This document shows, piece by piece, positions 1 to 64,000 of a stretch of 64,000 bases of DNA. Numbering within the stretch: the stretch's first letter is position 1; each line of letters begins with the position of its first letter. The DNA is taken from positions 1 to 64,000 of the forward strand of contig CAJJBV010000001.1 of NCBI GenBank assembly GCA_905182525.1, in the 5' to 3' direction. The notes beneath the pieces were generated by a model. The model saw nothing but the letters and a program-made list of their open reading frames with translations, ran no database searches and was not told the origin of the DNA. Both the position numbers and the translations under genes were made by a program. The stretch comes from Cryomorphaceae bacterium. Its GTDB lineage: Bacteria > Bacteroidota > Bacteroidia > Flavobacteriales_D > Parvicellaceae.

Positions 1-8
1 TTTAAAAG

Positions 9-30
9 CCCGCATTAGCGGGTTTTTTTT
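9..30. terminator. Rho-independent terminator hairpin
   Basis: A 5-bp GC stem (CCCGC / GCGGG) with an ATTA loop is followed by eight T on the plus strand. It should end transcription of a plus-strand gene left of the window. On the minus strand the same hairpin is followed by CTTTT, directly after the stop of the lipid kinase gene, so it may work in both directions. Confidence 0.75.
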
Positions 31-49
31 ATTCCATAATAAACCATAA

Positions 50-957
50 TCAACTAAGAATATTCAGTGATAATGGTAAAATTTCTATAATATTTTCTTT
101 CTCCCCATTTATGGGTTCCCCGTCTATATGTACTTGTTTATAATTAGTTTTTATTACAAACTTTTTAGATTTTATATACTCTACATATTTAGATTTATGT
201 AATGTCTTAGTAAATCCTTTAAATAAAAGAATTGGTAATAGCCATTTACTATGTTTCTTAACAATCACTAAGTCCAACATTCCATCTATTATATTCGCCC
301 TAGGCGCTATATATGCATTATTACCGTATTGTTGTGTGTTGGCTATTGCTACTATAAAGGCATCTAACTCATGTAATTCATTATTGCAGCTAATTGTGTA
401 TTTACTACATTTAAAGTCTTTATAATGCTTTAAAACTACTTTTATGTAAGAAATTAAACCTCGTTTATTTCTTTTAGAAAATTCTTTAGCAATAAAACCG
501 TCAAATCCAATGCCGGCAATTCCTAAATAGGGTAGTCCGTTAAAAGTAACAGTGTCTATTTTTTTTGATTTTAAATTATTTATATTTTTTAATGCAGTTT
601 TAATATTCATGTCAATTCCTAAGGAACGTGCAACACCATTACCTGAACCCTTGGGGATAATAGAAAATAAAACATTGGTATTTACTAGACTCTGAAAAAC
701 TTCATTTACCAATCCATCCCCACCAACAGCAACTACAATGTCTATATTCTCTTTAGCGGCTTTAGCAGCAATTTCAATAGCGTGTTTTGCATGATTTGTC
801 AGCTTGTAAGAGTATTTAAACTTATTTTCATCTAAATATTTAGGAATCAGTTCAATTACATCTGCACCATTTTTATGACCTGAGTTGGGATTTATAATGA
901 ATAGTATTTCTTTGACTCAATGTGTTTTGTTAGTTTTGTCTTTTCTAAATATAGCAT
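50..957 (-). CDS. Diacylglycerol/lipid kinase family protein (YegS/DgkB-like), frameshifted near its N terminus
   Basis: Probable ATP-dependent kinase that phosphorylates a diacylglycerol-type lipid at the cytoplasmic face of the membrane. Reading back from the stop at 50, the frame shows IINPNSGHKNG, then VVAVGGDGLVNEV (the DAGK nucleotide-binding GGDG motif) and, further on, PKGSGNGVARSLG, all standard for the family. This frame has no ATG, GTG or TTG between an in-frame TGA at about 917-919 and position 712. An ATG at 955-957 opens another frame reading MLYLEKTKLTKHIESKK. Adding one A to the short A run (plus-strand TTT near 906-908) joins the two as SKKILFIINPNSG and gives about 302 residues, the normal family length. 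The break is therefore either a sequencing error or a recent mutation. Which lipid is the substrate cannot be told. Confidence 0.8.
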
Positions 958-1017
958 TGTATTTCAACTACAATGTTAATATATTTTTAATTTTGATAAA
1001 AATTCATCCTATTTGTT

Positions 1018-2848
1018 TTGAAACAACAACTATTATTTTTTGGTAGATACGCAATTGTTTGGTTATTATTCTATGTAGTAACTAAAGCTGTTTTTTTGCT
1101 TTATAATTTGGAGCATACAAATTCATTATCAGCATATGAAATTGCCAAAGTATTTTTATATGGTTTTAGAATGGATATTTCTGCTACTGGATATATGCTA
1201 TTAATACCTGGTCTTATTTTAGTATTTATTCCATTTATAAGTAAGTATGTTTTTTTTACTCTTAATAAATTATTTTTTATTGTAATCTCCTTGTTTGTTG
1301 GCTTTATAACTATTGTTGATTGTGAATTGTATAAACATTGGGGATTTAGATTGGACCTAACTCCTCTTAATTATATTGGCAATGATGCAATGTCTTCAGT
1401 TCTTTGGAGTACAGTCTTACTTTTAATTAGTTATTGGTTGGTTATATGTGGACTTTTCTATTTAGGTTTTAATCGATTCGTTTTAAATAAATTTAAATTT
1501 AGTAATGGAAAATGGTTTCATTCACCTATTTATTTATTAATAACAGCAGCCTTAATATTACCCATAAGAGGAAGTTTAGATATAGGGCCTATGAATGCCG
1601 GTTTTGTATATTTTCACAAAGAAAAGCCTTTTGCAAACCATGCTGCACTTAATGTTTTTTGGAATGTAGGTAATGCTGTAGATAAAGCAAATAACGAAGA
1701 CAGGTACCCAGAAAATTTTGTCGATTCTAAAATTGCTAAACGTAGATTTTAACCTATTATACAACCAAACCAATAAAATTGATTCTCTAGACATTTTAAA
1801 ATCTCAAAAACCCAATATATTAATTGTTATTTTAGAAGGTTTCACAGCTAAAATTATTGGAGCCCTTGGCGGTGATTCTAGTATTACACCAAATTTTAAT
1901 AATCTAGTTAAAGAAGGAATTCTATTTGAAAACTATTATGCAAGTGGAGACCGTACAGATAAAGGGCTTATTTCTATATTAAGTGGTTACCCTGCACAAA
2001 CAAAAACTTCCATTATAACCTATACGGGAAAATCAGAAAAATTGCCAAATCTTACTTTAGATTTAAAAAAACAAGGCTATCATACATCATTTTTATATGG
2101 GGGAGACGTTAATTTTGCAAACATGAATTCTTATTTAAATATATGTGGGTTTAGTGAAGTGATTAAAAAATCTCACTTTAATATTAATCAAGGTACCAGT
2201 AAATGGGGAGTTCACGATCATATTACTTTTGATACCTTATACAATCATCTTTCAAGACAAAATCTTCCTTTTTTCAACACCATGCTTACCTTAAGTAGCC
2301 ATGAGCCATTTGAGGTTCCTATGGAAAGTTTTTTTATTGGAGAAGACGATGAAACTAAATTTTTAAATTCAGCATATTATACAGACTTTAGCTTAGGAAA
2401 TTTTATTAATAAAGCCAAAAAATCTCTTTGGTGGGAAAACACCTTAGTTATTCTACTTGCCGACCATGGGAATCGTCATCCTGGTAATTCTCCTAATTAC
2501 CCACCAGAACGCTTTCATATACCTATGCTTTGGTTGGGTGGTGCATTAAACGTAAAAGATACCATCGTGAAATCTTACGGATCACAAACAGACTTGCCAG
2601 CTACAATTTTAAGTAGACTTAATATTAATACTGAAAAATACATTTACAGTAAAGACATTTTGAGAGTTAAGAATAATGATTTTGCATATTATGTTTACAA
2701 CAATGGATTTGGATTTGTAAGTGACTCTAATGAAGTGGTTTATGATTTAGATGGTAAACAATTAATTCATGTAAAAGGAGACAGTAATAAATTGTCAATT
2801 GGCAAATCGTATATGCAAATGATTTATAGTGACTTTAATAACCTATAA
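1018..2848 (+). CDS. LTA synthase family protein (membrane sulfatase/phosphoglycerol transferase-like), frameshifted
   Basis: Membrane-anchored member of the alkaline phosphatase/sulfatase superfamily, similar to lipoteichoic acid synthase. In Bacteroidota it probably transfers a phospho-head group onto a surface glycan or lipid. The first part (1018-1752, 244 aa, TTG start forced by an in-frame stop just upstream) has about five hydrophobic segments. The second part (open to 2848) carries the catalytic domain: metal-ligand VILEGF, nucleophile Thr in ASGDRTDKG, SSHEPFE, and metal-binding LLADHGNRHPG. The halves overlap in different frames. Removing one base near C1741 fuses them as SKIAKVDFNLLYNQ with no loss of sequence. 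I treat it as one gene with a single-base insertion rather than two proteins. Confidence 0.8.
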
Positions 2849-2873
2849 TTTAATTACATTTTCTTCTAACTTT

Positions 2874-2881
2874 TATTTTTG
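2874..2881 (+). promoter_or_regulatory. Putative Bacteroidota -7 promoter box (TATTTTTG)
   Basis: The octamer matches the Bacteroidota -7 consensus TAnnTTTG and lies 21 bases before the ATG at 2903 of the lipoprotein gene. No convincing -33 element was seen, so this is only a candidate. Confidence 0.35.
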
Positions 2882-2902
2882 ATTTACGTTTATATAAATA
2901 AC

Positions 2903-3496
2903 ATGAAGAACTTATTTTTATTAAGTATTTTATTTTTGCTTTTAGCTTGTAAAAAAGATGGATGTACTGATGTGTTAGCCTCTAATTACGATCATAAAGC
3001 AAACAGAAATGATGGTTCTTGTATTGGGCCATGTATGGGATGTAAATATCAAGGGGGAATTGTTTTTTATTTAGATGGAAATGGAGGGGGACTAATTGCA
3101 GCATTGGTTGATCAATCTAATTCTGCTCCTTGGGGTTGTGATGGTGTTAATATTTTAGGTGCAAATGCTACTTCTATTGGTAGTGGAAACCTAAATACTA
3201 CCAATATTGAAATTGACTGTGAAACAAACGGTACTGCAGCAGATATTTGCACTAATTTATCTTTAGAAGGTTATAATGATTGGTTTTTACCATCTAGAGA
3301 TGAACTAGATTTAATGTATCAAAATCTAAAAAGGGGAAGTTCGTTAGATAACTTAGGAGGGTTTTCCAACGCTGACTATTGGAGCTCAACCCAAGGCGAT
3401 CAATCTATTGCATGGAAACAAGGTTTTTACGGAGGATATCAAAACTTTGGAAGTAAATCTATTTCAGTAGCTGTACGTGCCGTAAGAGCCTTTTAA
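2903..3496 (+). CDS. Lipoprotein with DUF1566 (Lcl C-terminal-like) domain
   Basis: Predicted exported lipoprotein of about 197 aa. I chose ATG 2903 over an upstream TTG at 2879 because MKNLFLLSILFLLLACKK is a clean lipoprotein signal with a lipobox Cys. Next comes a GCTDVLASNYDHKANRNDGSC segment, a Cys-bounded motif often found in multiple copies in secreted Bacteroidota proteins. The rest is a DUF1566-type fold, recognisable from YQGGIVFYLDGNGGG, GYNDWFLPSRDEL, YWSST and VRAVRAF. This domain resembles lectin-like C-type folds, and its ligand is unknown. The gene follows the LTA-synthase-like gene by 54 bases on the same strand, but a promoter-like box between them suggests separate transcription. 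Confidence 0.75.
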   Translation: MKNLFLLSILFLLLACKKDGCTDVLASNYDHKANRNDGSCIGPCMGCKYQGGIVFYLDGNGGGLIAALVDQSNSAPWGCDGVNILGANATSIGSGNLNTTNIEIDCETNGTAADICTNLSLEGYNDWFLPSRDELDLMYQNLKRGSSLDNLGGFSNADYWSSTQGDQSIAWKQGFYGGYQNFGSKSISVAVRAVRAF

Positions 3497-3538
3497 ATAA
3501 CAGTTTATAAAAGTTAATTATTTTAATTTTTCCTAATA

Positions 3539-4675
3539 CTAATTAAAATCTACTTCATTACTTTCAATTCTTTCTACAGAAATTTTCATTTTCTTTTGAA
3601 TAATTTTAAAATGGTGTTCGTCTTCTGGTGCTACAAAAGTGATAGCTTCTCCTAATGATTCTGCTCTTCCTGTACGACCAATTCTATGTATATAATCTTT
3701 TGGTGATCTAGGCAGTTCGTAATTAATTACGTGAGGTAAATATTCTATATCTATTCCTCTAGCAAGAAGATCTGTAGTGACAAGTACTCTTAATTTACCA
3801 TTTTTAAAATCTTGAAGTGCCATTTTTCGAGCTTCTTGATTTTTCTTACCATGAATTGCTCTAGCAGAAATTCCGTTTTTTCTTAGCTTATCAGAAACAT
3901 TGTCTGCCTTATAAGTCGATGCTGTAAAAACCAATACTTGCTTTAGATTACCACTTTTTATTAAGTATCTTAAAAGAGGTCCTTTTTTTTCATTTGAAAT
4001 AGAGTAGGCCAGTTGAGAAATATTTTCAAGGTTATTTTCTTTAGGTGTTACATTTATTATAGTAGGATTACGTAATAATATTTGATTAATTTCTTCTACT
4101 TTCTCGTTTAAGGTAGCGGAAAATAATAAGTTTTGTCTTTTTGATGGCAGAAGTGAAAATATTTGACTCATTTCATCTTTAAAACCTAAATTAAGTAGTT
4201 TGTCTGCTTCATCTAAAACAAGGGTTTTAAGCTTGTCAAAATGAATAGCATTTGAATTTACTAAGTCAAGTAACCTTCCAGGAGTTGCAACTAGAATAGA
4301 GACACCAAAAAGAGATTTCATTTGAGGATTTATAGATACTCCACCATATATAGCCATAGTCTTAAATGAAGGTGAAATATCTTTTTCAAAAACATTGAAA
4401 ACATCTTTAATTTGTTGAGCTAACTCTCTAGTTGGTACAATTATTAATACATCAACCTGTCTATCTTTTGAACCTTCTTGAAATTTAATCGATGATAAAA
4501 TAGGTAATACATAACTGGCTGTCTTTCCAGAGCCTGTTGGAGCTATTGCCAAAACATCATTTCCTTTTAGTATTGCAGGAATTGCTAGCTTTTGAATTGG
4601 ATATGGTTTTTTATAATTCTCTTTTTTAAGAATATTAACCAAAGATTGTTGTAAACCTAAATTATCAAAAGTCAT
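3539..4675 (-). CDS. DEAD-box ATP-dependent RNA helicase (RhlE-type)
   Basis: Cytoplasmic RNA helicase that uses ATP to unwind short RNA duplexes, probably in ribosome assembly, mRNA decay or cold adaptation. All the superfamily 2 motifs are visible in 378 aa: Q motif (PYPIQKLAIP, about residue 25), Walker A APTGSGKT (45-52), PTRELAQQ (81-88), TPGR (131-134), DEAD (155-158), SAT (186-188), ARGID and HRIGRTGR (near 335). There is almost no C-terminal extension beyond the two RecA-like domains, so RNA specificity must come from the core or a partner. A second, longer paralogue lies at 21502-22857. The gene is divergent from the SDR gene at 4768. Confidence 0.92.
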   Translation of the reverse strand: MTFDNLGLQQSLVNILKKENYKKPYPIQKLAIPAILKGNDVLAIAPTGSGKTASYVLPILSSIKFQEGSKDRQVDVLIIVPTRELAQQIKDVFNVFEKDISPSFKTMAIYGGVSINPQMKSLFGVSILVATPGRLLDLVNSNAIHFDKLKTLVLDEADKLLNLGFKDEMSQIFSLLPSKRQNLLFSATLNEKVEEINQILLRNPTIINVTPKENNLENISQLAYSISNEKKGPLLRYLIKSGNLKQVLVFTASTYKADNVSDKLRKNGISARAIHGKKNQEARKMALQDFKNGKLRVLVTTDLLARGIDIEYLPHVINYELPRSPKDYIHRIGRTGRAESLGEAITFVAPEDEHHFKIIQKKMKISVERIESNEVDFN

Positions 4676-4767
4676 AATTATGATTTCTTTTTATGTACAA
4701 GTTATATTAGTATTTGTAAAAGTACTTTTTAAAAGTTAAATTATAGCTTTGTAAAAACAATTAGAAA

Positions 4768-6312
4768 ATGGAGGAGGGGAAGGGAAAAAAAACTAAAAAT
4801 TCATTAACAGTTAAAATTGACAATTGTATTGATCTATTAAATTCATTATTAGAGGATACAAACCAACTTTTTGAATTGCCTAAAGAACAAAGAGTTTCCT
4901 TGATTAAAGCAGCAGGGCTTTTGTCCAGACCCAATAAAGAAGAGTTTACAAATAGAAGAAAAAAGTCCAAACAGGCATTAAAAAGAAAAATTATAGAGCG
5001 TGAGAAACACGCCAGAAAAAAAACTGGTATTAGATCTGCTAGGGAAGAAGTGGTTTTTATTGCTCCAAAGTTTTTAGAGTTGCCTAAAACCAATGAGAAC
5101 CGGTTATTAAACTCACCAAGAAACTGTTATGTATGTAAGAGTCTATTTAGTAAACTTCATCATTTTTACGACTCTATGTGTAATGATTGTGGAGATTATA
5201 ATTATGCTAAAAGATATCAAAGTGCAGATCTCAGTTCCCAAGTTGCTGTAATAACAGGATCTCGTTTAAAAATTGGATATCACATTACATTAATGTTATT
5301 AAAGGCTGGAGCTACAGTTATAGCAACTACTCGTTTTCCTGTAGATTCTGCTTTAAGATTCTCAAAAGAGGAGGATTTTGATCAATGGGGCCACAGATTG
5401 CATATCCATGGACTAGACTTAAGGCATATTCCAAGTGTAGAATTATTTTGTGATTATGTTGAGAAGAAATTTAATCGCTTAGATATTCTAATCAACAATG
5501 CCGCTCAAACTGTTAGAAGACCTTCTGGTTTTTTTCAACATTTAATGGCAAATGAAGAATTGGCTTTTGAAGCTTTACCGTCTTCAATAAAAGATTTATT
5601 AAAAAGTCACTTTCAATGTACTCAAGAAATAGAATTTTCATCCTCTACTGATAATAAAAATAATGAATTACCAGTTACTTGGCATGGAATTGATCCTGGA
5701 CTAGGCTTAAGATCTTCGGCAAAATTATCTCAAATACCATATAGCTTTGATAGCTCTTTGAAATCTAAAGAAATTTTTCCTGAGGGAAAACTAGATGCTG
5801 ATTTGCAGCAAGTTGACTTACGAAAAACAAATAGTTGGCGTTTAAAATTAGGAGAAATTGAAACTCTTGAAATGATTGAAGTACAGCTGGTTAATGCCGT
5901 TGCTCCTTTTGTTTTATGCAATAGACTATCAACTTTAATGAGAAAAACTAATACTGGTCAAAAGCATATTGTAAATGTATCTGCAATGGAAGGGAAATTT
6001 CATAGATTCAAAAAGATTTCTCGACATCCACATACCAATATGGCAAAAGCAGCTCTAAATATGCTTACACATACATCTGCTTCAGAATTTGCAAAAGATG
6101 GAGTTTTTATGAATGCTGTTGATACTGGATGGGTAACTGATGAAGATCCTATAGAATTATCTAGAAAAAAAGAAATTGAACACGATTTTCAACCCCCTTT
6201 AGATATTGTAGATGGTGCAGCTAGAGTTATGGATCCACTTTTAGATGGAATAAACACAGGAAAGCATTGGTGTGGAAAATTCCTCAAAGATTACAGACCT
6301 ATTGATTGGTAA
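4768..6312 (+). CDS. SDR-fold protein with basic N-terminal extension and Cys4 segment
   Basis: 514 aa. Residues 160-514 form a short-chain dehydrogenase/reductase Rossmann fold: GSRLKIG at 164-170 in place of the usual TGxxxGIG, and [10 protein letters not shown]. The catalytic region has VSAMEG (Ser405) and an HTNMAKAAL segment, so Lys427 is kept but the position four residues before it, normally Tyr, is Thr423. A conventional SDR redox reaction is therefore doubtful. The first 100 residues are helical and rich in Lys/Arg ([18 protein letters not shown]), and Cys120, Cys123, Cys138 and Cys141 make a C-x2-C...C-x2-C pair that could bind zinc. The basic part plus zinc-ribbon-like segment suggests nucleic-acid or protein binding (inference). 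It seems to stand alone, divergent from the helicase gene. Confidence 0.8.
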
Positions 6313-6340
6313 ATAAAGAAAAGGAAACTTTCAAATAATA

Positions 6341-6547
6341 CTAACGTTCACATGTCTTTACTCCAAAAATACGTGAAGTCCAGCAAATTCCTGAAAGTGC
6401 ATTATAAATAAGAGCAACTCCAACAAAACTTTGTAATAGTGGAAAAAAAGTATATCCATAAACAAAAGCTGAAGGAATTAACAATAGAGAAACAATAGCT
6501 CTTGCCCATCTTTCAGGTTTGTTTATATTTTTTGATATTCCATTCAT
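6341..6547 (-). CDS. DUF2892-type small inner-membrane protein
   Basis: A 68-residue protein, MNGISKNINKPERWAR followed by two hydrophobic stretches (AIVSLLLIPSAFVYGYTFF and LLQSFVGVALIYNALSGIC), ending CWTSRIFGVKTCER. The N-terminal PERxxR motif, the two membrane helices and the final GIC..S..FG..TC pattern are those of DUF2892 (YgaP-like membrane domain) proteins. Here there is no rhodanese domain, so the function is unknown. It lies tail-to-tail with the SDR gene. Confidence 0.75.
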   Translation of the reverse strand: MNGISKNINKPERWARAIVSLLLIPSAFVYGYTFFPLLQSFVGVALIYNALSGICWTSRIFGVKTCER

Positions 6548-6629
6548 AACTATATATTTAATTTTAGAATTAAATATATAAAAAAAGCAAATTCCTCTGC
6601 TCTTTTAAAATTTCAATATTTTATTAATT

Positions 6630-9600
6630 TTAATGACTAATAATAATCTTTTTAATAACTAGCTCATCTTTTATTAAAAAGCTTAATAAGTATATATTAT
6701 TACTAAAAATAGAAGTATTCAATGAAATACTTTTAGAATTTATATCTAAACTAGAATAAACAATTCTTCCTAAAAGATCTTTCACTTCCAATGACTTAAT
6801 ATTATCACTTGATGATATATTTAGTATATCATTGGCAGGGTTGGGATATAAATTAATTGTACTACTTGAATTATTCCAAATACCAGTTGAAGTAATATAA
6901 GTCACATTAAATAAAGCTGTATCAGCACATCCGTTGGTATCTAATGCAACAACTGAATATAATCCATTAGTGTCAGGTGTAATCATAGAGTTAGTATCTT
7001 CAGTATTCCATAAATAACTTACCCCCCCGCTAGCAACTAAATCAATACCAGATTTATCAATTGAGGCAGATACACTATAAATCATTAAGTCTAGAGTTAC
7101 TGTACTATCACAGCCATTAACATCTGTATAAGTTTTGGTGTAACTACCCGTTGAATCATAAGTCATTCCATCCCATACAAATAAATCACATGTTGTAACT
7201 AAAACAGTAGATGTTGATCCATTATTAATTGTAAGATCTAATGTTACTAAACTATCACATCCATTTACACGTTGATAAACATTATTATATGTTCCTGATG
7301 AATCATAAGTAATCCCTCCCCATATAAATGAATCACATTCTGTTAATGAAATAGTTGATGATGTACTATTATTGATTGTAAGATCTAACGTTACTATACT
7401 ATCACAACCATTTGCATCTACATAATTATTAATATATAAACCAGTAGAATCATAAGTTGCACCGTCCCAAACAAATGAATCACATTCAGTAACTTTGACA
7501 GTTAAAATAGAGCTTCTATTTATAGTAAGATCTAATGTCACTACACTGTCACAGCCATTAACATTAGCGTAAATATTAGTAAATAATCCTGTTGAATCAT
7601 AAGTTACACCGTCCCATACAAATGAATTACATGATGTAACTGAAATGGTAGATATAGACTCAATATAAATTGTTAGATCTAGTGTTACTATACTATCACA
7701 GCCATTAGAACCTGTGTAAATATTAAAATATGTTCCTGTTGAATCATACGCTACTCCATCCCATATAAATGAATCACAAACTGATACAGGTAAAGTTAGA
7801 AATGAACTATTATTAATTATGAGATCTAAATTAACCGTACTATCACAACCGTTTGAACCAAGATAAATGTTGGTAAAGGTTCCTGTTGAATCATAATTTA
7901 CTCCATCCCATACAAATGAATCACATTCTATTAATGAAATAGTTGATGATGTACTATTATTGATTGTAAGATCTAATGTAACTACACTGTCACAACCATT
8001 AGTACCTACGTAATTATTAGTATAGATCCCAGTTGAATCATAGATTATTCCATCCCATACAAAAGAATCACATGCTGTAAAAGGAACAGTTAAGTATGAA
8101 CTATTGTTAATTGTTAAATCTAAAGTAATTAAACAAGAAGATGTTAAAGTATCATAGTATAAACCTGTTGAATCATAATTATTTCCATTCCAAATATAAT
8201 TATCACAAGATGAAATTTGAAGAATAGTACCATTACCAATAATTGATAAATTTAATATTACTGTACTATCACAACCGTTTGAACCCGTATAATTATTGGT
8301 GTAGATTCCAGTTGAATCATAAGTTATCCCATCCCATAGTAATGAGTCACATCTATAAAAATTTAAAGTAGATGTAGAACTATTGTTAATTGTAAGATCT
8401 AATGTGACTGTACTATCACAACCGTTTGAACCAAGATAAACGTTGGAAAAGATTCCTGTTGAATCATAATTTACACCATCCCAAGTATATAAATCACATG
8501 CTGTAACTGTGACAGTTGATGTTGAACCATAAATAATTATAACATTAACTGAGTCTGTTCCAGTGCAGCCATTGGCATCTGATTCCAGTAACTGTATAAA
8601 TTGCATTTACGGTTGGGTTGAAAGAAGTTCCATCGCTTACACCATTATCCCAAAGATAAGTCGTTGCTCCAGTTCCTGAAAGTGTTACAGCACCTGAATC
8701 ACAAACAGCTTGGTCAGCTCCAGCGGATACTATTGGTAGAGCATTGACAGTAACATCAACTTGATCTGCTGCAATACAACCATTTCCGTCTGTTCCGATA
8801 ACTGTGTAAGTTGCAGTTGTAGTTGGGTGAAAGAAGTTCCGTCAGTAACTCCGTTATCCCAAACATAAAATATTGCACCAGATGCTGAAAGTATCACAGC
8901 ACCTCCATCACAAACAGCTTGATCAGCTCCGGCTGATACTGTAGGTAAAGTATTTACAGTAACATCAAGATTGTCTGTTGCAGTACAACCATTAATATCT
9001 GTTCCAGTAACTGTGTAAGATGCAGTAGCAGATGGTGAGAATGAAGTACCATTAGTAGCTCCGTTATCCCAAATATAAGTCGTTGCTCCAGTTGCTAAAA
9101 GTGTTACAGCACTTCCATCACAAATAAATTGATCAGCACCAGCTGACACTGTAGGTAAAGTATTTACAGTAATATCAACATTGTTTGTTCCAGTACAACC
9201 ATTTCCGTCTGTTCCAATAACTGTGTAAGTTGTAGTTATAGTTGGGTTGAAAGAAGTTCCATCGCTTACACCATTATCCCAAAGATAAGTCGTTGCTCCA
9301 GTTCCTGAAAGTGTTACAGCACCTGAATCACAAACAGCTTGATCAGCTCCAGCGGATACTATTGGTAGAGCATTGACAGTAACATCAACTTGATCTGCTG
9401 CAATACAACCATTTCCGTCTGTTCCGATAACTGTGTAAGTTGCAGTTGTAGTTGGAGTGAAAGAAGTAACGTCAGTAACTCCGTTATCCCAAACATAAAA
9501 TATTGCACCAGATGCTGAAAGTATCACAGCACCTCCATCACAAACAGCTTGATCAGCTCCGGCTGATACTGTAGGTAAAGTATTTACAGTAACATCAAGA

Positions 9601-12600
9601 TTGTCTGTTGCAGTACAACCATTAATATCTGTTCCAGTAACTGTGTAAGATGCAGTAGCAGATGGTGAGAATGAAGTACCATTAGTAACTCCGTTATCCC
9701 AAATATAAGTCGTTGCTCCAGTTGCTAAAAGTGTTACAGCACTTCCATCACAAATAAATTGATCAGCACCAGCTGACACTGTAGGTAAAGTATTTACAGT
9801 AACATCAACATTGTTTGTTCCAGTACAACCATTTCCGTCTGTTCCTATAACTGTGTAAGTTCTAGTTATAGTTGGGTTGAAAGAAGTTCCATCGCTTACA
9901 CCATTATCCCAAAGATAAGTCGTTGCTCCAGTTCCTGAAAGTGTTACAGCACCTCCATCACAAACAGCTTGATCAGCACCAGCTGATACTGTTGGTAATG
10001 CATTGATAGTTAAATTCCCAGTAGCTGAAGCACTTTGACAACCATTAACATCAGTTACCACTACGGTATAAGCTCCAGCAGTTATTCCATTTATAGTACC
10101 AGTAGTTCCAGTTCCATTACCGCTCCATAGCCATGCTGTTGCAGTAGAACTTGAAGCTGTAAACGCAGCAGCAGGATCACCAGTACATATCGTTGCATTA
10201 TTTACTGTAACTGTTGGCAAAGCATTAATAATAACATCAACTTGATCAGTTCCCGTACAACCATTTCCATCAGTTCCAGTCACTGTATAAGTTGTAGTTG
10301 CACTTGCTGTAAAAGCAGTTCCGTTAGTTACACCATTATCCCAAGCATAAGTTGTTGCTCCAAATCCATTTAAAGTCACAGCAACTCCATCACAAACAAT
10401 TTGATCGATTCCTGCGTTTACAGAGGGCGAACTAAAAATTGAAAAGTTTGTACTATCTAAACTTAATCCACAACTATTTGAGAATTCATAGCTAATTGTG
10501 TGAATCCCGACTCCTAATAAATTTGGTTTTAAAGAATCTTCTTCAACGCCATCAATTTTATATATACCACCAGATGGTATACCATAATTTAATTTTATTT
10601 TAGAATCATTAATACAAAAATCAGAAATATTGTTTAGCTGTGCATTGACATCAGCATCAATTTGAATATTTTTTGTTGAGGAAGATGTACATCCATTTTC
10701 AGTTACAGTATAAGTAATTGGAAAAGATCCAACGCCAGAGAAAAACGGATAAAAATTATTGCTTATTACAAAAGGTCCAGAATAAGTTCCTCCAAAAGGA
10801 CTAGCCGAAAACAATGGAGTAGAAGATATATTCTCACATATTGAATCGTAATCTGGATAATTAATAGTTGGAGAAGCATTTACAACTAAATAAAAGTCTA
10901 AACTGTCTTCGCAGTTTTGAGCAACAGAGTATTTGTATCTAATTAAATGCGTACCAACTCCAGCATTAATAGGTTCAAAAGTAGTACCTGAAACTCCTGG
11001 ACCCACATAACTTCCACCACTTGGATTAACTGTTGCACCTAATGAATAAGGTCCATCACCCTCACAAAAATTGGGAATGTTATTAGATAAAACTAATGGT
11101 GGTGTTTGAACTGTGTTTGCAATTCTTATAGCGTCATCGCTACATCCTTGAGAATTGGTGTAAGTATAAGTAATCAAACTTGGTCCTGGTCCCAACAAGG
11201 TTGGGTTAAATACAGAATCGTTTACAATACCTAGTCCTGACCAAATTCCACCAAGTGGAGATCCAGCGGGAACTACAGTTGGTCCACCAGAAAAGCAAGC
11301 TGTAAATGTACTTTGTGGTACGGTTACATTTGGTAATGGTGCTATGGTTACATTTACTACATTACTGGTGTCTTTACATCCTAAACTGTCGGTAATTAAA
11401 GAAAAATCTCCAACATTATTAGTTGTGAATACTGGATTGTTACTGATAGAGGTTGAATTGCCATTGTTTACCCAATTGTAGGATATTCCAGAACTTACAT
11501 TGGCATTTAAAGTTGCTGAATTACCAGCACCACAAATTACTGGATTAAGTGGTAATACTTGAGAAAAAACTGGGCTACATGGTATTATTTCAGTTACAAA
11601 GGCATCATTGAGTTGATTGGTTGTAGTTGTGTAATCACCAAAAGATCTGTATTGGGGACCTATATTTCCACAAAATACTGCTTGGTTTTCGTTTCCAATG
11701 GATAAATCGTAAATACCTAAAGAAAATGTTTCAGGATTAGAAGCATTACCTCCACTTCCGTCAATCTGAAGGACGCTACTGTTAGTAGTACTACTTACCC
11801 AGTTAACCGAAGTTAAGTTAGTGTCAATGTTTACAAATGTTATTTCGTCTGATCGAGAGAAAGTATTGTTATCTAAATTTATAGTTCCATTTAGTGTGCC
11901 ACCAAAAATTAATTGATTGTCTTTTATTTCTAGAGCAGTAATGGGGAAGCTATTTTGAGATTGCGAGGGGGTGCTATTTTGAGATTGCGAAGGAAAAGTA
12001 TTTAATAAATTACAATTAGTTGGAACAAAATTTGAATTTAATTTAACTAGTGTGTTAGTATGTTCAGTTACATTGATTCCAGCTATAGTTTGGTTAAAAT
12101 TACTATTTGCATAGTTGTTAAACGCAAAATAAACATTATCTAAATTATCAATTGATAAACCAAAAGATAGGTATTTTAGTGAGTTACCATTTCCAAATCC
12201 TGAGTTGAAAGAGCTTAAAGCATTTTCTAGTTTATAAACGTTATTGTAAAATCCTGAACTATCTAATTCTAAAATCATTAATGCACCCTGAGGAAAGTTA
12301 GCAGACGCTACTGAAAAACTAGATATGGAAGTAGGAGTAGACGGGCCTCCAATTTTACAACCATTACTAGAATAGTAGTATTGTGCAATTACATGATTGT
12401 TGGAGTTTATTTCAAAATCAAGACCCAATAAAGCATCAAAATCTTGATTAGTATTGCAATATATAGGGGTTAACCAACTGTTAGTTCCGTTAACATCTGT
12501 TTTTAGAATAAAACTATTGATGTATTCATAGCCATAAAAACCTCCTCCACCAGGAGCTTGTGTGTAGGGAAGTGTTAAGCCATCAAATTTTCTTCCATTT

Positions 12601-13244
12601 GGACCAACGCCTCCAAAGGGGTTATTGGAAGAAACTCTATTAGATGCCATTAAGTATACATAACCATTTTTAAATTTTATTTTGTTTCTTCCGTAATAAT
12701 TTTGTGTGTTGTTGTTATATCCATTTGCATTAGAGTTATTATCATTTTCTGTAGAGGCACCAGTTTTAATCCACTGAAAGTTTCCAGAAGTGTCGTACTT
12801 AACTAAGTAATTATCTGAGAATGATGCAGAATTGGATGTATGTGGATTAGCCGTTACTGAATTTCCATCAAAATTAGCTGTTGAAGAAAATAAGCCACTC
12901 ACATACAATCCCCCCTGGTTGTCTAATTCTATGTCCATTGCTTGATCAGAATCGGGACCTCCAGCAGTTTTTATCCAAATAGGATTTCCCAAAGGATCTA
13001 ATTTTCCGAAAAATATATCTTTTGAATTTCCCGTTATGGTGGTATTTTTAATGGTAGCTGAAATGTCGAAATTTCCAGCTATGTACTTGTTGCCTAGCTG
13101 ATCAACCTTTACAGCCCTTATTGAAGCCTGATAACCGGAAGAGGACGAAGTAACTGTGTTTAAAAAAGAAAAGCCTTGGCTATAAAAAATAGTCGTAGTA
13201 GAAGACATTATTAAAACAGTAATTATTTTTAAAATATATTTCAT
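6630..13244 (-). CDS. Giant repeat-rich secreted adhesin-like protein with T9SS sorting domain, two frameshifts
   Basis: Probably one protein of about 2,200 aa. The signal peptide is MKYILKIITVLIMSSTTTIFYS (start 13244). Next comes an SBBP-like beta-propeller region (about residues 35-545, with phrases such as KYIAGNFD, IFFGKLDPLGNPIWIKTAGG and GLYVSGLF). After Ig-like blocks (about 545-905) come eight ~70-residue repeats with VCDGGAVTLSGTGATTYLW and YTVIGTDGNGC signatures, plus one unlike block after the first of them. Then follow ten 49-residue repeats (CDSFVWDG, YDSTG, NGCDS, VTLDLTINN) and a T9SS type A sorting domain (NLYPNPANDILNISS to the end at 6630). The frame is broken twice. Near 8826-8829 a base is missing (TTTCACCCAAC where the sister copy has TTTCACTCCAAC), and near 8583 there is one extra base. 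Only those two corrections are needed to read from end to end. Likely role: cell-surface attachment or matrix. Confidence 0.85.
7053..8523 (-). repeat. Ten tandem ~147-bp coding repeats (49 aa each)
   Basis: The C-terminal third of the giant adhesin holds ten copies of a 49-residue unit with the pattern CDxxxWDGxxYDSTGxxxNxYxxxNGCDSxVTLDLTINNSS; one copy is shortened and lacks the second GCDS. Each normal unit has two Cys, consistent with one disulfide per extracellular beta-sandwich unit (inference). Related units appear in the LamG adhesin upstream, for example NGCDSIVTLDLTI. Confidence 0.85.
8642..10010 (-). repeat. 630-bp higher-order tandem duplication in the giant adhesin
   Basis: The phrase ccattatcccaaagataag recurs at 8642, 9271 and 9901, that is with spacings of 629 and 630 bases. 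Each 630-bp block holds three different 210-bp (70-aa) Ig/PKD-like units in the same order. The two complete blocks are almost identical over long stretches, with only a few substitutions. The 629-base spacing reflects the one-base deletion that breaks the frame near 8826-8829. This is recent in-frame duplication of a three-domain block. Confidence 0.85.
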
Positions 13245-13532
13245 AATTTTTATTTTTTTTAATAACTAAAAAATAGTTTTGCTCATCAATTAACTTACTT
13301 TTTAATTTAAAAACTAAACATTACAATTCTCAAAAAATTCAAAAAAGTAATCTTGTTTAACTTTAATATTAAAAATTCAAACAATAATAAATTTTAAACA
13401 ACCAATAATATTTACCATTTGATAAAAAATTAATTTTTTTTTTACTAACTCTACATATTAAGTTCTCTTGATTATTCATTTGGAAAATATTAGTAATTAT
13501 CTAGAGAAAATTATTGTATTTAGCAGAAAAAG
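13245..13532. other. AT-rich intergenic region between the two adhesin genes
   Basis: 288 bases of extremely AT-rich sequence with several T runs between the stop of the LamG adhesin and the start of the giant adhesin. No ORF, RNA gene or clear hairpin was recognised. It should contain the giant adhesin's promoter if that gene is not co-transcribed with the upstream one. Confidence 0.5.
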
Positions 13533-16500
13533 CTACTGAATAATCAGTTTTCTTATTTCTATTAAGTTTCCTGTATCATCATACAATTGTATATAATACA
13601 AGCCCACTCCTCCAAAACTTGTAATTGGTATTTGAAACTGAGGAATGGTTATGAAACTATTAAATATATCTTGTCCTAATGAGTTTATAATTTTAAGGTT
13701 GTAGTTAGACATGGAATTAAAATTGCCATTGTCTATAAAGACTATATCGTTAGCCGGATTTGGATATATTTTTAGCGTATTTGAATTATTTGGAGAACTT
13801 ATTGCTGATAGATTAACATTTATAATAAGTGTATCTGTTACAGACACTAATACGGAATCGTAGTAGGTTATAGTATCATATATTGTAAAGTAGTTAGTGT
13901 CGTAATAAGTTACAAAACTAGTATCGAAAATACTAATGGAGTCGATTACTAAAAGACTATCAAAAACAGTAATAAATGTAGTGTCATAATTAGTGATGAA
14001 AGTAGTATCAAAACTATTTATAAAAGTGGTGTCATAAATACTAATGGAGTCGATTACTAAAACACTATCAAAAACAGTTATAAATGTAGTATCATAATTG
14101 GTGATGAAAGTAGTATCAAAACTATTTACAAAAGTGGTGTCATAAATACTAATGGAGTCTAATACCAAAACACTATCAAAAACAGTAATAAATGTAGTAT
14201 CATAATTAGTGATGAAAGTGGTATCAAAACTATTTATAAAAGTGGTGTCGTAAATACTAATGGAGTCTATTATCAAAACACTGTCAAAAACAGTTATAAA
14301 TGTAGTATCGTAATTGGTGATAAAGTAGTGTCAAAACTATTTGTAAAAGTGGTGTCGTAAATACTGATAGTATCATTTACCAAAATGCTATCAAATACAG
14401 TTATAATGGTGGTATCTGTACAATTATTCGGATTAAAAACATAATTAATATAATTTAATGATATACTATCACAGCCACCATTTGATGATAGCGTACTGTC
14501 AATTGATTCTAGATATGTTTTGGGTGAATTAGATTGAAATTCAACATTTGAAACGTAATACACTATAGTATCTGAACTTGTATAATTGTTTGTAATGGTC
14601 AAGTTTAGTGAAACAATACTGTCACAACCACTGGCAGCTCCTCCTACAAAATAAAAAGTAGCGGTATTGTTGTTTGTTGTATATGTGTTCCCGTCAATCC
14701 ATGTGTAAGAGTTGCATGCTAACTGAGTGTCAGTTCCTGTGATAGCAACAATGGTAAGGTCTGAGTATAGCAACACTATCACAACCAGCAGCGTTTGTAA
14801 AAGGACAAAGTTGAGATGGGGCGTCAGTATCATAGGCGGCACCATTTAAGGTTCCATTATTTGCATTAGAAGTCAGATCAAATACGGTAGTTCCACTTCC
14901 TTCTTCAAAGTTCCAATAGCCAACTAGACCTACTTCATTAACTTCAGGTGAGCAGTCCATGTAATTTTGAATTTCTAGTTGGGTTAGTGCAATATCCCAA
15001 ATTCTAACTTGATCTATTTGACCTTCATAATTTTGCAATAGGCTAGTCCCACGTCCTATTTCTTTTGAAGCATTATTATTAATAAATGTATAGGGATTTG
15101 TATTGATTATCTGCGGTATTCCATTAATATAAATTTGATGATTATTGCCTACTCCATCTCTAGTATAAGCAATATGTACCCATCCACTGCTAGTATTTAT
15201 TACATTACTACCTGTAATAGCAACATAAGTACCAACCCCAGTAACTGCAACATAATTTGTTCCGATAGCATCACTTCCTATTTCAAGTTGAAATGATCCA
15301 GGATCGTTATTCTTTCTTGTTGAATAAATTCCATGTCGGTTAGACAAATTCGCAGGGTTAATCCAGGCTTCAATAGTTACTGAATTATCAACATCTAATA
15401 CACTATTGTTCCCGACATCAACGTAATCATTAATACCATCGAGGCTTGCAGAATAATTATTACTTATAGAAGAACCAGTATAAGTACCGCTACTATCATA
15501 AGTAGTTCCATTCCACACTACACTACCACAGGCTGTAATGTTTGTATAAGAAGTATCAGTGGTAATTGTCAAATCCAAGGTGACGATTGAATCACAACCA
15601 TTAGCAGCACCACCTGTAATGTTAAAAGTAGCGGTGTTGTTGTTTGCTGTATAGGTATTCCCGTCTATCCAGGTGTAAGAATCGCATTCTGTTCTTGTAT
15701 CCGTTGCTGTAACAGGATTACAAAGTAATTGATTCACCAATGAGATAGAGTCAATTTCTGTTTGGGTTAATGCTCTATCGTAGATAATTATATCATCTAA
15801 CTTACCATCTAAGTATCTGAACTGATTCCACTCTCCGGCTAATCCAAAAGTTAAATCACCATCTTGGTTAGAAAGATTTAATCCAGAAGTGTTTTTAGGT
15901 ATGGTACCTAGCTTAACACCGTTTTTATAATATCTAAGACTATCACCATCTGAAGAATATATAAAGTTAGTCCAAACTCCTGGAGTAAAGTTCATACCAT
16001 TATTATATCCAAATACTACTTGTTGGCCGTTATCCGTCCAGCACACAAGACTAAGTGTGGTATCTGTTGCTCCAAATATATTATACTCCCAGTCTAAAAC
16101 ATATGGTTGGTTAAATTCTCTTTTACCCATTATTCCAATTTCTGGACTGTAGGAGTATTGTGTGGATTGTGAAACTGTAATATTATCAATAGCGATATCG
16201 CCTGTGAAGCAATCTTGGCCAACTTGACTGGTATATTCAAACTCGAGTTGTACAAATTCACCTAAAAAAGCCGATAAATCAACTGTTACATTCTGCCAAG
16301 GGGCTGAATTGGATGTTTGTTGTTGCCCTGATAATGTATAAACTGTTGTATAACCTAGGCTATTTGAGCCTACTTTTACATTAAGAGTTCCCATTTTAGC
16401 TCCGTAGGCGTGAAAATAAAATGACAATTCTGACGTATCACTTGTTGTTAAGTCTATAGCAGGTGAGTACATTGATCCATGGTAAGGTACCGAATGATAG

Positions 16501-16997
16501 TCCCCAGGAATTGTTGTTTCGTAATAACGATATTTACTTCCAGATTGAGCACCATTAGGTCCTGTTCCAACACTGGCTGTTGCTCCAGAATGCCTAACCC
16601 ATTTATCATTTTGAACGGAAAAACTAAGATCTCCACCCCAATAATTAATAGACTCAAAATCTTCTTCAAATGCTGGAGATGCTGGAAGTTGGGTTAATGT
16701 CGGATTAACCCAAAAGGAGAAAGTGAATTCATTATTTGGAAAAGACAAAAGATCATCGTCATTTACTAAAATATAATCATCAATGCCATCAAAACTGATA
16801 TGCAGAAGATGGTTTCCAAAGCGATCCTCTGTCAAAACAGCACCGTTAACGGTTCCATTTAAATTGTTTCCACTTGAATCGTTAGCATTTCCGCTAAATG
16901 GCCAGTAACCAACAAGCCCATTGGTGGGTATTTGTGAGAATAATGTATTACTAAAGACAATTAGCATGATCGCTGGAACTAATACTCGTTTGTGCAT
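13533..16997 (-). CDS. LamG-domain surface protein with T9SS sorting domain and Asp/Thr repeats, two frameshifts
   Basis: Secreted protein of about 1,150 aa. ATG 16997 (MHKRVLVPAIMLIVFSNTLFSQ, a signal peptide) is preferred over a TTG nine bases upstream. Order of parts: LamG/concanavalin-like domain (GLVGYWPFSGNANDSSGN), interrupted by a MAM-like block (FEEDFESINYWGG to IAIDNITVSQ) and resuming at SPEIGIMGKREF; a CDSYTWIDGNTYTANNN repeat; a second LamG domain (SLDGINDYVDVGNNSV to GLVGYWNFEEGSGTT); another CNSYTWIDGNTYT repeat; four to five 36-aa DTTF repeats; and a T9SS sorting domain (LKIYPNPANDIVFIDNG to the end). Two single-base breaks are needed: an extra base near 14759-14764 (GCDSVAIL then DLTIVAITGTD) and a missing base near 14319-14324. 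It lies 115 bases downstream of a membrane LuxR-type regulator, so control by that protein is plausible. Confidence 0.85.
13850..14420 (-). repeat. 108-bp tandem coding repeat (36-aa Asp/Thr-rich unit)
   Basis: The string aatggagtc recurs at 13935, 14043, 14151 and 14259, exactly 108 bases apart, with a diverged unit on each side. The encoded unit reads DSISIYDTTFINSFDTTF followed by ITNYDTTFITVFDSVLV. The spacing of DTTF/DSV every 7-10 residues suggests an elongated beta stalk or a metal-binding rod (inference). The copies are near identical, so recent expansion is likely. One of the gene's frameshifts falls inside this array. Confidence 0.85.
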
Positions 16998-17112
16998 AGG
17001 TGGCAATTAATTTAATCTAAGATTTATTTTACTAAACTACTGCAGATTTAATGATTAAGAAAATAAAAGGGGGTGACAATAGGGTGTCTTACTTGTTTTT
17101 ATTTAGAATATC

Positions 17113-18912
17113 CTACAGGAAGCTATTAAGATATACTGACAATTCCAGCACAGGTAGAACACCTAATTTCTTCTTTAATCTATTCTTGGCTTTTTTAGAA
17201 GATTCTATCGTGGTGTTTTTGCTCAGTGCAATCTCTTTATTAGACATCTTCATAACCACCATAGCGGCTAATTTAAGTTCAAGCTCAGTTAGATTACCAT
17301 GTTTTATTTTAAGATCAGTATAAAAGTTGCTGCTCAAATCTCCCATTTGGTTTTGAAGGTGAGCTCTTGTTGATTTTATATCTAATTCATTTTCTATAAA
17401 AAATTCAATGCTCTTTAAGTCTGGTTTGGAAATGTTTTCTATTACTTTCAGTTTATGTATCAGGCTTTTGGAGAAGTCTTGTTTAAAGCTTAGTTCCTGA
17501 GATAATATTTGAACATTTCTGCTCTCTTCTTGAACTTTTAATTTTAAAAAATCTTGTTCTTTGTTGGCTAAATTTAATAGTGTTTCTTTTAACAAAACCT
17601 TTTTTCGGGAGCGAGATAAGAAAAAGAGAGCAATTAATATAATAATGAGCGCTCCTCCAACTAATAACCATTTTTGCAATCTGCTTTTTTCTTCCCTTGA
17701 AGCTAGCTGTTTGTTCAATAATTCCTTTGTAACCAGCTGTTGGTTCAATAATTTCTTTTCAGTCTCTAGTTGCAACAAGGACTGTTCAATTGCATTTGCA
17801 GAGTATGCTTCTATCAATGTTTGAGTGTCATCAATACTTGATGCGGTTTCAGTTTTAGTAAAAATTATCCATTGGTTGAGGTAGAATTCATATTTTAACT
17901 TATTACCACTTAATTTATAGGACTTCATATATATATCTAAAACAGAAAGCTTCTGAGATGGTATAAGAATTGGTTCATACGCATCCATTAGTTCATCTAA
18001 TCTATCCAATGCTAAATTATAATCCTTTCTTTTTAAGTCAATTTCTGCGAGCATAATTTCTGCATTTAAATAGGACTCTTTATCTTCATCTCTCTTTTTA
18101 CTTTTATCTGAATCTATCTGCGAGTACTTATATGCTCCATCAAAATCACCCTTTTGATAATAGCATGACCCCAAATTCCCAATGAGATAGCCATATTTAT
18201 GCTCATCCAGTGCTAGACTATCTACTAATTTTAGTGCCTCAGAAAAGGCAAATATTGCTTCATCGTATCGTTCTACATTCATAGTAATTAAACCATGTTG
18301 GTTGTAAGCATCAACTAATTTTTCTGGGAGATTTTCAATTTGAGCTATTCTTATTGATTCCAATGTTTGTATTATTGCACTGTCTGGCTCATCTAGCAAT
18401 ACATATAATTTTGCCTTCAAATAAAAGTACTTTCCACTCTTTTGAGGAATGCAGCCGTTATTGAAGTAATTAATTCCTTGTTGGTAATTTCTTATCGTAA
18501 TCATAAATTGAGACAGATGTTCAAATATTGTCCAACAAGTTTCACAATCAATGTTGTTACTATTCTTGCTGCAGTATTGGTCATAAGCAGTGAGCGTTAA
18601 TCTAAAGGCTTCATTCAATTTATTGAACTTCTTCAAATTGTTTATTTTATGATGATACGCATAAATAGCATTATAAACTGCTCCGTATTTAATACGGTGG
18701 TTTAAGAACAGATCCCCATAATACATGGAAGAATCATAATTATTTATGCTGGAATAATAGCAGAATGTAGTCCAGAGTGATTTTGCTTTTTCATATTGTT
18801 CTGGGGTTTCCAAGCTCTTATTGCTCAGCACATTCGAATGCGAATTAGAATTAAATTGCCCAATGGCAAAAACTGGCACTAGTAATAATATGAAAATGAT
18901 TTTTTTCAACAT
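17113..18912 (-). CDS. Membrane TPR-LuxR transcriptional regulator
   Basis: 599 aa. Signal peptide MLKKIIFILLLVPVFAIGQ, then about 350 residues of TPR-like helices in the periplasm (for example DEAIFAFSEALKLVDSLALDE and GNLGSCYYQKGDFDGAYKY), a coiled coil rich in Leu/Gln (LLQLETEKKLLNQQLVTKE), one membrane helix (LLVGGALIIILIALFFL, about 413-430), a second coiled coil, and a C-terminal LuxR-type HTH (LTELELKLAAMVVMKMSNKE). This is the common Bacteroidota one-protein sensor: outside TPRs detect a signal and the cytoplasmic HTH acts on DNA. It lies 63 bases after a Crp-like gene and 115 bases before the LamG adhesin, all on one strand, so regulation of surface proteins is a reasonable inference. 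The ligand is unknown. Confidence 0.85.
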   Translation of the reverse strand: MLKKIIFILLLVPVFAIGQFNSNSHSNVLSNKSLETPEQYEKAKSLWTTFCYYSSINNYDSSMYYGDLFLNHRIKYGAVYNAIYAYHHKINNLKKFNKLNEAFRLTLTAYDQYCSKNSNNIDCETCWTIFEHLSQFMITIRNYQQGINYFNNGCIPQKSGKYFYLKAKLYVLLDEPDSAIIQTLESIRIAQIENLPEKLVDAYNQHGLITMNVERYDEAIFAFSEALKLVDSLALDEHKYGYLIGNLGSCYYQKGDFDGAYKYSQIDSDKSKKRDEDKESYLNAEIMLAEIDLKRKDYNLALDRLDELMDAYEPILIPSQKLSVLDIYMKSYKLSGNKLKYEFYLNQWIIFTKTETASSIDDTQTLIEAYSANAIEQSLLQLETEKKLLNQQLVTKELLNKQLASREEKSRLQKWLLVGGALIIILIALFFLSRSRKKVLLKETLLNLANKEQDFLKLKVQEESRNVQILSQELSFKQDFSKSLIHKLKVIENISKPDLKSIEFFIENELDIKSTRAHLQNQMGDLSSNFYTDLKIKHGNLTELELKLAAMVVMKMSNKEIALSKNTTIESSKKAKNRLKKKLGVLPVLELSVYLNSFL

Positions 18913-18932
18913 AGTTTTTTGAAGAACATAAA

Positions 18933-18940
18933 CAAATTTA
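18933..18940 (-). promoter_or_regulatory. Putative -7 promoter box of the TPR-LuxR regulator (TAAATTTG)
   Basis: On the minus strand TAAATTTG matches TAnnTTTG and ends 20 bases before the ATG at 18912. A normal-length leader supports it. No strong -33 element is visible. Confidence 0.45.
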
Positions 18941-18975
18941 AATTCAATTCTTTAATTGAAAAAAAAAATGAAAAA

Positions 18976-19554
18976 TTACTTTTTTAGTATTCCTTTTCTA
19001 ATTCTACTTAAGCTTTGTGTAGTAATTCCCAGATAAGATGCTATGTGATAGTTTAAGGCATAATTTTCAATTCCAGGATATTGTTTTAGAAATTGAATAT
19101 AATTCTCTGATGAATTTAGTTGTAATTGATTTAAAATTCTTTTCTGCAAACTAACAACATGTCGTTCTAAGTTTTTCCTATGCATTGATTCAATTTGTGG
19201 GAATTTTAAAAAAATATTTTCAATTCCTTCAATTACAGAAGTTTCTACAATATGTGAATCTACAATACATTCTACAGTCTGAATTGATTTTTCTTTATTG
19301 AAAATCGCAATGTAATCACTAATCCAATCATTTTTTAAAGCAAATTGTAGAGTGTGTTCTTTTCCGCTGCTATCAAATACATAGGATCTAAGACAACCAT
19401 CAAGAACAAAATATGTTTTATTTACTAATTGATTTTCTGAAATTAAAATATCACCTTTAAGTAACTTTCTAGAACTTGAAATAGACCTAGTGAATTCTTT
19501 AACCTCGTTTGATAAATCAATTCTTTTAGAAATATATTCAAATAGTTGATCCAT
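18976..19554 (-). CDS. Crp/Fnr-family transcriptional regulator (second tandem copy)
   Basis: 192 aa. Residues 20-125 form a cyclic-nucleotide-binding-like beta barrel (KGDILISENQLVNKTYFVLDGCLRSY, GKEHTLQF), and the C terminus is a compact winged HTH (NYHIASYLGITTQSLSRIRK). The Fnr-type Cys cluster is absent, so oxygen sensing by an Fe-S cluster is not expected, and ligand binding cannot be judged. It is a close paralogue of the next gene upstream, with the same length and the same MDQLFEYI start and ILNQLQL hinge; I estimate a bit over half of positions identical by eye. The 62-base gap between them suggests co-transcription. Confidence 0.88.
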   Translation of the reverse strand: MDQLFEYISKRIDLSNEVKEFTRSISSSRKLLKGDILISENQLVNKTYFVLDGCLRSYVFDSSGKEHTLQFALKNDWISDYIAIFNKEKSIQTVECIVDSHIVETSVIEGIENIFLKFPQIESMHRKNLERHVVSLQKRILNQLQLNSSENYIQFLKQYPGIENYALNYHIASYLGITTQSLSRIRKGILKK

Positions 19555-19616
19555 TTTTTATATTAGGTCTTAATTTTCTGATTTAAGGTTTAATAATTAA
19601 TTAAAAATAATTTAAG

Positions 19617-20195
19617 CTATTTTTTTATTAATTCACCTCTAAGCCTGCTTAAACTTTGTTGAGTAATTCCAAGGTATGATGCTATATGATAATTAAGGGC
19701 ATCCTTCTCAATATCAGGAAACTCCTTTTGAAATAGTTTATACTTTTCTAATGACGATAATTGCAGTTGATTTAAGATTCTCTTACTTAAACTTACAATT
19801 CTAGTCTCTAAATTTTTTCTATGAAATGTTTCTATAGCTGGATAAGCTTTAAAAACCTTTTCAATACTTACAGTGTTGGTTTCAATTATTGTACAATCCG
19901 ATAAACACTCAATTGTTAAACTTGCCTTTTCTTTACTGTAAAGTGCAAGATAATCACTAATCCACCAATCTTTAATTGCAAACTGAACAGTATGTTCTTT
20001 TCCAGATGGGTCAAATGAAAATGACCTTAAGCAACCACTTAAAACAAAAAAATATTGATTTACAATGTTTTGCCCTTGGTTAATTAAGTAGTCACCTTTT
20101 TTTACATTTCTAATTTTGGTTACAGAACGGATTAATTCTTTAGCATCGTCGCTTAATTTTATTCTTTTAGTAATATATTCAAAGAGTTGGTCCAT
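19617..20195 (-). CDS. Crp/Fnr-family transcriptional regulator (first tandem copy)
   Basis: 192 aa with the same layout as its downstream twin: barrel domain (KKGDYLINQGQNIVNQYFFV, SGCLRSFSFDPSGKEHTVQF), dimer helix (RKNLETRIVSLSKRILNQLQL) and HTH (YHIASYLGITQQSLSRLRG). It is the first gene of the minus-strand run leading to the TPR-LuxR regulator and the adhesins. Its upstream region, shared with the divergent CAP-domain gene, contains two perfect inverted repeats that are candidate operators. The recognition helices of the pair (TTQSLSRIR and TQQSLSRLR) are nearly the same, so the two may bind the same sites. Confidence 0.88.
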   Translation of the reverse strand: MDQLFEYITKRIKLSDDAKELIRSVTKIRNVKKGDYLINQGQNIVNQYFFVLSGCLRSFSFDPSGKEHTVQFAIKDWWISDYLALYSKEKASLTIECLSDCTIIETNTVSIEKVFKAYPAIETFHRKNLETRIVSLSKRILNQLQLSSLEKYKLFQKEFPDIEKDALNYHIASYLGITQQSLSRLRGELIKK

Positions 20196-20282
20196 TTTTT
20201 TATTAAATATTCAGTTAATTTACTTTAATAAGTTTAAACTAATTCATAAATCAATGCAATCTAAAGTTAAGTATCTTAAATT

Positions 20283-20302
20283 TAATTAACATTTGTTAAT
20301 TA
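20283..20302. promoter_or_regulatory. 20-bp perfect inverted repeat, candidate Crp-type operator
   Basis: TAATTAACA-TT-TGTTAATTA is a perfect 9+2+9 dyad lying 88 bases before the first Crp-like gene (minus strand) and 110 bases before the divergent CAP-domain gene. Dyads of this size next to a regulator gene often serve as its operator. The AT-rich background makes chance palindromes more likely, so this is inference. Confidence 0.45.
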
Positions 20303-20352
20303 TACAATTTAAAACATTTCAAAGAATATAAATTGCTACTTTAAATGTTAAA

Positions 20353-20371
20353 AACTACTTTTTAAGTAGTT
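20353..20371. promoter_or_regulatory. Second perfect inverted repeat (8+3+8)
   Basis: AACTACTT-TTT-AAGTAGTT, 41 bases before the CAP-domain gene. It could be an operator, a leader hairpin for that gene, or a weak terminator. It differs in sequence from the dyad at 20283. Confidence 0.4.
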
Positions 20372-20411
20372 TAAAACCATAAAAAAGATAACTCTACAAA
20401 ATTGTAATAAA

Positions 20412-21014
20412 ATGAGAAGAAATACATTGTTTTTTATTTTTTTATTTTTAGTAAAAATAAACTTAGCTCAATTAGAGTTACATAGGTGGAGCGATGACTC
20501 TTATGGAAAATATAACTCTGATTCATTTCAAAAGTTAGAAATTGTAAATCAAAAAATTGATGTTGTTAACATTGACTATCCCTTGTTAAATGCAGCAATT
20601 TTTTATTCAACAAATCTTCAAAGAGAAAAGTATAGAAAAATACCATTTATTTTTTCTAAATACTTAACTAAAGCAGCACAAGAACATTCTGAAGATATGG
20701 TAGAGTTTAAATTCTATTCTCATACAAGCAAAGTAAGAGGTAAAAAGACCATGTCGGAAAGACTAAAATTAGTTGGTATTTCAAATGCTTTTACAGCAGA
20801 GAATATTTTTGATTTTTTTTTAAAATCCCCAACATATTGGTCTTTAGCTCAGGGATTAGTTAATGGATGGATGGAATCAAAAGGACATAGAGCAAACATT
20901 TTAAACAAGAATTATGAATATTTAGGTTGCGGATCTAAATATTATTTCAATAAAGATTGGATTGATTATTTTTATGTGAAATCAACTCAAAATTTTTCTT
21001 CTATTAGTCCTTAA
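20412..21014 (+). CDS. Secreted CAP-domain (SCP/PR1-like) protein
   Basis: 200 aa with a signal peptide (MRRNTLFFIFLFLVKINLAQ). The CAP fold is seen from an N-terminal helix (NAAIFYSTNLQREKY), then LTKAAQEHSEDMVEFKFYSH (conserved His plus Glu), the TAENIF strand, and GLVNGWMESKGHRANILN with the second conserved His and the signature W..S.GHR.NIL. Bacterial CAP proteins are exported and many bind lipids or modify the envelope; the precise job is unknown. It is divergent from the Crp pair, with a shared regulatory region of 216 bases. Confidence 0.85.
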   Translation: MRRNTLFFIFLFLVKINLAQLELHRWSDDSYGKYNSDSFQKLEIVNQKIDVVNIDYPLLNAAIFYSTNLQREKYRKIPFIFSKYLTKAAQEHSEDMVEFKFYSHTSKVRGKKTMSERLKLVGISNAFTAENIFDFFLKSPTYWSLAQGLVNGWMESKGHRANILNKNYEYLGCGSKYYFNKDWIDYFYVKSTQNFSSISP

Positions 21015-21044
21015 TTTAATAATATTATTAAACTAATTTTTTCT

Positions 21045-21054
21045 TGTCATGACA
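21045..21054. promoter_or_regulatory. Perfect 10-bp palindrome TGTCATGACA
   Basis: Lies 29 bases before the ATG of the small membrane protein at 21084. The half-site TGACA also appears, in a similar dyad, before htpG. Candidate operator only. Confidence 0.25.
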
Positions 21055-21083
21055 TATTGTAAATTTATTTATTAATATAATAA

Positions 21084-21395
21084 ATGCAAAAACTTAAAGA
21101 CAAATGGGGAATTAAATCAAACGTTCAATTGATTCTGATATTTGCTGTTTTTGCAATTAATGGTTCTTTTGCATCTTGGGTTGCAAGTCCAGTAACTTCT
21201 TTTTTTGGTATTGACAAAGATATAGTAAGTCCCATGGTTTTCTGGCCTTTAAGAATAGCTCTAATATTTCCAATTTACCAATTTACTCTTCCATTAACTG
21301 GTTTTTTATTAGGTCAGTTTAAGTTTTTTTGGGATTTTGAAAAAAAATTCTTGTCTAAAATTGGATTAGGTTTTATTTTCAATAAAAAAAGATGA
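21084..21395 (+). CDS. Small membrane protein, DUF6787-like
   Basis: 103 aa, starting MQKLKDKWGIKSNVQLILI and containing two to three hydrophobic segments (VQLILIFAVFAINGSFASWV, PLRIALIFPIYQFTLPLTG), ending in FGQF-like GQFKFFWDFEKKFLSKIG. The KWxIKS start and the GQF.FF.....K..L...G end recall a Bacteroidota inner-membrane family (DUF6787). Some members were once misnamed prolipoprotein diacylglyceryl transferase, but no Lgt motif is present. Function unknown. Confidence 0.7.
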   Translation: MQKLKDKWGIKSNVQLILIFAVFAINGSFASWVASPVTSFFGIDKDIVSPMVFWPLRIALIFPIYQFTLPLTGFLLGQFKFFWDFEKKFLSKIGLGFIFNKKR

Positions 21396-21501
21396 TACAA
21401 TTCAAATATGACTGCACCTCATTTATTTATAGAGTTAGGTCTAATTTTCTTAGATTTATTGTATTATGCTTGAAAAAAAGAAACAGTTTTAATCTAAACT
21501 A

Positions 21502-22857
21502 TTATCCTCTTTTTTGTCTTTTATGATAAGTTTTATCACCTCGTGTTTTGGGTTTTTTATACTTTTTCTTAATTTCTCTTCTGTAGCTTCCTCCTAAGTT
21601 AATTTTCTTGTTTTCTTCCTTTTTCTCATGAAACCCGGCAACTAATTCAATTTTTTTTATGTTACGATTTTCATTTTTTCTCAATTTACCATCCGATTTT
21701 TCTTCTTCTATTAAATCTTTTGAAATTTCAACTTCATCTGGAATCTCTAAAATGGGGATTGTTAAAGACATAAGGTCTTCTATTTCATTTTTGAATTTTT
21801 TTTCTTTATCTGTATAAAATAACAATGATTTACCTTCTCTTTCAGCTCTTCCAGTTCTACCAATACGATGCATATAGTTTTCTGGGAATTCCGGGGTGTC
21901 AAAATTAATAACATGAGTAATGTTGTCTAAATCAAGACCTCTTGACATAATATCTGTAGAAACTAAAATTCTGTATAAACCAGAATCAAAATTTTCTATG
22001 GACCGAATTCTATAGTTTTGAGATTTGTTAGAATGTATAATACAACTTTCGTTTCCAAATTTTGGTTCTATAGATTCAAATAGCTTATCAGCCATCTTTT
22101 TGTTTGAAACAAAAACAAGAACTTTTTTAAATTGGTCCTTGTCTTGAAGTAAATTTTCAAGTAGGTTAACTTTAGTATTGAAATTTGCTGCTTTATAGCA
22201 TTGCTGACTAATATTATCTAATGGTGTCCCACTTAGGGCAATTGAAATTTTAACAGGTGAAATAAAAAATTCATCTATCAATTCATCAATATATTCGGTT
22301 ATTGTAGCAGAAAACATAATATTTTGTCTTTTTTGAGGAAGAAGTTCGAAAATATTTGAAATCTGTCTTTTAAACCCCAAATCAAGGATTACATCTACTT
22401 CATCAATTACTAGTTTTTTAATTCCTTTAACAGCTAATGAGTTATTAAGAATTAAATCATATAATCTTCCGGGAGTTGCTACTACAATATCTGACCCTTC
22501 TAATAGCTCTTTACTCTGTCTTTTAATATTTACACCACCATAAATGCCTATAGTTCGAATACTTAAATATTTAGTAAAATTATCAATTTCTTGTTGAACT
22601 TGAATAACAAGTTCTCTTGTTGGTACTAATATTAATATTCTAGGATTTAATTGTTTCGAAAATTTTAGTTCGTCCAATAATGGCATCATATATCCAAGAG
22701 TTTTACCTGTTCCGGTTTGAGCAATTCCTAAAATATCTTTTCCTGAAAGAATAACAGAGAAAGCCTGGTCTTGAATTGGAGTAGGGGTGACAAATCCTAA
22801 ATCTTCAATAGCATTAAAAAGTTGTTTTCGAAGACCAAATTTTAGAAATGAAGGCAT
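21502..22857 (-). CDS. DEAD/DEAH-box RNA helicase with basic C-terminal tail
   Basis: 451 aa. Motifs: TPTPIQDQAF (Q motif), AQTGTGKT (Walker A), PTRELVIQ, TPGR, DEVD in place of DEAD (Walker B), SATI, SRGLD and HRIGRTGR. The last 80 residues are very basic (RKNENRNIKKIE, SYRREIKKKYKKPKTRGDK), a typical disordered RNA-binding tail that the other helicase (3539-4675) lacks. DEVD keeps the Asp-Glu needed for Mg-ATP, so the enzyme should be active. Likely role: ribosome assembly or RNA turnover. It is convergent with the DUF6787-like gene. Confidence 0.9.
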   Translation of the reverse strand: MPSFLKFGLRKQLFNAIEDLGFVTPTPIQDQAFSVILSGKDILGIAQTGTGKTLGYMMPLLDELKFSKQLNPRILILVPTRELVIQVQQEIDNFTKYLSIRTIGIYGGVNIKRQSKELLEGSDIVVATPGRLYDLILNNSLAVKGIKKLVIDEVDVILDLGFKRQISNIFELLPQKRQNIMFSATITEYIDELIDEFFISPVKISIALSGTPLDNISQQCYKAANFNTKVNLLENLLQDKDQFKKVLVFVSNKKMADKLFESIEPKFGNESCIIHSNKSQNYRIRSIENFDSGLYRILVSTDIMSRGLDLDNITHVINFDTPEFPENYMHRIGRTGRAEREGKSLLFYTDKEKKFKNEIEDLMSLTIPILEIPDEVEISKDLIEEEKSDGKLRKNENRNIKKIELVAGFHEKKEENKKINLGGSYRREIKKKYKKPKTRGDKTYHKRQKRG

Positions 22858-22954
22858 TTTTATTTTTTATTTATGCAAGGTATAAATCAATAAGACTTTA
22901 TTAAATTTTAAATGAATATTATTGTTGTGAAAGAATAAGTTCTGTATCTATTAA

Positions 22955-23179
22955 ATTTACAATTATATTGCACAAAATAATAATTATCTAATAAAACTAG
23001 AGATTGAACTAAATCATCATACCAATTCAAGCATTCTCATTAATGAGCTCACAAAGTCCTTTAATAAACAGTTGGAGCTTAAAGAATACATAGCTAAAAA
23101 AATTAAATCTTCTCAAAGTGGTGAAAAGCTTTCTTGGGTTAGAAAATACAATTCTCTTTTTATTCATACTTGGAAATAA
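22955..23179 (+). pseudogene. Possible gene remnant or small ORF without a clear start
   Basis: Within the 333-base gap upstream of the YgjP-like gene one frame stays open for 74 codons and ends in KSSQSGEKLSWVRKYNSLFI then HTWK and TAA. It has protein-like composition (acidic and basic helices, ELTKSFNKQLELKEYIAKKI) but no ATG or GTG; the only usual start is TTG at 23072, giving 35 aa. The stop overlaps the TTG option of the next gene. It may be the tail of a lost gene or a small protein with a rare start. I do not recognise a family. Confidence 0.3.
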
Positions 23180-23190
23180 ATAAGCTGATT

Positions 23191-23901
23191 ATGAAAGTTT
23201 TAAGAATACAAGATTTAGAAATTAAACTTAAAAAAAGTTTTAAAGCAAAAAATATTTCAATTAAAATAAAACCATTTGAAGGTGTTTTAGTCACTGTTCC
23301 AATGCTAGTTTCTTTTAAACTTGCAGAAGATTTTGTTAAAACAAAAATTAAATGGATTAATAAAAACCTTAATAAAGTTCAAAAACAAGAACAATCGTAT
23401 ACTTTTTTTAGTGCTAATAGTTCTTTTAAAACCAGATCTCACCTAGTAAATATAACTAGTACAGAATTGTCTAAAAATACTGTTCACATAGAAAATACTA
23501 ATGTGAAAGTCTTAATCTCCAAAAAGCTTAGTATTTCATCTGAAGAAAATCAGCTTTATATTAGAAATATTATTCTAGAAATATGGAGAAAAGAGGCTAA
23601 GGAGTATTTGCCCAAGAGAGTAAAAGCATTAGCTATAGACCATGATTTTAATTATCAAAAACTAACTATTAAAAATACCAAATCAAGGTGGGGGAGTTGC
23701 TCTTTTGATAATAATATAAACCTCTCTTTACATTTAATGAGAATTTCTAATGAGTTAATTGATTATGTTATTTTACATGAACTTGTACACACAAAGGTAA
23801 AGAACCATAGTTCAAAATTCTGGGAAACTTTAGAAAAACATTGTCCAAATTCTAAAATTCTAGATAAAGAACTGAAAAAATATAGTTTAAGAATTTTTTA
23901 G
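23191..23901 (+). CDS. YgjP-like M48-type metallopeptidase (DUF45)
   Basis: About 236 aa from ATG 23191 (a TTG at 23170 is possible but overlaps the preceding open frame). The C-terminal half has the zinc signature: KSRWGSCS, then LIDYVILHELVHTKVKNHSSKFW, where HELVH plus a later His bind zinc and Glu is the catalytic base. The N-terminal half is a beta-rich domain (RIQDLEIKLKKSFKAKNISI) typical of the family. Cytoplasmic, substrate unknown; other members are linked to restriction systems or are free-standing. Here it is free-standing and overlaps the end of the convergent mgsA gene by 4 bases. Confidence 0.85.
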   Translation: MKVLRIQDLEIKLKKSFKAKNISIKIKPFEGVLVTVPMLVSFKLAEDFVKTKIKWINKNLNKVQKQEQSYTFFSANSSFKTRSHLVNITSTELSKNTVHIENTNVKVLISKKLSISSEENQLYIRNIILEIWRKEAKEYLPKRVKALAIDHDFNYQKLTIKNTKSRWGSCSFDNNINLSLHLMRISNELIDYVILHELVHTKVKNHSSKFWETLEKHCPNSKILDKELKKYSLRIF

Positions 23902-24269
23902 TTGTTATAAAAACCTTTCATAAGAAGAGCTGCACTAGAAGGATTTGTTGCCAAGGGAACATCATGAACATCGCACAATCTCATAAGCATTGAAATGTCA
24001 GGTTCGTGGGGATGCTTTTCCAACGGGTCTCTAAAAAATATTACCATATTACAAGTGCCATCTGCAACTTTTGCCGCTATCTGAGCATCTCCTCCAAGTG
24101 GTCCTGAAAGCAAAGCAGTAACTTTAAAACCAGCTTTTTTTACTTTTTCGCCAGTAGTTCCAGTTGAAATTAATTCTATTTCATTTTTATGCAAAATATC
24201 AGACTGTTCATTTATAAACTGAACCATTTCTGCTTTTTTTCCATCGTGAGCAATTATTGCAATTATCAT
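23898..24269 (-). CDS. mgsA: Methylglyoxal synthase
   Basis: 123 aa. Converts dihydroxyacetone phosphate to methylglyoxal and phosphate, a bypass that relieves sugar-phosphate stress. It shows IAHDGKK (N-terminal His and Asp), the phosphate loop STGTTGEKV, SGPLGGDAQIAAKVA with the catalytic Asp, and FFRDPLEKHPHEPD with the conserved HPHxxD. Family length is 120-150 aa, so this is complete. It follows the YrdC-family and transaldolase genes on the same strand. Confidence 0.93.
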   Translation of the reverse strand: MIIAIIAHDGKKAEMVQFINEQSDILHKNEIELISTGTTGEKVKKAGFKVTALLSGPLGGDAQIAAKVADGTCNMVIFFRDPLEKHPHEPDISMLMRLCDVHDVPLATNPSSAALLMKGFYNN

Positions 24270-24344
24270 AATTAATTTTGAATGTAAAACTATAAACTAT
24301 ATTTATTATTCTCTTAGTTAGAATGTTAACCTTACGTTAATTAT

Positions 24345-24953
24345 TTATAAAATACCAGCTCCTTGTCTTATCAATACTGGACTTTCCGAAGTTAAGTCTA
24401 TAATTGTTGAAGCAACATTTTTACCGTATCCATAGTTTATTACTGCATCAACATTTTTTTCGAATTTTTCAAAAATAGCAAGTGGGTCAGTAGTATATTT
24501 TATAATATGATCTTCATCATTTACGCTTGAACAAACTAAAGGATGATTTAATTCTTCAACAAGAGTTTTTATAAATTTGTGATCTGGAACTCTTATTCCA
24601 ATTTCTTTTTTATTTGTTTGAAAAATTTTAGACACACTATTATTAGCATTTAAAATGAATGTAAAAGGACCAGGGAGAGTGCTTTTAAGTGTTCTAAAAG
24701 TCTTTCTGTCTATAGGCTTGGTATATTTAGAAATATTACTTAAATCCTTGCAAATCAAAGAAAAATTACTTCTTTTAAGTTTTTCATTTTTAATTTTAGC
24801 TAATCTTTCAATACCTTTTTTACTTTTAATACTTGTTGCAAATGCATATATAGTATCAGTTGGAACAACAATAAGACCATCGTTATTAAGTATATCTATT
24901 ATTTTATGAATTACTCTTAAATCAGGATTTTCAGAGAGAACATCAATAAGCAT
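24345..24953 (-). CDS. Sua5/YciO/YrdC-family protein (YciO-like)
   Basis: 202 aa. The YrdC fold binds ATP and RNA; TsaC/Sua5 members make threonylcarbamoyl-AMP for the t6A tRNA modification. Visible: GLIVVPTDTIYAFATSIKSK (the nucleotide pocket, P-T-D/E-T-Y), LKRSNFSLICKDLSNISKY, LPGPFTFILNA, IGIRVPDH and PLVCSSVN. It looks more like the YciO branch than TsaC. The other paralogue at 43463 keeps PTETIW and STSANLSG and is the better candidate for the t6A enzyme. It starts 6 bases after the transaldolase stop, so they are probably co-transcribed. Confidence 0.82.
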   Translation of the reverse strand: MLIDVLSENPDLRVIHKIIDILNNDGLIVVPTDTIYAFATSIKSKKGIERLAKIKNEKLKRSNFSLICKDLSNISKYTKPIDRKTFRTLKSTLPGPFTFILNANNSVSKIFQTNKKEIGIRVPDHKFIKTLVEELNHPLVCSSVNDEDHIIKYTTDPLAIFEKFEKNVDAVINYGYGKNVASTIIDLTSESPVLIRQGAGIL

Positions 24954-24959
24954 ATTTAT

Positions 24960-25616
24960 TTATCCATTTACTTTTTTAAAATCTGACAAGAATTTAGCAA
25001 GACCAATATCTGTCAATGGATGATTTAAAAGAGCTGTTATAGCGCTAAGTGGGCCTGTCATAACATCTGCTCCAATTTCTGCACACTGTATAATATGTAT
25101 AGGATGTCTAACAGATGCAGCTAATATTTCAGTTTCAAACAAATAATTATCATAAATCCCTCTTATTTGAGCAATTAAATCCATTCCGTCAGTGCTAACA
25201 TCATCTAATCTACCAATGAATGGAGAAACATAAGTAGCACCAGCTTTTGCAGCTAAAAGAGCTTGGCCTGCAGAAAAAATAAGTGTACAATTTGTCTTAA
25301 TTCCTTTATCAGAAAAATATTTTATTGCTTTAATACCATCTTTGATGATAGGAACTTTAACTACTATATTAGAATGAAGTTCCGCTAAAGCTTCCCCTTC
25401 TTCAATCATGCCCTCAAAGTTTGTAGAAATAACTTCAGCACTTACATCGCCATCAACTATTTCACATATTTTTTTATAATGATCAATAATATTTTTCTCA
25501 CCTGAAATTCCTTCTTTTGCCATCAATGAAGGGTTAGTAGTAACACCATCTAAAATCCCTAAATCTTGAGCTTCTTGGATCATTTTAAGGTTTGCAGTAT
25601 CTATAAAAAATTTCAT
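24960..25616 (-). CDS. Transaldolase (small, fructose-6-phosphate-aldolase-like)
   Basis: 218 aa, the short TalC/MipB type. A class I aldolase TIM barrel: [44 protein letters not shown] (with the ring-side Lys), [53 protein letters not shown]. The Schiff-base Lys is the one in VKVP. It moves a dihydroxyacetone unit between sugar phosphates in the non-oxidative pentose phosphate pathway. A TACTTTTG box lies 25 bases before the start, so it probably leads a transcription unit with the YrdC-like gene and mgsA. Confidence 0.92.
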
Positions 25617-25640
25617 TTATTTGTTTTAATATGTTTAGCA

Positions 25641-25648
25641 CAAAAGTA
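25641..25648 (-). promoter_or_regulatory. Putative -7 promoter box of the transaldolase gene (TACTTTTG)
   Basis: Matches TAnnTTTG on the minus strand, with a leader of about 24 bases before ATG 25616. No clear -33 element. Confidence 0.4.
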
Positions 25649-25696
25649 ATGATATTTAAAAATTGTTACACTAATATTAATAGTAGTTGCTAACAA

Positions 25697-26176
25697 TTAA
25701 TTAGAGAAATATATGCATTCACATTTACAAGAGTTTGTATAGTGAATACAATGGAATGAAACATTACATTTTTCTTCCCATATTTTACCTAAATTTTCAA
25801 TAGGTTTTAATCCGAATTTTGAGTTTAATTTTCCCGCAGGAGTATTGTTCTTAACTTTCCATGCGTAAGCAGACACTTTTTCTTTTCCTGTTGTTTTTTC
25901 TTTAAAGTAAAATGATAAGAGACTTGTTCCTATTTTTTTTCTTTGCCAATCTTTAGCAATGGCTATACTGTCAATAATTATGGTTTTAATACTTTTCTTT
26001 ACAATTAGAAAACCAATAATTTCACCTTTGTAAAAAGCAATTATTTTATCAATTTTTTTATAAATAAAATATTCATTAGAATGATATCCTATTCCAAATA
26101 CTGAATTTGAAATTTTGACACATTGATGTAAATGGGAGGGATTTAAATTCTTTATTTCTCTTATTTTAAAAGACAT
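25697..26176 (-). CDS. GNAT-family N-acetyltransferase
   Basis: 159 aa. The acetyl-CoA-binding core is seen as IIGFLIVKKSIKTIIIDSIA (strands beta4/5) then IAKDWQRKKIGTSLLSFYF, which fits the Q/RxxGxG/A loop, and later VSAYAWKVKNNTPAGKLNSK. The C terminus is rich in Cys (HYTNSCKCECIYFSN), which is unusual for this fold and could bind metal. Substrate unknown. It lies just downstream of the SRP RNA gene on the same strand. Confidence 0.75.
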   Translation of the reverse strand: MSFKIREIKNLNPSHLHQCVKISNSVFGIGYHSNEYFIYKKIDKIIAFYKGEIIGFLIVKKSIKTIIIDSIAIAKDWQRKKIGTSLLSFYFKEKTTGKEKVSAYAWKVKNNTPAGKLNSKFGLKPIENLGKIWEEKCNVSFHCIHYTNSCKCECIYFSN

Positions 26177-26198
26177 TTAAAATAAAAGATACAAAAAA

Positions 26199-26296
26199 TG
26201 GGCAAGCTACTCATATCGCACCGCTACAACCATTTACCCTTGCTATGTTCCCATCCTGGGGGATTAAACAGGAGCTGGTCGTATGAGACTTGCCCA
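26199..26296 (-). ncRNA. ffs: Signal recognition particle RNA (small bacterial type)
   Basis: About 98 nt read on the minus strand. The ends pair (TGGGCAAG with CTTGCCCA, then CTCATA with TATGAG). The apical part carries the domain IV-like core CAGGATGGGAACATAGCAAG followed by GGTA, corresponding to the conserved GGAAxxxAGCAgGGGTA loop that binds Ffh. This RNA works with Ffh and FtsY in co-translational membrane targeting. A covariance-model search (bacterial small SRP) would confirm it and set exact ends. Confidence 0.88.
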
Positions 26297-26325
26297 CAGC
26301 AAATGTAGAATATTATTTATTCTTT

Positions 26326-27597
26326 TTATAGATTTTGATGAAATTTAGTTCCAATTATAGTACCAATAACTAATCCTGTAAGTTCTGTACCAAACAAGCC
26401 AGTATTTTCACTTTTTGAAGTGTTATTATTTTTATCATAAATCCATTTTTTTTCTGGATTGAATAATGTTATGTTAGCTCTATGACCTTTTTTGATGATT
26501 GGAACTTCACATTGTAAAATAGTTCTTGGATTAATAGACATACACTGTACAATTTTTTCAATCCCAAGAAAATCTTTTAAATAAGTTAGCGCAAGTGGAA
26601 AGCAAATTTGAGTTCCTATAGTTCCAAAAGGAGAAAGATTAAATTCTACTTCAGTGATTTCTTTTTCGTTAGGCTGGTGGTATGATGTAATTACATCAAT
26701 AACTCCACTTTTAACTCCTTCAATAAGTGCATTCCTGTCAGCCTTTGTTCTTAGTGGTGGAAGTATTTTAAATTTATTCTCGAATTGATCAAGAATCCCT
26801 TCATCGAAAAGAAGGTGATATATTGATGTGCCGCAACTTAGATTATTTTGAGTTTTTTTTGCAATTTTAATTTGATCAACACTATTTTTAGATGATAATA
26901 TATTAAAATGTAATCTACCATCATGGTATTTATTAATCATCATGTCTCTACTTATCATTAACTCTTCAGAAAGACTAGGTATTCCTTCAAGACCAAGCTT
27001 AGTAGATACAACTCCTTCATTTATTAAACCTTTTGGAGCTATTGTTTTATCATAAGGAAATGATATAATTAGCGCATTAAAGTTTTTTGCGTAAAGTAAT
27101 GCTCTGGAAAATAAACCACCATGAACAACTGGTCTTGTATTGTCTGTAAAAGCAAGAGAACCGGCAGTATACATATCATACATTTCTGATAATTGCTCTC
27201 CCTTACTATCCTTAGATAAACTTCCATATGGTATAACTTCGATACCAATTTCTTTACTTGAGTTAATACAAAAAAGAATATCGCTTTTTTGATCTCTTGA
27301 TGGATCAATTGTTGGCTGAAGACCTATCCCAGTAAACCCCCCTGAAATTGCAGATTTATATCCTGAATCTAATGTCTCTTTTTGTTCGTTTCCAGGTTCT
27401 GGGAAATCTACAGAGAAATCAAAAAGACCAGGACAAATATGAAGATTATCTGATTCAATTATTTCAGCATTTAAATCTGTAATATTATCCTCAATGCTAC
27501 TAATTACTCCATTTTCTAAAAGAATGTCTTTTTTAGTATTATTGTAATTAGAATTAGAGTCTACAATTATTGCATTTTTAATTAAAATTGAGGACAT
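26326..27597 (-). CDS. Dihydroorotase-like amidohydrolase lacking the catalytic His pair
   Basis: 423 aa, amidohydrolase fold similar to PyrC of the multifunctional type: SSILIKNAIIVDSNSN, CPGLFDFSVDFPEPGNEQ, SGGFTGIGLQPT, AFTDNTRPV, LTYLKDFLGIEK. In active dihydroorotases the first strand reads DxHxHxRxPG and binds two metals. Here it is DFSVDFPEPG, so both His are missing, and the enzyme is probably inactive or structural (inference). Such His-less homologues are common in Bacteroidota. It starts one base after the stop of the BatA-like gene, so the two are tightly coupled. A true PyrC would have to be elsewhere in the genome. Confidence 0.85.
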   Translation of the reverse strand: MSSILIKNAIIVDSNSNYNNTKKDILLENGVISSIEDNITDLNAEIIESDNLHICPGLFDFSVDFPEPGNEQKETLDSGYKSAISGGFTGIGLQPTIDPSRDQKSDILFCINSSKEIGIEVIPYGSLSKDSKGEQLSEMYDMYTAGSLAFTDNTRPVVHGGLFSRALLYAKNFNALIISFPYDKTIAPKGLINEGVVSTKLGLEGIPSLSEELMISRDMMINKYHDGRLHFNILSSKNSVDQIKIAKKTQNNLSCGTSIYHLLFDEGILDQFENKFKILPPLRTKADRNALIEGVKSGVIDVITSYHQPNEKEITEVEFNLSPFGTIGTQICFPLALTYLKDFLGIEKIVQCMSINPRTILQCEVPIIKKGHRANITLFNPEKKWIYDKNNNTSKSENTGLFGTELTGLVIGTIIGTKFHQNL

Positions 27598-27598
27598 A

Positions 27599-29641
27599 TT
27601 ACGATATATTTTTAATTATTATAATTTCTAAAACTAGGAATATTATAGCTAAATAAATAAAATATATCCAATATTCAAGATTATTATTTTTATTTAACAA
27701 GACATTAGGATAGCTATTTTCTTTTGCGTTCCAATATTTAATTTGATTTTCAAGATCTAAGTTTTTCATTTGATTTATAAATTCCTTTTTTTCAAAAAAC
27801 ATCATTTTTGACTCACTTTTAACATTATTTACAGAAAAACAATCGATTATACTATCCTCATTAAGAATGTAATATTGTCCTGTAGATTCTATATTGTTTT
27901 CTATATATGCAAATGAAGCACCCAAATTATTTCTTATTAATGGAAAAAATGATAAAGTTGGGTCCGTGACTTTATTAGTAATTTGAACTTTTCCATTTTG
28001 TTGAATATTAGATTTAAGTTCTATACTTTTTACTTTATCAATTGAAATTTGTTTGATTAAATCGTTAGATGATTCCTCTTTAATTCTTAAAAAAATTGGA
28101 ACAAAAAGAGCATGGTTACTAAAATTACTTGTCTCTAAACTCAAATTGGAACTTAATAAGTAAATTTGGTTATCTCTAAAAGAGTATTTTGATAATAAAG
28201 GATCTCCACTATTAAATTTTGCTAGTGTTTTAATACTGTTAGAATTATCTACTATTAAATATTTGTTGAAGTAGGGTAGGTCTAAATTTTCATTGTAATT
28301 AGAAAAAATATTTTTAAAGAAATTTAAATCAATTGATTCTAAATCTAAATCAACTTTAGATTTAATTAATAACGAAGACTTAATATTTATAAGTTTAAAT
28401 AACTTGTTGTATCTGGATTCTTTATTTAAAGAAGGAATAAATAGTATATTATTTTTCTTATTTGATTTTAATAAATCATTAATAAGCTTATCACTTATTT
28501 CAGATAATTCATTTATTATTATTAAATCTCCATTTAAATCTTGAGAACTATAGCCATTTTTAATATCAATATTTATGAATTGAGTTTTTTCAACAGATTC
28601 AAATAATCTTTGGATGGATTTATTTGATTTATTTACGCCTTCATGAATATTTACTACTTTAAATTTGTCGCTTATAGTATAGGTGAAGAAATATTTATCA
28701 TCAAAAATTAGATCATTACTTTGAGGGGAAATAATATTTATTTCTCCATTTTTTATTCCTTTACTATTTACTGCATAAATAAATTTAATTATTTTAACTT
28801 CTTTAGATTTTACTTTATTAAAAGATTGATTTAAAACCTCATCAGTATTTATTTTTAATCTAGTTTGAAATTCAATCTCATTATTTGAATGATTGTTAAC
28901 TTTTATATATAAGTTTTCATTTTTATTTACTTCTCTATTACTATTTTCAAACCATACTGAATCAATAGAAATATTATTATTAGAATTAGATGTGTATTGA
29001 ATAACATTAATATTACCTAACTTTTTATTGATTAATTTATTTTCTAAATCAAAAATATTCTTTTGAAGATCTGTAAACCAAAATGAATTTATAGATTCTC
29101 CATTAAATTGTTCTTTTTGAATCTCTATTAAATCAGTCATCCTTAGGTTAAAGGGAGAATATTGGATGTTTATTATCTCTCTTTTGATTTCATTTTTATT
29201 GATTGTATATTGATTATTTTCATTTTTATTATTAGTTGTTAAAACATATTTAGTTTTATTAGGAAGATTATCTATTAATTTCAGGGCATCATCTTTTACA
29301 GCTTCAAGAAGAGACTGATTTTTATTATTCCTACTCATTGAAAATGAATTATCTATATAAATCCCCATTGAAGACGAATTTGCTAAATCAATTAATTTAT
29401 CATCCTTCCTATATGGAAAACAAAATGCTATTACTATAGATGATACAAGTAACATTCTGGAAATGAGTAGTAAAATATTTTTTAATTCAGATTTTCTTTT
29501 ATTTTTTTGCTCAATACTTTTTAATAAAGAAACATCTGAAAAAAATATTGTTTCGTGCTTTTGTAAATTAAAAAGGTGTATGAATATTGGGACAATATTC
29601 AAGAGTAATGCCCAAAGAAATTCAGGATATAATAAGTTCAT
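27599..29641 (-). CDS. BatA-domain membrane protein with VWA-like region
   Basis: 680 aa. The N terminus is a BatA/aerotolerance-type two-helix region (MNLLYPEFLWALLLNIVPIF, HLFNLQKHETIFFSDVSLLK, LLLISRMLLVSSIVIAFCFP). A VWA-like domain follows (SSMGIYIDNSFSMSRNN, a MIDAS-like DxSxS written as DNSFSMS), then a long beta-rich periplasmic region and a C-terminal membrane helix (YWIYFIYLAIIFLVLEIIII). Bat-type proteins in Bacteroidota are inner-membrane proteins tied to envelope stress, often next to a dihydroorotase homologue as here. A related-looking protein is at 39456-41513. Function not established. Confidence 0.8.
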   Translation of the reverse strand: MNLLYPEFLWALLLNIVPIFIHLFNLQKHETIFFSDVSLLKSIEQKNKRKSELKNILLLISRMLLVSSIVIAFCFPYRKDDKLIDLANSSSMGIYIDNSFSMSRNNKNQSLLEAVKDDALKLIDNLPNKTKYVLTTNNKNENNQYTINKNEIKREIINIQYSPFNLRMTDLIEIQKEQFNGESINSFWFTDLQKNIFDLENKLINKKLGNINVIQYTSNSNNNISIDSVWFENSNREVNKNENLYIKVNNHSNNEIEFQTRLKINTDEVLNQSFNKVKSKEVKIIKFIYAVNSKGIKNGEINIISPQSNDLIFDDKYFFTYTISDKFKVVNIHEGVNKSNKSIQRLFESVEKTQFINIDIKNGYSSQDLNGDLIIINELSEISDKLINDLLKSNKKNNILFIPSLNKESRYNKLFKLINIKSSLLIKSKVDLDLESIDLNFFKNIFSNYNENLDLPYFNKYLIVDNSNSIKTLAKFNSGDPLLSKYSFRDNQIYLLSSNLSLETSNFSNHALFVPIFLRIKEESSNDLIKQISIDKVKSIELKSNIQQNGKVQITNKVTDPTLSFFPLIRNNLGASFAYIENNIESTGQYYILNEDSIIDCFSVNNVKSESKMMFFEKKEFINQMKNLDLENQIKYWNAKENSYPNVLLNKNNNLEYWIYFIYLAIIFLVLEIIIIKNIS

Positions 29642-29666
29642 TAAAAGCTAAATTTAAACATTATAA

Positions 29667-30446
29667 TTAGATTAAATCAAATTTAGAATCAATTCCTAAT
29701 CCAAAAAGTGCAAAATCATATTTTACAGGATCATTAGAATCAAATTTTAGTAAAGAAATATCTAATTCTTGAACAGCTTTATTATCATTTTGTCTTCTTT
29801 TTATTAAATTAAATTTTCTTGCAGTTCTTCCGCTATGAATATCTAATGGACAAGATAGAAATGATGGTGATATCCCTTTCCACAAACCAAAGTCGACATT
29901 ATTATTATCTTCTCTCACCATCCACCTTAGATACATGTTTATTCTTTTAGCAGCAGATCCATTAAGGGGGTTTGCAATATGTTTTTTAGTTCTTATTTCT
30001 TTATATTTCTCAGGAATAAAATAACTTCTAAAATAATTTATAGCTTGATCAGATTTGTTATTAATTTTAAAACCATCGGTAAAAATTTTTTCTAAGCCTC
30101 CATGATTTTTATAGATGTCTTGAATTCTTAAAATAAAATAATGTAAATCAAATCCATTAAAAGTACGATGTTTAAATTTTTCTAAATGATTAATTTCATT
30201 TTCATTATAATTCATTGTAAAATCATAGGGGCTATTATACATTAACTTTAAAAGATGAGTTCCGTTATTTATTATACTTGTTCTATTTCCCCAAGAAATT
30301 GTTGCCATAATTAGTCCAATAATTTCAATGTCTTCTTTTTTAGTAAACTTATGAGGAATAGAAATGGGATCATTAATAATGAAATTAGGTGTATTGTATT
30401 TATCTACAAAAAAATCAAGTTTTTCTTTAATTTCTTTTTTTGTCAA
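29667..30446 (-). CDS. TIGR02757 family protein (DUF2400)
   Basis: 259 aa. A conserved bacterial protein of unknown biochemistry. Family traits seen: DPISIPHKFTKKEDIEIIGL, IMATISWGNRTSIINNG, FNGFDLHYFILRIQDIYKNH, KRINMYLRWMVREDN, DFGLWKGISPSFLSCPLDIH and TARKFNLIKRRQNDNKAVQE. The MYLRWMVR helix and the S..C.LD.H motif are the best-conserved parts. It lies 25 bases upstream of the BatA-like gene in the same run. Confidence 0.85.
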   Translation of the reverse strand: MTKKEIKEKLDFFVDKYNTPNFIINDPISIPHKFTKKEDIEIIGLIMATISWGNRTSIINNGTHLLKLMYNSPYDFTMNYNENEINHLEKFKHRTFNGFDLHYFILRIQDIYKNHGGLEKIFTDGFKINNKSDQAINYFRSYFIPEKYKEIRTKKHIANPLNGSAAKRINMYLRWMVREDNNNVDFGLWKGISPSFLSCPLDIHSGRTARKFNLIKRRQNDNKAVQELDISLLKFDSNDPVKYDFALFGLGIDSKFDLI

Positions 30447-30505
30447 CTTTTTACTATTTAATCTTAATTTCTATTTAAAACCACGGGAATTAAACTTTAA
30501 TATAA

Positions 30506-33110
30506 TTACCTTTTCATGAATGATTTCGTTAAGTTTTTTCCTTCTTTAGAAAGCTGTACAAAATAAATGCCAGACGATAATTTGTCTGTATTTAAAGATG
30601 TTGTCAAACCTTTTAATTTTGTGATTAATAAAACTTCTCCAACTGAGTTGTAAAGAGTGATTTTGAAATTTTCAGGATTTAGAATATTTATATACTAAAT
30701 TAATTTTAGAATCAGTAGGATTAGGGTATATTTCAAACTCTAATAAATGTGGTATATTAATAGATAGAGGAGCAGAAACCCCTTCAAAAATCTTAATATT
30801 ATCTAAAAATAAATTATTTCCGCCTCTATTTATAGTTTCAAATTTTATTAAAATATCTTCGTTGGAAAAAGAAGATAATTTAACAGTATCATTTCTCCAA
30901 TGTGTTAAATATTCAGGAACAAAATCATAAGAATTAGTGTCTAATGTACTTAATTCATCACCAGACTTTTGATAAACAAGATAATCATAGGATAGTCCAC
31001 AGTTTGTAGAAATAAATATTTTGAGTGTATCTTGGAAGAATACATTTGACATTCTATTTTGGTAAGCAATATCAAATATTAAATTCAAATCATTTGAAGC
31101 TGATAGATTGATTTTAGGACTAATAAGTCCATCTTTTTGATTGTTTCTAGGAGAATAAGAAAAAAGTTTCATAGCGGCCGATAGATTACTCCATTGCAAA
31201 CCTTTAGTGGAGTCAATTTCCCATGTTTTATCCGAGTTTATATTTTCAATAATCCAATTAGAATCATTAATACCAGTTTCAAAGTGTTCAATAAATGGAA
31301 GTGAAGCTATTTCCTTAATAATAGAAAATCTAGTAATAGTACTGTTATTTAAATAATCATATTCACTAATTCCAGAATTTAAGTTCGCTAATATTTGTAT
31401 TTCAATTTTTCCTGAACTTAAAACATTAATTGAAGGAAGTGTAAAGCTCGAGCTAGCATTAGGTGATAGAGCACCAGTCCAAAATTTATTTTGAATAGTA
31501 ACTCCGTTAACTACAATTGTAAAATTAATACTATCTAAATTAAAATCTCCATGGTTAGTAAAAAAAACTGTTGGTGAAAAGGAGTTCTCACATGTGTATT
31601 TTCTAAAGTTTGGTATAGTAACTGAATCAAGATGAATGTCATAGATTAGATTTCTAGGATCTATTGGAATGTTATTTTGGCTTAAGTATTGAAAAGCTGC
31701 ATAAACATCTATAATTCCCCTTCCATAAGTATTGTCTTCACCAGGAATTCCTAAATCAACAGCTGATAAATATAAAGCACGAAGTAATTCTTCACCCGAT
31801 AAGTATGGAAAAGCTTCTTTTAAAAGTAAAACAGCACCTGAAACATGTGGAGCAGCCATACTAGTTCCAGAAATGGTATTGAAATTATTCTGTTCCCAAG
31901 CAGAACGAACATTTTGTCCTGGAGCTACAACTTCAGGATGAATAGCTAAAGAACCTAATCCTGCACATTGACTAGGTCCTTTTGTAGAAAAGTTCGAAAT
32001 TGTGTAAGGAAATGAAGAATTTCCGTTCACACTTCCGACACAAAATGTATTAACATCAGATGTATTGATTCGTTGTGGAGAATTAACAGTAGAATTATTT
32101 GGACCAGAGTTGCCTCCAGAAAAAACGTTAGCAATACCTGCAGCTTCAATAGCGTTCATTAAATTCACAACAAAACCATCACAATGAATAGTGTCGTTTC
32201 CATCATACCATCTCCAACTATTGTTTATTACATCAGGAATGTCTTTAGTTGTATTAGTGTCATCATCAGGGTTTAATGCCCATTCAAAGGCATTTATCAT
32301 ATTAACAATAGGTGGAAGTGCTTGAACTGTAGATGTTACAAAGTCATTTGCAATCCAATATGCTCCAAAAGCAACTCCTATAGTATCATTTGTAGGTTTT
32401 ACTAGTCCAGCAATAGTTCCTAAAGTATGTGTTCCATGATTTTGAATAGTTCCATTGGGAAAGGAGTTAAAATACCCAATCCAACTCTGTTGCATTGGAA
32501 ATCTTTCTCCTATAAATCTTTCGCTAAATGCTGGATGACTTGGCCATACTCCAGTATCATAATTATAAACTAATCTTCCTCTTCCCGTATAACCCAGCGA
32601 CCACATTGCAGGTGCATTTATAGCAATTAACCCATTTTCAACACCATTTGGAGTTCTGTTGTTGTTAGATGAAATTTTCAATTCATCGTGGGCAATAAAT
32701 TGATTATTCTCAATTTCAATAGATAGAATATTAGGGAACTGATATAATTGGTCATAAGTAGATAAATCTACAAGTGCCACTATTATATTGACAATCCAAA
32801 AAGAATGATATTGATTAATTGATTTAGTATTTTTTTTTAAAAAATTTAGTACATTTTCTTGTGACTTTGAAGCCTGTTTGTGCAAAAGTCTATTAATAAT
32901 TTTCGACCGTTGATCTACTGGAGTTTGGTTAATTTTAAATTTTTGACAGAGTTCATAACAATCAATATTTTCATTGAATTCAATACGAATTGGAATTAAT
33001 TCTCCAGGGTTATTTTCTATCCAATTATTAATTTCATTTGATTTGCCGTTCTGACAATAAGTATTTAGCACTAGGATCAATAAATAAAAGAAACAAAATA
33101 AGTTCTTCAT
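30506..33110 (-). CDS. Secreted subtilisin-like S8 peptidase with T9SS sorting domain, frameshifted at the end
   Basis: Serine protease sent out by Sec and then the type IX system. Signal peptide MKNLFCFFYLLILVLNTYCQ, an inhibitor-like propeptide (about 25-140), then the catalytic domain with Asp185 (YNYDTGVWPSHPAF), His225 (NHGTHTLGTIAG), an Asn oxyanion site (SGGNSGPNNS) and Ser417 (SGTSMAAPHVSGAVLL). After it come a CARDB-like beta domain, a MAM-like domain (HFETGINDSNWIIEN to LFLDNIKIFEG) and a T9SS sorting domain (FEIYPNPTDSKINLVY). The main frame ends early at 30672 (KYSKS). Removing one A from the run at 30687-30689 continues as NILNPENFKITLYN and on to FMKR at 30506, completing the sorting domain. 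It starts 3 bases after the E1 dehydrogenase stop. Confidence 0.87.
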
Positions 33111-33113
33111 AAA

Positions 33114-35543
33114 TTAAAAAATACTTGGATATTTAGAAGGATCATAATCGTTCATTAAAGAATATATTGCGTCAACAATATCTTCATTATTTGGTTTTGA
33201 AAAATAATCACCATCAGTTCCATAAGCAGGTCTATGTTCTTTGGCTGAAAGGGTCATAGGCTGAGCATCTAAATGATAATATCCTTTTTGTTTATTAATG
33301 ACCTGATCTAACATATATGCAGTTGCACCTCCTGGAACATCTTCATCAATGAAGATAATTTTGTTTGTTTTAGATAAAGATTTACATATAATATGATTTA
33401 CATCAAAAGGAATAAGTGTTTGTATGTCAATTAGTTCACAGTTAATTCCATGAGTTTTTAATTCTTTGACAGATTCATGACAAATATTAAAAGTAGAACC
33501 ATAACTAACTACAGTAATATCGTTACCTTCAACTACAATTTCAGGTATTCCAATGGGGGTAGTGAAATCTCCATAATTAGAAGGTTCATTTTCCTTTATT
33601 CTATAAGCGTTTAAGCATTCAATTACTAGTGCAGGGTCATCAGATTTTAATAAAGTATTATAAAATCCAGCAGCTTTCACCATATTTCTAGGTACACAAA
33701 CTACAATTCCTCTTAAAAGATTTATTATCCCACCCATTGGAGAACCTGCATGCCAAATTCCTTCTAATCGGTGACCTCTAGTTCTTACTATAAGTGGACA
33801 TTTCTGTGTGCCTTTAGTTCTATATGAAATTGTAGCTAAATCATCGCTCATTATTTGAATGCAATAAAGTAGATAGTCTAGATATTGTATTTCAGCTATT
33901 GGCCTCAAACCTCTTATTGCCATTCCAATTCCTTGACCAATTATTGTAGCTTCTCTTATCCCAGTATCAAAAACTCTTAATTCTCCAAACTGTTCTTGCA
34001 TACCTTCCATTACTTGGTTAACCCCACCTATAATACCAGTGTCTTCACCAAATGTGACAAGCTCAGGATAAAGATTAAATAACTGATTAAAGTTATTTTT
34101 TAGGATAATTCTACCATCTACTTTTTTATCTGATAAGACAGGTTGGGTAGATTTTACATTTAATGAAGATGAACTAAACTCACTGTATAGCTTAGAATTG
34201 TAATTTTCGTATTGTAAACTTTGTTGTTTTTTAAACCAGTTTAAAGCTTCAATTTTTTGTGGCGAATTTTCACCTTTTGTAATAAATAATATTTTTCTAA
34301 AGCTAGAAAAAAAATCTTTTTTAATGGGTTCTTTTATTTTTTCTAATTCATTAATTATATTTTGAATTTCTATTTTTTTTGAACTTTTTTCAGCAATTTT
34401 TTTTAATTGAATTATACACTCAGATAAATCTTTTTTAATTGGATTTAAATATTCATTCCACGCTAGTTTTGAATCGGTTTTAACCTCTTTTTTACATTCT
34501 ATTTCTATTAATTCTAGTTCCTCAATACTACATATTGGTTTACCAATTGCATTGTCTGAGCTAAGGATCCACTTTTTAAATTGTGCTATACAATCATATT
34601 CTTTTTCCCATTCAAGCCTTTCTTTAGATTTATATCTCTCGTGAGATCCTGATGTGGAATGCCCCTGAGGCTGGGTAATTTCCTCTACGTGAATTAAAGA
34701 CGGTTTATGGTGTTCTCTTGTGAAACTAACAGCTTCTTTGTAAGTATTGTATAACTCTGTATAATTCCAACCCTTACATTTGAATATTTTTAGACCATTT
34801 GAATCATTTTCAATTTTAAAACCTGAAAGAGCTTCGGAAATACTTTCCTTTGTGGTTTGATATTGTTTTGGCACAGATATCCCGTAGCCATCGTCCCAAA
34901 CAGACATTACAACTGGAATTTCTAGGACACAAGCTGCATTAATTGATTCCCAAAATACTCCTTCTGAAGTGCTAGCATCACCTATGGTTCCAAAAGCTAC
35001 TTCATTACCGTTATTAGAAAACTTTTTAAAATCCTTTAAATTTTTATTATTTCGATAAATTTTAGATGCTAACCCAAGACCTACAAGACGAGGCATTTGT
35101 GCAGCAGTGCAAGAAATATCTGATGAAGAATTTTTTTTAGAAGTTAAATCTAGCCAGTTCCCATTATTATCAATGGTTTTAGTAGAAAAGTGACCTCCCA
35201 TTTGTCTTCCAGCTGAATTAGGTTCTTTTTCTATATCAGTATGGGCGTAAAGACCGGCAAAAAATTCCTGAACACTTAATTCATTTATTGCCATCATAAA
35301 AGTTTGGTCTCTGTAGTAGCCAGATCTAAAATCTCCATTATTAAAGAATTTAGCCATTACAAGCTGAGGCAGCTCTTTGCCGTCGCCAAAAATTCCGAAT
35401 TTGGCTTTTCCAGTTAGGACTTCTTTTCTGCCAAGTAAAGAGGCCTCTCTACTTAAACAAACAAGTTTATATTCATTAAGAATTTCAGATATAAATTCTT
35501 CCTTATTTAAATCTTTATTTTTTTGAATTAATTCTTCTGACAT
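33114..35543 (-). CDS. Fused alpha/beta E1 component of a 2-oxo acid dehydrogenase (branched-chain type)
   Basis: 809 aa. The thiamine-diphosphate-dependent first enzyme of a 2-oxo acid dehydrogenase complex decarboxylates a 2-oxo acid and passes the acyl group to lipoyl-E2. Residues 1-340 are the alpha part (GRKEVLTGKAKFGIFGDGKE, YYRDQTFMMAI, ThDP loop GTIGDASTSEGVFWESINAA, DDGYGISVP). Residues 480-809 are the beta part (FGEDTGIIGGVNQVMEGMQE, EATIIGQGIGMAIRGLRPIA, RTRGHRLEGIWHAGSPMGG, SYGSTFNICHESVKEL). A helical linker joins them. Alpha-beta fusions of this kind are common in Bacteroidota and are usually called 2-oxoisovalerate dehydrogenase; substrate preference cannot be read here. First gene of the minus-strand run to 26326. 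Confidence 0.88.
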   Translation of the reverse strand: MSEELIQKNKDLNKEEFISEILNEYKLVCLSREASLLGRKEVLTGKAKFGIFGDGKELPQLVMAKFFNNGDFRSGYYRDQTFMMAINELSVQEFFAGLYAHTDIEKEPNSAGRQMGGHFSTKTIDNNGNWLDLTSKKNSSSDISCTAAQMPRLVGLGLASKIYRNNKNLKDFKKFSNNGNEVAFGTIGDASTSEGVFWESINAACVLEIPVVMSVWDDGYGISVPKQYQTTKESISEALSGFKIENDSNGLKIFKCKGWNYTELYNTYKEAVSFTREHHKPSLIHVEEITQPQGHSTSGSHERYKSKERLEWEKEYDCIAQFKKWILSSDNAIGKPICSIEELELIEIECKKEVKTDSKLAWNEYLNPIKKDLSECIIQLKKIAEKSSKKIEIQNIINELEKIKEPIKKDFFSSFRKILFITKGENSPQKIEALNWFKKQQSLQYENYNSKLYSEFSSSSLNVKSTQPVLSDKKVDGRIILKNNFNQLFNLYPELVTFGEDTGIIGGVNQVMEGMQEQFGELRVFDTGIREATIIGQGIGMAIRGLRPIAEIQYLDYLLYCIQIMSDDLATISYRTKGTQKCPLIVRTRGHRLEGIWHAGSPMGGIINLLRGIVVCVPRNMVKAAGFYNTLLKSDDPALVIECLNAYRIKENEPSNYGDFTTPIGIPEIVVEGNDITVVSYGSTFNICHESVKELKTHGINCELIDIQTLIPFDVNHIICKSLSKTNKIIFIDEDVPGGATAYMLDQVINKQKGYYHLDAQPMTLSAKEHRPAYGTDGDYFSKPNNEDIVDAIYSLMNDYDPSKYPSIF

Positions 35544-35686
35544 TTATTTGAATCGATGTAAAATTAATACTATTAAACAATTAAAAAAGTTGTGTATTAA
35601 AATAAATTAATTTTATTACTTAGTTTTTTGTAAAATGACCAATAAATCATATTGCAATTTATATATTTACAACCTAAATAATTACT

Positions 35687-38638
35687 ATGAAAACCTTTAA
35701 ATATTTGATCTTTTTTTTAATTCCAACTTTATTTTTTGCATGCAACAGCAAAAAAGATAAGAATCTTTCCACTTATGTCACATCAATTAAAGATGATGTA
35801 AATGGATTCAGTTTTGAATATGTTGAAAATGATCCTACTGGTTTAAGGCTTTACACTCTTGAAAATGGTTTAAAAGTGTATTTAGGTAAAAATAATGAAG
35901 AACCTAAAATTCAAACTTTAATTGCCGTTCGTGCAGGTTCAACCTACGATCCTGCAGATAATACCGGATTAGCTCATTATTTAGAACATATGGTTTTTAA
36001 AGGAACTGATGAAATTGGAACTCAAAATTATGAAGAGGAATCTATATTAATTAATCAAATTTCGGATTTATATGAAAAACATAAGCAAGAAATTGACCCT
36101 GAAAAGAAAAAAAATATTTATGAGAAAATTGACGAAGTATCCTACGAAGCTTCAAAGTTATCAATTGCTAATGAATATGATAAAATGGTAAATTCTTTGG
36201 GTGCAGAAGGCACCAATGCCTTTACTTCAAATGAACAAACTGTTTATGTAAATAAAATTCCTTCAAATGAAGTTGACAAATGGTTGAGAATAGAAAGTGA
36301 ACGATTTAGTAAATTAGTACTTCGTTTATTTCATACGGAACTTGAAGCTGTTTATGAGGAATTTAATAGAGGACAGGATAATGATGGTCGTAAGCAATAT
36401 TTTGCTACACTTCAGGGTTTATACCCAAATCATCCCTACGGTACTCAATCAACAATTGGAATTTCAGAGCATTTAAAAAATCCTTCAATGAAAGCTATTA
36501 ATGCATACTTTGAAAAGTATTATGTTCCCAATAATATGGCGGTTATTATGGTTGGTGACTTAGACTTTGAAGAAACGATTATCAAAGTGAATAAAGCTTT
36601 TGGAAGTTATAAGTCAAAAGAAGTAACTCATCCTACTTTCCCACCTCTTGACACTATTTATAAGCCAATTAAAAAAGAAGTTTTAGGTCCTACTTCAGAA
36701 TCAATATATGTAGCTTTTAGATCTGAGGGTAAAGGATCTAAACACGAAACCATGTTGACTTTAGTCGATTATATGTTGGCTAACTCTCAAGCAGGTTTAA
36801 TAGATTTAAATTTAAATCAAACTCAAAAAGTCCAGTATGCATCTTCTTACACGAATTTTGACAATGATTACGGATTCCATTTGCTGTATGGAGCTCCAAA
36901 AGCAGACCAATCATTGGAGGAAGTTAAAGATCTTTTACTATCCCAAATTGAGAAAATTAAACTTGGTGAATTCGAAGATTGGCTATTAGAAGCTGTAATT
37001 AACGATTTACGATTATCTCAAATTAGACAATATGAAAACGCTTCAGCAACAGCTTATGAATTTTTAGACGCATTTATTGGTGAACAAAAATGGATAGATA
37101 GATTAAAAATGATTGATCAAATGAAAGAGATTACAAAACAAGATGTAATTACATTTTCAAATTTATTTTATGCTAATAATTATGTTGAAGTTCATAAACT
37201 AATGGGGGAAGATACAACCATAGTTAAAGTAGAAAATCCAGGAATTACACCTGTTGAACTGAACAGAGACAAAGAGTCAGAATTTTTAAAAACATTTAAT
37301 GAAATTAAATCTCCTGAATTAAAACCTCAATTTATAGATTACAATACGGCTATTAAATCTTCGAATTTAGATAACGGTATTGATTTTTCATTCATTGAAA
37401 ATCCAAATAATGATATTTTTAATTTAAATATTATTTTCGACATGGGTCAAGATAATAATCCAAAATTATCCCTTGCAGCAGGATTTTTAGATTATCTGGG
37501 GACAGATAAGTTTTCACCAGAACAATTAAAACAAGAATTTTATAAAATAGGTATTAGCTATAATGTCTCATCAAGAAACGATAAGACCTATTTTACTTTA
37601 TCTGGACTAAATGAGAATTTAGATGCAGGTTTGTCCCTATTCGAACATTTACTTACTAATGCAAAGTCTGACAAAAAAACATATATAAAATATGCTGAAA
37701 GCATATTAAAAAGTAGAGAAAACGGAAAGACACAAAAAGATAATATTTTTTGGGATGGGTTAATGAGTTTTGCAAAATATGGAGAAAAATCAAGGTTGAG
37801 AAATATATTTTCAAAGGATGAATTACTTTCTATGAATCCAACTGAACTTCTTAATGAAGTTAAAGAATTAAGCAACTATAAACAGAGAATTTTTTACTAT
37901 GGGAACTCTATGGAGGATGCTAAAAAATCTTTAATCAAACACCACATAATTCCACAAAACATCTTAGAATATCCAGAAAAAGTAAATTATACTAATTTAG
38001 AAACTGGTGGTAATGTTTATTTTGTTAATTATGACATGGTACAGAGTGAAATTTTACTTTTAGCAAAAGGAGAATTATTCAACTCAAATAAAATGGCTGC
38101 TTCTATGTTATTTAATACTTATTTTGGAAGAGGTTTATCTTCGATTGTTTTTCAAGAAATAAGGGAGTCTAAATCCTTAGCATATTCTGCTTTTTCATCT
38201 TACAATATAGCAAGTGAATCTGACAAGCCAGATTATACAATGGCTTATGTAGGTACTCAAGCTAATAAACTAGAACAAGCTGTAAAGGCAATGATGGAGC
38301 TAATGAGTAATATGCCTGAAGTTGAAGATCAGTTTAATCAAGCCAAAGCAGCGACATTGAAAAAAATTGCTTCACAGCGTATCACAAAATCAAATATTTT
38401 CTGGAGTTACGAGTCTTTAAAAAAACGTGGCATTAATAATGACAATAGAAAACAAATTTATGATGAAATAAAAGCAATGACTATGGAAGATTTAAAAACT
38501 TTCTTTGATGATAATATTAAAAATGAAAATTACAATGTAATGGTTATTGGAAATAAAAAAGATATAGATTTTGAAGCAATAAGTAAATTAGGAAATGTTA
38601 AGGAACTTGAAATAGATTATCTTTTTAACTATAACTAG
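35687..38638 (+). CDS. M16-family zinc metallopeptidase lipoprotein (two M16 halves)
   Basis: 983 aa. Lipoprotein signal FKYLIFFLIPTLFFACNSKK, then two pitrilysin-like halves. The N-terminal half has the inverted zinc motif HYLEH (His97, Glu100, His101, in GLAHYLEHMVFKG) and a downstream LEAVYEEFNRG giving the third ligand. The C-terminal half (about 550-983) has the Arg/Tyr region FQEIRESKSLAYSAFSSYN, typical of the partner half. M16 enzymes close like a clam around peptides. Located in the periplasm or outer membrane, it probably degrades peptides. ATG 35687 is the only good start before the signal. It is divergent from the E1 gene. Confidence 0.92.
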   Translation: MKTFKYLIFFLIPTLFFACNSKKDKNLSTYVTSIKDDVNGFSFEYVENDPTGLRLYTLENGLKVYLGKNNEEPKIQTLIAVRAGSTYDPADNTGLAHYLEHMVFKGTDEIGTQNYEEESILINQISDLYEKHKQEIDPEKKKNIYEKIDEVSYEASKLSIANEYDKMVNSLGAEGTNAFTSNEQTVYVNKIPSNEVDKWLRIESERFSKLVLRLFHTELEAVYEEFNRGQDNDGRKQYFATLQGLYPNHPYGTQSTIGISEHLKNPSMKAINAYFEKYYVPNNMAVIMVGDLDFEETIIKVNKAFGSYKSKEVTHPTFPPLDTIYKPIKKEVLGPTSESIYVAFRSEGKGSKHETMLTLVDYMLANSQAGLIDLNLNQTQKVQYASSYTNFDNDYGFHLLYGAPKADQSLEEVKDLLLSQIEKIKLGEFEDWLLEAVINDLRLSQIRQYENASATAYEFLDAFIGEQKWIDRLKMIDQMKEITKQDVITFSNLFYANNYVEVHKLMGEDTTIVKVENPGITPVELNRDKESEFLKTFNEIKSPELKPQFIDYNTAIKSSNLDNGIDFSFIENPNNDIFNLNIIFDMGQDNNPKLSLAAGFLDYLGTDKFSPEQLKQEFYKIGISYNVSSRNDKTYFTLSGLNENLDAGLSLFEHLLTNAKSDKKTYIKYAESILKSRENGKTQKDNIFWDGLMSFAKYGEKSRLRNIFSKDELLSMNPTELLNEVKELSNYKQRIFYYGNSMEDAKKSLIKHHIIPQNILEYPEKVNYTNLETGGNVYFVNYDMVQSEILLLAKGELFNSNKMAASMLFNTYFGRGLSSIVFQEIRESKSLAYSAFSSYNIASESDKPDYTMAYVGTQANKLEQAVKAMMELMSNMPEVEDQFNQAKAATLKKIASQRITKSNIFWSYESLKKRGINNDNRKQIYDEIKAMTMEDLKTFFDDNIKNENYNVMVIGNKKDIDFEAISKLGNVKELEIDYLFNYN

Positions 38639-38664
38639 TAAATTATTTAAATAAAGAGTTTGTC

Positions 38665-38672
38665 TATATTTG
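38665..38672 (+). promoter_or_regulatory. Putative -7 promoter box of fabG (TATATTTG)
   Basis: Matches TAnnTTTG exactly and lies 26 bases before ATG 38699. No convincing -33 element. Confidence 0.45.
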
Positions 38673-38698
38673 ATTTGGAAATAAACTATTAACACATC

Positions 38699-39445
38699 AT
38701 GAAATTATTAGAAGGAAAAACAGCTATTATAACTGGTGGTAGTAGGGGAATAGGAAAAGGAATAGCATTAGTCTTTGCCGAGTATGGTGCAAATGTTGCA
38801 TTTACCTACTCATCATCTGTTGATTCTGCACTAGAATTAGAAAAAGAATTAAAAACTTTTGGTGTTAAAGTCAAAAGCTACAAAAGTAATGCTGCAAGTT
38901 ACAGTGAATCTCAAAAACTGATAGATGATGTTTTGATTGATTTTGACTCTATTGATATTTTGATAAATAATGCAGGTATAACTAAAGATAATTTATTAAT
39001 GAGAATGGGGGAGGAAGATTTTGACAAAGTTATTGAAGTTAATCTTAAGTCTGTTTTTAATATGACTAAAGCTGTTCAACGAACAATGCTTAAACAAAGA
39101 AAAGGTTCAATTATAAATATGAGTTCTGTTGTTGGTGTAAAAGGAAATGCTGGACAATCAAATTACGCTGCATCAAAAGCAGGAATTATAGGTTTCTCTA
39201 AATCTATTGCATTAGAACTTGGATCAAGAAATATTAGAAGTAATGTAATTGCACCAGGATTTATTGAAACTGAAATGACTTCTAGTCTTAATGAAGAAAC
39301 TGTTGACAGTTGGAGAAGCTCAATCCCACTTAAAAGAGGAGGATCACCCAAAGATATTGCAAATGCTTGTGTGTTTTTAGCTAGTGATTTAAGTTCTTAT
39401 ATAACAGGACAGACTTTGAACGTTGATGGAGGCATGTTAACATAA
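38699..39445 (+). CDS. fabG: 3-oxoacyl-[acyl-carrier-protein] reductase
   Basis: 248 aa. NADPH-dependent reduction of 3-oxoacyl-ACP in fatty acid elongation. Classical SDR: nucleotide loop TGGSRGIGKGIA (residues 13-24), NNAGITKDNLLMRM (the DNLL-RM motif is characteristic of FabG), catalytic Ser in NMSSVVGVKGNAGQ, Tyr and Lys in SNYAASKAG, and PGFIETEMTSSL. The C terminus DLSSYITGQTLNVDGGMLT is the usual one. This contrasts with the aberrant SDR at 4768, whose catalytic Tyr is missing. Confidence 0.93.
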   Translation: MKLLEGKTAIITGGSRGIGKGIALVFAEYGANVAFTYSSSVDSALELEKELKTFGVKVKSYKSNAASYSESQKLIDDVLIDFDSIDILINNAGITKDNLLMRMGEEDFDKVIEVNLKSVFNMTKAVQRTMLKQRKGSIINMSSVVGVKGNAGQSNYAASKAGIIGFSKSIALELGSRNIRSNVIAPGFIETEMTSSLNEETVDSWRSSIPLKRGGSPKDIANACVFLASDLSSYITGQTLNVDGGMLT

Positions 39446-39455
39446 CAAACTATCA

Positions 39456-41513
39456 TTGAGTAGAATTAATTTTGAATTACCTTTTTTCTTCTTTTTTGTA
39501 TTTATTACAATAGGATTTTTTTTAAGCTGGTATCTTTACAGAAAAGAAATAAAACAAAATAACTTATCAAAAGCAATAATCTATTTATTGTTTTTTTTAA
39601 GATTTTCAACTTTTACAATTCTAAGTATTTTTCTTCTTCAACCTAAAATTGTAAAATCAGAATTAGTTGAAGAAAAACCGATATTAGTTTTTGCTCAAGA
39701 CAACTCAAAAAGTATAGTTAATAATATCGATTCAATTTTTTATAAAAAAAAATATTCGGATTCCATCAGATATTATTTAAATGAACTTTCAAAGTACTAT
39801 GATGTTAGAACATGTGCTTTTGGTAGAGAAGTCAAATCAGATACTATTTTTACTTTCAGTGATAATTATTCAAATTTTGAAAACTTATATGATTTCGTTA
39901 GTAATAAGTACCATGGTACAAATATTACGGACTTAATTATAGCTTCGGACGGTATTGTAAATAGAGGTCAAGATTTATCATACTTATCACTTCAACCATC
40001 AATTTCTGTCAATACAGTTTTACTGGGTGATACGAATGATTATGATGACATGATGATTAAATCAATCAATAATAACAAATATGCCTTATTAGAAAATAAT
40101 TTTCCAATTGAAGCTTCTATTTATTCAAATAAAAATTTTCAAGATGTTGAAATTTGCTTGTTCTCAGGATCCGATCTTTTACAAGAAAAAAAGATCAAAT
40201 ATTTAAAAAAGGGAATATCTAAAATAAAATTTATTGAGAAAGCAAAAAAAAATGGGAATAAAGTATACAGGGTAGTTGTTAAGGAAAAATTGAGTGAAAA
40301 AAACATTTTAAATAATTCAATAAAAACATCTGTAGAAATAATAGATTATTCTCAGAAGATATTAATTTTAACATCAGGCCCTCATCCTGATATTTCTGCT
40401 CTAAATTGGGCATTAGAAGATCAATTAAAGTCAAAAGTAAGTACTTTTTATATTGATGATTTTGATGAGCAAATTAGTAATTATGATTTAGTTATTTTTT
40501 ATAAACCAACAGAAAATAATGAAATGATGAGAGCTTTAGAAAAAAGCAGAGATTTAAAACTTCCATCCTTAATTATTTCAGGTTCAAAATTAAAACCTTC
40601 TTCAAAAAACAATTTATTACTAGGATTAAAACAAAATAATTTCAAGGGAACTAATAAAGTTTCTGTACAATTAAATAATGATTTTAAATCTTTTAGACTT
40701 GAAGAAAAGTGGCTTAAAATAATAAATGATTTCCCACCAATTACTGTCCCATTTTCAGTTGATTATAAATTAGTTTCTAATGCTAATATTTTAGCATATC
40801 AAAGTATTAATAATTTAAAAATGAACTATCCGATGATTTATTTTTTTGATATTGAAAATACAAAACATGCAGTAATAATGGGAGAAGGAATTTGGAGATG
40901 GAAAATGACCGAATTTAAATCCTTTAATAATTCAAACGTATTTAAACAATTTTTTAAAAAAATCCTTCAATACTTAAAGAAAATTGATAAAAAATTAAGA
41001 TTAAATACTGTAGTTCCCATAGAGAACTTCGAGGATGATCCGCTGTATGTGTATGCTGAATACTATAATGAAATAATGGAGATAGAAAATGAAATTGACA
41101 TTGAATTTTCATATTCTAATTCAAGTGGAAAGGAATTTTCAAAAAATTTAATTTCTAGGGAAAATTTTTATGATTTAAAATTAAATGGTTTACCTCTTGG
41201 CAAGTACAAATATAAGATGATTGTAAAAAACAGTACTGAAAAAATATTAAATACTGGTGTTTTTTCTATTGTTGAATCTCCCATAGAAAAGCTAAATACT
41301 GTTGCAAATCATAGTAAATTGTCTTTAATCAATCAAAATGGAAGTAGTTTCTATTTTTCAAACTTTATAAAATTAAAAAATCAATTAATGTTGAGTTATG
41401 AAAGTAAAATAAAGGCTCATAATGAAAAAACAGAAAAAGATTTAATAAATTTTAAATGGCTTATTCTGTTACTATTGATTACCTTTTTTAGAATGGTTCT
41501 TAAGAAAAAATAA
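39456..41513 (+). CDS. VWA-like membrane protein (BatA/aerotolerance-like)
   Basis: 685 aa. Start TTG 39456 is forced, because an in-frame stop lies six codons upstream and there is no ATG before the signal-like membrane segments (LPFFFFFVFITIGFFLSWYL and IIYLLFFLRFSTFTILSIFL). A VWA-like domain follows (LVFAQDNSKSIVNNI, DSSKS-type MIDAS written DNSKS; DLIIASDGIVNRGQDL). Then a long periplasmic beta region and a final membrane helix (FKWLILLLLITFFRMVLKKK). Its layout resembles the BatA-like protein at 27599. It lies 10 bases after fabG, so co-transcription is likely. Function unknown. Confidence 0.75.
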   Translation: MSRINFELPFFFFFVFITIGFFLSWYLYRKEIKQNNLSKAIIYLLFFLRFSTFTILSIFLLQPKIVKSELVEEKPILVFAQDNSKSIVNNIDSIFYKKKYSDSIRYYLNELSKYYDVRTCAFGREVKSDTIFTFSDNYSNFENLYDFVSNKYHGTNITDLIIASDGIVNRGQDLSYLSLQPSISVNTVLLGDTNDYDDMMIKSINNNKYALLENNFPIEASIYSNKNFQDVEICLFSGSDLLQEKKIKYLKKGISKIKFIEKAKKNGNKVYRVVVKEKLSEKNILNNSIKTSVEIIDYSQKILILTSGPHPDISALNWALEDQLKSKVSTFYIDDFDEQISNYDLVIFYKPTENNEMMRALEKSRDLKLPSLIISGSKLKPSSKNNLLLGLKQNNFKGTNKVSVQLNNDFKSFRLEEKWLKIINDFPPITVPFSVDYKLVSNANILAYQSINNLKMNYPMIYFFDIENTKHAVIMGEGIWRWKMTEFKSFNNSNVFKQFFKKILQYLKKIDKKLRLNTVVPIENFEDDPLYVYAEYYNEIMEIENEIDIEFSYSNSSGKEFSKNLISRENFYDLKLNGLPLGKYKYKMIVKNSTEKILNTGVFSIVESPIEKLNTVANHSKLSLINQNGSSFYFSNFIKLKNQLMLSYESKIKAHNEKTEKDLINFKWLILLLLITFFRMVLKKK

Positions 41514-41530
41514 AGGGATGAAGTAAGTTG

Positions 41531-42061
41531 TTAATATAAATTATCATCTAACTCTTCATATCCTTGAGTGTCGTCATCTTTAAACTCATTCATTATGTCG
41601 TCAATTTCGTTTTGTTTAGGATCGTTATCTGTTAACGAAATTTCTTCATATTCTTTAGGTTTATATTCACCTAATTGATGAAGTATTGATATTTCCTTTT
41701 TACTTGTGGATATATTTTCTTTTAATATTTCTATATAAAATATATTCATGTTAAGAAAATCATTAACATATAAAAATTTAATTTCACTAGAATTAAACAC
41801 ATCTTCAATTAAAATAGAATCCATGAATTTAATGAGGTTTTCATCTCCAATATTCATATTCATTAATGTGATTTCCTCCCTTTTATCCCATGTCTCATTA
41901 CTGTAGTAAAATGAAGACATTTCTTTCATATTAAGATTGAAGTTTTCTACAAGGAAATTATGAAGATCCTTAAAACTACATTTTTTATAAATTCTTATGT
42001 CAGCAAATATATCTTCTTGAGTATCTGCAACAATTCTTATGTCAAGCGAATTATTTTTCAA
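41531..42061 (-). CDS. Plasmid pRiA4b ORF-3-like family protein
   Basis: 176 aa. Begins with a beta-rich domain (DIRIVADTQEDIFADIRIYK, FKDLHNFLVENFN, MSSFYYSNETWDKREEI, FLYVNDFLNMNIFYIEIL) matching the PF07929 (IS1096/pRiA4b ORF-3) fold as found in Bacteroidota, and ends in a strongly acidic tail (IDDIMNEFKDDDTQGYEELD). The name reflects the first members only; there is no sign of a plasmid or IS element here. The TTG start overlaps the corrected 3' end of the CCA-adding enzyme gene, so translation may be coupled. Function unknown. Confidence 0.75.
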   Translation of the reverse strand: MKNNSLDIRIVADTQEDIFADIRIYKKCSFKDLHNFLVENFNLNMKEMSSFYYSNETWDKREEITLMNMNIGDENLIKFMDSILIEDVFNSSEIKFLYVNDFLNMNIFYIEILKENISTSKKEISILHQLGEYKPKEYEEISLTDNDPKQNEIDDIMNEFKDDDTQGYEELDDNLY

Positions 42062-43482
42062 TTAGTCCAATTTCTTTAGCTTTAGTCAGCATATATTCTT
42101 TAGCATCTTCATAGCTGTTTTTTATTATACCATCTAAAATAGCATTTTTAATAGATTCTTTTAAGTATTCCGACCTCTTTACAAGGTTTAATATTAAAAG
42201 TATCCATAATTTCTTTTCCATCAATTGGGGGTTGCCAATTTTTAATTTTATCTCTATCTTCTAAATCTCTAAGTTTTTCTTTAACATTCTCAAATCTATT
42301 TAGATATTTTATTTTTTTTTCTTTGTTTTTTGAAGTAATATCCGACTTACAAAGTGTCATTAGATCTTCTAGCTCATCTCCTGCTTCAAATAGTAATCTT
42401 CTAAGGGCTGAATCTGTAATGCTTTCGTTAGTTAAAGAAATTGGTCTAAGATGTAATAAAACTAGTTTTTGAACATACTTCATTTTATTATCAAGAGGAA
42501 GTTTTAATTTCCTAAATATAGATGGAACCATTCTTGCTCCTTTATCCTCATGCCCGTGAAATGTCCAACCTTGAGTGGAATTAAACCTTTTGGTATTAGG
42601 TTTTGCAATGTCATGTAATAATGCAGCCCATCTTAACCATAAATTGCCGTTACTAAATGGAAGAATATTATCAAGAACTTTTAAAGTATGATAGAAATTA
42701 TCTTTATGGCTTTTCCCATTAATATTTTCAATTCCTTTTAATAATTGAAACTCAGGAAATATTATTTTGAGTAGACCTGTTTCTTCTAATAACTTAAACC
42801 CAGAACTAGGTCTTTTACTCAATATTATTTTATTTAGCTCTTCGGTAATTCTTTCTTGAGCAACTATTTTTATTCTATCAGCGTTTTTGGAAATTGCATT
42901 TAATGTTTCTTTCTCAATTTTGAAATCAAGTTGAGATGAGAATCTAATTGCTCTCATCATTCTTAATGGATCATCTGAAAAGGTCAAGTTAGGATCAAGT
43001 GGAGTTTTAAGTATCTTATTTTTAAGATCATTCAATCCATTGAAAGGATCAATTAATTGACCATAATCTTTACTATTTAACGATATTGCTAGGGCATTTA
43101 TTGTAAAATCTCTTCTTTTTTGATCTTCTTCAAATGTCCCTGTTTCTATCTTGGGATTTCTTGAGTTCGATCTATAACTTTCTTTTCTAGCCCCTACAAA
43201 TTGAACCTCTATATCGTCAACTATTATCATTGCAGTTCCAAAACTTTTAAAAACTTTAACAGGTGAACTTTTAAGCTTTTTAGCTGTTTTTTTTGCAAAA
43301 TCAATTCCACTTCCAATTGCGACTATATCAATATCTTTAGTTTCCCTATTCAATAATTGATCTCTTACGTACCCTCCAATTACAAACGCATCTTGCCCAA
43401 TCTCATTACCCACATTTGATATGGTTTCAAAGATTCTTTTAGATTTCAAAAGGTTACTATATCTATTTTCTGAGATATTCAA
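42051..43482 (-). CDS. cca: CCA-adding tRNA nucleotidyltransferase with HD domain, frameshifted at the 3' end
   Basis: Adds or repairs the 3' CCA of tRNA. Class II fold: FVIGGYVRDQLLNRETKDID with the catalytic DxD (DIDIVAIG), KSFGTAMIIVDDIEVQFVGA, RDFTINALAIS, DPLRMMRAIRFSSQLDF, then an HD phosphohydrolase domain (RWAALLHDIAKPNTKRF). The uncorrected frame stops at 42148 (GILKRIY). Deleting one A from the four-A run (plus-strand TTTT 42159-42162) continues as GILKESIKNAILDGII, NSYEDAKEYMLTKAKEIGLI, the normal family C terminus, to about 42051. The start overlaps the YrdC-family gene by 20 bases and the end overlaps the next start by about 11. Confidence 0.88.
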
Positions 43483-44047
43483 TTTGATCTTTGTTAATTT
43501 TTATTACTGATGATGGCTTTCCTGAAGATTTTACGTCAAAATTAATAATAACATCAACAGCATTTAAAATTGAGGAAGAAATATTATCGATAGTTTTTGG
43601 AAAAGAATCTCCGCTTAAATTTGCCGAAGTAGAAATTAATGGTGAATTAATAGATTTAATTATTTTTTTTAATTCAGGAACTGGTGTAACTCTAAATGAT
43701 ATTTCATTTAAATCATTAGATAAAAAAGAATATTCTTTTTTGCAATTTGGATATATTATAGTAGGAGGAAAGTTTGGCTCTTGTTCTATATCAATGACTT
43801 TAAAATTTATATGATTAATATATTTCGATAAGTTATTAGAATGATCCAATAAATTTATAAAAGGCATATTATGGGATCTTTTTTTTAATTCATAAACTTT
43901 AAGAACACTTTTTTTAATTGTTGATTTACAACCAATTGCCCAAATAGTTTCAGTTGGATATATAATGATTCCTCCCTTGTTGATAATATTAATAACAGAA
44001 TCAAATTCTGATTTATCTAACTTTTTATAATAAGCTGTTGTAGACAT
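43463..44047 (-). CDS. Threonylcarbamoyl-AMP synthase (TsaC/Sua5 family)
   Basis: About 194 aa from ATG 44047 (TTG one codon upstream is an alternative). Makes threonylcarbamoyl-AMP from threonine, bicarbonate and ATP for t6A37 in tRNAs. It shows GGIIIYPTETIWAIGC (nucleotide pocket), LKKRSHNMPFINLLD (K/R..S.N-type phosphate contacts), FRVTPVPELKKII and PLISTSANLSGDSFPKT, the SxSAN motif typical of TsaC. Next to the CCA enzyme, this fits a tRNA-maturation context. Better candidate for TsaC than the YciO-like paralogue at 24345. Confidence 0.85.
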   Translation of the reverse strand: MSTTAYYKKLDKSEFDSVINIINKGGIIIYPTETIWAIGCKSTIKKSVLKVYELKKRSHNMPFINLLDHSNNLSKYINHINFKVIDIEQEPNFPPTIIYPNCKKEYSFLSNDLNEISFRVTPVPELKKIIKSINSPLISTSANLSGDSFPKTIDNISSSILNAVDVIINFDVKSSGKPSSVIKINKDQIEYLRK

Positions 44048-45153
44048 CAATTAATTGTTTTGAGAGTACTTCTGGTTTAAATTTCTCTGCATGAATAAGA
44101 CCTTCTTTAATCATTGTCTTCCTAAGTTTATCATCCGTTAGGCAGACTTCAATTTGATGGGCAAATTCCTCACTATTTTGTGGGTCAATATATTTGCTAG
44201 TATTCCCCACCTGCTTCCTTAAAACAGCTTCCTTTACTACTAATTACTGGAATTTCACAATTTAGAGCTTCTAAAATTGGTATGCCAAACCCTTCAAAAA
44301 GTGACGGATATACAAATAATGATGAAAGTCTATATATAATAGGTAATTCCTCTATTGAAATGTTTTCTAAAAAAATTATTCTACTAATATCGAATTTAAT
44401 TTTTTTCATTTGAATCTTTAAAAAATTCATGTATTGAGTTGGTTTACCTATTACTACAAGAGGAATATCAATTTTCATAATATTAATAGCATTAATAACA
44501 GAGATCAAATTTTTTCTTGTTTCAATAGTTCCTACATTAAGTATAAAATTTTCTGGAAGATTAAATTTATTTTTAACTGAATTTAGCATATTTAAAGAAG
44601 ATTTCTTTCTAAAATTTTTATGGCAACTTTGATATATCACTTTAATTTTTTCAGGTTTAATTTTGTAAAAATCTATGATATCTTGCTTCGTTTGTTGGCT
44701 TATAGCAATAGTAAGATCAGAATGTTTAACGGCATATTTAAATTTTATATCGTATACTTTTCTATCAATTGATCTATAATTCCTTGGGAATCTTTTAAAA
44801 ATTAAATCATGAATGGTAACTATATATGGAATATTTTTAACTCTAACTCTAGGAATTTCATTACTTAATCCATGATATATATCAACCCCATTTTTAATAA
44901 TAGCTTTTTCCATATTTATGGATCGCCACAACCCTTTGAAAGTTTTATTTAATTTATTTTCTGGAAATATAGATTTTATATTATTGTAATCAGATATAAA
45001 ATCTAACCTTGGAGTTTCCGAATCTTTAGGAGCAAACAATAAGTATTCATTATTTGAATATTGTTGTACTAAATTCTCTATTAAATCTCTACTGTAATTT
45101 CCTAACCCAGTAAAATTTTGATAAGCTCTTTTTGCATCAAAACCTATTTTCAT
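44025..45153 (-). CDS. Glycosyltransferase family 4/1 (GT-B fold), frameshifted
   Basis: Transfers a sugar from an activated donor, probably for surface polysaccharide. The first part (44197-45153) has MKIGFDAKRAYQNFTGLGNY, GLSNEIPR, VTIHDLIFKRFPRN, VGTIETRKNLISVINAI and the donor-site PSLFEGFGIPILEALNCEIP then VISSKGSCFKEAGG. It stops at EY, while the next frame (to 44025) reads GNTSKYIDPQNSEEFAHQIE and LIHAEKFKPEVLSKQLIDVY. Removing one G from the four-G run (plus-strand CCCC 44205-44208) restores EAGGNTSKYIDP, the usual EAGGxxxxxxDP ending. It overlaps the start of the tsaC-like gene and follows dapD by 33 bases. Confidence 0.87.
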
Positions 45154-45186
45154 AGTCTATCGTTAATTAAAATAATTTTTATAAAA

Positions 45187-45999
45187 TTATACAGTAATTT
45201 CAAATTCTCTTAAAACTTCATTAAGAGATGTTTTTAAATCAGTACTTGCTTTACGTTCCCCTATTATCAAAGCACAAGGGACATGATAATCACCACTTTT
45301 AAATTTTTTATTGTAAGAACCGGGGATAACTACTTTCCTTTCTGGCACTAAACCTCTATATTCCTTTGGTTTTGATCCAGTAACATCAATTATTTTTGTA
45401 GAATTTGTAATTACCACATTTGCTCCCAAAACAGCTTCCTTCCCAACTCTTGCACCTTCAACAATTATACATCTTGAACCAATAAATGCATTATCTTCAA
45501 TAATTACAGGAGATGCTTGTAACGGCTCTAATACTCCACCTATTCCTACACCACCACTTAAGTGAACATTTTTACCTATTTGAGCACAGGAACCAACTGT
45601 TGCCCAAGTGTCAACCATTGTTCCAGAATCCACATAAGCACCAATATTTACATAGGAAGGCATCATAATGACATTTCTAGCTAAATAAGACCCATATCTA
45701 GCAATTGCGTGAGGAACAACTCTAACACCCTTTGTTGCATAATTGGATTTTAGTTTCATTTTGTCATGAAACTCTAATGGTCCAATTTCGATAGTTTCCA
45801 TTTTTCTTATTGGAAAATATAAAATAACAGCTTTTTTAATCCACTGATTAGTTATCCAAACCTCATTAACCTTATCACAAACTCTTAATTCCCCTATATC
45901 TAACATGTCAATCACCTTTTCGATAGCAATTATGGTGTTACTATCTTTTAATAGCTCTCTATTAATCCATGCATTATTGATAATATTTTCTAAATCCAT
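45187..45999 (-). CDS. dapD: 2,3,4,5-tetrahydropyridine-2,6-dicarboxylate N-succinyltransferase
   Basis: 270 aa. Succinyl-CoA-dependent step of lysine and meso-diaminopimelate synthesis, supplying cell-wall peptides. A left-handed parallel beta helix made of hexapeptide repeats is clear from residue 105 to 215 (MMPSYVNIGAYVDSGTMVDT, WATVGSCAQIGKNVHLSGGV, GIGGVLEPLQASPVIIEDNA, FIGSRCIIVEGARVGKEAVL), with the helical N-terminal domain before it. Length matches the family. Divergent from ruvX with 57 bases between. A GATATTTG box lies only 4 bases before the ATG. Confidence 0.95.
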   Translation of the reverse strand: MDLENIINNAWINRELLKDSNTIIAIEKVIDMLDIGELRVCDKVNEVWITNQWIKKAVILYFPIRKMETIEIGPLEFHDKMKLKSNYATKGVRVVPHAIARYGSYLARNVIMMPSYVNIGAYVDSGTMVDTWATVGSCAQIGKNVHLSGGVGIGGVLEPLQASPVIIEDNAFIGSRCIIVEGARVGKEAVLGANVVITNSTKIIDVTGSKPKEYRGLVPERKVVIPGSYNKKFKSGDYHVPCALIIGERKASTDLKTSLNEVLREFEITV

Positions 46000-46003
46000 A
46001 GTG

Positions 46004-46011
46004 CAAATATC
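46004..46011 (-). promoter_or_regulatory. Putative -7-like box just before dapD (GATATTTG)
   Basis: Near match to TAnnTTTG on the minus strand, followed by CACT and the ATG. If used, the mRNA would be leaderless or nearly so. Confidence 0.3.
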
Positions 46012-46044
46012 ATAATAAATTTAAATGGTTCTATTTTATAGGTT

Positions 46045-46052
46045 TATATTTG
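46045..46052 (+). promoter_or_regulatory. Putative -7 promoter box just before ruvX (TATATTTG)
   Basis: Exact TAnnTTTG, followed by ACTT and ATG 46057. The transcript start would fall at or inside the start codon, suggesting a leaderless mRNA. The -33 region is weak. Confidence 0.4.
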
Positions 46053-46056
46053 ACTT

Positions 46057-46491
46057 ATGAGTCAATTTTTATCCTTAGATTATGGACTAAAGAGAGTAGG
46101 TGTTGCATACTGTGAAGCTCCATTAAATATTGCATATGCACTAACTACAGTTAATACTAAAGATTTATTTAATTTTTTAGAGACCTACATAAAAAAAAAT
46201 AAAGTATCAAAAATTATAGTTGGAAATCCAAAGTCATTAAGAGGAGAACCAACTCATTCTACAGAATTCACCCATACTTTTTTTAATAAAATTTCAATAA
46301 TGTATCAAGAAATTGATTTTGAACTTTATGACGAAAGGTTTACATCAAAAATTGCTAAGCAAACAGTGTTAAGTAGTGGAGTCAAGAAAATGAAAAGGAG
46401 AAATAAGGAGAACATAGATAAAATTTCTGCAGTAATTATATTACAAGATTATTTACAATCAGTAGAGTTTTATAAACCGTCAAAAACATAG
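46057..46491 (+). CDS. ruvX: Holliday junction resolvase-like RuvX/YqgF nuclease
   Basis: 144 aa. RNase H-fold protein implicated in pre-16S rRNA 5' processing and resolvase activity. Metal ligands: first-strand Asp in SLDYGLKRVGVA, Glu in the mid region (KIIVGNPKSLRGEPTHSTEF) with the DERFTSK motif (YDERFTSKIAKQTVL), and the final Asp in KRRNKENIDKISAVIILQDY. Length is normal (about 140 aa). The 3' end overlaps the convergent FtsB/DivIC-like gene by 22 bases. Confidence 0.92.
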   Translation: MSQFLSLDYGLKRVGVAYCEAPLNIAYALTTVNTKDLFNFLETYIKKNKVSKIIVGNPKSLRGEPTHSTEFTHTFFNKISIMYQEIDFELYDERFTSKIAKQTVLSSGVKKMKRRNKENIDKISAVIILQDYLQSVEFYKPSKT

Positions 46492-46754
46492 ATGACTTCA
46501 TCTTGTTTTTTCATTAAATAATGCTCTCTAGCAAATTTTTCTAAAGCAAATTTATTAGTAGTTAATTGTTTAGTCTTTGTCTTGATATTTGAAATTTCAT
46601 TTTGTTTTTTGATGTTTTCTTCTTTAATATCGAAAAGCTCTGTTTTCATTTTAAACATTTTAAAAATAGTCGTATCATCTATAATTAACAAAGTAAATAA
46701 TAAGATAACTGTAGATAGTATATATCTGTTTTTAAATATTTGAAATGGTTTCAT
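46470..46754 (-). CDS. FtsB/DivIC-like septum formation initiator
   Basis: 94 aa bitopic membrane protein: short basic N terminus, one helix (YILSTVILLFTLLII), then a periplasmic coiled coil (KMKTELFDIKEENIKKQNEI, SNIKTKTKQLTTNKFALEKF) and the family end REHYLMKKQDEVIYVFD. Such proteins join FtsL and FtsQ to activate septal wall synthesis. The ARExY..K..DEVIYV end is the clearest family mark. Confidence 0.85.
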   Translation of the reverse strand: MKPFQIFKNRYILSTVILLFTLLIIDDTTIFKMFKMKTELFDIKEENIKKQNEISNIKTKTKQLTTNKFALEKFAREHYLMKKQDEVIYVFDGL

Positions 46755-46809
46755 ATTACAAGCTTATGAATTACTTTAAAAAAACATCTTTATGGTTTGA
46801 TTCTTTTTG

Positions 46810-46823
46810 AACATTTAAATGTT
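46810..46823. promoter_or_regulatory. 14-bp perfect palindrome AACATTTAAATGTT
   Basis: Located in the 195-base gap between the divergent ftsB-like gene and the lipoprotein gene. Could be an operator for either gene or chance in AT-rich DNA. No other feature was seen in this gap. Confidence 0.25.
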
Positions 46824-46949
46824 TATTCTAATAAAAAAAATTAATATATAATAATAAAGTAAATTTTGAAAAATTGAGTAATAATATACTGTGTACAAAA
46901 AACATATTATGAATATTTTTTATATTAAATTTAATATTAATATTACTAA

Positions 46950-47600
46950 ATGAAGATAAATATATGTCTGATTTTTTTTGTTGAAATACTATTTTTTTCA
47001 TGTGTTAAGGAAAAAGTTGAGTATCAAAACCCTTGCATTAGTGGGGTTTGCAATACTGATTACAAAGTTGTTTATTTAGGAGATACTTTAAACCCAAATT
47101 CTAATAATCATTGGGAATTGGAGTACAATGGTTTAAATTATTTTCAGGTTTGTGGCAATCTTTCAAAACTTAATGATCAATATGTTATTAATGGAGTTCC
47201 ATTAACAGAAGCTAATTTTGATTCTGATTATTGGATTTTATTTGATACTTTAAATTTTCAAGTTCCAATGTATTCTTACTTAGGTTGGTTTAATGATCAA
47301 ACTTTAAATAACCCTATTTCAATAGGTAATTACACTTATTCAATGGTTGATTTAATAAATCTTCATCCTCCTTTGAATATTGTTGGATATCAAATACCAA
47401 AATATTTTTGTTGGGAATGTCCATACGCATCAACTATTGTAGGTGTTCATTCTAAATATAATTATAGACCAACTTGTAACGTTTTTCTTGATAATGAAAT
47501 GATTGGTGATACCATAAATATATTTATAGAAACTATTTTTAATAATGATATAGGAGATAGTGATTCGGTAAATAATCAATTAAAAATTATAATTATTTAA
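46950..47600 (+). CDS. Hypothetical lipoprotein
   Basis: 216 aa. Signal MKINICLIFFVEILFFSC with a lipobox Cys at residue 18, then a Cys-containing segment (EYQNPCISGVCNTDYKVVYL) and a globular region with CGNLSKLNDQYVINGVPLTE and YFCWECPYASTIV. Even Cys spacing (C..C in two places) suggests disulfides or a metal site outside the cytoplasm. I do not recognise a family. Its own promoter is probable because the preceding gene runs the other way. Confidence 0.6.
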   Translation: MKINICLIFFVEILFFSCVKEKVEYQNPCISGVCNTDYKVVYLGDTLNPNSNNHWELEYNGLNYFQVCGNLSKLNDQYVINGVPLTEANFDSDYWILFDTLNFQVPMYSYLGWFNDQTLNNPISIGNYTYSMVDLINLHPPLNIVGYQIPKYFCWECPYASTIVGVHSKYNYRPTCNVFLDNEMIGDTINIFIETIFNNDIGDSDSVNNQLKIIII

Positions 47601-47654
47601 AGTGATATTAAAATGACAAATTAGCAAAAAAATTAATTTTAATTGTTTTGTTAG

Positions 47655-47665
47655 GACATTATGTC
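47655..47665. promoter_or_regulatory. Inverted repeat GACAT-T-ATGTC before htpG
   Basis: A 5+1+5 dyad, 65 bases before ATG 47730 and about 28 bases before a TATTCTTTG element (47694-47702) resembling a -7 box with one extra base. Candidate operator for a heat-shock repressor; inference only. Confidence 0.35.
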
Positions 47666-47729
47666 ATAGTTATTATTAAATTATTAATTGGCATATTCTT
47701 TGAAGATAATCAACAAAAAACCATAATAA

Positions 47730-49613
47730 ATGCAAAAAGGAACTATAAACGTACAGAGTGAAAATATCTTTCCAATAATTAAAAAATTTCTTTATTCTGA
47801 TACAGAGATATTTTTAAGAGAGTTAGTATCAAATGCAGTTGATGCTTCTCAAAAACTGATGACTTTATCAATAGCTGGAGAATTTAAAAAGGAATTAAAA
47901 GATTTAAAGGTAGAGGTAATTCTTGATGCTAAGAAAAAAACTCTAACTATTAGAGATCATGGAATTGGAATGACTCAAGATGAAGTTAATAAATACATAA
48001 ATGAAGTTGCTTTTTCTGGTGCTGAAGAATTTCTGGAACAATATAAAGACAAAGACCCAAAATCTATAATTGGTCATTTTGGACTAGGTTTTTATTCGTC
48101 ATTTATGGTTTCTAGTAAAGTCCAAATAAAGACCTTGTCTCATAAAAAAGGTTCAAAAGCTGTTCAATGGGAATCGAAAGGTGATCCAACTTTTGAGCTT
48201 AAAGAAATTAAAAAAGAACATCGAGGTACTGATATTATTCTTCATATTGATAAAGATTCAAAAGAGTTTTTAGAAGAAAATAGAATTTCTGGTATTTTAA
48301 ATAAATATTGTAAATTTTTGCCTATTGATATAGAGTTTGGAACCAAATCAGAATCAATTGATGATCCAAAAGGTAAAAAGGATAAAGATGGTAATATTGA
48401 AAAAACTAGTATTGAAATTCCAAATATTATAAATAATACTCAACCGGCATGGATCAAAAAACCAGTTGACTTAAAAACTGAGGACTACAAGTCTTTTTAT
48501 AATGAGTTATATCCATTTACTGAAGAGCCTCTTTTTCATATTCATTTAAACGTAGATTATCCATTTAATTTAACTGGAATTCTTTACTTTCCCAAATTAA
48601 AAAACCAAATAGAACTTCAGAAGAATAAGATTCAACTTTACAGTAATCAAGTTTTTATTACAGATTCTGTAGAGAATATCGTTCCTGAATTTTTAACACT
48701 TCTTCATGGTGTAATTGATTCTCCAGATATTCCATTAAATGTTTCAAGATCATATTTGCAAAGTGATAGTAACGTAAGAAAGATTTCTAATCATATTACC
48801 AAAAAAGTAGCCGATAAATTATCTGGAATGTTTAAAAAAGACAGGAAAGATTTTGAAAACAAATGGGATGATATAAATGTTTTTATTCAATATGGAATAT
48901 TAACAGATGAGAAATTCCATGAAAAAGCTAAACCTTTTAGTCTACTTAAAAACGCTAAAGATGAGTATTTCACATTAGAAGATTATAAAGAAAAAGTTAA
49001 AGCTGCACAAACTGATAAAAATGATAAATTAGTAATTCTTTATTCTCATGATAAAGATGAGCACCATTCTTTAATAGCTTCCGCACATAACAAAGGATAT
49101 GATGTTGTAATTATGGATGGTCCCCTAGCATCACACTATATTTCTAAAGTAGAACAAGATTTGGGTGTTTCATTTGCAAGATTAGATGCAGATACTATTG
49201 ATAAAATAATTTCTAAAGATGAAAATATACCTTCTAAACTTTCAAAAGAGCAAGAAGATTCATTAAAACCTATTTTTGAGGAAATTGTAGAAAAAGAAAA
49301 GTATACTATTCAAGTTGAAAGTTTAAGTGAGTCTGAAAAGCCTGTTTTAATTACTCAGAGTGAATTTATGAGAAGAATGAAAGAACAACAGGCAGCCGGA
49401 GGTGGTGGTATGAACATGATGGGAGTGATGCCTGAAATGTATAATTTAGTTATTAATACAAATCATGCTTTAATTTCAAAACTAATTGAATCTAAAGGTG
49501 AAAATCAAAAAGTTTTAGCTAAACAAGCTTTGGATTTAGCACTTCTATCTCACGGAATGCTAAAAGGTAAAGATTTAAGCGATTTTGTAGAAAGAAGTTT
49601 TGAATTAATTTAA
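47730..49613 (+). CDS. htpG: Molecular chaperone HtpG (Hsp90 family)
   Basis: 627 aa. ATP-driven dimeric chaperone in the cytoplasm. GHKL ATPase domain: ELVSNAVDASQKL (catalytic Glu and Asn), RDHGIGMTQDEV, GHFGLGFYSSFMV, RGTDIILH. The middle domain has LTGILYFPKL (client/ATP loop region) and LNVSRSYLQSD with the catalytic Arg, and the C-terminal dimer domain ends KDLSDFVERSFELI. A glycine/methionine segment (QQAAGGGGMNMMGVMPEMYN) lies in the C-terminal domain, as in related Bacteroidota proteins. Probably heat-inducible. Confidence 0.95.
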   Translation: MQKGTINVQSENIFPIIKKFLYSDTEIFLRELVSNAVDASQKLMTLSIAGEFKKELKDLKVEVILDAKKKTLTIRDHGIGMTQDEVNKYINEVAFSGAEEFLEQYKDKDPKSIIGHFGLGFYSSFMVSSKVQIKTLSHKKGSKAVQWESKGDPTFELKEIKKEHRGTDIILHIDKDSKEFLEENRISGILNKYCKFLPIDIEFGTKSESIDDPKGKKDKDGNIEKTSIEIPNIINNTQPAWIKKPVDLKTEDYKSFYNELYPFTEEPLFHIHLNVDYPFNLTGILYFPKLKNQIELQKNKIQLYSNQVFITDSVENIVPEFLTLLHGVIDSPDIPLNVSRSYLQSDSNVRKISNHITKKVADKLSGMFKKDRKDFENKWDDINVFIQYGILTDEKFHEKAKPFSLLKNAKDEYFTLEDYKEKVKAAQTDKNDKLVILYSHDKDEHHSLIASAHNKGYDVVIMDGPLASHYISKVEQDLGVSFARLDADTIDKIISKDENIPSKLSKEQEDSLKPIFEEIVEKEKYTIQVESLSESEKPVLITQSEFMRRMKEQQAAGGGGMNMMGVMPEMYNLVINTNHALISKLIESKGENQKVLAKQALDLALLSHGMLKGKDLSDFVERSFELI

Positions 49614-49614
49614 G

Positions 49615-50394
49615 GTGTCTATAGGAATTGGAGGTTTAGTTGGTGCAGTACTTGGTTTTTTTGCAACAAGGAGTTTATTTGGTGCATTTATAGGCTATTT
49701 TATTGGATCTAGCTTTGATAGGTTCAATTCTAATAAATCAAAATCTTCAAATTCATATAATTTTAGATCTGGTTCGTATTCTAATGATGCAAACTATTAT
49801 TCTTCAAGATTAAACCAAAATGATTTTGCCACTGCACTTCTGATACTTTCTGGTGCAGTTATGAAAGCAGATGGTAAAATTTTAAAATCTGAACTGGACT
49901 ATGTTAAAGATTTTTTCAAACAACAATTTTCTGTTCAACTTGCATCAAAATATATCAGTGATTTTAAAGATATTCTCAGCAAAGATTTTGTACTAAGTGA
50001 AATATGTAGCACTATAAATAATAGTATGCCTATAAGGCAAAGATCACTTTTATTACAATATTTGTTTGGAATTGCTCAAGCAGATGGAGATGTTTCTGAT
50101 TCTGAAATGAAAGTGATACAAAGAATTGCTTCATATTTCCGTATTTCAAGAATGGAATTTGAACAAATAAAATCTCTATTTTATAAAGATACTTCTAGTT
50201 ATTATAAAGTTCTTGGTATAAATGAATCTTCTACAAATGACGAAATAAAAAAAGCATATAGAAAAATGGCTGTAATGCACCACCCTGATAAGTTTAACCA
50301 ATTAGGGGAAGAACAACAGAAAGCAGCGAAAAAAAAGTTTCAAAAAATTCAAGAAGCATACGAACATATTAAGAAAGAGAAGTCTATTAAGTAA
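49615..50394 (+). CDS. TerB-DnaJ (DjlA-like) co-chaperone
   Basis: 259 aa from GTG 49615, one base after the htpG stop. N terminus is glycine-rich and hydrophobic (IGGLVGAVLGFFATRSLFGA, FIGYFIGSSFD), which suggests a membrane anchor. A TerB-like helical domain follows (ALLILSGAVMKADGKILKSE, RQRSLLLQYLFGIAQADGDV), and then a C-terminal J domain (SYYKVLGINESSTNDEIKKA, YRKMAVMHHPDKF) with the HPD motif that stimulates DnaK. The order anchor-TerB-J is that of DjlA. Contact with htpG and the rhomboid gene suggests a stress/membrane quality-control operon. Confidence 0.88.
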   Translation: MSIGIGGLVGAVLGFFATRSLFGAFIGYFIGSSFDRFNSNKSKSSNSYNFRSGSYSNDANYYSSRLNQNDFATALLILSGAVMKADGKILKSELDYVKDFFKQQFSVQLASKYISDFKDILSKDFVLSEICSTINNSMPIRQRSLLLQYLFGIAQADGDVSDSEMKVIQRIASYFRISRMEFEQIKSLFYKDTSSYYKVLGINESSTNDEIKKAYRKMAVMHHPDKFNQLGEEQQKAAKKKFQKIQEAYEHIKKEKSIK

Positions 50395-51057
50395 ATGAAA
50401 GATTTATTTAATATCTTTTTTAAGCACTATTGGATTTTATTTTTCTTATTTTTTTTGTGGTTTTTACACTTAATCAATTACCATTACAGTCTAAATCTTT
50501 ATGAGTTAGGTATTTTCCCAAGAACTTTTGAAGGTTTGTTTGGCATTTTTTTTGCTCCTTTAATACATTCTGTTAAAGACCATAATCACATTATAAATAA
50601 TTCAATTCCATTCTTAATACTTTCTTGGGCTTTATTCTATTTTTACCACCCAATTGCATGGAGAGTATTATTTTTTTCTTGGATTCTTACTGGTTTACTT
50701 GTCTGGATATTTGCTAGGAATTCTTTTCATATAGGTATCAGCGGAGTTATATACAGTTTGTTATTCTTTTTATTTTTCAGTGGTGTGTTTAGAAAAGATT
50801 CAAGATTACTCACAGTTGCTCTACTGGTTGTTTTTATTTACGGAAGTATGTTTTGGGGTATTTTTCCATATGATTGGAAAATTAGCTACGAAAGCCATAT
50901 GGCAGGTGCATTAGTAGGAATTCTTTTATCAATTTTTTTCAAAAATCAAAAAGCTACTTTTATAAAAGTAAAAACTCAATGGGAAAAAGAAGAGGAATTA
51001 GGAATTGATACAGATGATTTAAATGGTGCTTGGAAAGAAACTAACGATTATGATTAA
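50395..51057 (+). CDS. Rhomboid-family intramembrane serine protease
   Basis: 220 aa with about six membrane helices. Catalytic Ser is in the HIGISGVIYSLLFFLFF segment (GxSG) and catalytic His in SYESHMAGALVGILLS; the N-terminal H-x3-N-type region (HDHNHIINNSIPFLIL) is also family-like. Cleaves membrane proteins within the bilayer. It begins directly after the TerB-DnaJ gene and overlaps the convergent clpC by 4 bases. Confidence 0.88.
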   Translation: MKDLFNIFFKHYWILFFLFFLWFLHLINYHYSLNLYELGIFPRTFEGLFGIFFAPLIHSVKDHNHIINNSIPFLILSWALFYFYHPIAWRVLFFSWILTGLLVWIFARNSFHIGISGVIYSLLFFLFFSGVFRKDSRLLTVALLVVFIYGSMFWGIFPYDWKISYESHMAGALVGILLSIFFKNQKATFIKVKTQWEKEEELGIDTDDLNGAWKETNDYD

Positions 51058-53606
51058 TCTTTTTTAGTCTTAGTTTTCTTTTTCTTGACATCTATTTTCA
51101 CCAATATTTCTTCTTTTTTTTCATCAAAATCTAATTTTATTAAATCTCCTTCTTTAACTTTTTTCTTAATTATCTCTTCTGCTAATGGATCTTCAATATA
51201 TTTTTGAATTGCTCTATTTAATGGTCTAGCACCATATTTTTCATCAAAACCTTTTTCTGCAATATATTCTTTGGCTACTTTAGTTAATTCTACCTTATAT
51301 CCTAAAGAATTTATTCTTTTAAATAGTTTTTCTAGTTCAATATCAATGATTTTTAAAATATCTTTTCTTGTTAAAGAGTTGAAAATCACTACATCATCAA
51401 TTCTATTTAAGAATTCTGGAGCAAATGTTTTCTTTAATGCATTTTGTATAACTCCTTTCATATTGTCCTGATCGTTGTCATTTCTTGTTTTAGTACCAAA
51501 TCCAACTCCCGTACCAAAGTCTTGAAGTTGTCTAGCACCAATATTAGAAGTCATAATTATGATTGTATTCTTAAAATCAATAGTTCTACCCAAGCTATCT
51601 GTCATCTTACCATCGTCTAATACTTGTAGAAGTAAATTAAATACATCAGGATGAGCTTTTTCTATTTCATCAAGTAAAATAATTGAATATGGTTTTCTTC
51701 TTACTTTTTCAGTAAGCTGTCCACCTTCTTCATAACCTACATATCCAGGAGGAGCGCCTATTAGTCTAGATACAGCAAACTTTTCCATGTATTCGCTCAT
51801 GTCTATTCTTATTAAAGCTTCTTCACTATCAAATAAAAATTTTGACAATACTTTACAAAGTTGAGTCTTACCAACACCAGTTGGTCCTAAAAAAATAAAT
51901 GATCCAACAGGTTTGTTTGGGTCCTTAAGTCCAGCTCTATTTCTTTGTATTGCTTTAACTATTTTAGTAATAGCTTCATTTTGACCAATGACAGTGCCAT
52001 TCATTGATTCGGCCATTTTCATCAATTTACCACTTTCTTTCTCAGCAACTTTTTGAACAGGAATTCCTGTCATCATAGCTACTACTTCAGCCACATCTTC
52101 TTCAGTTACTTCTTGTCTATGAGTTTTACTATCTTCTTCCCATTTATTTTTTGCAGTATCAAGTTCCTCGTTTAATTTCCTCTCAGAGTCTCTTAATCGC
52201 GCAGCTTCTTCATATTGTTGGCTTCTTACAACCTTATTTTTCAGCTCTTTAATATCTTCAATCTTTTTTTCAATTGTAATTATAGATTCTGGAACATTTA
52301 TGTTAGTTATATGAACTCTTGAACCAACTTCATCTAAAGCATCTATAGCTTTGTCTGGAAGATGTCTATCGGAAATATATCTTTCAGTTAAATAAACACA
52401 AGACTTTAAAGCATTCTCTGAATATTTAACATTGTGATGATCTTCGTATTTTTCTTTTATGTTGTCTAAAATTTGCAAAGTTTCATCTGCAGTAGTTGGT
52501 TCGACAAGTACTTTCTGAAAACGTCTTTCAAGTGCTCCGTCTTTTTCAATAAATTGTCTGTACTCATCTAAAGTTGTAGCACCTATACATTGGACTTCTC
52601 CTCTTGCTAACGCAGGTTTAAACATGTTAGAAGCATCTAAAGAACCTGATGCTCCACCAGCACCAACTATAGTGTGTATTTCATCTATAAATAATATAAT
52701 ATCAGGAGATTTTTCTAACTCATTCATCACGGCTTTCATTCTTTCTTCAAATTGTCCTCTGTATTTAGTTCCAGCAACTAATGAAGCAAGATCTAGGGAA
52801 ATAATTCTTTTATTAAAAAGTACTCTAGATACTTTTCTTTGAGTTATTCTAAGAGCTAATCCTTCTGCAATTGCAGATTTACCTACACCTGGTTCTCCGA
52901 TTAAAAGTGGGTTGTTCTTTTTTCTTCTAGAAAGAATTTGTGAAACACGTTCGATCTCTTTTTCACGACCAACAATAGGATCTAATTTATCATCTTCTGC
53001 AAACCTTGTTAAATCTCTTCCAAAATTATCTAACACAGGTGTTTTTGACTTACTATCGCTTGTTTTTTTTGAGGAGCTACTTGAAAAGCTATCTTCTTTT
53101 TCCATATCATCTTCATCTGCAGACTCAGGAAATTTAGATTCAGGTAAAACATCAGGTTTATATCCAGATTCCATCATAATATCTAATTCTTCTTTTATAG
53201 ACTCGTAATTTAAATTATGTTCTTTAAGAATAGAGGATGCGATATTGTTGTCCTCCTTGAGTATTGATAAAAGTAAATGTTCAGTACCAATCATATTACT
53301 TTTAAATAATTTTGCTTCTAAATAAGTAATTTTCAAAACTTTCTCAGCCTGTTTTAATAGAGGAATATTACCAGAACTCTTAAGTTCTGAAAGTTGACCG
53401 GAATCTAACTTAGATTCTAATTTCTTCCTTAAATCCTTTGAATTTATCCCTGAAGACTCAATCATCTTCATAGCAACTCCTTCACCTTCTCTTATTATAC
53501 CTAATAATAAGTGTTCTACTCCTATATAATCATGTCCTAGCCTCAAAGCTTCTTCTCGGCTGTAACTAATTACTTCTTTTACTCTTGGTGAAAATTTAGC
53601 ATCCAT
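51054..53606 (-). CDS. clpC: ATP-dependent Clp protease ATPase subunit ClpC
   Basis: 850 aa Hsp100 unfoldase that feeds ClpP. Two Clp-N repeats (MDAKFSPRVKEVISYSREEA and LLKQAEKVLKITYLEAKLFK), a Ser/Lys-rich linker (SFSSSSSKKTSDSKSK), AAA1 with GEPGVGKSA and LFIDEIHTIVGAG, a middle coiled-coil/UVR-like domain (QQYEEAARLRDSERKLNEEL), AAA2 with GPTGVGKTQL, and the C-terminal D2 domain. The middle domain is short, as in ClpC rather than ClpB. The last residues are Lys-rich (KKKKTKTKKD). The TAATTTTG box sits 4 bases before the ATG. Confidence 0.95.
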   Translation of the reverse strand: MDAKFSPRVKEVISYSREEALRLGHDYIGVEHLLLGIIREGEGVAMKMIESSGINSKDLRKKLESKLDSGQLSELKSSGNIPLLKQAEKVLKITYLEAKLFKSNMIGTEHLLLSILKEDNNIASSILKEHNLNYESIKEELDIMMESGYKPDVLPESKFPESADEDDMEKEDSFSSSSSKKTSDSKSKTPVLDNFGRDLTRFAEDDKLDPIVGREKEIERVSQILSRRKKNNPLLIGEPGVGKSAIAEGLALRITQRKVSRVLFNKRIISLDLASLVAGTKYRGQFEERMKAVMNELEKSPDIILFIDEIHTIVGAGGASGSLDASNMFKPALARGEVQCIGATTLDEYRQFIEKDGALERRFQKVLVEPTTADETLQILDNIKEKYEDHHNVKYSENALKSCVYLTERYISDRHLPDKAIDALDEVGSRVHITNINVPESIITIEKKIEDIKELKNKVVRSQQYEEAARLRDSERKLNEELDTAKNKWEEDSKTHRQEVTEEDVAEVVAMMTGIPVQKVAEKESGKLMKMAESMNGTVIGQNEAITKIVKAIQRNRAGLKDPNKPVGSFIFLGPTGVGKTQLCKVLSKFLFDSEEALIRIDMSEYMEKFAVSRLIGAPPGYVGYEEGGQLTEKVRRKPYSIILLDEIEKAHPDVFNLLLQVLDDGKMTDSLGRTIDFKNTIIIMTSNIGARQLQDFGTGVGFGTKTRNDNDQDNMKGVIQNALKKTFAPEFLNRIDDVVIFNSLTRKDILKIIDIELEKLFKRINSLGYKVELTKVAKEYIAEKGFDEKYGARPLNRAIQKYIEDPLAEEIIKKKVKEGDLIKLDFDEKKEEILVKIDVKKKKTKTKKD

Positions 53607-53610
53607 ACTT

Positions 53611-53618
53611 CAAAATTA
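53611..53618 (-). promoter_or_regulatory. Putative -7 promoter box just before clpC (TAATTTTG)
   Basis: Exact TAnnTTTG on the minus strand, followed by AAGT and ATG 53606. A TTG lies 22 bases further upstream (53643-53641) as a possible -33. A transcript from here would be leaderless or nearly so. Confidence 0.45.
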
Positions 53619-53799
53619 ATATTGTTTTTCACATTTAAAACAACTGTTACAAATTTAATCAACAACATTTTTGTTAATTGTTCATAATATTTCTATTTCT
53701 CACATGTTTTTGTGGATAAATCATTACTGTAACACTATCTATAATCTATAAAGAAATTATACTTTCGCTCTATAATATTTTTAACTATAATTTTTAGCT

Positions 53800-56400
53800 A
53801 TGAGTGAACAAAGCGGTGAAAGAATAATTTCTGTTAGTATTGAAGATGAAATGAAGACTGCTTACATTGATTATTCAATGTCAGTAATAGTTTCTAGAGC
53901 ATTGCCAGACGTTAGAGATGGTTTAAAGCCTGTTCATAGAAGAGTTTTATTCGGAATGCTTGAATTAGGTGTTAGATCTAATAGTTCATTTAGGAAATCT
54001 GCTAGAATAGTTGGTGACGTGTTAGGCAAGTATCATCCTCACGGTGATTCTTCAGTTTATGATACTATGGTAAGAATGGCTCAGCATTGGTCTCTTAGAT
54101 ATCCTTTAGTTGATGGACAAGGAAACTTTGGTTCAGTTGATGGAGATAGTCCAGCAGCAATGAGATATACCGAGGCTCGATTAAGAAAAGCTGCTGAAGA
54201 ATTATTATCTGATTTAGAGAAAGATACTGTTGATTTTGCACCAAACTTTGATGATTCTCTAAAAGAACCTACCGTACTTCCTACAAGAATACCTAATTTA
54301 TTAGTTAATGGTTCTTCAGGTATCGCAGTAGGAATGGCAACAAATATGGCTCCTCATAATTTAACTGAGGTTATAGACGGTACAATTGCTTATATCAACA
54401 ATAAAGATATTGATATAGATGGCTTAATGGAACACGTAAAAGCTCCAGATTTCCCAACAGGAGGAACTATTTATGGCTATGAAGGCGTTAAAAATGCTTT
54501 TCATGAGGGTAAAGGAAGAATTGTGATGAGAGCAAAAGCCATGATTGAAGAAATTAGAGAAAATAGAGAAGCAATTATTGTTACAGAAATTCCATATCAA
54601 GTCAACAAAGCTGATATGATTCAAAAAACAGCTGCATTGGTAAATGAAGGAAAACTTGTTGGTATTTCAGAAATCAGAGATGAATCTGACAGGAATGGAA
54701 TGAGAATTGTTTATGAAATAAAAAGAGATGCTATTCCAAATGTGGTGTTAAATAAATTGTATAAGTACACGTCTTTACAAACCTCATTTTCAGTTAATAA
54801 CATAGCATTAGTAAAGGGTAGACCAGTTGTTTTAAATCTTAAAGATTTAATTCTTCATTTTGTTGATCACCGTCATGATGTAGTTGTTAGAAGATCAAAA
54901 TTCGAACTTAAAAAAGCCGAAGATAGAGCTCACATTTTAGAGGGATTAATTATTGCTTCTGATAATATAGATGAAGTAATAGCCCTTATAAGAGGATCCA
55001 AAAGTCCTGATGAAGCTAGAGAGAAGTTAATTAGTAAGTTTAAATTATCTGATTTACAGTCTAAGGCTATTGTTGAAATGAGGTTAAGACAATTAACTGG
55101 CTTAGAACAAGATAAACTAAGAGCTGAATACAACGATCTATTAACGGTAATTGAAGATTTAAAGGACATTCTTAACAGAGAAGACAGAAGAATGGATATT
55201 ATAAAAAATGAATTACTAGAAGTTAAAGATAAATATGGAGATGAGAGAAGATCTGTAATTGAATATTCTGCAAATGAAATGAAAATCGAGGATTTAATTC
55301 CCAATGCAGAAGTTGCTATAACAATTTCTCATGCAGGTTATATTAAAAGAACAAGTCTCAACGAGTACAAGGTTCAAAATAGAGGAGGAGTTGGCTCAAA
55401 GGGATCATCTACTAGAGAAAAAGATTTCCTACAGGAGTTATTTGTTGCTACTAACCATAACTGGTTGTTGATTTTTACAGAAAAAGGGAAATGTTTTTGG
55501 ATGAGAATATTTGAAGTTCCTGAGGGTAATAAAGCTGCAAAAGGAAGGGCTATTCAAAACCTTATTAATATTGAACAAGATGATAAGGTAAAAGCATATG
55601 TTGTTGTAAAAGATATTAAAGATGAAGAATACACTACAAATAATTTTATTGTAATGTGTACTAAAAAAGGTATTATCAAAAAAACCAGTCTTGAAGCCTA
55701 TTCTAGACCAAGAACAAACGGTATAAATGCTATTGGAATTAGAGAAGGTGACGAACTTCTAGAAGCACGACTCACTAATGGAAACAGTGAAATATTAATG
55801 GCTATTAATTCAGGTAGAGCTATTAGATTTAATGAATCTAAAGTTAGATCCATGGGAAGAACTGCTTCTGGTGTTAGAGGCATTACTTTAGCTTCAACTG
55901 ATCAAGTAATTGGGATGGTTTGTGTAGAAGATTTTTCTAGAACAATAATGGTAGTTTCTGAAAATGGTTTTGGTAAAAGAACACTACTTAATGACGCTGA
56001 AACAAATGAACCAATTTACAGAATCACTAATAGAGGTGGGAAAGGTGTTAAAACATTAAATATCACAGAAAAAACAGGAAACTTAATTGCCATAAAATCA
56101 GTTACTGATGAAGATGATTTAATGATAATAAATAAATCTGGGATTACTATTAGAATGCATGTTGCAGATATTAGAACTCAGGGTAGAGCTACTCAAGGAG
56201 TTAAATTAATTAATTTAAAAGGTAAAGATCAAATTGCTGCTGTTGCTAAAGTTGAAAAAGATGATGAAGAAGATTTATTAGATGAAAACATGGAATTAAA
56301 TGAGAATTTAAATAATGAAACTACTGAAAATCCTTTAAATGATTCCCCAGATAATTCAAGTGACAAATCATCTGAAGATACTCAAAATGAAAATGAATAA
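53800..56400 (+). CDS. gyrA: DNA gyrase subunit A
   Basis: 866 aa. Breakage-rejoining subunit of the type II topoisomerase that adds negative supercoils. Winged-helix and tower domains: [40 protein letters not shown] (quinolone-pocket region), and catalytic Tyr123 in [10 protein letters not shown]. The C-terminal beta-pinwheel has the GyrA-box region written [10 protein letters not shown] (canonical QRRGGKG), and the tail is acidic and Asn-rich. A variant GyrA box is usual in this phylum. The full length and intact order indicate a working gene. The TPR gene follows 10 bases later. Confidence 0.96.
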
Positions 56401-56410
56401 AATATAAATT

Positions 56411-57703
56411 ATGAATAAGTACTTTTTTTGTGGATTATTAAGCATCTTAATATCATTTAATTTTGCTCAAAAATTACAATTAACTGAAGCGGCTACTGAG
56501 TTTAGAAATAATTACAATAGCTCATGGATTTCTATTCCTGATTCTCTTTTAAGAGCAACACAATTAGCTAAAAACAAACCTATTCTTTTAAAAGCTAAAA
56601 AGGCCATTGATGAATCCTATGCAAAGCAATTAGAAACTCCATTTACTAAACCTAAAGATTTAACAAAAATGTATTTCTACAGAGGAGTAGTTTATTTGGA
56701 TTATTTGATGATGTCTGCAATTGATCAAAACATATTAAATGAAATATCCAATAATGGTGAGCAAAATACGAAAGAAGCAACCTTTGGATCTTTTAAAAAG
56801 TGTTTAGAATTAGATGTCAAAAACCAATGGAAGTCTGACATTACCAATAAAATAAGTACATACAGAAATATATCTATAAATTCTGGTGTAGATTTTTTCC
56901 AGAAAAAAAACTATCAAAATGCGTATGAATCTTTTAAAATAGCTGTTGAAATGTATAGTGTACTTACTTTAACGGATACTCTTGCGATGATAAATGCAGC
57001 TTTATCTGCTGAAAAAATGAAAAACTATGATGAAGCTTTTAAATATTACAAAATGTGTGCAAACCATAATTACGGAGTAGGTGCTGAAATGTACCAATCT
57101 ATGATAAGGGTTTTAAATGCAAGTGAAGTAAAAAATGAAGAGCAGATTTTAAGTGTAATACAGGAAGGGAAATTGAGGTTTCCTAAAGATTATGTTCTTA
57201 ACATAGAAGAATTTAATTATTGGTATTCTAAAGGGAATAATGAAAAGGCGCAACTTGCCTTAGAAAATGCTATTGAATCAGATCCAAGAAATAAAATATT
57301 ACATTTTAATATTGGCGTTACCTATGATAATATTTCCAACAAATACCATGATGAAAGTAAACACGATTTAGCTTTTAATTATATGAACAAAGCAATTGTT
57401 GGATATGAAAATGCTATTAAATTAGATAGTACTTACGTTGATGCTTATTATAATCTAGGTGCTCTTTATTATAACCAATCAATAACATCTAAATCTGTTG
57501 CCGGAGATTATTCTGGAGAAAAATATGATTTAGAAATGAAGAAAGCAGATAATATGTTAAAAAAAGCAATTCCATTGCTAGAAAAGGTTTTAACATTCTC
57601 ATTAAACGATAAATCAACACTTAGAGTTTTAAAAAGCCTTTATTTTAATCTTGATGATATGGTAAATTATTCTAGAATTAAGAAACAACTTGAGTCTTTA
57701 TAA
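56411..57703 (+). CDS. Exported TPR-repeat protein
   Basis: 430 aa. Signal peptide MNKYFFCGLLSILISFNFAQ, then mainly helical TPRs: FQKKNYQNAYESFKIAVEMY, NAALSAEKMKNYDEAFKYYK, GNNEKAQLALENAIESDPRN, YVDAYYNLGALYYNQ. This is a protein-protein interaction scaffold in the periplasm or outer membrane. No catalytic domain is seen. It follows gyrA with a 10-base gap, so it is probably on the same transcript. Partner unknown. Confidence 0.8.
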   Translation: MNKYFFCGLLSILISFNFAQKLQLTEAATEFRNNYNSSWISIPDSLLRATQLAKNKPILLKAKKAIDESYAKQLETPFTKPKDLTKMYFYRGVVYLDYLMMSAIDQNILNEISNNGEQNTKEATFGSFKKCLELDVKNQWKSDITNKISTYRNISINSGVDFFQKKNYQNAYESFKIAVEMYSVLTLTDTLAMINAALSAEKMKNYDEAFKYYKMCANHNYGVGAEMYQSMIRVLNASEVKNEEQILSVIQEGKLRFPKDYVLNIEEFNYWYSKGNNEKAQLALENAIESDPRNKILHFNIGVTYDNISNKYHDESKHDLAFNYMNKAIVGYENAIKLDSTYVDAYYNLGALYYNQSITSKSVAGDYSGEKYDLEMKKADNMLKKAIPLLEKVLTFSLNDKSTLRVLKSLYFNLDDMVNYSRIKKQLESL

Positions 57704-57730
57704 ATATATGCAATTTTTTATTTCCCAATT

Positions 57731-58543
57731 ATGAACCATTATGGTAATATTAGGAAAATGCTTTCTCAACTTAATAGCGAAGTAGAGTACACATTACCAC
57801 TTTACGAAACTACTCAGCCCTCATTAAATATAGAATTAAACCAATTAATAGGGAGGACAATTAAAATATCTTTTTCAGGAATTATTAACTGCGTTGTCAC
57901 TGGAAAAAAAATTCGTAAAGCTTATGGCGAAGGTATGTCTTACGATGCATTTAAATCTTCTCCATTAGCAGTTGAAAGTATAATTCGTCCAGAACTTAGT
58001 AAAATACATTTAGGAGTAGCTTTAAGAGACTATGATTGGGAAATGGAGCATCATATGAAGCCTCATATTGTTTACTTGTCTAAAACCGCTGGAAATAAGG
58101 TAGGCGTCACTAAAGAGTCACAGATTCCAACTCGTTGGATAGATCAAGGTGCTATTCAAGCTCTAATAATAGCAAGAGTTCCTTACAGACAAGCAGCAGG
58201 AGCAATAGAAATTTCCTTAAAAAAACATATTAGTGATAAAACCAATTGGAGAAAAATGCTTCAAAATGAAATCAATCAAGACTCATTACTATCAATTAGA
58301 GATGAATTATTTTCTAAAGTAGAAAACGAGTATAGACAGTACCTAGTAAGAGAAGAAACCTTATATGACATTAACTTTCCTGTAATTAAATATCCCGAAA
58401 AAGTAAAATCATTAACCTTAGATAAAGTTCCAGAAATTGAGGAAAAATTAGTGGGTATTAAGGGGCAATATTTATTATTTGAAAATGATTTAGTTTTCAA
58501 TGTAAGAAGACATTCTGGCTATTTAATAGAACTCTCATATTGA
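57731..58543 (+). CDS. DUF2797 family protein
   Basis: 270 aa. Traits of the family: NIELNQLIGRTIKISFSGII, NCVVTGKKIRKAYGEGMSYD (which keeps one Cys of the usual metal-like CxxC context), SSPLAVESIIRPELSKIHLG, RDYDWEMEHHMKPHIVYLSK, KVGVTKESQIPTRWIDQGA. The last resembles a GIY-YIG-like KVGxTR..xxxRW.DQG segment, so distant relation to GIY-YIG nucleases is possible but not certain. Third gene of the gyrA run. Confidence 0.75.
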   Translation: MNHYGNIRKMLSQLNSEVEYTLPLYETTQPSLNIELNQLIGRTIKISFSGIINCVVTGKKIRKAYGEGMSYDAFKSSPLAVESIIRPELSKIHLGVALRDYDWEMEHHMKPHIVYLSKTAGNKVGVTKESQIPTRWIDQGAIQALIIARVPYRQAAGAIEISLKKHISDKTNWRKMLQNEINQDSLLSIRDELFSKVENEYRQYLVREETLYDINFPVIKYPEKVKSLTLDKVPEIEEKLVGIKGQYLLFENDLVFNVRRHSGYLIELSY

Positions 58544-58607
58544 AATAATTAATAAGTAATAACCTAATTAGTATTAGTTTTTTATATATTTAAAAAAAAG
58601 ATCAATT

Positions 58608-59108
58608 ATGTCGTATTTAGTAAAAGTTCAAAATTTCTTCTTAAAAAACGATCCTGATCGTTATTATTTAGCCAAAAGAATAACAAGAACTTTTAGAGCA
58701 GATGAAGATGCTGTTATGGCAAGATTAGAAGAAATATATGCTAAAGGCGGACCTAAAAAACTTAAAGTCAAAGACATTGCTCCTACAAAAAATAATAAAA
58801 AAGTTGAGCCATTATCAGATTCTAATGCTGTTGCAAATTCCGGTTCTGATGTTCCAAAGAAAAGTAAAAAGAAATTATTGATAACAATTGCTTTATTATT
58901 AACATTAGCTATTGTTGGAGTAGGAGTGTTTATGAAAATGGGAGACGGTTCTAGTAATGAAAACCCTATAGTTGAACCAGTTGAAAGTGAATCTGAAGAA
59001 TCTTCCAAGTCTATTGAGGAAATTGAGAAAGTCATTGAAGATGCTGAAAAAGACTCAGTTGTCAACGATATAATTGAAGCAGCAGAAGCTTTGGAGCTTA
59101 TTCGTTAA
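58608..59108 (+). CDS. Hypothetical single-pass membrane protein with acidic tail
   Basis: 166 aa. A basic N-terminal domain (SYLVKVQNFFLKNDPDRYYL, AKRITRTFRADEDAVMARLE), a Lys/Pro linker, one membrane helix (KKLLITIALLLTLAIVGVGV) and an acidic Glu/Ser-rich external tail (PIVEPVESESEESSKSIEEI). The first domain should be cytoplasmic and the tail periplasmic. I do not recognise a family. It overlaps the convergent gene at 59098 by 11 bases. Confidence 0.65.
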   Translation: MSYLVKVQNFFLKNDPDRYYLAKRITRTFRADEDAVMARLEEIYAKGGPKKLKVKDIAPTKNNKKVEPLSDSNAVANSGSDVPKKSKKKLLITIALLLTLAIVGVGVFMKMGDGSSNENPIVEPVESESEESSKSIEEIEKVIEDAEKDSVVNDIIEAAEALELIR

Positions 59109-59556
59109 CTAAGAGGACTAAGGGTTTATTTTGTGATGGATCTTCATTTTTTAATTCTATTTCATCTTTTACATATTCAATTTTAAGAGAAATAGCATAA
59201 AGTAATTTGTCCTTTTTTTTAAGCCATCTTTGAGAATCCTTCCAAGAATCTGCACTTCTTGCAAAATGAAATAGTAAATCAAAGCCATTTTTTTTTAACC
59301 ATATTAAGGCTGAATCTTTACCTTCTACACCTTCAATTGTAGCTAAAAGATGACCGTAATTATTTTCTAATAACCATTTTCTAGATTTTCGATCGTTTAA
59401 AAGTGCAAAACAAAATATACCTAATTCTTTATATGGACTTTTCATTAAAAAGTCTCTAAATTCATTTTTCCCATCAATTGCCTCTCCCCATGCAAGTAGT
59501 ACTTTTACAGGGTACTCTAACTGATTTAAAATTATTTTTTTGGAAATATTACTCAT
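59098..59556 (-). CDS. Hypothetical protein at the end of the mut operon
   Basis: 152 aa, no signal or membrane helix. Leu/Trp-containing helical repeats are visible: [80 protein letters not shown], each with a W/R-L-K-type end. It starts inside the last codons of mutB (8-base overlap), so it is very likely co-translated with the mutase. Role unknown. Confidence 0.65.
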
Positions 59557-61615
59557 TATTTTTAAACCCTTTCAGCATGATTTTTATAATATCTTGAGCT
59601 GCTTCAGAAATTATAGTACCAGGCCCAAATACTGCTGCGATTCCCATATCAAATAGCAGTTGATAATCTTTTTTTGGAACCACGCCTCCAATTATAATCA
59701 TTATGTCTTCTCTTTTAAGTTTTTTTAATTCCAAAAGCAATTCAGGAATTAATGTAAGGTGACCAGCTGCCAAAGAAGATACTCCAATAATATGTACATC
59801 ATTTTCAATTGCACTTTTTGCAACTTCACTTGGTGTTTGAAAAAGTGAGCCTATATCAACATCAAAACCAATATCTGCAAAAGAAGTTGCAACAATTTTA
59901 GCACCCCTGTCATGTCCGTCTTGCCCCATTTTTGCAACTAAAATTCTTGGTCTTCTACCGACAATATCTTCAAATTCTTTTGTGAGATCTAGCGCTTCTT
60001 TATATTTAACATCATCCATAATAGCCTTCGAATATACACCAGAAATACTTCTTACTGTAGCTTTATATCTTCCAAATTCCTTTTCCAAAGCATAGGAGAT
60101 TTCACCAAGAGTAGCTCTTGCTTTAGCTGCTCGAATAGTTATTTCTAATAAATTACCATTGTTATTCTTAGCTGAATTTGATAATTCATTTAATATCTGA
60201 TTTACTTCATGTTGATTTCTAATTGATTTAATTTTTTGAATTCTTTGAATTTGATTTTTCTTTACTTCATTATTATCAATTTCCAATATGTCAACATCTT
60301 CTGATTCTTTAGATTGGTATGCATTTAATCCAACTATAACTTCTTTACCACTATCAATGTTAGCTTGTCTTTTTGCAGCAGCCTCTTCAATTCTCATTTT
60401 TGGCAGTCCTAATTCAATTGCCTTAGTCATACCTCCCTGATTTTCTACTTCTTGAATTAATTCCCAGGCTTTTTTAGCAATATCGTTAGTTAATTTTTCA
60501 ATGTAATGTGAACCACCTAATGGATCGATTACATTACAAATATTATTTTCTTTTTGAATAAATAGTTGAGTATTTCTGGCAATTCTTGCTGCATTTTCAC
60601 TTGGAAGAGCAATTGCTTCATCTAATGAATTTGTGTGTAAAGACTGTGTTCCACCAAAAACTGCAGCCATAGCTTCTATATAAGTCCTAGAAATATTATT
60701 GTACGGATCATTTTCCGATAAGCTCCATCCAGAAGTCTGACAATGAGTTCTTAGCGCCATTGACTTTTTATTTTTAGGATTAAATTGCTTTATTATTTTA
60801 GACCACAATAATCTAGCCGCTCTCATTTTAGCAATTTCAGTAAAATGATTCATTCCTATTCCCCAAAAGAAAGAAAGTCTGGGAGCAAAGTCATCAATTT
60901 TTAATCCTACTTCAATTCCTTTTTTTACATATTCTAATCCATTAGCTAAAGTATAAGCAAGTTCAATTTCTGCACTAGCTCCTGCTTCATGCATATGATA
61001 ACCTGAAATACTTATTGGATTAAACTTTGGCATATTCTTAGAAGTATATTTAAAAATATCACCAACAATTCTCATACTTTCTTTAGGAGGATAGATATAA
61101 GTGTTTCTAACCATAAATTCTTTTAAAATGTCATTCTGAATTGTTCCTGTAAGTGATTCTAAACTTATGTTTTGTTCTCTAGCTGCTACAATATAAAATG
61201 CCATTATTGGTAAAACAGCACCATTCATAGTCATAGAAACTGACATTTTATCCAAAGGAATACGATTGAATAAAATTTTCATATCTTCTACTGTATCTAT
61301 TGCAACTCCCGCCTTTCCTACATCAGCTGAAACTCTTTCGTGGTCTGAATCATAGCCTCTATGAGTAGCTAAATCAAAAGCTACAGACAAACCTTTTTGA
61401 CCAGCTGCTAAGTTTTTTCTATAAAATTCATTAGATTTTTCTGCAGTCGAAAATCCTGCATATTGTCTTATTGTCCAAGGTCTAGATAAATACATAGTTG
61501 AATATGGACCTTTTAAATATGGTGGGATTCCAGCATAAAAATTTTCGTGTCCAAATTCAGTTTCTTTTAAGTTTAGAAAGTTTAAGTCAATATTTTTAAA
61601 TGATTTTCTACTCAT
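59549..61615 (-). CDS. mutB: Methylmalonyl-CoA mutase, large (catalytic) subunit
   Basis: 688 aa. B12-dependent isomerisation of (R)-methylmalonyl-CoA and succinyl-CoA, linking propionate and branched-chain catabolism with the TCA cycle. TIM barrel with [98 protein letters not shown]. The C-terminal cobalamin domain has [10 protein letters not shown], with the His that ligates cobalt, then [20 protein letters not shown]. The stop of mutA abuts its start. The fused E1 dehydrogenase at 33114 could feed branched-chain carbon toward this enzyme (inference). Confidence 0.95.
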
Positions 61616-62740
61616 TTATTTGAGAATTAAATTAGGAATATCATTCTGGTTAAAGCAATTTAAAATACCACCCTTGTTTTCAATTTCTTTAAATAAAGCC
61701 CATGATTTTTCAGCCATTTTAGAAGTAATCTGCTCAATTACATGTGAACCTTTTACTACGTCATCAGAAATATTAATACAACTCTCTTCAAGAAGAATTA
61801 ATGGAATATTAGTAATTATTTTTTTCCAATAATCTTCTTTAGATTCAATCATAGAGTCATTTAGTTGACAAATATCTGTTCCACCAATGATAGCACTCAT
61901 TATAGATGATGTAATAGATAAAATTCTAAAGTCTAATTCTTTATTTAGAATTATCATTGGATTTATAGAAGTCTCAATAATTATTTTAGCATTTAATTCA
62001 TGAACATTTAAAATTTGATTTATAATTGATCTAATTACTTTAATCTTGGAAATATTTTCTAAAAAACTATTATTTAATAGTGTGCTTATTATAACTTTTT
62101 TAGGAATTTCTAAAGAGTTTTTTTTATGTATTTCAATTAGTTCATTTAACTGAGCAGCTATTAAAGAAATATCATTAACGTTAGTGTTTAATTTACCATT
62201 GTAATTAAGACCATTTACATATATACATTTAAAGTTTTTATTAGTTATATTTTTATGTATTCGAATATAATTATCAATTTTATTAGAATTATTTTCTGAT
62301 TTATGTATATCTAACAGATCCATTCTAACAGATCCGTTTAAATTATGATTTGAATTTATCCATTTTACCCAGCTAGATATTTGATCATTACTTGAATTGT
62401 TATCAATATAAATATGTGTTTGAATAATCTCACTCATCACATTTTTAAAAATAGAATCAACTTCACATCCTGAATTAATATGAATACTATTTACACCATC
62501 TTCTAATCTGCTTAAAATTTGGCTATTTAAATTCTTGGTTTGGTTAAATCTCCAGCATATTTGTGAAAGTTTTATTTTTTCCTCATTGAATATTGATTGT
62601 GTAGTTTTTATGAATGGATCAATATTTCCATATTCAGTTTCCCAATTAAACTCATTTATGAGTTTATTGTTGATGTCGTCTAAAACTTTATTTTTCCATT
62701 GATCAATGGTTGATTCATTAAATTCTGACCATAGGCTCAT
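61616..62740 (-). CDS. mutA: Methylmalonyl-CoA mutase, small subunit
   Basis: 374 aa. Non-catalytic partner of MutB. It starts like the family (LWSEFNESTIDQWKNKVLDD) and has the barrel traits INSGCEVDSIFKNVM, IHKNITNKNFKCIYVNGLNY and VVKGSHVIEQITSKMAEKSW. It ends at NDIPNLILK without the degenerate cobalamin-binding domain that many small subunits carry, so it is only the barrel part. The sequence is much less conserved than MutB, as usual. First gene of the pair, directly joined to mutB. Confidence 0.88.
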   Translation of the reverse strand: MSLWSEFNESTIDQWKNKVLDDINNKLINEFNWETEYGNIDPFIKTTQSIFNEEKIKLSQICWRFNQTKNLNSQILSRLEDGVNSIHINSGCEVDSIFKNVMSEIIQTHIYIDNNSSNDQISSWVKWINSNHNLNGSVRMDLLDIHKSENNSNKIDNYIRIHKNITNKNFKCIYVNGLNYNGKLNTNVNDISLIAAQLNELIEIHKKNSLEIPKKVIISTLLNNSFLENISKIKVIRSIINQILNVHELNAKIIIETSINPMIILNKELDFRILSITSSIMSAIIGGTDICQLNDSMIESKEDYWKKIITNIPLILLEESCINISDDVVKGSHVIEQITSKMAEKSWALFKEIENKGGILNCFNQNDIPNLILK

Positions 62741-62817
62741 AGAATTGTATTTAAAAATCTAAATATAAGAATTGAAATTCATTATCTATTATGAAAATAT
62801 TTTTTAGAAAAAATTAA

Positions 62818-63744
62818 TTATGCTTTAATATTAATTAATATGGATTGAATTTCATTAATTGATTGGTTAATATCTGTATTTTCTATCCAATGATAGGTGG
62901 GGTCTTTTTTGAACCATGTCATTTGTCTCTTTGCATATTTCTTAGTGTTGACTTTTATAAGTTCAATTGCATCATCTTTAGAAATATTTCCATTTAAAAA
63001 ATTAAAAACTTCATTATAACCAACAGTTTTTAAAGCATTTAAGTTTTTAAAGGCTCTTAAGCTCTTAACCTCTTCAAACAAACCATCTTCCACCATTTTA
63101 TCTACTCTTTGGTCAATATTTGAATAAAGTTTTTCTTTATCTAAATGCAATAAAAATTTAATTATTTTAAAAGATCTCTTTTTAATTTCAGATTTTAAAA
63201 AACTAGAATAGGGTTTTGAACTTATATAGCATACTTCAAGTGCTCGTATTAAACGCTGAGAGTTATTTAAATCAATTTTGTCATAGTGAATAGGGTCTAA
63301 TTGTTTTAATTTTTTTTGAAGACTTTCTAAACCATCTTTATTAAGTTTAGTATTTAAATGGTTTCTAATTTTTAAATCTTTGGGTAATTGATCTAAACCC
63401 TTACAAACAGCATCTACATACATTCCAGAACCACCCACTAAAAATGCTTTATTGTTATTAATAAAATATTTTTCTAAATCAATTATTATTTCTTTTTCAT
63501 AATCACCAGCAGAATAGATGTCATTAATAGACTTGTTATTAATAAAATAATGTGAAACCTCATTTAATTGTTTAGTAGATGGTTTGGCGGTTCCGATAGA
63601 CATCTCTTTATAAAATTGACGACTATCAGATGAAAATATGGATGTTTTATTTTTTTTAGCTAATTCTATAGATAATCTAGTTTTTCCAACAGCAGTTGGT
63701 CCAGATATTACTATTAATAAGGGTATTTTGGCATTATATTGCAA
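62818..63744 (-). CDS. miaA: tRNA dimethylallyltransferase
   Basis: 308 aa. Adds a dimethylallyl group to A37 of tRNAs reading U-starting codons. P-loop ISGPTAVGKTRLSIELAKKN, SSDSRQFYKEMSIGTAKPS (DSRQ-type DSxQxY motif), VGGSGMYVDAV, NNSQRLIRALEVCY and RQMTWFKKD all match. The TTG start at 63744 is forced because there is no ATG before the P-loop and an in-frame stop lies just upstream. Divergent from guaA. Confidence 0.93.
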   Translation of the reverse strand: MQYNAKIPLLIVISGPTAVGKTRLSIELAKKNKTSIFSSDSRQFYKEMSIGTAKPSTKQLNEVSHYFINNKSINDIYSAGDYEKEIIIDLEKYFINNNKAFLVGGSGMYVDAVCKGLDQLPKDLKIRNHLNTKLNKDGLESLQKKLKQLDPIHYDKIDLNNSQRLIRALEVCYISSKPYSSFLKSEIKKRSFKIIKFLLHLDKEKLYSNIDQRVDKMVEDGLFEEVKSLRAFKNLNALKTVGYNEVFNFLNGNISKDDAIELIKVNTKKYAKRQMTWFKKDPTYHWIENTDINQSINEIQSILINIKA

Positions 63745-63805
63745 AATATTTTAAATATTAGTTCAACAAATTTTCAAAGTATTCAGTAAGATTTAAATGG
63801 TTGAT

Positions 63806-63813
63806 TAAATTTG
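63806..63813 (+). promoter_or_regulatory. Putative -7 promoter box just before guaA (TAAATTTG)
   Basis: Exact TAnnTTTG, followed by TGC and ATG 63817, leaving no room for a normal leader. No -33 element is evident. Confidence 0.4.
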
Positions 63814-63816
63814 TGC

Positions 63817-64000
63817 ATGGGTAAAAACTTACTAATACTAGATTTTGGATCTCAATATACACAATTGATTGCAAGAAGAGTTAGAGAATTGAACGTATAT
63901 TGTGAAATTCACCCTTATAATAAAATCCCTAATAACTTTAATTACAACGGAGTTATTCTTTCTGGAAGTCCTTGCTCAGTCACTCAAAATGATGCTCCAG
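63817..64000 (+). CDS. guaA: GMP synthase (glutamine-hydrolysing), 5' part only
   Basis: 61 codons up to the window edge. [20 protein letters not shown], then [16 protein letters not shown] and [12 protein letters not shown] form the start of the class I glutamine amidotransferase domain of GuaA, including DFGSQY and the LSGSP oxyanion loop. Converts XMP to GMP using glutamine and ATP. The catalytic Cys and the synthetase domain lie beyond the window. Confidence 0.9.

Follow-up and report, generated by a model that had tools for sequence, protein, structure and literature searches.

The window analysed here, a 64,000-nucleotide stretch of contig CAJJBV010000001.1 from a Cryomorphaceae bacterium, holds a gene in which Asp-Thr pairs recur at regular steps just before a T9SS sorting signal. 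The question raised by this locus is what such an array is for. The initial annotation saw in it four near-identical 108-bp copies of a repeat without a recognised family, which might be a calcium-binding or an O-glycosylated stalk. The reading preferred here, which stands at about an even chance, is that the array forms a beta-register, probably O-glycosylated stalk that is kept on the cargo protein after cleavage of the C-terminal sorting domain (CTD).

The minus strand is the coding strand of the array, and the Asp-Thr-rich (DT) region extends from approximately 13821 to 14411. Tandem Repeats Finder (TRF) reported a period of 108 bp at 13928-14406 (4.4 copies, 90% matches, 0% indels, score 748). 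The intact units are 36 amino acids each, with the consensus YDTTF[IV]NSFDTTFITNYDTTFITVFDS[VL]LV[IL]DSISI, and D[ST] pairs within the array follow one another at successive steps of 8, 8, 8, 6 and 6 residues. The repeat is real, although only three of the four copies are intact 108-bp units; the fourth lacks one base, and degenerate DT sequence lies on either side. The features of the gene are:

14730-17006, minus strand: first frame, a 758-aa ORF with a signal-peptide-like N-terminus, LamG and MAM
16167-16613, minus strand: MAM domain (PF00629), at residues 132-280 of this ORF
14967-15440, minus strand: best-matching stretch of Laminin_G_3 (PF13385), at residues 523-680 of the same ORF
14294-14845, minus strand: middle frame, in which the DT region begins
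13821-14411, minus strand: whole DT-rich linker, interrupted by the frame break near 14321; D[ST] recurs at intervals of 6 or 8 residues
14253-14359, minus strand: repeat unit u1, where loss of one base near 14321 (TTTC to TTT) breaks the frame
14145-14252, minus strand: repeat unit u2, intact, 36 aa
14037-14144, minus strand: repeat unit u3, intact, 36 aa
13929-14036, minus strand: repeat unit u4, intact, 36 aa
13821-13928, minus strand: degenerate downstream DT stretch with the end ...VTDTLII; this stretch is the part common to relatives
13533-14276, minus strand: 247-aa ORF that carries both the intact array and the CTD
13539-13769, minus strand: T9SS type A C-terminal sorting domain (PF18962/TIGR04183)

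Pairs of intact copies gave pN/pS values of 0.12 to 0.18, based on few differences. Because these are mostly synonymous, the array is a protein-level repeat rather than a chance repeat of DNA, which suggests constraint on the copies at the level of the protein. The 160-aa stretch encoded by 13797-14276 contains 19 D[ST][AILMTV] sites, compared with 3.4 in shuffled versions. A search of the bacterium's own genome for a second copy of the array returned the window locus only.

The array belongs to one gene spread over three frames (14730-17006, 14294-14845 and 13533-14276), with frame breaks near 14321 and within 14730-14845. A signal-like start (...RVLVPAIMLIVFSNTLFSQ), judged by eye, is present in the first of these ORFs, and the frame is broken before the CTD. 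The T9SS signal that had been placed after the array was confirmed, as the sorting domain follows it directly (PF18962, 32.2 bits with a cut-off of 27; TIGR04183, 28.7 bits with a cut-off of 23). The proposed stalk, linking a LamG head to an anchor, fits this layout, but array and LamG lie in separate ORFs and the frame is broken. The genome's own porU, the T9SS sortase gene (G000:C4:20770-24087, L117-L120), scored over the cut-off of NF033707, nearly the whole of whose 1095 positions were covered, in four pieces and three frames. Since this core secretion gene is split likewise, assembly indels are the likely cause of the frame breaks in both genes, and the porU split suggests that indel errors are widespread in the assembly. 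It is quite unlikely that the window copy is instead a true pseudogene, so that the array is not made within a full protein, a matter that concerns this copy and not the type of linker. The spread of one gene over three frames and the one-base deletion in u1 would be expected of a pseudogene; however, porU is equally broken while its model is wholly covered, and the array copies look constrained.

PF18962 had 77 matches in the 2.19-Mb genome, 74 of them over the cut-off; judged by these matches, the genome is very rich in putative T9SS cargo. Elsewhere in the window, the minus-strand region 6630-13244 has repeat arrays of its own (TRF 8553-9998, period 210; 7099-8542, period 147). The ORF 8730-13244 seems to continue out of frame in 6630-8606, the 210-bp repeat spanning their junction; the pair resembles T9SS-type repeat proteins, one or two in number, in which the frame breaks near 8553-8730. 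An adjacent pair of similar 192-aa ORFs at 18976-20195 (minus strand) resembles a duplicated pair of Crp-type regulators.

The DT linker is not confined to this gene. A profile of the linker end plus CTD, with no more than 11 candidates scored in each genome, matched at least 58 of 399 genomes of the order and at least 45 of 395 of the class (E ≤ 1e-12), and at least 5 of 395 of the phylum (E ≤ 1e-10); the three draws overlap, the genome of the window is among those drawn, and a match that begins only at position 30 of the profile or beyond may lack a DT linker. An LRR protein of the same genus (L013/L031) and an FG-GAP protein of the same family (L014/L029) each have a shorter DT linker followed by the same CTD subtype. 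The heads joined to DT linkers are LamG, LRR, FG-GAP and GDSL-lipase domains, with LamG in five of the ten carriers scanned (L177, L058, L074, L050 and L041), and this variety points to a module attached to different cargo. Long arrays built from other units were found in L080 (17 sites, mostly at a step of 8, with a GDSL lipase head), in L212 (21 sites at steps of 6/6/8) and in L058, L051, L177 and L065; different lineages carry arrays of different units. L177 (genome G947) is a LamG cargo protein from elsewhere in the phylum, beyond the draw of the window's class, with a DT linker in which most units contain a basic residue (DTVRVTVR, DTIKVTVR) and all sites fit the O-glycosylation sequon considered below.

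No named family for the linker was found in NCBIfam, PHROGs or PDB sequences, and a Pfam scan of ten carriers left it covered by no model. The initial annotation was right in recognising none, but the repeat does belong to a recurrent linker type. NCBIfam matches to repeat proteins (deoD, NuoB) were far under their cut-offs and were discounted as composition noise. The sole confirmed locus of a scan of genome contigs, L011 from Fibrobacter, was rejected, as it has one chance IYDTTFIN and no array. Viral contigs held no relative of the array and phage records no DNA match to it. The open-access literature, searched with a few wordings, gave no account of such a linker, which is weak evidence of absence. 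On these comparisons, the array is an extreme case of a recurrent Asp-Thr linker, without a family name, that lies upstream of one T9SS domain subtype in scattered genomes of the order and class.

The linkers keep a strict register. In 41 non-redundant linkers, 200 of the 204 gaps between successive D[ST] pairs were even (6, 8, 10 or 12 residues) and four were odd, with the reservations that the linkers are kin to each other, so that neither register nor sequon counts are independent events, and that the profile takes in approximately the last three DT sites, making these partly search-selected, while long arrays extend far past them. Shuffled linkers had 54% even gaps on average (maximum 88% in 500 shuffles), and in the ORFs of three sampled genomes 106 of 188 D[ST] gaps of 5-12 residues were even. 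Whole ORFs served as the control since passenger domains of cargo gave three gaps only. The set was drawn from 96 modules, 27 of which had at most one D[ST] in the Cys-free linker; of the other 69, thinning at 75% similarity left 41. Left out for having no CTD were L043 and L082 of 58 loci (by a script motif search) and L190, L191, L192 and L203 of 44. The Cys-free definition was adopted because a looser one (47 of 56 modules) put some gaps of 11 inside the preceding Ig-like domain.

Counted from D, even positions are mainly V, I, L and T and odd positions T, Y, F, N and H. Asp outnumbers Glu by 271 to 33, and Pro (3) and Gly (8) are rare among 2048 linker residues; this scarcity and the even gaps (200 of 204) are unlike a disordered, Pro/Gly/Ser-rich linker, which would have no register. 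Since length changes come in even steps, a two-residue periodicity like that of a beta-strand is kept, and the most likely structure of the linker is an extended or hairpin beta form, not random coil. This beta structure, which the strict even spacing suggests, was absent from the earlier proposals. Single-sequence AlphaFold2 models were all-beta, with strands of approximately 14-18 residues and turns approximately every 18, but at low confidence (mean pLDDT 54.3 and 67.8), and the five models disagree. Foldseek, run with the low-confidence array model, returned 191 matches at E ≤ 10 and no fold at E ≤ 0.001.

The regular D[ST] sites also fit a glycosylation motif. The motif published for Bacteroidota is D(S/T)(A/I/L/V/M/T), with S/G/C/F as rarer third residues (parts of PMC8729774 and PMC12871550); it requires Asp, and Leu is the commonest third residue (PMC12871550, in part). 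In the window linker (13821-14276), 19 of 21 D[ST] match D(S/T)(A/I/L/M/T/V). The likeness of DTTF to a glycosylation site, drawn in the initial annotation, holds for DTT but not for DTTF as such, F being rare in third place. Throughout the linkers, the sequon was fitted at 232 of 245 D[ST] sites versus 159 of 334 positions after other S/T. Because strand alternation alone would favour aliphatic residues in third place, residues were permuted within the same face (10,000 rounds; 195 sites in 32 linkers, the terminal conserved site being dropped). Leu occupied the third place 38 times versus 16.6 expected (maximum 28 in the 10,000 permutations) and members of the sequon set 182 times versus 167.0 (permutation maximum 182), while V and I together were depleted (78 versus 115.6). 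Relative to other same-face positions the third place is shifted toward Leu and Thr, and thus departs from them in the direction of the sequon. Sequon-set residues make up 81% of other same-face positions versus 93% of third places, and strand alternation accounts for part of the fit. The linker of L074 (genome G444), with DTNYVT units, keeps the even register, while one of its six sites fits the sequon and most are DTN, which is not enriched in exported proteins of G444 (15 versus 15.4 expected). The register therefore does not require sequons, and the L074 linker, at least, may be unglycosylated.

Sequon enrichment extends to the exported proteome. The bacterium's own genome was sampled as the window plus 21 stretches, minus the window repeat genes (6600-17100), and under crude signal/membrane classes 69 exported proteins had 148 D[ST][AILMTV] sites versus 69.5 expected (2.13), whereas 99 cytoplasmic proteins had 76 versus 72.0 (1.06). 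In the same exported proteins, the observed/expected ratio was 0.71 for the E version of the motif, 0.82 for the N version and 0.92 for the reversed motif. Thirty CTD loci (L087-L116) yielded 24 cargo frames, in which the parts upstream of the CTD had 96 sequons versus 38.2 expected and the CTDs had one versus 4.2. Two other genomes gave the same direction less cleanly (exported versus cytoplasmic, 1.68 versus 1.23 in G154 and 2.25 versus 1.65 in G444), and the 'cytoplasmic' enrichment in G444 shows this comparison to be noisy. The exported enrichment suggests that an O-glycosylation system may be active in the sampled genomes. At the metG locus of the own genome, no wzx, glycosyltransferase cluster or LFG-like cluster was found. 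The transferring enzyme (OTase) is given as undiscovered in part of PMC12871550. T9SS cargo is O-glycosylated in Tannerella forsythia (part of PMC8729774) and in P. intermedia (part of PMC11969387), while abundant cargo of P. gingivalis seems selected against O-glycosylation (part of PMC8729774). The cargo of the window's genome, rich in sequons outside sequon-poor CTDs, is unlike that account of P. gingivalis.

These observations have to be weighed against readings that do without the glycan, the fold or both. The linker might be an unglycosylated, beta-structured spacer in which D keeps one face soluble and stops aggregation, the sequon fit being a by-product of D-T-aliphatic alternation. 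This is possible, if doubtful. Such a spacer would have the even gaps (200 of 204), the all-beta models, the register without sequons of L074 and the many same-face positions (81%) already in the sequon set, but strand propensity does not predict a third place with Leu and Thr up and V and I down, as the sequon does. Asp is preferred over Glu by 271 to 33 where the sequon needs Asp (PMC12871550, in part), and the enrichment in the sampled exported proteins, with the active system it suggests, also speaks for glycosylation.

Slippage of DNA could have left a low-complexity spacer without specific structure or modification, as the tandem array of near-identical copies and the widely differing linker lengths of relatives might indicate. 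We disfavour this origin as very unlikely, since even residue numbers are kept through the length changes (200 of 204), differences between copies are mostly synonymous and residue composition is position-specific. The calcium-binding role proposed in the initial annotation, taken here as that of an RTX- or cadherin-like repeat that would stiffen on secretion with stacked Asp as ligands, is highly improbable. The Asp residues are regular on one face and, to judge from the CTD, extracellular; however, no RTX or other calcium-binding Pfam model matched at E ≤ 0.1, and one Asp per 6-12 residues provides few ligands unless strands stack. The RTX consensus nonapeptide is GGxGxDxUx, and the 8 Gly in 2048 linker residues are unlike RTX loops.

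Several known systems share part of this arrangement. T9SS type A cargo (Por_Secre_tail, PF18962/TIGR04183) has in common the over-cut-off sorting domain right after the linker, but the DT linker is upstream of the CTD model and no part of it. The S-layer proteins TfsA and TfsB of T. forsythia are likewise T9SS cargo with many D(S/T)X sites (PMC8729774, in part), whereas in the window the putative sites crowd into a short, periodic repeat with an even register. The strand-turn-strand of approximately 18 residues in the AlphaFold2 model recalls the amyloid repeats of curli CsgA and FapC, to which Foldseek matches of this low-confidence model were weak (TM-scores 0.13-0.15, the best, 0.15, to FapC; none at E ≤ 0.001). 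Functional amyloid repeats of the curli/Fap type have a Gln/Asn ladder, unlike the Asp-rich DT linker. Surface proteins of Gram-positive bacteria have Ser/Thr-rich stalks, often glycosylated, ahead of an LPXTG anchor. The DT linker shares with these its position between head and anchor, its richness in Thr and its variable length, but differs in its Asp-based sequon, beta register, scarcity of Pro and Gly (3 and 8 of 2048) and anchor.

If the array is a beta-register, O-glycosylated stalk, it would be a lengthened form of the recurrent linker that joins the surface head of T9SS cargo to the sorting domain, with one face made up of D and aliphatic side chains and the opposite face of Thr and aromatic ones. 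The cargo would reach the periplasm, where D-T/S sites of the linker would take O-glycans; S-layer cargo of T. forsythia is O-glycosylated despite blocked T9SS export (PMC10202324, in part). The CTD would then steer export through the T9SS, and PorU would cut in the linker ahead of the folded CTD, close to the conserved VTDTLII end or past it. In the long CTDs of P. intermedia the cleavage motif lies 19-30 residues from motif B (part of PMC11969387), a spacing at which most of the array would remain on the mature protein. The mature head would thus remain at the cell surface on a stiff, glycan-coated stalk, the length of which would be altered by lineage-specific duplication, here of the 36-aa unit.

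A bolder extension, which we regard as unlikely, would make DT linkers a separate and as yet undescribed type of surface stalk in Bacteroidota, a beta-ribbon, glycosylated and growing in two-residue steps, in which the aliphatic/Asp face pairs within or between molecules and the Thr face bears a dense row of O-glycans. If true, this would be a Gram-negative counterpart to the glycosylated stalks of Gram-positive bacteria, and lateral assembly of neighbouring cargo would be possible. The role of O-glycosylation in Bacteroidota is described as still largely unknown (part of PMC12871550), and a linker with up to approximately 20 evenly spaced sequons beside a secretion signal would be a compact natural substrate for questions about it. 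The same linker may offer a way to ask how the T9SS copes with a strand that bears dense glycans. As a structural prediction, the even-residue rule is simple and testable, and the linker could receive a family model for use in annotation.
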